A stretch of DNA of 32,993 nt from a bacterium. GTDB taxonomy: Bacteria > Desulfobacterota > Deferrisomatia > Deferrisomatales > Deferrisomataceae. The stretch lies in NCBI GenBank assembly GCA_027021615.1, contig JALUTY010000073.1, positions 1 to 32,993 of the forward strand. Reading direction: 5' to 3'. The position numbers were made by a program, and so were the translations under genes. Position 1 is the first letter of the stretch, and every line of letters starts with the position of its first letter. The notes below the pieces were generated by a model. That model searched no databases and was not told where the DNA came from. It worked only from the letters and a program-made list of their open reading frames with translations. Shown here one piece after another: positions 1-32,993 of this stretch.

Positions 1-8
1 ATTCCCGA

Positions 9-173
9 GGGGGTGGGGCTGGGGGCCCCTCCTTCGCTGAACGGCCTCGCAGGGGCCGCCTCGGCGCGGTCCGCTGCGGCGCGTGAGAGCACGCGCCGCG
101 GCCGCTCCCCTGGCGCCGGGCGGCCCGAACTGCTCGGCCGTCGCGCTTCGTCGGTGCCCCCAGCCCCACCCCC
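9..173. repeat. 18-bp perfect inverted repeat flanking a 129-bp spacer
   Basis: The G-rich arm at 9-26 (GGGGGTGGGGCTGGGGGC) is the exact reverse complement of 156-173. The spacer is GC-rich and I see no gene in it. The right arm is followed at 182-187 by TATACT, which resembles a -10 box, but no matching -35 is visible. A related-looking G-rich inverted repeat lies before the ATPase gene at 1633-1772, so both may belong to one family of structured intergenic elements. The function is unknown; a folded leader, an attenuator or a mobile palindromic element are all possible. Confidence 0.6.
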
Positions 174-213
174 GGAACGGATATACTTTTTTATGGAACG
201 GAACACTGGCTGC

Positions 214-257
214 CTAGCGGGCCGAAGGCCCTTTGGCCTTCCAGCCTTCTAGCTTTC
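214..257. repeat. Hairpin plus 17-nt direct repeat upstream of the binding-protein gene
   Basis: GAAGGCC at 224-230 pairs perfectly with GGCCTTC at 235-241 around a 4-nt loop, and the flanking CTAG at 214-217 and 249-252 can extend the fold. The 17 bases at 241-257 (CCAGCCTTCTAGCTTTC) recur exactly at 1556-1572, in the gap before the ATPase gene. The hairpin sits about 35 nt before the start codon of the binding protein and ahead of its ribosome site, so it would be in the 5' leader. Confidence 0.5.
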
Positions 258-291
258 CCACGGTGCTCCCTTTACACAGGAGGAAAGGACC

Positions 292-1467
292 ATGCGCACG
301 CTGACCAAGATCATCGCGCTCATCGCGGCGGCAGCGGTGCTCCTGCCGGCCGGGGCCGGCGCGGGCACCTTCCGGTTCGGGCTGCTCCTGGTCGGGCCGT
401 ACAACGATCGGGGCTGGAGCCAGGCCCACTACGAGGCCGGCCGCCGGATCGAAAAGGAGATCCCCGGCACTGAGATGATCTACATCGACAAGGTGAACCC
501 GGCCGACCGCCCCGGTGTGACCGTCCCCCAGCTCGTGGACGACATGGTGGAGAAGGGGGCCCGGCTGATCATCGCCAACTCCGACGACATGAAGGACGGC
601 ATCGTGGAGGCGGCCCTGGAGCACCCGGACGTGTACTTCGTGCACGTGTCGGGCGACCACGTGCTGGCAGGAAGCGCGCCCAAGAACCTGAGCAACCTCA
701 TGGGCCAGATGGAGTACGCCAAGATGATGGCGGGGTTCGCGGCCGCGCTGACCACCCGCACGGGCAAGATCGCCTACCTGGGCCCCCTGATCAACGACGA
801 GACCCGGCGGCTGGCCGCCTCGTGCTACCTGGGGGCCCGCTACGCCTGGGAGCAGGTGCGCAAGCGCCCCGCCTCGGAGCTCAAGTTCCGGGTGAACTGG
901 ATCGGGTTCTGGTTCAACATCCCCGGGGTGACCGCCGACCCCACCCAGGTGGCCCAGAACTTCTTCAACTCGGGCTACGACGTGGTGGTGTCGGGCATCG
1001 ACACCACCGAGGCCCTGGTGGTGGCCCGACAGAAGCGCAAGGAGGGCAAGGAGGTCTGGGCCGTTCCCTACGATTATGAGGGCGCGTGCGAGGGCGCGGA
1101 CGACGTGTGCCTGGGGGTGCCCTACTTCAACTGGTTCCCCGGGTACAAGACGCTGATCCAGCAGGCCATGGCCGGCACCTGGAAGCCCCAGTGGCTGTGG
1201 TTGGGGCCCGACTGGAAGGACATCAACGACCGGGAGACCAGCTCGGTGGGGTTCCTGCCGGGCCCGGCCCTGTCGGCCGACGTACGCGCCCAGCTCGACG
1301 CCTTCGTCCGGGACCTGGGGGCCGGCAAGGTCAACCTGTTCCAGGGACCGCTCAACTACCAGGACGGCTCTCCGTTCCTGGCCGCTGGCCAGGCCGCCAC
1401 GGACAAGCAGATCTGGTACATGAAGCAGCTCCTCCAGGGCATGGAGGGCCAAAGCAGCGCCAAATAG
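292..1467 (+). CDS. BMP-family ABC transporter substrate-binding protein
   Basis: This 391-residue exported protein belongs to the basic membrane protein (BMP/PnrA-like) family, the periplasmic binding proteins of nucleoside-type ABC importers. The N-terminus has two basic residues, a hydrophobic core at about residues 7-19 and a likely signal peptidase I site near residue 24. The mature part opens with a strand rich in Gly/Leu/Val (FRFGLLLVGPYNDRGW), the family's usual first ligand-loop position, and has the alternating alpha/beta pattern of a type I periplasmic binding fold. AGGAGG stands a few bases before the ATG, fixing the start. The ATPase and two permeases of the same importer class follow after a 343-bp gap with hairpins, which may lower expression of the membrane parts relative to this protein. 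The substrate is probably a nucleoside, by family; the sequence does not prove it. Confidence 0.9.
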   Translation: MRTLTKIIALIAAAAVLLPAGAGAGTFRFGLLLVGPYNDRGWSQAHYEAGRRIEKEIPGTEMIYIDKVNPADRPGVTVPQLVDDMVEKGARLIIANSDDMKDGIVEAALEHPDVYFVHVSGDHVLAGSAPKNLSNLMGQMEYAKMMAGFAAALTTRTGKIAYLGPLINDETRRLAASCYLGARYAWEQVRKRPASELKFRVNWIGFWFNIPGVTADPTQVAQNFFNSGYDVVVSGIDTTEALVVARQKRKEGKEVWAVPYDYEGACEGADDVCLGVPYFNWFPGYKTLIQQAMAGTWKPQWLWLGPDWKDINDRETSSVGFLPGPALSADVRAQLDAFVRDLGAGKVNLFQGPLNYQDGSPFLAAGQAATDKQIWYMKQLLQGMEGQSSAK

Positions 1468-1469
1468 CG

Positions 1470-1580
1470 AGAGACTAGAGACTGGAAACTGGAAACTAGA
1501 GGCTGGATCTCGGGAGGCTCGGCCCGGTGGCCGACGGTTTTCGCCTCCCGGCTTCCCAGCCTTCTAGCTTTCTAGCCTTT
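1470..1580. repeat. Compound hairpin with short-period repeats after the binding-protein gene
   Basis: The left side, 1470-1507, is a degenerate 7-bp tandem repeat (GAGACTA GAGACTG and similar units). Three nested stems can form: 1496-1506 with 1556-1567 (one bulge), CGGGAGGC 1511-1518 with 1543-1550 (perfect), and TCGGCC 1519-1524 with 1529-1534 (perfect). A T-rich run follows at about 1568-1583. It begins 3 nt after the stop codon, so it could act as a terminator or a transcript-stabilising 3' structure. The right arm contains the 17-nt sequence also found at 241-257. Confidence 0.55.
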
Positions 1581-1590
1581 TTCTGATTCC

Positions 1591-1787
1591 AACGAAAGTA
1601 TTGCTAGGCTCGTGCCCCCTTCCCCTTGGGGAGTGCGGGGTGGGGGTCTGGTGGAGCGCCGGGTGCGGCCATATCAGGACACGGAATTCAGAGGGCAGTG
1701 GACAGGAGAGAATCTGCCCGAACTTCTGTCTTCTGACCTCTGGCTCCTGAATCCCAGGCCCCCACCCCGCACCCTGGCAATACGTTT
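1591..1787. repeat. Imperfect palindromic intergenic element before the ATPase gene
   Basis: The inner arms 1633-1651 and 1754-1772 match in 18 of 19 positions as inverted repeats. Outer arms at about 1596-1608 (AAGTATTGCTAGG) and 1773-1785 match in 11 of 13. Between them lies a second degenerate 7-bp tandem run at 1723-1750 (CTTCTGT CTTCTGA CCTCTGG CTCCTGA). The whole is about 200 bp, holds no convincing gene, and ends about 25 nt before the ATPase start codon. Together with 1470-1580 it fills the 343-bp gap. Confidence 0.5.
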
Positions 1788-1810
1788 GAAGGTTTTAGTA
1801 GCCACAAAGC

Positions 1811-3307
1811 ATGCACATCGTTCTGGACGACATCCACAAGCGGTACGGCCGGGTGCACGCCAACCGGGGCGTGAGCCTCGAGGTGCGCGCCGGCACCATC
1901 CACGGGGTGCTGGGGGAGAACGGCGCGGGCAAGAGCACCCTGATGCGGATCCTGGCGGGGTACACCCGTCCCACCTCGGGCCGGATCCTCCTGGACGGCG
2001 ACGAGGTCCGGTGGCGCGCCCCGGCCGAAGCCGTGGCTCGGGGGGTGGGCATGCTGTACCAGGACCCCATGGACTTCCTGGCCATGACCGCCCTGGAGAA
2101 CTACGCCCTGGGCCGCCGGTGGGTGCCCCCCCGGGAACTGCGGCGGGATCTGGAGGCCCGGGCCGCCGAGCTCGGCTTCACCGTGCACCCCGAGATGCCC
2201 CTGGAGCGTCTGACCGTGGGCGAGCGGCAGCAGCTGGAGCTGCTCCGGCTCCTCAGCCTGGGCGTGCGGGTGCTGATCCTGGACGAGCCTACCACCGGCA
2301 TCTCGGGGGTTCAGCGCGAGACCCTGTTCGCGGCGCTCCGGTGCCTGGCGGACGAGGGCAGAAGCGTGCTCCTGGTGTCCCACAAGCTCGAGGACGTGGA
2401 GGCCCTGTGTGACGAGATCACGGTGCTCCGCCAGGGCGCCGTGTCCGGCCGGGCCGAGCGCCCGTTCCGTACCCGCGAGCTGCTGGAGATGATGTTCGGC
2501 GAGCCGCCGGCCGTGCCCCGAAAGGTGGGGAGCACCCCGGGGGCGCCGATCGTGTCGTTCCGGAACGCGTGGGCCACAGGCGGCCGTTCGGGCCTTCGCC
2601 GCTGCTCGGTCACGATCCGCGAGGGAGAGGTGGTGGGCCTCGCCGGGGTGGAGGGCGCCGGGCAGAACGTGTTCCTGCGCCTGGCCGCCGGCCTGAACCG
2701 GCCGTACCGGGGCGCCGTGGAGGTGTGCGGAGCTCCGGTACGGGCATACCGTTGGCTCCGGCAACAGGGGGTGGCGTTCCTGCCCGCGGGCCGGCTCGAG
2801 GAGGGGCTCGTGCGGGGGCTCACGGTATTGGACCACTTCGCCCTCGGCCGATCCCGGATTCCCTTCCTCGACCCCTGGCGGGGGGCCCGGGACCGGGCTG
2901 AGGAAGGGATCCGGCAGTACCGAATCCGAGGGCGGCCGGAGACCCCTGTGGAGGCCCTGTCCGGCGGGAACCAGCAGCGGGTCCTGCTGGCCCTGCTGCC
3001 CGAACGGCCCCGGCTGCTTCTGCTGGAGAGCCCCACCCGGGGCCTGGACCTGGAGTCGGCCCACTGGGTGTGGGAGCAGCTCCTCGCCCACAAGGCCCGG
3101 GGGGCCACGATCGTGTTCAGCTCGCCGGAGCTCGACGAGATCCTGATGGTGGCGGAGCGCGTGCTGGTGTTCCACGACGGCGCGCTCGTGGCGGACGTGG
3201 CGGCCGCCGAGACCTCGGTGGCCGAGCTGGGAAGCGCCATCGCCGGAAGGGCGGCGCCCCCTCCCCCGAGCCCGGACGTCTCCGTCACTGCGGTCGAGAC
3301 CCCATGA
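1811..3307 (+). CDS. Nucleoside/sugar-type ABC transporter, double ATPase subunit
   Basis: This is a 498-residue protein with two ABC ATPase domains in tandem, the form used by BMP-type and ribose-type importers. The first domain has a canonical Walker A (GENGAGKST, residues 35-43), a divergent signature LTVGERQQ in place of LSGGQ, and Walker B ending in LILDEP. The second has a degenerate Walker A (GVEGAGQN), a canonical-type signature SGGNQQR and LLLLESPTRGLD. This split between a full P-loop in one half and a full signature in the other is typical of the family, so probably one composite ATP site is active. The ATG lies after a weak Shine-Dalgarno sequence. The stop overlaps the next start as ATGA, showing translational coupling to the permeases. 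Confidence 0.93.
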   Translation: MHIVLDDIHKRYGRVHANRGVSLEVRAGTIHGVLGENGAGKSTLMRILAGYTRPTSGRILLDGDEVRWRAPAEAVARGVGMLYQDPMDFLAMTALENYALGRRWVPPRELRRDLEARAAELGFTVHPEMPLERLTVGERQQLELLRLLSLGVRVLILDEPTTGISGVQRETLFAALRCLADEGRSVLLVSHKLEDVEALCDEITVLRQGAVSGRAERPFRTRELLEMMFGEPPAVPRKVGSTPGAPIVSFRNAWATGGRSGLRRCSVTIREGEVVGLAGVEGAGQNVFLRLAAGLNRPYRGAVEVCGAPVRAYRWLRQQGVAFLPAGRLEEGLVRGLTVLDHFALGRSRIPFLDPWRGARDRAEEGIRQYRIRGRPETPVEALSGGNQQRVLLALLPERPRLLLLESPTRGLDLESAHWVWEQLLAHKARGATIVFSSPELDEILMVAERVLVFHDGALVADVAAAETSVAELGSAIAGRAAPPPPSPDVSVTAVETP

Positions 3308-4329
3308 GGATCCGGGCCTTCGAGATCCTGGTGGCCGCCGGGCTCGTGCTGCTCTTCACTACGGCGGTGCTGCTGCTCACCGGCGCCCCTCCCCTCGAGG
3401 CGTTCGCCCTCCTCGTCCGGGGATCTTTCGGGTCGGTGTCGAAGCTCGCCCGGGTCCTCACCGTGTGGGTGCCCCTGACCCTGTGCGCCTGCGGGCTCAT
3501 CTACACGTTCCGGATCGGCCTGTGGAACATCGGGGTGGAGGGCCAGGTGATCCTGGGGGCGGTGGGCGCCACCTGGGCCCTGCGTGCCGGAGCGGGCCAC
3601 CTCCCGCCGGGGGTGCTCCTGGCCCTGGCCATGGCGGCCGGGGTGCTCCTGGGAGCCGGGTGGTCCCTGGCCGCCGGGGTGCTCCGCACCCGCGGCGGGG
3701 TCAACGAGATCTTCGCCGGGCTCGGGCTCAACTTCGTGGCCCAGGGCATCGTGCTGTGGCTCATCTTCGGCCCGTGGAAGCGGCCCGGGGTGGCCTCCAT
3801 GAGCGGCACCGTGCCGTTTCCGCCCGGGCTCTGGCTCCCCAACTTCTCCTGGGGTCGGCTGTCCCCCGTGGCCCTGGGCTGCGCGGTCGCCGCCCTCGCC
3901 CTCACGGCATGGCTCCTGGGCCGCACCCGGGTGGGACTGTTCCTCCGGGCCGTGGGCGGCAACCCACGGGCCGCCCATCTGCTGGGGCTCCCCCCCGAGC
4001 GGTACCTGTTGCTGGCCATGGCCCTGGCCGGAGGCATGGCGGGGCTGGCCGGTGGAATCCAGGTGACAGCGGTCTACCACCGGCTGATTCCGGCCATCTC
4101 CAGCAACTACGGGTACCTGGCCCTCCTGGTGACCATGCTGGCCGGGTTCCGGCTGGGGCCGGTGGCGCCGATCGCCCTGTTTTTCGCGGGCCTGAACGTG
4201 GGCAGCGTGCAGCTGCCCATGGCCCTGCAGCTGGACTCCTCTTTGAGCGGCGTGATCCAGGGGGCCTCGGTGCTGGCCGTGCTGCTCGCCCACGGGTGGG
4301 ACGTCCGCCGGGCAAGGAGGCAGGCATGA
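3304..4329 (+). CDS. ABC transporter permease (BMP/nucleoside type), first subunit
   Basis: This 341-residue integral membrane protein has about eight to ten hydrophobic segments and belongs to the branched-chain/ribose-type permease superfamily (BPD_transp_2). The conserved motif GLWNIGVEGQ occurs near residue 73, where related permeases have FNIGxEGQ. A cytoplasmic coupling-loop-like stretch, VGLFLRAVGGNPRAAHLLG, lies near residue 210. The open frame extends further upstream, but the ATG at 3304 was chosen because it overlaps the ATPase stop codon by four bases and gives a normal N-terminus leading into the first membrane helix. It forms the transmembrane channel with the next gene. Confidence 0.92.
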   Translation: MRIRAFEILVAAGLVLLFTTAVLLLTGAPPLEAFALLVRGSFGSVSKLARVLTVWVPLTLCACGLIYTFRIGLWNIGVEGQVILGAVGATWALRAGAGHLPPGVLLALAMAAGVLLGAGWSLAAGVLRTRGGVNEIFAGLGLNFVAQGIVLWLIFGPWKRPGVASMSGTVPFPPGLWLPNFSWGRLSPVALGCAVAALALTAWLLGRTRVGLFLRAVGGNPRAAHLLGLPPERYLLLAMALAGGMAGLAGGIQVTAVYHRLIPAISSNYGYLALLVTMLAGFRLGPVAPIALFFAGLNVGSVQLPMALQLDSSLSGVIQGASVLAVLLAHGWDVRRARRQA

Positions 4330-5306
4330 CCGAGCCCTCCCCCGTGCTCCTGGCCGCCAACGTGGTGGCAACAGCCGCCCCGATCCTGCTCGCATCCCTG
4401 GGGGAGACCCTCACCGAGCGGGCCGGTCTGATCAACCTCTCCTTGGACGGCACGATCCTGCTGGCCGCCATGGCCGCCTTTGCGGTGGCCCACGACACGG
4501 GGAGCGTGGCCCTCGGGTTCGCCGCGGCCTCGGCCGTGGGCGGAGCCGTGGCCGCCGTGGTGGGGTTCGCCGGCGTGATTCTGGGCGTGTCCCAGGTTGC
4601 CGTGGGGTTCGTGCTTACCTTGATGTGCCGGGACCTCGCCTACTTCCTGGGCAACCCCTACTCCCGCATCCAGGGGCCCCAGGTGCCGCCCCTGCCGGTG
4701 CCGGGCCTGGCCGACCTGCCGGTGCTGGGGCCGCTCCTGTTCCGCCACAACGCCGTGGTGTACCTGAGCCTGGTCCTGGCCCCGGCCCTGTGGTGGGTCC
4801 TGTACCGCACCAAGTGGGGCCTGGAGGTCCGGGCCGTGGGGGAGCACCCCGAGGCGGCCTACGCCCGGGGCATCGCGCCGCGGCGGGTACAGATGGTATG
4901 CGCTGTGGTCGGCGGGGCTCTGGTGGGGCTCGCGGGCGCGGCCTACTCCCTGGCCTTGAAACCGGGGTGGGGCCGGCCCCAGGGGGCCGAGGGCATCGGG
5001 TGGATCGCCCTGGCACTCGTGATCTTCGGGGGGTGGCACCCGGTGAAGGTGGCCCTGGGGGCCGTGCTGTTCGCCTTGCTCCAGGTGGCGGGCATCCCCC
5101 TGCAGGAGGCGTTTCCCTCGGTACCGGCCCAGGTGTTCCAGGTGGCCCCGTTTCCGCTCATGATCTTTACGCTCCTGTTCATGGGGCTCAGCCAACGGGA
5201 GTCGGTGGAGCGGTGGGCCGCGGACCGGACCTGGGCCCGGCGCCTGGTGCGGGCGTTCCGAGGCGCAGCCCCCCGGGCTCTTGGTCGGCCCATGGAGGGG
5301 GGGTAG
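4326..5306 (+). CDS. ABC transporter permease (BMP/nucleoside type), second subunit
   Basis: This 326-residue membrane protein is the partner permease of the preceding gene. The family motif is present as GLINLSLDGT near residue 34, matching the INLGxEG region of second permeases in this importer class. The loop WGLEVRAVGEHPEAAYARG near residue 160 corresponds to the site that docks on the ATPase. Its ATG overlaps the previous stop by four bases. The C-terminal tail after the last helix is about 40 residues, basic and Arg-rich. No terminator is evident before the next gene. Confidence 0.92.
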   Translation: MTEPSPVLLAANVVATAAPILLASLGETLTERAGLINLSLDGTILLAAMAAFAVAHDTGSVALGFAAASAVGGAVAAVVGFAGVILGVSQVAVGFVLTLMCRDLAYFLGNPYSRIQGPQVPPLPVPGLADLPVLGPLLFRHNAVVYLSLVLAPALWWVLYRTKWGLEVRAVGEHPEAAYARGIAPRRVQMVCAVVGGALVGLAGAAYSLALKPGWGRPQGAEGIGWIALALVIFGGWHPVKVALGAVLFALLQVAGIPLQEAFPSVPAQVFQVAPFPLMIFTLLFMGLSQRESVERWAADRTWARRLVRAFRGAAPRALGRPMEGG

Positions 5307-5381
5307 GGGTAGGGCCGGGAGGTCCGGTCAAGTCCGTGGATCTGCCGGCCGATGGGTATCCTTGCGGGAGGCGGTGGTTCC

Positions 5382-5828
5382 GTGCGTATCGATCTTACGG
5401 CTACGGTATCGTCTGGGCATCGGGCCCGACCCGATCCGGCCGCCGTCGATCCTAAGATGGCCGTGGTGATCGCGGAGCTGCGGCGGCGCGACCGGGAGGT
5501 ACGGGCCCACGAGACCGCCCACGCAGCGGCCGGCGGGGGGCTGGTGCGGGGCGGCCCCTCGTTCCGGTACGCGCAAGGACCGGACGGGCGGCGGTACGTG
5601 GTGGCCGGGGAGGTCCAGCTCGACTCTTCCCCCGAGCCGGGCGACCCAGCCGCCACCGTCGCCAAGATGGAACAGGTCCGACGGGCCGCCCTCGCCCCGG
5701 CCCGCCCCTCCTCCCAGGACCTGGCCGTCGCCGCCCGCGCCGGCCAGGAGGCGGCCCGGGCCCGGGCCGAGCTGCTCCAGCAGCCCGATCGTCGTCGTGT
5801 GGGAACCCGGATCGACCTGCGCGCGTGA
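5382..5828 (+). CDS. SprA-related putative metalloprotease (HExxH)
   Basis: This small protein, about 148 residues from the GTG, carries an HExxH zinc-protease motif as REVRAHETAHAAAGG (His43, Glu44, His47). After it come a glycine-rich turn, FRYAQGPDGRRYVVAGEV and a Lys/Arg plus Ala-rich helix, the layout I associate with the SprA-related family of putative metalloproteases. GTG at 5382 was preferred because GGGAGG at 5366-5371 sits ten bases upstream; an in-frame ATG at 5352 would add ten residues and lacks a good ribosome site. No signal peptide or membrane segment is visible. Its substrate is unknown, and the family is poorly characterised. It follows the transporter by 75 bases and may be co-transcribed. 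Confidence 0.75.
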   Translation: MRIDLTATVSSGHRARPDPAAVDPKMAVVIAELRRRDREVRAHETAHAAAGGGLVRGGPSFRYAQGPDGRRYVVAGEVQLDSSPEPGDPAATVAKMEQVRRAALAPARPSSQDLAVAARAGQEAARARAELLQQPDRRRVGTRIDLRA

Positions 5829-5864
5829 GGCCGCCTTCCCATCCTGGGTCCTTCGCAGGGCGTC

Positions 5865-7277
5865 CTACTTCTCCACTCTCACCACCTCCACCGTGCCCAG
5901 GCGGGTCCATCGGGGGTCGGCCGGGTCCAGATCGCCCACCAGCACCCACACGCCCCGGCTCGGGTCCAGGTGGGTCCGGGCTGCCCTGCGCGCCGCGGCC
6001 ACGGATACGGCGGCCACTGTGTCCGGGTAACGGTCCCCCAGGTCCAGGGGCAGGCCGTCTAGCAGGTTCCCCATGCGGTCGCGTACCAGGTTGGCCGGGT
6101 CGTCGTACCGGAACACGTACCGGGTCACCAGGCTCCGGCGCGCCCGGGCCACCTCGGCCGGGCTCAGGGTGTCGGCCAGGCGCCGCACCTCGGCCGTCAT
6201 GAGCTCCACCACCTGACCCACGCTCTCGGTCTTGGTCAGACCGTAGGCGCCCAGCACGCCGAAGGCGGGCAGGGCTTGGTAGAAGCTGCCCACGCTGTAG
6301 GCCAGGCCCCGGTTGGACCGGATCTCCCGCACCAGCCGAGACCCGAACCCCCCCGCTCCGAGCAGATGATCGCACACCTCCATGGGTCCGAAGTCCGGAG
6401 CGGTGCGCTCCGGGCCGATCCGGGCCCACACCACCGTGGCCTGGGGCAGGGGCCGGGGGACCACCACCGCGGTGGGGGCCGGTTCCTGGGGCGGGGGAAG
6501 CCGGGGGTATGCTCCCCCATCCCGGGGCAGACTCCCGAACAGCCCGGCAAGCCGTCGGCCCAACCGGGCGGGGTCGAAGTCACCGACCGCGCCCACGGTC
6601 CAGGCGCCGACGCCCACGAGGCGCCGGCGCAGGGCCACCACGTCCTCCCGGGAGATCCGTGCCACCGACCCCTCTGTGGGGGTCTGGCCGCGGGGATGGT
6701 CCCGGAACAGGGCCCGCCGCATCTCCCGGAACGCCAGGCTCTGGGGATCGTCCTCCTCCCGCCGGAGCCCCTCGGCCACCTGGGCCTTGGCCCAGTCCAC
6801 CCGGTCGGGTCGGAACGCCGGGTTCCACAGGAGCCGGGCCAGGAGATCCAGGCCCCGGTCCAGGTCGTCGGGCAGCACGGTCAGGGAGATCCAGCCCTTG
6901 TCCCGGCCCAACCGGAGCTCCAGATCCATGCCCCGGCTCTCCAGGGCCTGGTCGAAGTCCTCGGGGGAAAGGTCACCGGCCCCGCCTGTGCGCCAGGCCA
7001 GGCTTGCCACCCTTGCCAGGCCGGCCTTTTCGGGGGGATCGTACACCTCGCCGGCCCGCACGGCCAGGTACAGCCGTACCAGGGGCACGTCGTGATCCTC
7101 CACCCAGAACCAGGTGGGGCCCTGTTCCAATGAGCCCTGGCCTACCCGGATCTCGGGCAGCCGGGGCGGGGGGAACTCGGCGGTCCGGGGGTCCAGGGGC
7201 CGCCGACCAGCGCAGGCCGTGAGCCCGAGCGCGGCGAGGACGAGGACGGCTTTCCGGAAACACCCCTTCGTGCTCAT
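5865..7277 (-). CDS. M16 peptidase-like lipoprotein without zinc motif
   Basis: This 470-residue protein has the M16 (pitrilysin/processing-peptidase) fold signature but no HxxEH; the corresponding region reads GLARVASLAWRTGGAGD. It keeps the second-half element NRGLAYSVGSFYQ, the Arg/Tyr-type motif that contacts substrate in M16 pairs. The N-terminus has a basic start, a hydrophobic core and a lipobox LTAC (Cys22), so it is likely a lipoprotein. The start codon overlaps the stop of the upstream catalytic M16 gene by four bases, and an AGGAGG-type site lies upstream. By analogy with other M16B pairs it would form a heterodimer with that enzyme, shaping the cavity rather than cutting. Confidence 0.88.
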   Translation of the reverse strand: MSTKGCFRKAVLVLAALGLTACAGRRPLDPRTAEFPPPRLPEIRVGQGSLEQGPTWFWVEDHDVPLVRLYLAVRAGEVYDPPEKAGLARVASLAWRTGGAGDLSPEDFDQALESRGMDLELRLGRDKGWISLTVLPDDLDRGLDLLARLLWNPAFRPDRVDWAKAQVAEGLRREEDDPQSLAFREMRRALFRDHPRGQTPTEGSVARISREDVVALRRRLVGVGAWTVGAVGDFDPARLGRRLAGLFGSLPRDGGAYPRLPPPQEPAPTAVVVPRPLPQATVVWARIGPERTAPDFGPMEVCDHLLGAGGFGSRLVREIRSNRGLAYSVGSFYQALPAFGVLGAYGLTKTESVGQVVELMTAEVRRLADTLSPAEVARARRSLVTRYVFRYDDPANLVRDRMGNLLDGLPLDLGDRYPDTVAAVSVAAARRAARTHLDPSRGVWVLVGDLDPADPRWTRLGTVEVVRVEK

Positions 7278-8812
7278 CGGTCCTCCTCCGGGCGGGGCCT
7301 CAGCACCACCACGGTGCGGTTCTGGGGAGTCAGGTACCGGCGGGCCACGGCAGCCACCTCGTCGGGGGTGATGGTCCGGAGCACCCGGGGGTGCTCCTCG
7401 ATGTAGCGCCAGTCGCCGGTCAGGGCCTGGAAGTAGGCGAGCCGCCGCGCCAGCCCCGAGTTGGACAGCAGACTGCGCACCCGCGAGGCCTCGAGCCGGC
7501 GAAGCACCCGTTCCAGCTCCTCGGGGGTGGGCGGCTCCCGGCCCAGCCGGTCCAGCTCGCCCAGCAGCGCCTGCTCGGCCTCGTCCACGCCCACCCCCTG
7601 CAGCGGGGTCAGGAACACCGCAAACAGGTTGGGGTACCTGGCGCCGGGCAGCCCGTTGGCCGCGTTCACCGAGGCGGCCACCCGCTGCCGGTCCACCAGC
7701 TCGCGCACCAGCCGGGAGCTTCGGCCGTCGGTGAGAACGGCCTCGATCACATCGAACACGTAATCGTCCCGGTGGGGCAGGGTGGGCTTGTGGAACGCCA
7801 CCACCAGCCGAGGCTCGGCGTCGAACCACACCTCGGCCCGCCGAGGCCCCTCCTGGGGGGGCTCGCGGGTGATCGGCCGGCGAGACATCCCCCCCCGGGC
7901 CGGCAGGTCGCCGAAGTACCGCTCCACCAACCGGAAAAACGCGGGTGGGTCCACGTCGCCCACGGCCACGATCACGGCGTTGTCGGGCCCGTAGTAGTCC
8001 CGGAAGAACCGCCGGGTGGCGTCCAGATCCAGGGTCTCCAGGTCGGCCGGCCAGCCGATCACCGGGTCCCGGTAGGGGTGGGCCCGGAACGCGGTGGACA
8101 GCAGGGTCTCGTAGATCCGGCCGTCCGGGTCCGATCCGTAGCGCTGGCGCCGCTCCTCCACCACCACATCCCGCTCCACGTAGTACTCCCTCAGCACCGG
8201 GTCGCGCATCCTCTCCGACTCGATCCGGGCCCACAGCTCTAGCCGGTTCGAGGGCAGGCTCACGATGTAGCTGGTGAGGTCCGAGCTGGTGAACGCGTTG
8301 AACCCCACGGCCCCGTTGCGGGTGTAGATGGAATCGATCTCGTCCTTGACCACCAGGGATCGGTGCTCTTCCTGCAGCCGCCGGAGCTCCGCTCCCAGGC
8401 GCTCGATCTCCTGGGGGTCGGCCCGGTCCCCCTTGCGCCGCTCCCGGTCCAGGGCCCGCCCCACCCGCTCGATCTCCCGCAGCAGGGGCTCCTCTCTCTG
8501 CCAGTCCCGGGTTCCCAGGGTCCGGGTTCCTTTGAACAGCAGATGCTCCAGCAGATGGGCCATGCCGGTGTAACCCGACGGCTCGTCCACCCCGCCCACC
8601 CGGAAGGTCATCTGCAAGCTCACCACCGGCGCCACCCCCCGCCGCAGGGCCAACACGGTGAGCCCGTTCGCCAGACGGTGCTCCTGCACCCGGCCTTCGA
8701 GGGAACCCCCGGGGTTGGCCACGGCCGTTGCCGCGGCCGTCAGGCACATCGCCAGGGTCCACGCGGCCCGCCGGGGCAACGAAAGAGTTCGCAATCTCCT
8801 CACCGTTCCCAT
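7274..8812 (-). CDS. M16 family zinc metallopeptidase, catalytic subunit
   Basis: This 512-residue protein has the inverted zinc motif HLLEH (His86, Glu89, His90) and a downstream acidic element YVERDVVVEE near residues 211-220 that should supply the third ligand. Between them is a charged, helix-rich insertion of roughly 40 residues (about 105-155) that lengthens the usual spacing. The N-terminus is basic with a hydrophobic stretch (about 15-32) ending in AVAN, consistent with a signal peptide. I chose the ATG at 8812, which lies after GGAGGG; the frame is open for 75 codons further upstream but lacks support there. It is translationally coupled to the non-catalytic partner and is probably a periplasmic peptidase of unknown substrate. 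Confidence 0.9.
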   Translation of the reverse strand: MGTVRRLRTLSLPRRAAWTLAMCLTAAATAVANPGGSLEGRVQEHRLANGLTVLALRRGVAPVVSLQMTFRVGGVDEPSGYTGMAHLLEHLLFKGTRTLGTRDWQREEPLLREIERVGRALDRERRKGDRADPQEIERLGAELRRLQEEHRSLVVKDEIDSIYTRNGAVGFNAFTSSDLTSYIVSLPSNRLELWARIESERMRDPVLREYYVERDVVVEERRQRYGSDPDGRIYETLLSTAFRAHPYRDPVIGWPADLETLDLDATRRFFRDYYGPDNAVIVAVGDVDPPAFFRLVERYFGDLPARGGMSRRPITREPPQEGPRRAEVWFDAEPRLVVAFHKPTLPHRDDYVFDVIEAVLTDGRSSRLVRELVDRQRVAASVNAANGLPGARYPNLFAVFLTPLQGVGVDEAEQALLGELDRLGREPPTPEELERVLRRLEASRVRSLLSNSGLARRLAYFQALTGDWRYIEEHPRVLRTITPDEVAAVARRYLTPQNRTVVVLRPRPEEDR

Positions 8813-9054
8813 CACGTCGCACGCCCTCCTGGGCCCGGTCTCGTCCCGGGCCGGTGAAGGTTTGGGGCCGCGATCGTACCGGGTTCGCCGCGGGCCGGCA
8901 ACCGGCTCTGGTCGGCCGCTGTGGCGCCATGTTACGCTTCGCCCGCGGGAACGAGCCGCTGTCCCCGCCCCGCGCCAGCGGGGGAGCTGCCCGCGGGAGC
9001 CGCTCTTCACGCCGGGATCGGAAGCACCCACGCCCAACCCTTCATGAGGATCGC

Positions 9055-10770
9055 ATGTCGGACGCCCAAACCCCTGCCCGGCGGGGGCAGGTGATCGCCA
9101 CCCCCCTTCGCCGGGAGATCGACGAGATCCTGGCCCTCCGGGGCGAGGCTCGCGAGAAGCGCCTGCTGGCTACGCCCAGTCTGGCGGCCGTGGTGGCCCT
9201 GCTGCCGCCGGAGGAGCTGTACTTCACGCTTAAGGAGATGGACCCGGATAACGTGCCCCTGGTGCTGGCCCATGCCCGCCCCGACCAGGTGGAGTTCTTC
9301 ATTGACCTGGAGCTGTGGAAGGGCGACCGAGTGCGGCCGGGTCGGGTCGTGCCCTGGCTCCGTCTACTGGCCTCATGCGGCCAGGCCCCCCTGGCCCGCT
9401 GGCTTCGAGGGCTGGACCTCGCGGACCTCACCCTCTACCTGGGCCGTGTGGTGCGGGTGGTGCGGCCCCACGAGCCGGACGAGGACCCGTTCCAGGATCT
9501 GCCCGACCGGGCCCCGATCACCGTGGACGGGTTCTACTACGCGCGTTGCGCGGCCGAGCACGAGAACCTGATCAGGACCGTCCTCGGGGTGCTCCGGCAG
9601 GCTGACCCGGACCGGTATGTTCGGCTGATGGAGGCCTTGCTGGGCGAGGTGGACTCCGAGCTGGAGGAGCACGTGTACCAGGAGCGGGTACGGCGGCTGG
9701 CCATGCGGGGGTTCCCGGAGTGGGACGAGGCCATGGAGGTGTACGTGCCCATGGAGGTGGCCTCCGCCCGAGAGCTGCCGGCTCGGGGGGGCCTGCCATC
9801 GCCGGACCCCGACGGCGAGCCCGAGGCTGTCCCCCGCTACCCCATCGCAGCCCCTTCGGTGGCGCCCGATCTGGTGGTCCGGGCCCTGGGTCGCGTGGCC
9901 AACCCGGCAGCGGCCGAGTCGATCCAGCTGGAGCTGGCCACCCTGACGAACCGGGTGATGGTGGCGGACCGCCTGGACCTGGACCGGATGGAGAGCTATG
10001 GCCGGGCCCTGGCCAAGGTGGCGGGGTACCTCGCGATCGGGCTCGAGGCCCTGGCCGGCCCCGACGACGAGGCCGCGGCCCGGCTCTTGGAACGGCACTG
10101 GCTCCAGCACCTGTTCCGGGTGGGTTGGACGCGGATCGTGGCCGCCCGGAACCGCGCCCGCCACGTGTTCCGGCGGGGCTGGCCCGAGGGTCACAAGGAG
10201 CGGCTGCTGTTCCTCGACCCGCCCCTGGGGGAGATCCTGGATGGCCTGCTCCGGCACCATCCCCTGTGGTTCGCCGGGGAGGATGCCGCCCCGATCTACC
10301 GGGAGTTTCGCTCCCTGTCCGAGGTGGACCAAGCGATCCGAGCCGTGGACAAGGCCGAGTTCCTGGGCCGGTTTCTGGTGTCCGTAGTGGATCTTCGGCT
10401 CGACGACTGCAAGGGGGCCCTTCGGGACCTGGAGCCCGAGCACCTGAAGACCTCGACGGTGTTCCTCACCTCGCTCGTGAACGCGGCCCTCGACCGGGGG
10501 TTCCGGTTCGCCCCGGTTCCCCGCCGACGGGCCCGCGAGGGTCTGGCAAAGGTGTGGGAGGAGGACCGGCCGCCCCGCCGGGTGAAGCCTGGCCTGGCCG
10601 ACGCCTCGGTGGAGTGGGTGGAGCTACTGCTCCCCCTGTCCGGGACCGACCGGATGTTCCTGCGGGAGTTCGTGCAGGAGTGCTTCGGGCTGCTGGAGGA
10701 GGAGTTTGGCCACCTGGCCCCGGACGAGGTTCCCGACCCCCGGTTCACCCGAGGGCTGTGGATCCGGTAA
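9055..10770 (+). CDS. DUF6178 family protein
   Basis: This soluble, mostly helical protein of about 571 residues matches what I recognise as the DUF6178 family, common in Geobacter-like bacteria and without known function. Typical stretches are LPPEELYFTLKEMDP, the DGFYYARC region in the middle and the C-terminal LFLDPPLGEILDGLLRHHP. No signal peptide, membrane helix or catalytic motif is apparent. GAGGA lies four bases before the chosen ATG; the open frame continues upstream but overlaps the start of the M16 gene on the other strand. The last 26 bases overlap the end of cheB on the opposite strand. Assignment to the family is by recollection of its sequence style. Confidence 0.75.
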   Translation: MSDAQTPARRGQVIATPLRREIDEILALRGEAREKRLLATPSLAAVVALLPPEELYFTLKEMDPDNVPLVLAHARPDQVEFFIDLELWKGDRVRPGRVVPWLRLLASCGQAPLARWLRGLDLADLTLYLGRVVRVVRPHEPDEDPFQDLPDRAPITVDGFYYARCAAEHENLIRTVLGVLRQADPDRYVRLMEALLGEVDSELEEHVYQERVRRLAMRGFPEWDEAMEVYVPMEVASARELPARGGLPSPDPDGEPEAVPRYPIAAPSVAPDLVVRALGRVANPAAAESIQLELATLTNRVMVADRLDLDRMESYGRALAKVAGYLAIGLEALAGPDDEAAARLLERHWLQHLFRVGWTRIVAARNRARHVFRRGWPEGHKERLLFLDPPLGEILDGLLRHHPLWFAGEDAAPIYREFRSLSEVDQAIRAVDKAEFLGRFLVSVVDLRLDDCKGALRDLEPEHLKTSTVFLTSLVNAALDRGFRFAPVPRRRAREGLAKVWEEDRPPRRVKPGLADASVEWVELLLPLSGTDRMFLREFVQECFGLLEEEFGHLAPDEVPDPRFTRGLWIR

Positions 10771-11782
10771 CCGGCTCCCCCCGGGCGAGCCCCAGAAGCC
10801 GCAGCGAGATCTCGGGGAGCGACAGCACCTCGTCCACGCACCCCGTGGCGGCGGCCTGACGGGGCATGCCGTGGATCACCGCGGTGTTCTCCGACTCAGC
10901 GATCACAGTGCCCCCTGCCGCCTTTACCGCCTCCACCCCGGCCGCCCCGTCCCGGCCCATGCCGGTGAGCACCACCGCGGTGAGCCGGGTTCCGAACGCG
11001 GCAGCCGCGGTCTCGAACAGCCGGTCCACGCTGGGGCTGTACAGGCTCTGGGCCCCGTCCTCCAGCCGCAAGCGCCCTCCGGCATCCACGCTCAGGTGTT
11101 TCCCCCCCGGTGCAATCCACACCTCTCCGGGCCCCACCGCCGCCCCCTCCTTGCCCTCCCGCACCGGGAACGGGAGCACCCGGTTCAGCCTCCTGGCAAA
11201 TGCCTCGGTGAACCCTGCGGGCATGTGCTGGGCGATCAGCACACCGGCCTGGGGAGCCGGGGGCAGCGCCGAGAGCAGGTACTGGAGCCCAGGGGGCCCC
11301 CCTGACGAGGCGCCGATCGCGATCACAGGGAACTCCCGGCAGGAGGAGGGCTGGCCGCAGCCTGCCCCACCGGCCCCGGCTTGAGGGATCCACAGGTCCA
11401 GGGCGCTCTGGGCCTTGGCCCTCACCTCCTCCACGATCGCGTCCAGGTTTCGGTAGGGATCCTCAGGCTTCGAGATGAAGCCGTTGGCCCCCAGCTCCAT
11501 GGCCCGCTCCACGTTCTCCAGGTCCGCGTGGGAGCTAACCACGAGCACGGGCGCCCGGGACCGGGCCTTAAACAGGCGTAGGAAAGTGAACCCGTCCATG
11601 ACCGGCATGTGAAGGTCGAGGGTCACCAGGTCGGGAGGAGCGTGCAGGGCCTTGGCCAAGGCGGTCTGGCCGTTGGTAGCCCCTTCGACCGCCGCGACCC
11701 AAGGCTCCGTCTCCAGCGCCTGCCGGAGGAACCGTCGTACGTAGGGGCTGTCATCCACCACGAGGATCCGGGCCTTCCTCAC
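10745..11782 (-). CDS. cheB: Chemotaxis response regulator protein-glutamate methylesterase CheB
   Basis: This 345-residue two-domain enzyme removes methyl groups from, or deamidates, receptor glutamates. The N-terminal receiver domain has the acidic pair Asp10/Asp11, phosphoacceptor Asp56 (TLDLHMP) and Lys105 (ISKPED). The C-terminal esterase has the catalytic triad motifs IGASSGGP (Ser159), QHMP (His186) and LTGMGRDGA (Asp278). A linker of about 30 residues joins the domains and includes Gly/Ala and three Cys. It is the last gene of the chemosensory operon, with its start overlapping the upstream receptor by four bases. Its 3' end overlaps the converging DUF6178 gene by 26 bases, leaving no room for a separate terminator. 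No cheR is present nearby. Confidence 0.96.
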   Translation of the reverse strand: MRKARILVVDDSPYVRRFLRQALETEPWVAAVEGATNGQTALAKALHAPPDLVTLDLHMPVMDGFTFLRLFKARSRAPVLVVSSHADLENVERAMELGANGFISKPEDPYRNLDAIVEEVRAKAQSALDLWIPQAGAGGAGCGQPSSCREFPVIAIGASSGGPPGLQYLLSALPPAPQAGVLIAQHMPAGFTEAFARRLNRVLPFPVREGKEGAAVGPGEVWIAPGGKHLSVDAGGRLRLEDGAQSLYSPSVDRLFETAAAAFGTRLTAVVLTGMGRDGAAGVEAVKAAGGTVIAESENTAVIHGMPRQAAATGCVDEVLSLPEISLRLLGLARGEPVTGSTALG

Positions 11783-13896
11783 GCCCTCGCTCCCCGCCCG
11801 CCCAGGAGGGCTTGGGCCCTGCGTTCCAAACCATCGATCTGGGTCTGGAGCTCCCGGATGACCGTCTCCACCTCCTCCACCCCGGACTCCTGCTCCCCGC
11901 TGCGGGCCCGCAGCTCATGCATGTGGCCGAGGATCCGCTCGGTCTCCTCCCGTTCCCTGGCCACGGCCCCGAGCAGGTCCTGCAGGTTCCGATCGATCGC
12001 GGAGATGGCGTCCGAGATGTACCGGCTCACCTCGGCCTGCTCGGCCGTGGCCAGCTTCACCTGCTCGGTGAGGTTGCGCATGATCTCGGTGGACTGACCC
12101 ACCAGGTCGCCGCTCTCCCGGTGCTCCCGCGCCGCCTGGCGGATGTGCTCCACCATGGCTGCCACCTGCTGCATCGAGCCCACCACGTTCTGGCTGCCCC
12201 GGGCCTGCTCCTGGGTGGCTTCGAGGATCTGCTGGTTCATCCGGCTCGCGGTGCGGGCGGTATCCAGGATATGCCGGAGGGCCTGGCCGGCCCTCTCGGC
12301 CAGCTCCACGCTACGGGCGGTGGCGGACTGACCGCGAGCCACGGCCTCGTTGGCCGCCTCGGCCTGCTCCTGGATGCCCCGCACGATCCGGAAGATCTCG
12401 CCGGTGCTGGCTGCCGTTCGGTCCGACAGCCCCTGGATCTCGTGGGCCACCACGGCAAAGCTGCGGCCGTGCTCCCCGGCCTGGGCCGCGATGATGGCCG
12501 CGTTCAGGGCCAGGAGCTTGGTCTTGTCGTTGATCTCGTTGATGATCTTTACCACCCTTTGGATGCTCCGGCTGGCCTCGGCCAGGTCGCCGGTGATCCG
12601 GGCCGTGTCCTGGATGACCTGGTAGGAGTCGTGGATTCCATCCAAAGTGGCCTCCACGGCCCGCACCCCCTCCTCGGCCGCCTCGGAAACCCGCACCCCC
12701 AACCCCGCCGCGTCCCGGGCGCTGCGCTCGATCTGGCGGGTGGAGGCCTCGATCTGGCTCATCGACGAGACCGTGGCCTCGGTCTCCCGGGCCAGCCCCT
12801 CCACGTTCTCGGCCACCTCGCCGATGGACTGGACCATCTGGAGCACGCTCGCGGCTGTGGCCGACACCTGCTGGGCCAGCTCATCGGCGCTGCCGGCCAC
12901 CTCGTCGATGCTGGCGGACATCTCCACCAGGCTCGTGGAGTTGTCGCTGGTGGAAGAGGCGATCGCGTCCAGGTGGGACCGGGTCTCCTCCAAAGCCTCG
13001 TCCAGCCCCTGGACCGCGGCGAGCACCGCCCCGGCCGCTCCCTTGCCCCGCTCCACCCCCTCGCGCAGACGGCTCAGGGCCAGCTGCACCTCCACCCCCC
13101 GCTCCCGCAGGGTGGCGGCCAAGGCCGAGACCTCGGCCAGCACCGCCCGCCTGCGCTGGGCGGCCCGGCACAGGGCCGCACCGATGCGGCCGAGCTCATC
13201 GGTGGGCTCTTCGGCCGGCTCCTCCAGCGGCAGGCCGGCCTCGAACCGGTCCACCATCTCCTCGAGCCCTTCCATCTTATTGGTCAGGAGGAAGCGCAAC
13301 ACCCCGTACACCCCCAGTACCACCACCGCGATGGTCCCGGCACCGGCCCCCAGAACGGTCCAGGCCTCCCGGAGCAGGCGGGAGTACGGGCTCGCCACCG
13401 ATGCGTCGAGAAGCAGGTACCCCAGGACCCGGTCCGTGGCCGGGTGGCAGCCCTGGCACGCGGGACCGTTGGCAATGGTACGGAACACCCGCACCACGGG
13501 GCGGTCTGCGTTCGACCGATCCAGCTCCTCGTAGGGCAAGGGGGGCCGTCTGGCATGGCACCCCGCGCAGCGGGGCTGAGCCAGGGGGTCCACCCGATCC
13601 GGAAGAGGGGGAAAGGCCGCCAGGATCCGCCCGGTCCGGCCCACCACGGCCGCGGTCTCGTACAAGCCGGTCTGAGCCATGGCGGACAGCGTCGCCTCCA
13701 GCTGGTTCGTATCCATCCGGAGCAGGCTCGACTCCATCGCCCCGGCAAGCCCGTCGGCCAGAGACCGACCGTAGTGGACCGACTCGGCCCTCACCCCATC
13801 ATATCGGTGGACGGCGTACCACACGAAGGCCGTGCCGCTTCCCAGCAAGAGTACAGCGGCCACGGCCGCGGTGATCCGTACCCGGAGGCTCCTCAT
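11779..13896 (-). CDS. Methyl-accepting chemotaxis protein with a diheme periplasmic sensor
   Basis: This 705-residue receptor has one membrane helix at about residues 7-29, a periplasmic region to about 178, a second helix at about 180-203, a HAMP-like stretch (about 205-250) and a long coiled-coil signalling domain with the tip at about 455-500 ([20 protein letters not shown]). The periplasmic part contains two haem c attachment motifs, CAGCH (110-114) and CQGCH (147-151), which is unusual for a chemoreceptor and points to redox or gas sensing by covalently bound haem. The region between them is short, so this is probably a compact sensor rather than an electron-transfer chain. The tip has Lys460 where most receptors have Asn before LLALNAA. 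It is coupled by four-base overlaps to the genes on both sides. Confidence 0.93.
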
Positions 13897-15311
13897 CCGC
13901 GCGCCTCCCTTTCGTCCACCATCACCCGCAAGGCGGCCGCAGCCCGGGCCACCCCGCCCAGCCGGCGGCCCATCTCGTCGGCCGACTCCGCCACCGCGTC
14001 CCGCAGCTGCCCCACCAGGAACGCCCCCTCCTCACACAGCTCCCGAACGCGGCTAAGCCCCATTTCGTCCTCGTCCCGGGGCATCTCGGGCACCGCCGGG
14101 GGCCTGGGCAGGGGGGGTGCCTCACTCCAGGCGCGTACCGCCTCCTTTGCTCGTTCCAGGGGCGCCCGGGCCTTTTCCAACAGCCCCCGGATCTCGGCCC
14201 GGACCTCGGCCGCGGCCCCGACCCACCCTTGGGTCCTGGCGACCGCCCGCTCCAAGGCCCCGACCCCCTCGTGCAGGGCACCCCGCTCGTCGTCGAGCAG
14301 GGCCACGGCCCGGGCCGATCCCGTCTGGATGGTCTCGATCAGGCTTCCGATCTCCTTGGTGGACTCGGCCGTGCGCTCGGCCAGGTCCCGAATCTCGTCG
14401 GCCACCACCGCGAACCCGCGGCCGTGATCCCCGGCCTGGGCCGCCAGGATCGCCGCGTTGAGGGCCAAGAGGTTGGTCTGCTCGGTCACGTCCTCGATCA
14501 CGTTCAGGATCGACCCGACGGACTGCACCTGCTTCCCCAGCGCGTCGATCGCCGCCAGAGCCTCGTCCCACCGCTGCCGCAACCGCTCGAACCGCTGCAC
14601 GCAGGCCTCCAACGCTGCTACGGCGGGGCCCGCGGACTCGACCAAGTCCTCTAGGGCGGGCGCCTCGCTGGGGACGTCGGCCACCGCAACGAGGGAGGGC
14701 AGGGTGTGCCCCGCGTCCCGGTACCATGAAGCGAAGGCCTCCAGGGCCTGCGCCGTGTCGGCCCACTGTTGGGCTGCGTCCCCCAATCCAGCCAGCACCT
14801 CCCGCAGGGTCCCGACGGACCGCTCCACGTTGGTCCGCTGCTCCTCCGCGTGGGCCGTCAGATCTGACAGGACGGGGTCGAGGGCGTGGCAGGGGTTCTC
14901 CCCTTTGCCGTTGCCCAGGGACTCCTCCAACTGCCCGAGCACCTCGGCCACGGCCTTGCGGAGCCGGGCCGCCTCGGCCGCACCCGCCTCGCGGGCCGCG
15001 GCCGCCTCGGCCTGGGCTGCCGCGGCCACGGTCTCGACCCGGACCTTCTCCTCCCGGGTCCGGTTCAGCTCGGTCACCAGGTCCTCCAGCCACGCCGGCC
15101 GCTCCGCCCCCGCATCGGCCACGCCCCGGGCCAGCTCCCGCTCCCGCTCCTCCACGGCGTCGCGGGTGATGCGGTTCCACCGCGCGGCCATCCCGGCCCC
15201 CACCACCAGCGCCCCCACGGCGGCCCACGGCCCGACCACGGCTCCGGCCCCGGCGCACACCGCCCCCAGCACGCCCCCCGCGGCCCACCACCGCACGTCA
15301 GGCCCCTTCAT
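13893..15311 (-). CDS. Methyl-accepting chemotaxis protein without a periplasmic sensor
   Basis: This 472-residue receptor-type protein starts with two closely spaced hydrophobic segments (about residues 8-43) separated by almost no loop, so it has no external ligand domain. A long Ala/Glu-rich coiled coil follows, then a hairpin tip with [19 protein letters not shown] and [18 protein letters not shown], the standard CheA/CheW contact region. The C-terminal part after about residue 365 is a Pro-rich linker and a short helix. It may sense a cytoplasmic or membrane-linked signal, or act as a partner of the diheme receptor encoded immediately downstream. Both junctions show four-base ATGA overlaps. 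Confidence 0.9.
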
Positions 15312-15769
15312 TGGGTCACCTCCTTGACCACCGGCTCCGGAAGGAGGGCGCCGGCCCGAAGAACCAGCACCACCTCCTCGGTCGCGTCGGTGCGTCGGAA
15401 CATGGCCACCACCAGGCTGGCGCCCGGCTCCTCCGCGCCGGGTACCGGGGCCAGCGCGTCCAAGGGAACCGACTCCACCTCCGCCAGCCGATCCACCTCG
15501 ATCCCAAACGGCCGTCCGCCGGGATGGACCACCAGGAGCTTCGCCTCATCCCCCCCCTTCGCCGGCTGAGGCTCTCCCAGGATCCGGTGGGCGTCAGCCA
15601 CCGGAATCAGCTCTCCCCGCAGGTTGAACACGCCCCGGAGCGCAGGGGGGGCCCCCGGTACCTGGGTCAACGTCCGGGGCCGGAGGATCTCGCGAACCAC
15701 CCGGATGTCGAGGGCAAACCGTCTCCGCCCCACATGGAAGCACAGAAACTCCAGCGTGCCCTCGCTCAT
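15308..15769 (-). CDS. cheW: CheW-type chemotaxis adaptor (second copy)
   Basis: This CheW-domain protein of about 153 residues would bridge receptors and CheA. Characteristic elements are the N-terminal strand [22 protein letters not shown], shortened here as [11 protein letters not shown], then [21 protein letters not shown] and the C-terminal strand [11 protein letters not shown]. The ATG at 15769 is preferred because it overlaps the upstream stop by four bases, as elsewhere in this operon; an ATG at 15781 would add four residues. It lies between another cheW and a receptor gene, and so is a second adaptor of the same cluster, perhaps dedicated to one of the two receptors. Confidence 0.92.
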
Positions 15770-16305
15770 GTCGCGTCCCATTCCGGCCCCACACCGAACT
15801 CACACAGAGCCTCTGGATCCAGCAGCCCCAACGTGCGGCCCTCCCGGTCCCTGCCCACGCCCCGAAGGAATCGGTTCGTCCCCTCCTCGGCCGCCTCGGA
15901 CCGACCGAGCCGAACCACCCCCATCACCCGGTCCACCCGGAACCCGAGCAGATCCTCGCCGTCCCGCACCACCACGACCCGCTGGTGTCGGGACTCGAGC
16001 CCCGGCTCCAGACCCAGGCGCAGGGCCAGGTCCACAACCGGCAGGACCACCCCCCGAAGCCCCGCGATACCGAGCACCCAGGGGGGAGTTCGAGGCACGG
16101 GGGTGATCGGACGAGGCCGTAGGATCTCGGCCACGCACTCCACCGGCAGTCCGTAGCGCTCGTCCGACACCTCGACCTCCAGCAGCTCTCTACGAACCCC
16201 CGGGCCTTCGGCTGCCCCTTCCTCGGGCTCCACCAGGGCCTCGGCATCCAAAACCGCCTGGAGCCGGGCCCGCCACGCGGCCAGGGCCTCGGTCGGTTCA
16301 GGCAT
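15766..16305 (-). CDS. cheW: CheW-type chemotaxis adaptor with N-terminal extension (first copy)
   Basis: This 179-residue CheW-domain protein has about 40 extra residues at its N-terminus (a Glu/Ala-rich helix) before the first CheW strand, LLEVEVSDERYGLPVECVAEI shortened here as YGLPVECVAEILRP. The core motif VPRTPPWVLGIAGLRGVVLPV matches the adaptor fold. It differs clearly from the next CheW, so the two are not a recent duplication. Its start overlaps the end of cheA by eight bases. It should couple receptors to the kinase in the cytoplasm. Confidence 0.92.
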   Translation of the reverse strand: MPEPTEALAAWRARLQAVLDAEALVEPEEGAAEGPGVRRELLEVEVSDERYGLPVECVAEILRPRPITPVPRTPPWVLGIAGLRGVVLPVVDLALRLGLEPGLESRHQRVVVVRDGEDLLGFRVDRVMGVVRLGRSEAAEEGTNRFLRGVGRDREGRTLGLLDPEALCEFGVGPEWDAT

Positions 16306-18340
16306 GGGCCTCGGCCTCCTTGACCAGGGACGCCACGTCCACCACCAGGATCGGGCGCTGGTCCCCCAGGTCCGTGGCCCCGGCGATTCCAGGGACCCCC
16401 TTGAGACGGGATCCTAGGCTCTTGATGACCACGTCCTGCTGGATCAGCAGCTCATCCACGGTCAGGGCGAGCCGTTTCTCCGCCACCCCCACGACCACGG
16501 CGTAGCCCGCCCCGTTTCCCGGGCTCGCCTCCACCCCCAGAGCCCGGTCCAACCGCACCATGGGGATCGTGTCGGACCGGAGCCGCAGCACCGGCCGCCC
16601 CTCGATCCGGTCCACCCCCTGCTCCGACAAAGACAGGGTCTCGAGCACGCTGTTTAGCGGCACGGCCAGCCTCATGGTGCCCGCTCGAACGAGCAGGGCC
16701 TGGATGATGGCCATGGTGATGGGAAGCACGACGGTCACCCGGGTTCCCCGACCCTCCTCGCTGGTGAGCTCGATCATGCCCGAGAGGCGGGCGATGTTCT
16801 TCCGCAGCACATCCATGCCCACACCCCGGCCGGAGATCTCCGTGGCCTGGTCCTTGGTGGAGAAACCGGGCTCGAACACCAGATCGAGCGCCTCCCTGTC
16901 GCTGAGCTGGGCGTCCGGCTCCACCATTCCCCGTTCCACAGCCTTCCTGAGCACTCGCTCCCGGGGGATGCCGGCTCCGTCGTCCGCCACCTCGATCACC
17001 ACGTGGTTCCCCCGCTGGTGGGCCACCAGCTCGATCCGGCCCCGTCGGGGTTTGCCCTTCGCCTCCCGCTCGTCCGGGGGCTCGATGCCGTGGTCCACCG
17101 CGTTGCGGATCACGTGGATCAGGGGATCGCCCAGCTCCTCAGCGATCAGCTTGTCGATCTCGGTATCCGCCCCTCGGACCTCCAGGTCCACCTCCTTGCC
17201 GGTGGTGCGCAGGATCTTGTGGAGGGTGCGCTGGAGCTTGGAAAACAGCTGGCCCAAGGGCACCATGCGCACGTCCATCACCGCCTCTCTGAGGTCGGTA
17301 AGCCGCCGGTCCAGGTCCTTCTGGGCCTTGGCCAGCTCGATCACCGCTCCGGTGAGCCCTTGCTCCCTCCGCAGCCGGTCGATCACCAGGTGGATGTGGC
17401 TACGGGCAACCACCAGCTCGCCCACCAGATTCATCAACGCGTCGAGCTTGGACAGGTCCACCCGGATCGATTGGCTGAAGCTCCGCACCCCTTCTGCCGG
17501 TGGCCCACACGTCTCGGACGCGGACGAGGCCCCCGGGGAGGAGGGCTCAGCCGGGCGGGGGGATGGGGCCGGAGGAGCAAGCGGCTGGGCTGCCGGCGCC
17601 AGCTCCTCCACCTGGGCCCCGTGGGCCGCCACCGCGGCTCGGGCCTCCTCCAGGTCGGCCTTGAGACCCACTAGGAGCTCGAACTCCATGCGCTCCGGGG
17701 CCCCTTCGCCGGTGCCTGGCAGGGTGGAGATGATCTCCCCCAGACCCTTGAGGGTGGCGTTCAGGGCCTCCAGGTCGGTATCAAAGGTCTCGAAAGGGAA
17801 CCCAACCTTCACCCGAACCAAGGTGCGGTTGGGGTTCTTCAGGGTGGCCTCGAGGCGGTGACGCTCGTACTCGGTGAGCACGGCCAGGACGTCATCACCC
17901 AGGCCCAAGGCGGCCAGGCCCTCCTCTCGATCATCCCTCCCGCCCTCGGCCGCCCGGACCAGCCGCTCCACGAACCCGGGAACTCCGGGGTCCTCCGGGG
18001 CTTGGCCTTGGGCCAGACGAGAGCACAGGTTCCGGAGCAGATCGAGGCCTTCGTAGAGCAGATCCATCACGGGCCGGGTACACCCGATCCGGCCCAAGCG
18101 CACGCCATCCAGCAGGGTCTCGGCCTTGTGGGCCACCTCGGTGATCTGGCCGAACCCGCACATGGCCGAGATCCCTTTCAGGCTGTGGGCTGCCCGGAAG
18201 ATGCTGTTGACCACCTCGGGGTCAGGCTCGTCCCCCTCTGGGGTCTGCTCCAGCTCGGCCAGGTCGTCGGCAAGCCGGTCCAGGATGTCCTCGGCCTCGG
18301 CCAGGAACTCCTGGACGCTCTCGTCCGCCACGCAGCTCAT
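16298..18340 (-). CDS. cheA: Chemotaxis histidine kinase CheA
   Basis: This 680-residue kinase is the core of the operon. The HPt domain carries the phosphorylated histidine in FRAAHSLKG (His52). A middle segment (about 155-260) starting RVKVGFPFETFDTDLEALN resembles a response-regulator docking domain and is followed by a Pro/Ala/Ser linker. The dimerisation domain starts near LSKLDALMNLVGELVVARS, the ATPase has the N box HVIRNAVDHGIE, G1 DDGAGIP and G2 GRGVGMDVL, and the C-terminus is a CheW-like domain. No receiver domain is fused. The ATG at 18340 overlaps the upstream DUF4388 stop by four bases; the open frame runs further upstream without support. No cheY lies in the window, so the phosphate acceptor, apart from CheB, must be elsewhere. 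Confidence 0.96.
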   Translation of the reverse strand: MSCVADESVQEFLAEAEDILDRLADDLAELEQTPEGDEPDPEVVNSIFRAAHSLKGISAMCGFGQITEVAHKAETLLDGVRLGRIGCTRPVMDLLYEGLDLLRNLCSRLAQGQAPEDPGVPGFVERLVRAAEGGRDDREEGLAALGLGDDVLAVLTEYERHRLEATLKNPNRTLVRVKVGFPFETFDTDLEALNATLKGLGEIISTLPGTGEGAPERMEFELLVGLKADLEEARAAVAAHGAQVEELAPAAQPLAPPAPSPRPAEPSSPGASSASETCGPPAEGVRSFSQSIRVDLSKLDALMNLVGELVVARSHIHLVIDRLRREQGLTGAVIELAKAQKDLDRRLTDLREAVMDVRMVPLGQLFSKLQRTLHKILRTTGKEVDLEVRGADTEIDKLIAEELGDPLIHVIRNAVDHGIEPPDEREAKGKPRRGRIELVAHQRGNHVVIEVADDGAGIPRERVLRKAVERGMVEPDAQLSDREALDLVFEPGFSTKDQATEISGRGVGMDVLRKNIARLSGMIELTSEEGRGTRVTVVLPITMAIIQALLVRAGTMRLAVPLNSVLETLSLSEQGVDRIEGRPVLRLRSDTIPMVRLDRALGVEASPGNGAGYAVVVGVAEKRLALTVDELLIQQDVVIKSLGSRLKGVPGIAGATDLGDQRPILVVDVASLVKEAEAHA

Positions 18341-19302
18341 GCCCCGGCCTCTCCGGCCCGAGGCTCCTCGCCCCCGGCTGCCTGCTCCACCGCCCGTTGG
18401 AGCCGTAGGAGGAACACGTCCAGATGTGCCTCTGCGTGGGGACCGTCCAGATCGGCCGGACACGGGGCCGGGACATAGGCGTCGGCCCCTGCTTCGGCGG
18501 CCCGCACCCGCACCCCGGCATCCCGGCAAGCCCCCACGACCACCACCACCCCGGCGGGCTGCAGCGCGCGGATCGAGGCAATCCGGCTCCAGGTCTCCTC
18601 CCCGGGGTCCGGTCCGATGCCGACGACCACCCAGGGAGACGGGGCCTCAGCAGGCCAGTCCCCCAGCAGGGCGGCGAGCCGGCCAGGGTCCGGCACGACC
18701 ACCACCCCCTTGCGCTTGCGCCTCCACATCTGGGCGCACGCGTCCCGCAGCCTGGGGTCGGCCAGCTCCACCACGATCCGGGCCGGCTCGGGGGCGGAGC
18801 CCTCCTTGGCCAGACCCTCCGCCGCCAGAAACCCCGCCTGGATCCCCACGTCTAGAATGAAGGCCGAAGGGTTCAGAGAGAAGCGGTCCATCACCTCGTC
18901 GGGCTTGCCGAACTCGAACCGGAACGTCCCGCCCGGCCACCGAAGCACCTCGAACACGATGTCGCGGAACTGGCGGGACAGCACCTCTTGGACCGCCTCC
19001 GGTGACACCCCGAACTCCTCGCACAGGAGGGTCCCGATCCGGCGCTCCTCCCCCTCCGCGCTCTGTTGCCCCAGCGCCCGCTGGAGCTCCCGGCTGGTGA
19101 GGGCCCCGGCCTGCACGAGGAGCTCCCCCAGCTCCGGGTGCCGCTGGCTCGACTCGGCACGGATTAGCCGGCCGTCCCGGAACACCAGACGAGCTAGCCG
19201 GTCCTCATGCCGGATCTCCAGCACGCCCGACTTTTTTGAAGCGCCGACCACCTGGAGGAGATGGGCCAGGTCCCGATAACTCAGCGTGCCTTCCAACGGC
19301 AT
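18337..19302 (-). CDS. DUF4388 (PATAN-type) protein with degenerate receiver-like C-terminus
   Basis: This first gene of the chemosensory operon encodes 321 residues. The N-terminal part (about 1-95) starts MPLEGTLSYRDLAHLLQVV and contains KSGVLEIRH and ARLVFRDGRLIRAES, the pattern of the DUF4388 domain of PatA-like proteins. A helical middle region follows (GELLVQAGALTSRELQRAL). The C-terminal third (about 195-310) has alternating hydrophobic strands and AAEAGADAYVPAP, which looks like a response-regulator fold without a clear phosphoacceptor Asp. GAGG stands seven bases before the ATG, which fixes the start. Such proteins are linked to signalling in gliding or pilus systems, so this pathway may control something other than flagellar rotation; that is inference. 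Confidence 0.8.
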   Translation of the reverse strand: MPLEGTLSYRDLAHLLQVVGASKKSGVLEIRHEDRLARLVFRDGRLIRAESSQRHPELGELLVQAGALTSRELQRALGQQSAEGEERRIGTLLCEEFGVSPEAVQEVLSRQFRDIVFEVLRWPGGTFRFEFGKPDEVMDRFSLNPSAFILDVGIQAGFLAAEGLAKEGSAPEPARIVVELADPRLRDACAQMWRRKRKGVVVVPDPGRLAALLGDWPAEAPSPWVVVGIGPDPGEETWSRIASIRALQPAGVVVVVGACRDAGVRVRAAEAGADAYVPAPCPADLDGPHAEAHLDVFLLRLQRAVEQAAGGEEPRAGEAGA

Positions 19303-19341
19303 GATTATCCTCGCGTGGGGTGCTCCGAACACTCGGCCTAC

Positions 19342-19369
19342 GGATCGGCGCCGGCCCCCCGCGGCTTTA
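19342..19369 (-). promoter_or_regulatory. Sigma28 (FliA)-like promoter for the chemosensory operon
   Basis: Read on the minus strand, TAAA (19369-19366) is followed after 16 bases by GCCGATCC (19349-19342). The usual flagellar and chemotaxis sigma factor site is TAAA, 15 bases, GCCGATAA, so the -10 core GCCGAT is exact, the last two bases differ and the spacer is one base longer. It ends 40 bases before the first start codon of the operon, a sensible distance. GC-rich DNA makes chance matches to GCCGAT common, so this is tentative. Confidence 0.35.
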
Positions 19370-19475
19370 GCCAGAGGCCACCGGCCTTGACCCATCGATC
19401 GGATCGGCTACGGACACCGCTAGCCCCCCTATTCAACGCCTGGCCCGTCCATTTTTCACAGCGACGTTTCATTGT

Positions 19476-19493
19476 GTTGCAAACCCCTGCAAC
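19476..19493. promoter_or_regulatory. Possible operator: perfect inverted repeat GTTGCA-N6-TGCAAC
   Basis: GTTGCA at 19476-19481 and TGCAAC at 19488-19493 form a perfect 6-bp dyad with a 6-base centre, the size of a dimeric regulator site. It lies roughly mid-way between the two divergent start codons, so it could act on either operon. No regulator can be named from it. Confidence 0.35.
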
Positions 19494-19600
19494 CCTTGGA
19501 ACAAACTCCCGGCCCTCCCAGGCCCACCCGTCCACGAGCCTTTGTTCTAACACGTGAATATCCATAGTGGTTTTCAATATTCTCCCACTGCCGGGGCCCT

Positions 19601-19616
19601 TGGCATGGGCCGTGCA
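19601..19616 (+). promoter_or_regulatory. Sigma54-like promoter for the porin-cytochrome operon
   Basis: The sequence TGGCATGGGCCGTGCA has the -24 GG and -12 GC separated by exactly ten bases and matches the TGGCACG-N4-TTGCW consensus at 10 of 12 conserved positions. Transcription would start near 19627, giving a leader of about 45 bases before the barrel gene. If real, the operon needs an activator of the NtrC type. No such activator gene is in the window. Confidence 0.4.
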
Positions 19617-19670
19617 AACTTCCCGGAGCGGCATGTTCCTTTTCTCACATTTTCTGGTCCTGAGGACGCC

Positions 19671-21011
19671 ATGAAACCAGTCGTGATCGCGTTGGGCGTC
19701 GGGCTGACCGCCTGTCTGGGCGCCGGCGGAGCCGGAGCGTGGACCCTTTCCGGCGCGTCCCGCACCACCCTGCGGGCCTCGTGGGCCGACGCCGCCCCCG
19801 ACCAGGACGACCAAGGGGCGTACGGCTCCCAGCTCCTGGTCCTGGAGGCGCAAGGCCTGCCCCTGAACAGCCGGGCCTTCTTCTCGGGCGCGTTCCGGTG
19901 GGACTTGGGCCAGGAGGAGCCGGACTCGGTGTTCTACAGCTCGGTGGACCGGTTTCCCGGCGGCAGTCACCTGTTCGTGTACGACCTGGGGCTCGTGTCC
20001 CGGCCCCTGCACGCCGTGGAGCTCACCGCCGGCCGGTTCTCGTGGGAGAGCGCCGAGCCCGTGCACCTGGACGGGGCCGGGGCCCGCGTGCGCCTGCCCC
20101 TGCTGCCGGTGGAGACGTCGGTGGAGGCCTTCGGCGGCCGCTTGGTGCAGTACTACGAGGATCTGGAGCGGGACGCCGCCTGGGGCGGGGCGGCCGAGGC
20201 CCGCCTTCCCTGGGGCGGCCGGCTTCGGGCCGACTACCTGGACTACTTCGACGATCTGCTGCGGCTGACCGTGCGGCAGACGCTCCGCGACCTCGCTTGG
20301 GCCAAGGCCAGCGCCGAGTGGGTGAACGGCAACCTGCGCGAGGCCCTGGTATCGGCCACCCTCTGGTGGGACCCCACCGGCACCGAGGTCGCGGCCAGCG
20401 TCTACAAGAAGGTGGGCAACGAGGAGGACGACGACTTCCTCCTGGACTTCACCGCGGACGCCGACCCCGGACGGTACCGGCTGGAGCGCCTCAGTCTGGA
20501 GCGACAGGCCCCCTATAACCAGTACCGGCTGGCCCTGGAGCAGCGGCTGGGGGACCACCTGACCCTGAGCGGCGCCTACACCAAGCGGGACCTGATCGAC
20601 GAGGACCACTACGAGAGCCCCTCGAACACCAGCTTCGACGTGGTCCAAGCCGGCCTCGGGGTGTTCGATCCGGGGATTCCGGGCCTCTCGCTGCGGGCCG
20701 GCCTGTCGTGGTGGCTCGAGGACCGGCTGGACGGCCCCGAGGCCCGGAGCCTCTCGTACTCGCTGGACGCCGAGCAGCGGCTGCCGCGCGGGTTCGTGGC
20801 CTCGGCCGCGTACTACCGCAAGGACGAGGACATCAACAACGACCTGGAGAACCTGGTGGCCCAGAGCCTGGAGCTGGGGCTCGCCTACCGACCCGGCTCG
20901 CGATGGTCGGCGGATCTGACCTACCGCCGGGACACCGACGACCTGATCGAGGAGCTCTACGGGGTCGAGGAGACCCACTCGGTAGAGACCCGCGTCACGG
21001 TGCGTTTCTAG
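19671..21011 (+). CDS. Outer-membrane beta-barrel, porin component of a porin-cytochrome conduit
   Basis: This 446-residue exported protein is probably the barrel that holds a multiheme cytochrome across the outer membrane. A signal peptide (about residues 1-23) ends GGAGA before Trp24; an LTAC sequence at residues 12-15 resembles a lipobox but sits inside the hydrophobic core, so I favour ordinary cleavage. The mature chain alternates aromatic and polar residues in many short strands with Asp/Glu/Arg-rich turns (for example YLDYFDDLLRLTVRQTLRD), and ends in VTVRF with the C-terminal Phe typical of barrels. The ATG at 19671 follows TGAGGA. No sequence family is recognised with certainty; the role rests on the fold pattern and the two cytochrome genes directly after it. 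Confidence 0.82.
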   Translation: MKPVVIALGVGLTACLGAGGAGAWTLSGASRTTLRASWADAAPDQDDQGAYGSQLLVLEAQGLPLNSRAFFSGAFRWDLGQEEPDSVFYSSVDRFPGGSHLFVYDLGLVSRPLHAVELTAGRFSWESAEPVHLDGAGARVRLPLLPVETSVEAFGGRLVQYYEDLERDAAWGGAAEARLPWGGRLRADYLDYFDDLLRLTVRQTLRDLAWAKASAEWVNGNLREALVSATLWWDPTGTEVAASVYKKVGNEEDDDFLLDFTADADPGRYRLERLSLERQAPYNQYRLALEQRLGDHLTLSGAYTKRDLIDEDHYESPSNTSFDVVQAGLGVFDPGIPGLSLRAGLSWWLEDRLDGPEARSLSYSLDAEQRLPRGFVASAAYYRKDEDINNDLENLVAQSLELGLAYRPGSRWSADLTYRRDTDDLIEELYGVEETHSVETRVTVRF

Positions 21012-21020
21012 GGGATGACC

Positions 21021-21995
21021 ATGAAGCTACTCAGCCGGCAATCGAATGGGCGCACTCACCTCCCCGAGCGGGGGGGCAAGGGACCTAGCGGAGAGCCGGG
21101 CGCGGCCCCCTGGCTCGCCGGGTTCGGTGCTGGGGGAATAAGACGGGCTTGCATCGCGGTGTTGGCGACTGGCGCGGCGCTAGCGCTGCTGGCCGGGTGC
21201 CGGGAGGAGACCGGCCTTCGATTCTCCCACGCCCTCCATGCGGAGGAGGCAGCCTGCACCGACTGCCACGGGGGTGACGAGGGGCTTCGAACCGGCATGG
21301 AGCCCTGCAAGGAGTGCCACGACATCGACGAGGCGAACCCCTCCGAGGCGTGCCTCACGTGCCACACCCGCGCCGGCGACGAGGACTACGCCGTGTCGAA
21401 GGCCCCACGGGGCCGAACGTACGCCGACGTGACGTTCGACCACGAGCCCCACGCCGACGTGGGCTGCGTCCGGTGCCACGGATCCACCCCGCGGGCCGAG
21501 AACCTGGCCTCGGTGGAGTTTCCCACGATGGAGACGTGTCTGGGGTGCCACGACGGGGACGAGGCGCCGGCCGACTGCTCCACCTGCCACGCCCGCATCC
21601 GTCGGGGCGAACGCCCCCCCTCCCACGACGGACTGTGGGAACAGCGCCACGGCCGGCGCACGGACCTGCGCGAGGCCGTGTGCCGGACCTGTCACCCCGG
21701 GCCGGACGCCTGCCGTACCTGCCACCGAACGGAGAAGCCCCGGAGCCACACCCTGGGCTGGAAGGACCGCAGCCACGGCCTGGAGGCCCGCCACGACCGC
21801 GACACCTGCCGCGCGTGCCACACGGCCACCTTCTGCTCCGACTGCCACCGGGAGGCCCCCCGCAGCCACGCCCCCCGGAACGGTTGGCTCGCCTCGGGGC
21901 ATCGGATCCAGGGGGCTGCGGACACGGAGTCGTGCCGGGTCTGCCACGGCCGGACCGACCCCTCGTGCCTGGCGTGCCATCCGCAAGGGTATTGA
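21021..21995 (+). CDS. Dodecaheme c-type cytochrome, lipoprotein
   Basis: This 324-residue protein contains twelve CXXCH haem c motifs in about 265 mature residues, or one per 22 residues, so it should be a packed haem wire. They read, in order: CTDCH, CKECH, CLTCH, CVRCH, CLGCH, CSTCH, CRTCH, CRTCH, CRACH, CSDCH, CRVCH, CLACH. Many extra His residues are available as distal ligands. A hydrophobic stretch ends in the lipobox LLAGC (Cys60); the 40 residues before it are an unusually long N-region. The ATG at 21021 has AGGGG six bases upstream; one at 21015 would add two residues. It lies 9 bases after the barrel gene, and its likely role is to sit in the barrel and pass electrons between periplasmic carriers and the cell surface. 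Confidence 0.93.
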   Translation: MKLLSRQSNGRTHLPERGGKGPSGEPGAAPWLAGFGAGGIRRACIAVLATGAALALLAGCREETGLRFSHALHAEEAACTDCHGGDEGLRTGMEPCKECHDIDEANPSEACLTCHTRAGDEDYAVSKAPRGRTYADVTFDHEPHADVGCVRCHGSTPRAENLASVEFPTMETCLGCHDGDEAPADCSTCHARIRRGERPPSHDGLWEQRHGRRTDLREAVCRTCHPGPDACRTCHRTEKPRSHTLGWKDRSHGLEARHDRDTCRACHTATFCSDCHREAPRSHAPRNGWLASGHRIQGAADTESCRVCHGRTDPSCLACHPQGY

Positions 21996-22034
21996 AACCG
22001 GGCCCGGCAAAACCCAATCCCACGGAGAGGAACC

Positions 22035-25000
22035 ATGAGAAAGATCCCGACCCTCCTCACCTCGTTGGCGCTGCCCGGCCTGCTGGCCGCGGCCGCGCCG
22101 GCGCTGGCCCATCCGGCCATCGAGATCCGCACCTTTGCGGACGCCGACCACGACGGCGTGGGCGATCCGGTGCGGACCGGCCTGGACGCAAGCGACACCC
22201 TGGCCGCCAACGGCCAGGACGGCGCCCTGGTGGCCGGACCGCCGATGAGCCCCAAGCAGACCTGCGGGCTGTGCCACTCGTACGAGAAGATCACCTCGGC
22301 CTACCACTTTCAGCTCGGGCTGGACGAGCGGGTGGACTCGGACGGCGACGGCTTCGCCGACGACCTGGGCAAGGTGCTGGCCGGGCCGGACGGGCTCCTG
22401 GCCACCCTGCCCACGCTGTACAACATCACGGCGCCCGGCCAGTTCGGGGCCTGGTGACCGCCCTCGTACCGCCAGTTGGCGGCACAGAACAACACGGATC
22501 ACACCCGGTTCGACATCGGTACGGCCGACGAGATCGCCACCTGCACCTCGTGCCACATGGGCGGCGGCCCCTACGAAGCGGACCGGTTCGGCAACCGGTA
22601 CGACGAGTTCTTCCAGGCCAACCGCGACCGGATCGAGGCCGGTGAGTTCGGCGTCCTGAACGGGGACTACTACCGGTACGACGTGGAGGACATCGGAGCG
22701 GCGCCGTTCTACATGGCCCGGGACCTCATGGGCGGCGGGCCCTCCCCGGCCCTGTCGGCCCCCCACCTGCACGACTGGGGCGAGAGCGGGGTGCTGGAGG
22801 CCGAGTGCCTGACCTGCCACCTCGATCCCTACGAGAACCGCCTCCACACCGCCGACGGGGTGGACGCCCAGAACTACGCGCCCCGGCTCAAGATCTTCCT
22901 GACCGCCAGGATGAACGAAGCCCGGGACGACTACGCCGACATCTGGACCATCTCGGTGGGGAGGTACCCCACCCCGGGCGAGATCCCCGAGGGATACGAG
23001 GTGTTCTCGATCGACCGGTACTCGAGCCCCCTCTCCGGCACCTTCGAGGCCGGCCGGTTCTACGCGGCGCCCAACTCGCCCGTGGCGAGCACCCGCGACT
23101 CGGTCAAGATCCCCATGGTCGAGGGCGGCAAGCCCGACGAGGCCGGCGGCACGAGCGGGTTCAAGATGCACAACGCCTACAGCCCGGCCGTGAACGCCGT
23201 GACCGCCGCGAACGGCGACAAGGTGTGGGGCAGCCGCAAGTTCCTGGGCTACTACTTCAAGTACGCGGCCACGGGCGGGCTCATGGGGCTCGACCTGGAC
23301 GGCGACGGCGTGCCCCTGGCCTACGTGAAGCTGGTGAAAAAAGACGGGGTGAGCCTCTCCCAGGTCCCGGACGAGGTGCAGAATTACTTTACGGTGCAGA
23401 CCTACTACGACCCGGACGATCTCGAGCTCTTCGCCGCCCAGTCCGGCACCAAAGCCCCCCTGCTCGCCAGCGACGACACCGGCGGCCACAAGTGGGACCT
23501 GATCTGCGGCCGGTGCCACGTGGGCTTCCGCGACCCCGTGAACCAGGGGCTGTACATCCGGCCCGACGTGATGGGCATGAAGGCCGACATCCCCAAGCGG
23601 GGCACCTTCTGGAAGATGGAGTACGACGGCGAGGAGAACTACGACAAGGCCCTGGAGGAGGTCGAGGCCGGAAGGAAGAGCGAGGGAGACCTGGCCGGCT
23701 ACGACGTGCACGCCGCCCGGGGCGTGGAGTGCGTGGACTGTCACGCCACCAAGGCCGAGGGGCCGACCGCGCCCGACCACGACTTCGGCAAGGGCATCGA
23801 CACCGGCGGCACCGTGCGAAACGACCTGGACTTCCAGAAGGTGAAGGTGTGCACCGACTGTCACAACCCGGACCAGATGACCCTGGCCCACCGGGACAGC
23901 TTCGGGTCCGAGGAGATCGTGGCGGACCACTTCGAGAACGTGGCCTGCGAGACCTGCCACATCCCCTACAAGAGGTACTGGCCGTTCCGGGCCTTCGACT
24001 ACTCCATGGGGTTCTCCTACAACTTCGACTCCCGGTTCATGCCGAACCCGGCCGACCCGGGAGACATCTCCCAGATGGTGCCGTTCTCGTTCTTCGCCGC
24101 GTTCGGCATCCAGGACCCCCAGCCGGGCTACTACGCGGCCGCCCCATTCTACGGGATCGGGGGGCTCCAGTGGGTCGGCCAGTCGAACCCGATCTTCGGG
24201 ATGGACGTGGTGACCTCCATCGCCTACTTCGACCCCAACGGGCCCGACCCGCTGGTGGCCCAGAAGCTCGCGCTGGACGGCAAGGAGCCCGGGTTCGGCT
24301 CGGACCGGGCCCTCGACCCCTACGCCATGTTCTACACCATGATGACCGACCCGGACGGCTCGGCCACGATCCCCGTGCCCGACGACGAGGGGAACTTCGA
24401 CCCGGCGGACATGACGGAGTTCTTCCGCACCGCCAACGGAAAGAGCTACTTCGAGTTCACCCCGGTGCTCTACAAGAAGCCCGACCGGGACGGCAAGATC
24501 AAGATCTACCCGGGCAACCCCGTGGCGGCCGTGACCTGGGTGGTCTACGACCCCGACGACCCGGCCAGCATGCGGGTGCTGGCCCCCCGGGAGCTCAACT
24601 CCATCCTGGCCGGCGCGGTGTCCCGGGAGGTGATGCCCGGCCGCCACCAGATCGGCATGGTGCTGATCTCGAGCACCGTCACCCGGGACGAGTCCGGCGC
24701 GATCACCGCGTACGACCCGGCCACGATCGTATGGGACGACAACTTCGACCTGCGGCCCGAGATCTCCAACGAGACCGAGCTGGACCTGGTGAAGGCGGCC
24801 TTGAAGACGGTGCTGGAGAAGGAGGACGCCTACGCGGGCGTGACCTCGCCCGACTACGGCGCGAACCTGCGGCTCGCGATCGTGGCCCACTACTTCACCG
24901 TGAGCCACAACGTGCTGCCCGCCTCCCAGGCCCTGGGGGCGCCCAAGGACTACGACAAACTGGGCGGGGTGGACCCGACCACCGGGAAGATGGTCCCCCC

Positions 25001-25496
25001 GCCGGGGGTGGTGGAGGCCGGCAAGACCCGCCAGTGCGTGGACTGCCACGCCCAGGGCACCGATCCGGTCTACGGCGGCGACCCGGACGTGGTCCTGAAC
25101 GCCCGGCTGTCGAACCGCACGGTCACCTTCCTGCCCTGGACCATCGAGAACTTCGAAGGGCTCGTGGCCAAGGGCAAGATCTGGGTCGAGCCCGAGGTGG
25201 GCTACATCCACCCCGTGGACGTGAACCGCGACGGCGACACCGACGACGTGGCGCCCGACTTCTCCACGGTGGAGACCACCGGCACGGTGACCCCGGCCGA
25301 CCTGATCGGCGCCACCCAGGCCGAGATCCTGGAGCACACCGAGGAGGCGGCCCGGGCGTTCGCCAAGCTGGCCGGCCTCACCCCGGTGGAGCCCGGGGAG
25401 GAGCCCGTGACCGCGGAGGAGCCGGCCCCCACCCCGGAAAGCGGGGACGGCAGTGGCTCCACCGGCTGCTTCCTCCAGACCCTGTCCCGACCCTGA
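22035..25496 (+). CDS. Large octaheme cytochrome with in-frame TGA (probable selenoprotein)
   Basis: Read through a TGA at 22455-22457, the frame encodes 1153 residues: a signal peptide (1-25, ending ALA), then eight CXXCH motifs at residues 77 (CGLCH), 170, 258, 491, 566, 606, 638 and 1001. The TGA is codon 141, in the context GQFGAW-U-PPSYRQLAAQ. The part after it stays in frame to 25496 but has no ribosome site, no ATG nearby and no signal peptide, so it is not a separate gene. A SECIS-like hairpin starts at the TGA. Several Asp-rich loops (DADHDGVGD, DSDGDGFADD, DLDGDG, DVNRDGDTDD) look like calcium sites. The C-terminus is an acidic, Pro/Gly/Ser linker and then GSTGCFLQTLSRP. It follows the 12-haem gene by 39 bases with GAGAGG before the ATG, and a terminator closes the unit. 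Probably a cell-surface oxidoreductase; the substrate is unknown. A nonsense mutation or a base error is the alternative. Confidence 0.85.
22455..22501 (+). promoter_or_regulatory. Bacterial SECIS-like hairpin at the in-frame TGA
   Basis: The TGA (22455-22457) forms the base of a predicted fold: TGACCG (22455-22460) pairs with CGG-A-TCA (22495-22501, one bulged A). Inside, GT (22466-22467) pairs with AC (22484-22485), and CCGCC (22469-22473) pairs with GGCGG (22478-22482) around the loop AGTT. The loop begins 16 bases after the TGA and has G in its second position. As I recall the bacterial SECIS model, it asks for a short upper stem, 16-37 bases from UGA to the loop and a G among the first loop bases, so all three are met. 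SelB binding is inferred, not shown. Confidence 0.6.
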
Positions 25497-25520
25497 CCCC
25501 AGGGTCACGTTCCCCCCTAC

Positions 25521-25558
25521 GCCCCGGGCGGGCTCCTCCTCCCCCCGGGGCTTTTTTT
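25521..25558 (+). terminator. Intrinsic terminator of the porin-cytochrome operon
   Basis: GCCCCGGG (25521-25528) pairs perfectly with CCCGGGGC (25544-25551), and seven T follow at 25552-25558. It lies 25 bases after the cytochrome stop codon and separates this operon from the regulator gene. Confidence 0.92.
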
Positions 25559-25601
25559 GTCGCTGGGTCAAGCCTTGCGCCCGGTGACGTCTCACTCGAG
25601 G

Positions 25602-25629
25602 TTGCCACCGCCCCATCTCGATGTAAAAT
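25602..25629 (+). promoter_or_regulatory. Sigma70-like promoter of the BTAD regulator gene
   Basis: TTGCCA (25602-25607) and TAAAAT (25624-25629), each matching 5 of 6 consensus positions, are separated by 16 bases. The predicted start near 25636 leaves a leader of about 38 bases before the GTG at 25674. Its position after the terminator shows the regulator is transcribed independently of the cytochrome operon. Confidence 0.6.
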
Positions 25630-25673
25630 ATGGTTTGTTTTTACGCAAAGCCGTCGGGACCAGGAGGCGGGAG

Positions 25674-27791
25674 GTGGAGACTCGGGATCTCCTCCCCGAG
25701 CTCGGAGAGCTGGCTCAAAAGAACCAATGGGACGCGTTCGCCGCCAGGCTGGCCGAACAGGGGCTGGCGTGGTGGTTCGAGATGGACGTTCCTGCCATCC
25801 GCCGGCATTTCGAGGTGCTCCGGTCCCACCGGCATTCCGGCCTGTCCCCCCGGCTTCGGCTCCTGGAAGGGACCGTTGCGCCACTGCCCACCGACCGGGA
25901 GCCGCGGAAGGTGATGCAGGACATCTCCTTGCTGTACCGGCTGTTCCAGGTGAACCGAGATCCAGAGGGAGCCGCGGCCGCATGTGGGCTCGCGGTGGCC
26001 GCCCTGTGGGACTTCGGGGTGGAATGGTCCCGATCCCGGGCATGGGCCGACCGGATCGACCGGCTCGTCGAACAAGCGAAACTCCCCCCTTTGGCCCGTG
26101 CCTCTGCACTGGCGTTCCGCGCCTTGATGCTCCTGTTCCACCGGGGGGACCCCCACCGAACGCTGGACACGCTGGATCACCAGCGCCGGGCCGCAGAGGA
26201 GGCTCGCTCCTCTTCCATGGTCCTCTACGGCGCCACCCTCCAAGCCATGGCGCTGGCATACCAGGGGTGCACGGAGCGGGCGGTGCTCGTGCTGGAGGAG
26301 ACCGAGCCGTTCGTGGATCGGACCTCTCCCACCTCGTACACGCGCCTGTACCATCGGATCATGCAGGGCATCGTGCTGTGCACGGCCGGCAGGCCGGCCG
26401 AGGCCTACGAGGTGCTCCGGGGCACGGGCGAAGACCTTCTTCCGGAGGACCGGAGGGTCTCGGTCAGACTCCTGCTCCAAGGAACTCGGCTCCTGGCGGC
26501 ATCCCTGGCCCGCCACGCCGACGAGGTCCCCCTGCTGGAGGCCAGCGTCAAACACCTGGCGGTGGGGGAGCAGGTCCACTTCTTCTCGTCGCTCATGCAC
26601 TTTTCGGTGGGCCTGTTCTACCTGGGGGCCGGCCGCCCCTATCGGACACTGGCCCATGCGGAGCGAGCAGAGCGGGCGGCGCTCCGGGCCGAGAGCTCAC
26701 CGGCCGAGGAAATGAGCCGGATCCTCCAAGCCTTGGCTTTGGCCGACCTCAATGAGAACGAGGAGGCAGGAGCCCGGCTCGACGAAGCGATCCAAAGGTG
26801 TCGGGAGCGGGGGCTCTTTCTGTTCTCCGAGGGGGCGAGCCTGGATCGGGCTGCCCTGCTGGTGCACCGTGGAGAGAACGAGGAGGCCAGGCGGTTGCTC
26901 GACCAGGCGCGGGAGCTGCTTCCGCCCGGGCGCCCCCTTCTTTCGGCCTTTCGGCCGCCCGAGTTCACCCGCCGTCTCCTGGAGCGACTGGAGGCCCGCA
27001 CCGACACTCCGGCTTCCGTGCAGGGGCTTCTCGAGGCAGCCGAGGAGCGGCCGGTGCGGATCCAGAGCTTGGGCGGGTTCTCCCTCACCATGCTCGGGAC
27101 CATCGTGTACGACCGGCGCTGGCGCTCCTCCCGCACCCAGCAGCTGTTGAAGCTCCTCCTCGCCTTTGGGGGGGAAAAGGTCCCCGTGGATTGGCTGACC
27201 GAGCTGCTGTGGCCGGACGCCCTCGGCGACCAGGCCCGGGCCAATCTCAAGACCACCTTGGCCCGGCTTCGGCAGGTGGGCACCAAAGGGAGCGAGCCCG
27301 TGCGATGGATCCACTGGAAGCACGGACGGCTGTCCCTTTCCCGCTCGACCGTGTTCGCCGACTCGCTCGTTTTCGAAAGGGCCGGAAGGTCGGCCCTCCG
27401 AAGCCGTTCGCCCCGAGAGGTCGCCCGGGCGCTGGAACTCTACTGCGGGGACTTCCTCCCCGGGGACGACTCGTACGGGATCGTGGAGAACCGCCGGGAA
27501 ACCCTCAGGCACCTCCACGTATCCCTCGTGGAGTGGCTGGTGGAGCTGGCCGGTCACCATCTCCCCGAGAGTTCCCTGCTGGACCACCTCTCCCTGGCCG
27601 TAACCGCCAACCCCTCGTCGGAGCGGCTGTACGCCATCAAGATGGAGCAACTGATCCGCCAGGGCTATCCCATGGAAGCCCTCCGAACCTTCCGACAGGC
27701 AGAGGCGTTCTTCCGCGATACGTTCGGCTCGCCCCCCGGCCCGGTGCTTCGCAGACTGGCCGTCCGGGCGCGGGAGGGCACTCCCGGCTGA
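25674..27791 (+). CDS. TPR plus BTAD (SARP-like) transcriptional regulator
   Basis: This soluble protein has about 705 residues. Residues 1 to about 450 are helical repeats rich in Ala/Leu/Arg, resembling the TPR region of MalT/AfsR-type regulators (for example ERAERAALRAESSPAEEMSR). From about 460 a winged-helix domain begins, SLGGFSLTMLG, with SSRTQQLLKLLLAFGGEKVP and LTELLWPDALGDQARANLK, the hallmark of OmpR-like domains in SARP proteins. The bacterial transcriptional activation domain follows (about 570-700: ELYCGDFLPGDD, ERLYAIKMEQLIRQGYPMEALRTF). There is no P-loop ATPase and no receiver. GTG at 25674 was chosen because AGGAGG sits six bases upstream and a promoter lies just before; an earlier TTG at 25557 falls inside the terminator. 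The barrel, lipoprotein and giant-protein genes directly downstream are likely targets. Confidence 0.85.
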   Translation: METRDLLPELGELAQKNQWDAFAARLAEQGLAWWFEMDVPAIRRHFEVLRSHRHSGLSPRLRLLEGTVAPLPTDREPRKVMQDISLLYRLFQVNRDPEGAAAACGLAVAALWDFGVEWSRSRAWADRIDRLVEQAKLPPLARASALAFRALMLLFHRGDPHRTLDTLDHQRRAAEEARSSSMVLYGATLQAMALAYQGCTERAVLVLEETEPFVDRTSPTSYTRLYHRIMQGIVLCTAGRPAEAYEVLRGTGEDLLPEDRRVSVRLLLQGTRLLAASLARHADEVPLLEASVKHLAVGEQVHFFSSLMHFSVGLFYLGAGRPYRTLAHAERAERAALRAESSPAEEMSRILQALALADLNENEEAGARLDEAIQRCRERGLFLFSEGASLDRAALLVHRGENEEARRLLDQARELLPPGRPLLSAFRPPEFTRRLLERLEARTDTPASVQGLLEAAEERPVRIQSLGGFSLTMLGTIVYDRRWRSSRTQQLLKLLLAFGGEKVPVDWLTELLWPDALGDQARANLKTTLARLRQVGTKGSEPVRWIHWKHGRLSLSRSTVFADSLVFERAGRSALRSRSPREVARALELYCGDFLPGDDSYGIVENRRETLRHLHVSLVEWLVELAGHHLPESSLLDHLSLAVTANPSSERLYAIKMEQLIRQGYPMEALRTFRQAEAFFRDTFGSPPGPVLRRLAVRAREGTPG

Positions 27792-27815
27792 TTTTTTCTG
27801 CGCCAGATCAGTCGT

Positions 27816-27835
27816 ATTACCAAAACTGTTACCCG
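27816..27835. promoter_or_regulatory. Possible activator site: direct repeat TTACC with 12-bp period
   Basis: TTACC at 27817-27821 is repeated at 27829-27833, with similar bases just before each copy (TATTACC and TGTTACC). SARP-type regulators bind direct repeats roughly one helical turn apart, and this lies between the BTAD regulator and the barrel gene, in the 128-bp gap. Two copies of a 5-mer are weak evidence. No convincing -35/-10 or -24/-12 pair was found in this gap. Confidence 0.25.
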
Positions 27836-27919
27836 CCTGAACCCCTCCCCTTGCTACTTTGGCTGACCACACCCCTTTGGTTGGGTTTCCCATCGAGATT
27901 TCCTGGGGAGAGGTCGGCC

Positions 27920-30148
27920 ATGGGATACCCGCTCGGGTTCTCCGTAGGCCCCCGGCGGCAGGGGGCCCTGCTGCCGGTTGCCGCGCTCCTCGGGGCCCTC
28001 TTTGCCCTGCTGGGAGGTCCCCGCGCCGGGGAAGCGGCTGTCCCCGGACGCAACCCCGTGGGGACACCCGCTGTGCTCTCCCGCCCGGTCGAGGCGGATG
28101 CCGTTGCCGCGGTCCTCCACTACCGCGTGGCCGGCACCCGGGCCTACCGCCGGATCGAGCTTCCGGTGGAGGACGGCCGGGTCTCGGTGCAGATTCCCGC
28201 TTCCGCCGTGGTACCGCCGGGCGTGGAGTACTACCTGGAGGTGACCACGGCCGACGGCCGGGTGGTCACCGATCCCGCCTTGTACCCGGCCTACAACCCG
28301 TACCGGATCGAGGTGGCGGCTGCCGGACTGCGGGGTGCGGCCCTGGTGGGGGCCCCGAACGGCCGCGTTCCGGCCCGGGGCCCCCTGGTGATAAGCCTGG
28401 ACGGGGTGGCAACCGGGGTCCGCTTCTTCCTGGACGGGGCGGATGTGACGTCCGCGGTGGAGAGGCAGGGGTCCCAGGTCCGGTACGTGCCCCCGGCCCC
28501 GCTGGAGCCCGGCCGGCACGTGTTGGTGGCTCAGGCGCCGGGGGGCCACCGAGTCGAGGTTCCGTTCGTGGCGGAAGGCCCGGCCGAGGGGCCCAGGGGG
28601 GTACTGGCCGTGGACGGAAGCGTGTCGCTCAATTACGGCCGCAACGTCAGCAGCCGGGACACCGCCGCGTCCGACCGGGTCTCGGGCAACCTGAACCTGG
28701 AGTTCTCGGCCCAGAAGGGCAAGTTCGCCGCGCGGTTCTCCGGCGTGAACCTCCAGTACGTCAAGGACGCCCCCGACGAGTTCACGATCTCCTCGGGGTA
28801 CCTGCTGACCCTGGCCTACGGCGCCCAGTCGTTCGAGTTCGGGGACCTGTCCATCGACGAGACCCCGCTCACCGCCTCGGGGTTCGCCCGCCGGGGGGCC
28901 CGGCTGAACATGGAGGTTCGCAGGATCAAGGCGCGCCTCTACAACGTGCGGGCCGACACGGTGGAGGGGTTCGAGGCGGGGGTGTCGCTGGACGACCCCG
29001 GGAGCCAGGTGTACGGCCTGGCCGTGGAGGCCCCCCTGCTCCCGGACGACCGGTTCTCCATCCACCTGAGCGCGCTCACGGGCCGCAACGAGAACCGGGC
29101 CGGGTTCAACACGGGAACGAGCCTGGGCCCCTCCCGGGGCCAGACCGTGGGCCTGGGGTTCCGGGGCACCCTGTTCGGAACGAACCTGAGCGGCGAGTTC
29201 GCGTGGAGCCGGTTCGATCCGGACACCACCCGGGGCCCAGGCATGGAGGCCGACACCGCGTGGCAGGTCAACGCCAGCCGGGACGTGGTCGTGGGCTCGC
29301 TCTCCCTGGGGCTGCTGCGCTACGGATCGGACTACGCCACCATCGCCAACCCCAACTTCACGGGCGACCGCCAGGCCGTGCAGGCGGGCTTGTCTTCCGG
29401 GTTCGGCCCCATCTCTCTCACTCTTTCGGGCGCCTACAGCGAGGACAACGTGGACCGAGCCGGCGGCCGGCCCATCGTGTCGAGCCTGACGGGGAACACC
29501 TCGGTGGGGGTGGCGGTGCCGGGCTGGCCCGCGCTCAACCTGGGCTACGGCATCTCCCGCCAGAAGAGCCGCTCCGAGCCCCCGGGCGGCCAGGCCGTGG
29601 ACAACGTGAACCACACCCTGAGCGCGGGGCTTTCATACGGCCGGGAACCATGGAACGCCGCCCTCAGCGCCAGCATGGGGTTCCTCCAAAACCGCCTTTC
29701 GGGCGGGTCGGACGCGCGCACCCGGAGCATCACCCTTTCTGGAGGGTGGAACGGCGAGCGGCTCTCCATCACGCCCAGCCTTTCGTACAACGAGTCCGAC
29801 TCGGGCGGCCCGGTATACCGCACGCGCTTGGCCACCCTGAGCCTGACCCTGCCCCTGTGGCCCGAGGTCGTGGGCCTCTCGGGCCAGGGCTCCTACCAGA
29901 GGGCCGACACGTCGGACGGCTCGGTCGACACGGCCACCTCGAGCGGGAGCGTGCGGTTGTCGTGGAACGTGCAGGCCCTGCTCAAGCGGGTGGGCCTGGG
30001 GTGGGCCAACGTGCAGTTGGCGGTGTCGGCCGACTACAACCGCCACGACGACCGCAAGGACCCTTCCCGCGACCGGACGGAGTCCGTGGTGTTCCTGACG
30101 TTCAACCTGGGGGCGCCGTACCGGTTCCGGGCGGAGACGGAGTGGTGA
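27920..30148 (+). CDS. Exported protein with Ig-like domains and a C-terminal outer-membrane barrel
   Basis: This 742-residue protein has a long signal sequence (hydrophobic core about 16-33, cleavage near AGEAA, residue 40). Residues about 50-130 form a beta-rich domain with AVLHYRVAGTRAYRRIELPV and ending NPYRIEV, and about 140-220 a second one with LEPGRHVLVAQAPGG; both look like Ig/fibronectin-type modules. From about 228 to the end there are many amphipathic strands with short turns (FGDLSIDETPLTASGFARRG, SYNESDSGG), ending in RFRAETEW with an aromatic last residue, as in outer-membrane barrels. The ATG was chosen for the GAGAGGT site seven bases upstream; the open frame upstream overlaps the regulator gene. 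I do not recognise a named family. It may be the membrane anchor or export pore for the two following proteins. Confidence 0.75.
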   Translation: MGYPLGFSVGPRRQGALLPVAALLGALFALLGGPRAGEAAVPGRNPVGTPAVLSRPVEADAVAAVLHYRVAGTRAYRRIELPVEDGRVSVQIPASAVVPPGVEYYLEVTTADGRVVTDPALYPAYNPYRIEVAAAGLRGAALVGAPNGRVPARGPLVISLDGVATGVRFFLDGADVTSAVERQGSQVRYVPPAPLEPGRHVLVAQAPGGHRVEVPFVAEGPAEGPRGVLAVDGSVSLNYGRNVSSRDTAASDRVSGNLNLEFSAQKGKFAARFSGVNLQYVKDAPDEFTISSGYLLTLAYGAQSFEFGDLSIDETPLTASGFARRGARLNMEVRRIKARLYNVRADTVEGFEAGVSLDDPGSQVYGLAVEAPLLPDDRFSIHLSALTGRNENRAGFNTGTSLGPSRGQTVGLGFRGTLFGTNLSGEFAWSRFDPDTTRGPGMEADTAWQVNASRDVVVGSLSLGLLRYGSDYATIANPNFTGDRQAVQAGLSSGFGPISLTLSGAYSEDNVDRAGGRPIVSSLTGNTSVGVAVPGWPALNLGYGISRQKSRSEPPGGQAVDNVNHTLSAGLSYGREPWNAALSASMGFLQNRLSGGSDARTRSITLSGGWNGERLSITPSLSYNESDSGGPVYRTRLATLSLTLPLWPEVVGLSGQGSYQRADTSDGSVDTATSSGSVRLSWNVQALLKRVGLGWANVQLAVSADYNRHDDRKDPSRDRTESVVFLTFNLGAPYRFRAETEW

Positions 30149-30149
30149 C

Positions 30150-30605
30150 ATGAGTGCGGGACATCGGGTGCGCGCGATCCTGGCCGGGGCCCTGAGCGCG
30201 TTGCTCGCGGGGTGCGCAGGCGCGCCCCAAGCCCCGCCCGGCCCGCCGGCGCTTCCGCCGGTCCAGGGCGGGGCCACCACCGGCCCCCTCCGGATCGAGC
30301 GGCTGGAGATCACCTTTCCCAACGGGTTCGGCTCGATCACCGTGCCCAAGGGGGCCCGTCTCGCGGCCCGGGCGGTGATCCGGTGCTCCGGAAACGGGGC
30401 GTTCCGGGCCGACTGGGTGGTGGACGGCCGGGTGGTGGAGACCGTCACGCGCACCGTGACCTACGGAAAGACCTTCGAGTTGACCACCCCGGCGGGCGCG
30501 CTTCCCACCTTCGAGCCCGGGCCCCACACCGTGACCTTGAGGATTCGCGAGCCGAGGCCCGGGTTCGACCCGCCGGTGGTGCGGTATCTCGTGGTCATGG
30601 AGTGA
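30150..30605 (+). CDS. Small lipoprotein with a domain shared with the next gene
   Basis: This 151-residue protein has a basic N-terminus, a short hydrophobic core and a lipobox LLAGC (Cys22), then a Pro/Ala linker and one beta-rich domain of about 105 residues. That domain contains ITFPNGFGSITV, GNGAFRADWVVDGRVVETV and LPTFEPGPHTVTL, each of which has a clear counterpart in residues 40-145 of the next protein. It starts one base after the stop of the barrel gene, so the two are co-expressed. A role as a membrane-anchored subunit of the same surface assembly is inferred; no family name is recognised. Confidence 0.8.
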   Translation: MSAGHRVRAILAGALSALLAGCAGAPQAPPGPPALPPVQGGATTGPLRIERLEITFPNGFGSITVPKGARLAARAVIRCSGNGAFRADWVVDGRVVETVTRTVTYGKTFELTTPAGALPTFEPGPHTVTLRIREPRPGFDPPVVRYLVVME

Positions 30606-30627
30606 GTGTCAAGGAAGGGGGAAGGAC

Positions 30628-32993
30628 ATGCTGCGGCGGTTCCTCGGCTTCTTGGGACTGTGCTTGCTGGCCGCACGGCCCGGCCCAGCCGCGGCGGCTG
30701 TGGAACTGGAGATCACGGCCGAGGGGGTGGGCCCCACCACCGCGTCCCCCGTGGTGGTGGTGGAGCACGTGGAGCTGCGGTTCCCCAACGGCACGGGCCG
30801 CCAGACCGTGGCCAAGGACGAGCCCGGGTTCTACGCCGAGGCGCTGTTCCGCTACCAGGGGAACGGCACGCTGCGGATCCAGTGGATCGTGGACGGCCGG
30901 ATCCTGGTGGAGACCGTGGAGACCCTCACCTTCGGCACCGACCTGGTGACCCGGTCCGACAAGACCGGGGTGGCCCTGCCCACGTTCGAGCCGGGCCCCC
31001 ACACCGTGACCCTCACCTTTGACAACGGCTCGGGGCAGCCCTCGGCCCTGGCGGTGCCCGAGATCACCTACTTCGTGGCCGAACGGGTCCCGCCGTCGCA
31101 GCGGCCCGGAATCCGGCTGACCGCGCCGGCCGAGGGCCAGCGGTTGGACCCCCGGCTCCTGTCCTTCGCCTGGCGGCCCGTGGACGCGCCCCCGGGATTC
31201 TTCGACCGGTTCCGCGTGGAGGTGAGCCGTGAGGCGCCCGTCTCGCCCAAGGGGGCGTCCGGAAAGGGGCGCGCGGAGGGCGAAACCGGACCGGTGCTCG
31301 CAGCCGAGGTTCGGGAGCACCGGTGGTGGCCCGACCTGGGGCGGGTGGTTGCCCTGGGCGCCGGGAGGTACCGCTGGAAGGTGATCGGGTTTCCGGCGGA
31401 CGGAAGCGCCCCGGTCCGCAGCGGGGAGGGCTCGTTCGATCTCTCCGAACCCCCTCCTCCGGGGGGGACGTTCTTTCGGGCCGTGGAGGTGGCCCCGGCC
31501 CCGGTGGACGAGCGCACAGGCGAGGTGCAGCCTCCGCTGGAGCGGCTGCTCCAGAGCCTGAACCGGCTGGAGCGGGCCGAGGTGGAGGCCGGCCGCCGGG
31601 TGACCTTGCGGGTTCGGGTGGAGAACAGCTCGTTCCAGGAAAGGCAGGCCCTCCAGCTCGAGGTCCACGAGGTCGCCTCGGGGCTCGTGTCCGTAACGGG
31701 GCTTCCCCCGCTTCCGGCTTGCGGCTCGCCGGTGGCCTCAGGGGCTGGGAATCCCTGGGTGGAGCAGTCCGGATACCTCACCCTGGGCGAATCGCCCCAG
31801 GCGTTCCAGGAGGGCGTGGACCGGGCCCAGGCCCGCCTGGAATGCCGGGGGAGCTTTGCCGAGTTGCCCGTGGCTTGGGACGTCCCCCTGACCCGGGAGC
31901 AGGGTGAGCTGGTCTTCCGCCTCAAGGAGGGGGGCGTGATCCTGGACACGGCGCGGCTCGTCTGGCGGGCCGTGCCCGCCCAGGGGGCCGGCGCCTTTGA
32001 TTTTTCCGAGTACGTGCCCGTGGCGCGCAAGCCGGTAGAGGGGCGGTTTCCGAGCGGGTTTCCGCTGTACCTGGACATGGCGGGCTTTCGGATCGAGGTG
32101 GCCGAGTACGATGCGGCCAGCTCCACCCGCTGGGGCCTTTACGGCCGCGGCGTGGTGCGGTGGAGGGGCGACGGGAACCGCACGCCGGTGGAGGTGGCGT
32201 TCGAGGGGGTGAGGGGTGATCCCACGGGCGAACCGCTGGGGTGGAGGGTTACGCGGGGGCTCGCGCAGTTGGCGGGCGATCCGGTCGCGTTGCAGCTCTT
32301 CGGCCACACGGTTCGGATCCAGGCCTTGAGGCTGGAGCCAGACCGGGCCCGGGCCGACGTGGCCGTGGTGATCACGGCCACCACACCCTGGTCCCCCCGG
32401 ATGCCGGTGTGGGTGGGGGCCCGGGACGTGCCGGTCCTGAACGGCGGGGAGTTCGTGGCCGAGGCCGCGGTGCCGCCGGGCACCGTGCTTCCGGGGAACG
32501 TCCCGCCCCCCGGGGTGGAGAGCACCTATCTGCCGGTGGACGTGTTCGCCGGGGGGAGCCGCCTGCTGATGGACTTTTCGCCCCACCTGGGCTACGGCGC
32601 CGCGGCCGACGACCCGGAGTGGACCGGGCTGGCCCTGATCTCGGCCCTGGTGCGCGTGCCGGTGCGAGCACTGGACGACGTTTCCTTCACCGGCTTTGAC
32701 GAGGCCCTCCTGGGGGTTTTCGACACGAGGGAGCCGGCCTGGCTCTACGGGCGGGCCCCGTTCCTTCGGATCTCACCTGCAGGCTCCGTGTCGGCCGAGG
32801 GGGTGGAAGTGGTCCGCGCCTCGGAGGTGCCGGCGGACGTTCTGAAGGGCGATCCCAGGGGCGAGATGGAGCCCTTGTCCCCCTCGGGGTTCCGCATCGG
32901 GTTCTCGGGCGGAACGTTCGACCTTGTGGACGGCGGGGTCGGGGGCCTGGACCTGGCCGGCTGGATCCGGCTGCCCCAGGACCTGGGCGGGGG
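30628..32993 (+). CDS. Very large exported multidomain protein, 3' end beyond the window
   Basis: The frame is open from ATG 30628 to the last base, giving at least 788 residues with no stop. A signal peptide (MLRRFLGFLGLCLLAARPG, about 24 residues) is followed by a domain homologous to the preceding lipoprotein (LRFPNGTGRQTV, GNGTLRIQWIVDGR, LPTFEPGPHTVTL). Next comes a fibronectin-like module (about 155-275: IRLTAPAEGQRLDPRLLSF and YRWKVIGFPADG), then long beta-rich regions without Cys-rich or enzymatic motifs that I recognise. GGGGGAAGG lies just before the ATG. It follows the lipoprotein stop by 22 bases. It is likely periplasmic or surface-exposed, part of the assembly with the barrel protein. 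Function unknown; only the N-terminal portion is visible. Confidence 0.85.
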   Translation, partial: MLRRFLGFLGLCLLAARPGPAAAAVELEITAEGVGPTTASPVVVVEHVELRFPNGTGRQTVAKDEPGFYAEALFRYQGNGTLRIQWIVDGRILVETVETLTFGTDLVTRSDKTGVALPTFEPGPHTVTLTFDNGSGQPSALAVPEITYFVAERVPPSQRPGIRLTAPAEGQRLDPRLLSFAWRPVDAPPGFFDRFRVEVSREAPVSPKGASGKGRAEGETGPVLAAEVREHRWWPDLGRVVALGAGRYRWKVIGFPADGSAPVRSGEGSFDLSEPPPPGGTFFRAVEVAPAPVDERTGEVQPPLERLLQSLNRLERAEVEAGRRVTLRVRVENSSFQERQALQLEVHEVASGLVSVTGLPPLPACGSPVASGAGNPWVEQSGYLTLGESPQAFQEGVDRAQARLECRGSFAELPVAWDVPLTREQGELVFRLKEGGVILDTARLVWRAVPAQGAGAFDFSEYVPVARKPVEGRFPSGFPLYLDMAGFRIEVAEYDAASSTRWGLYGRGVVRWRGDGNRTPVEVAFEGVRGDPTGEPLGWRVTRGLAQLAGDPVALQLFGHTVRIQALRLEPDRARADVAVVITATTPWSPRMPVWVGARDVPVLNGGEFVAEAAVPPGTVLPGNVPPPGVESTYLPVDVFAGGSRLLMDFSPHLGYGAAADDPEWTGLALISALVRVPVRALDDVSFTGFDEALLGVFDTREPAWLYGRAPFLRISPAGSVSAEGVEVVRASEVPADVLKGDPRGEMEPLSPSGFRIGFSGGTFDLVDGGVGGLDLAGWIRLPQDLGG

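Follow-up and report, generated by a model that had tools for sequence, protein, structure and literature searches.

An in-frame TGA, best explained as a selenocysteine codon, in the gene for an octahaem c-type cytochrome remotely related to octahaem tetrathionate reductase

A gene for a large c-type cytochrome from a member of the Deferrisomataceae (Desulfobacterota) is interrupted by a single TGA codon, raising the question of whether this codon is a fault, a stop, or a codon that is read through and, if so, as what. The window, i.e. the whole stretch of DNA that was analysed, comprises 32 993 nt (positions 1–32 993 of the forward strand of contig JALUTY010000073.1, assembly GCA_027021615.1). 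The gene lies on the forward strand at 22035–25496 and runs from an ATG at 22035 through 140 codons to the TGA (codon 141, 22455–22457), after which the frame stays open for another 1012 codons to a TGA stop whose last base is 25496; inspection of the frame found no internal stop and no frame change beyond TGA141, and reading through this codon gives a product of 1153 residues with selenocysteine (Sec) at position 141. A Shine-Dalgarno-like GGAGAGG (22024–22030, forward strand) precedes the ATG, and the product has a signal peptide (MRKIPTLLTSLALPGLLAAAAPALAHP) and eight CXXCH motifs at residues 77, 170, 258, 491, 566, 606, 638 and 1001, of which the first (CGLCH, 22263–22277) is encoded 5′ of the TGA and the other seven 3′ of it. 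The first possible start for the downstream piece is a TTG at 22476, which lies inside the hairpin described below and has no ribosome-binding site. The initial annotation had thus described the layout correctly, namely a signal peptide and first haem motif before a single TGA, 1012 codons in the same frame with seven more CXXCH motifs after it, no other frame change, and a downstream part lacking start signals of its own. Its placing of a selenol beside haem 1 needs one refinement: the site falls between haem motifs 1 and 2, 64 residues from the former and 29 from the latter. An antisense ORF of 1478 aa overlaps the gene and, because long open frames are common in such GC-rich DNA, frame length alone is no proof; the case for the octahaem cytochrome rests on comparison and conservation instead.

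A scan of genomes gave three loci of the octahaem cytochrome, and a class-wide search found it in seven genomes including the source genome, with exactly one TGA in each match. The six orthologues that were aligned (62–97 % identical) all have the TGA at the same site, directly after G-[AG]-W. One TGA-bearing orthologue is in a genome assembled as a single contig of 4.24 Mb and, as the same TGA is present in independent assemblies such as this one, it is not a read error. Substitutions 3′ of the TGA favour third codon positions (for example, 22, 19 and 61 at positions 1, 2 and 3, respectively, against L079), and the 1012 downstream codons are therefore under coding selection as part of one protein. 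Immediately after the TGA, seven of the eight degenerate codons among codons 142–149 are identical in all seven orthologues vs 31.5 % elsewhere (P=0.002). That TGA141 is a nonsense mutation or an assembly error in a pseudogene might be argued from the fact that TGA also serves as a stop in the source genome, including at the end of this very gene, but such a reading is scarcely credible when the same TGA recurs in independent genomes, the region 3′ of it is under purifying selection, and the site exchanges Sec with Cys and is accompanied by a SECIS element (see below). It was ruled out on the basis of conservation in independent genomes.

When 395 genomes of the phylum were searched with a profile covering haems 1–3, 86 had matches, many with exactly one TGA. 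The residue at the site could be aligned in 85 rows, with TGA in 62, Cys in 11, Ser in four, Gln and Leu in two each, and Phe, Trp, Gly and Val in one each; this count takes in duplicate loci, and the distinct sequences number 51 with TGA and 23 others. The motif G-x-x-G-x-[WFY] directly precedes the TGA in the 51 distinct TGA-containing sequences. A second group within the family is made up of 8-haem proteins of 720 residues and 16-haem proteins of about 1475 residues, in which the site reads G-x-x-G-K-W-TGA-P-P. Cys is the commonest residue in the sequences without TGA (11/23) and Trp is found once, so that Trp, Gly or Arg, which the initial annotation had named as residues that would speak against Sec, are not the norm. 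A maximum-likelihood tree of 40 rows shows two separate clades with Cys set among branches with TGA, and five changes of the TGA label. A site at which TGA and Cys replace each other is what usually marks out a selenoprotein family. As Ser, Leu or Gln occupy the site in some homologues, Sec or Cys is not indispensable throughout the family.

The TGA is followed by a SECIS apical hairpin (CCGCC-AGTT-GGCGG, 22469–22482, forward strand) with its loop 16 nt downstream. Each of the 51 distinct TGA sequences has an AGNY tetraloop, which lies exactly 16 nt downstream of the TGA in 42 and exactly 22 nt downstream in nine. Stem pair 1 is C-G in 51/51, and the stem covaries at pair 4 (CG in 46, AT in four, GC in one) and at pair 5 (CG in 33, TA in 12, GC in four, with two exceptions). 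Among the 23 homologues without TGA, only one (L126, G240:C144) has such a stem-loop at the matching place; its codon at the site is TCA, one base from TGA, and with the hairpin intact this looks like a recent loss of Sec to Ser. A SECIS-like hairpin or its remnant is likewise still there in L127 (G260:C84), which has TGG, and as in L126 the loss of selenocysteine was apparently recent. The Leu that follows Gln and supplies half of the loop is encoded by TTG in 44/44 TGA sequences vs 4/15 others (P=5e-9), and TTG is otherwise rare in the octahaem cytochrome gene (3/78 Leu codons).

All four genes for selenocysteine synthesis and insertion named for checking in the initial annotation were found in the source genome. 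In addition to selA and selB, there is a selC (Rfam tRNA-Sec, 72.6 bits; identified by ARAGORN as tRNA-SeC with anticodon tca) and a selD (L017, G000:C78:237566-238486), which has an in-frame TGA of its own, as do other Sec-containing SelD genes. The alternative that readthrough or a changed genetic code puts one of the standard residues, such as Trp, at TGA141 could draw on the Trp that precedes the TGA and on the homologues with neither Sec nor Cys, but is highly improbable given that the frame contains a single TGA, that genes here end in TGA, that Cys rather than Trp is the most frequent replacement and that the Sec machinery is complete. Hence, decoding of UGA141 as selenocysteine via the SECIS hairpin is well supported by comparative sequence data, and the octahaem cytochrome is almost certainly a selenoprotein, in agreement with the initial proposal, for which the TGA/Cys homologues, the sel genes, the covarying SECIS and the independent assemblies all speak. 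The early position of the UGA, after a complete one-haem N-terminal part, leads to the further idea of regulated recoding, whereby selenium-poor cells would make a short one-haem protein and selenium-supplied cells the full cytochrome. This appears unlikely, as nothing points to selection for the short product in itself, and premature termination is common to any selenoprotein mRNA and needs no special device.

For the type of cytochrome, searches of NCBIfam and Pfam gave only weak cytochrome matches, searches of PDB sequences only weak nitrite reductase matches, and a Foldseek search no match at E <= 0.001; the AlphaFold models (pLDDT 30 for the octahaem cytochrome and 50 for a compact relative) were too poor for placing haems. 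However, comparison of the family profile with that of octahaem tetrathionate reductase (OTR; TIGR04315) using hhalign gave a probability of 99.4 % (E 2.3e-21) over haems 4–8 and, on this profile evidence, the family is a remote OTR relative. Strict OTR membership was rejected because the score is far below the TIGR04315 cut-off of 375 bits (36.2 bits for the Sec cytochrome and 36–44 bits for the octahaem forms), and the source genome has no TIGR04315 match at E <= 1e-30.

Both groups have a D-x-x-K-[RH]-G motif after haem 4 that hhalign pairs, and Lys521 in the D-x-x-K-R of the present protein (23595–23597, forward strand) is thereby paired with OTR Lys153 (PDB 1sp3 numbering), the lysine that ligates the OTR catalytic haem. 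Lys521 is invariant in the first eleven sequences aligned and nearly invariant in the larger family alignment. The second haem of OTR is catalytic and Lys-ligated (PMC11024163). OTR proteins, which also have eight CXXCH motifs, invariably have Cys or Sec at one position between haems 1 and 2 (Cys64 in 1sp3), and many OTR relatives have TGA at exactly this position. Cys64 is reportedly part of the OTR active site, according to the 2004 structure paper. However, the N-terminal halves of the Sec family and OTR gave no significant or proper alignment in a global hhalign comparison, so that Sec141 and Cys64 are equated by the order of motifs along the chain. With this proviso, the OTR comparison points to a possible role for the selenol at catalytic haem 2, not haem 1. 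The two families differ around the site, with N-N-F-U in the Sec-containing OTR relatives and G-x-x-G-x-W-U-P-P in the present family, and the latter also has longer spacers and, in some members, a fused cytochrome b or second eight-haem unit. OTR-family (TIGR04315) proteins of this phylum (L160–L189) are themselves often selenoproteins, with TGA in place of the Cys64 codon (N-N-F-U).

Two further genes for potential partners lie directly upstream on the same strand. The first (about 19671–21011) encodes a probable outer-membrane beta-barrel, with a signal peptide at MKPVVIALG and a C-terminal Phe but no Pfam or NCBIfam match, and the second (21015–21995) a 12-haem c7-type cytochrome (Pfam PF14522 and PF02085; 12 CXXCH) with a lipobox-like LAGC. 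The 12-haem and barrel genes adjoin the Sec cytochrome gene in four other genomes, at identities down to 39 % and 54 %, respectively. The Geobacter porin-cytochrome conduits (PCC, ext) similarly combine a barrel, a periplasmic multihaem lipoprotein and a large multihaem cytochrome in one cluster, but here the barrel lacks a Pfam or NCBIfam match and the large cytochrome has Sec and OTR-like active-site features. The Sec cytochrome probably works in an outer-membrane porin-cytochrome module, the barrel and the location being those predicted from sequence. A gene for a large BTAD-domain regulator lies directly downstream (25557–27791) and is shared with the closest genomes only (L079, L084 and L021).

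Taken as a whole, the locus is best explained by a SECIS-decoded selenoprotein with an OTR-like Sec/haem 2 site that acts as a terminal reductase in an outer-membrane module. We give this explanation a probability of roughly 0.62, a compromise over all of its parts, among which the selenoprotein claim stands on by far the safest ground. SelB and tRNA-Sec would decode UGA141 through the hairpin 16 nt downstream to produce an exported octahaem c-type selenoprotein, in which haem 2 would be catalytic and, by homology with OTR, ligated by Lys521. Sec141, situated between haem motifs 1 and 2 like Cys64 of OTR, would line the active site and act there as a nucleophile or in redox chemistry, and haems 3–8 would wire this site to the partners. 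The barrel, the 12-haem lipoprotein and the Sec cytochrome would together form the porin-cytochrome module at the outer membrane, and the substrate would be a small or mineral-borne oxidised compound of the S-S, Se-oxyanion or N-oxyanion type.

Alternatively, the protein may be a genuine selenoprotein but a pure conduit, with Sec141 binding haem in a structural or protective role, or serving as a redox switch, and no catalysis at haem 2. MmcA (methano7heme, TIGR04314) offers a precedent, as this archaeal multihaem cytochrome of the OTR superfamily no longer has the catalytic haem with its Lys and serves as a conduit (PMC11024163); the location of the gene in a porin-cytochrome-like cluster and the occurrence of Ser, Leu and Gln forms would also fit. 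However, MmcA has seven haems and is without haem 2 and its Lys (PMC11024163), whereas the Sec cytochrome retains its eight CXXCH motifs and the counterpart of the Lys at the OTR catalytic haem. Moreover, some family members are fused C-terminally to a cytochrome b of the formate-dehydrogenase-gamma type, which suggests quinol-linked reductases as would be expected for enzymes. We therefore consider a pure conduit rather doubtful, and return to the terminal reductase. By analogy with OTR, it seems about as likely as not that Sec is located at a catalytic haem 2 of the OTR kind and participates in the reduction. Only tentatively can the family be proposed as a broad, uncatalogued group of selenoenzymes with a selenol beside a Lys-ligated c-type haem, set here on an outer-membrane conduit; if true, a selenol at such a haem would make respiratory reduction selenium-dependent.

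A known parallel is ExtKL (NF040886), encoded in the Geobacter extHIJKLMNOPQS cluster, the pieces of which were once annotated as separate genes, gsu2937-gsu2936 (PMC5877670). It too is a multihaem c-type cytochrome with one in-frame TGA and a porin gene nearby, but it has five haems and about 423 residues. In the ExtKL proteins that we recovered, the TGA comes after the fifth (last) haem, following A-x-H-x-x-P-D-[GS]. NF040886 gave no match to the Sec octahaem cytochrome, and identity with ExtKL was rejected because Sec is placed differently and the number of haems is not the same. The 119 prokaryotic selenoprotein families or subfamilies compiled in a 2026 review include ExtKL and TIGR04315, the Sec form of the latter being given as annotated in GenBank (PMC13188914); none of the 119 has the motif of the present family (PMC13188914). 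No model in NCBIfam release 20 claims the family, and a literature search, most subscription journals aside, found no paper naming a selenocysteine cytochrome of the octahaem G-x-x-G-x-W-U type. Hence, the family is apparently widespread and uncatalogued, though single members may already be flagged in GenBank.

Selenocysteine in multihaem cytochromes has barely been explored, ExtKL being the only well-discussed case that we found. The family is present in many genomes of the phylum, and its natural Sec, Cys and Ser/Leu forms are ready-made comparisons which, together with the retained OTR catalytic features, make it possible to test what a selenol contributes to a haem active site. Genes of this kind are split or cut short by standard annotation, so that counts of multihaem reductases in these genomes are wrong.

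Three further features of family members were noted. A cytochrome b fusion (L140, G028:C10, 3689–6382) lies just upstream of an ExtKL gene (G028:C10:66650-67840), placing two Sec cytochromes side by side. The 16-haem proteins L087 and L088 consist of the Sec octahaem unit followed by a second eight-haem unit that is closer to TIGR04315 (71 bits for L088). Finally, the cytochrome in the window ends with a C-terminal G-S-x-x-C-F motif (25430–25493) that is also conserved at the C-termini of L085–L088; in the 16-haem proteins it is followed by a hydrophobic segment and a basic tail, an arrangement that resembles a Cys-type C-terminal sorting signal.
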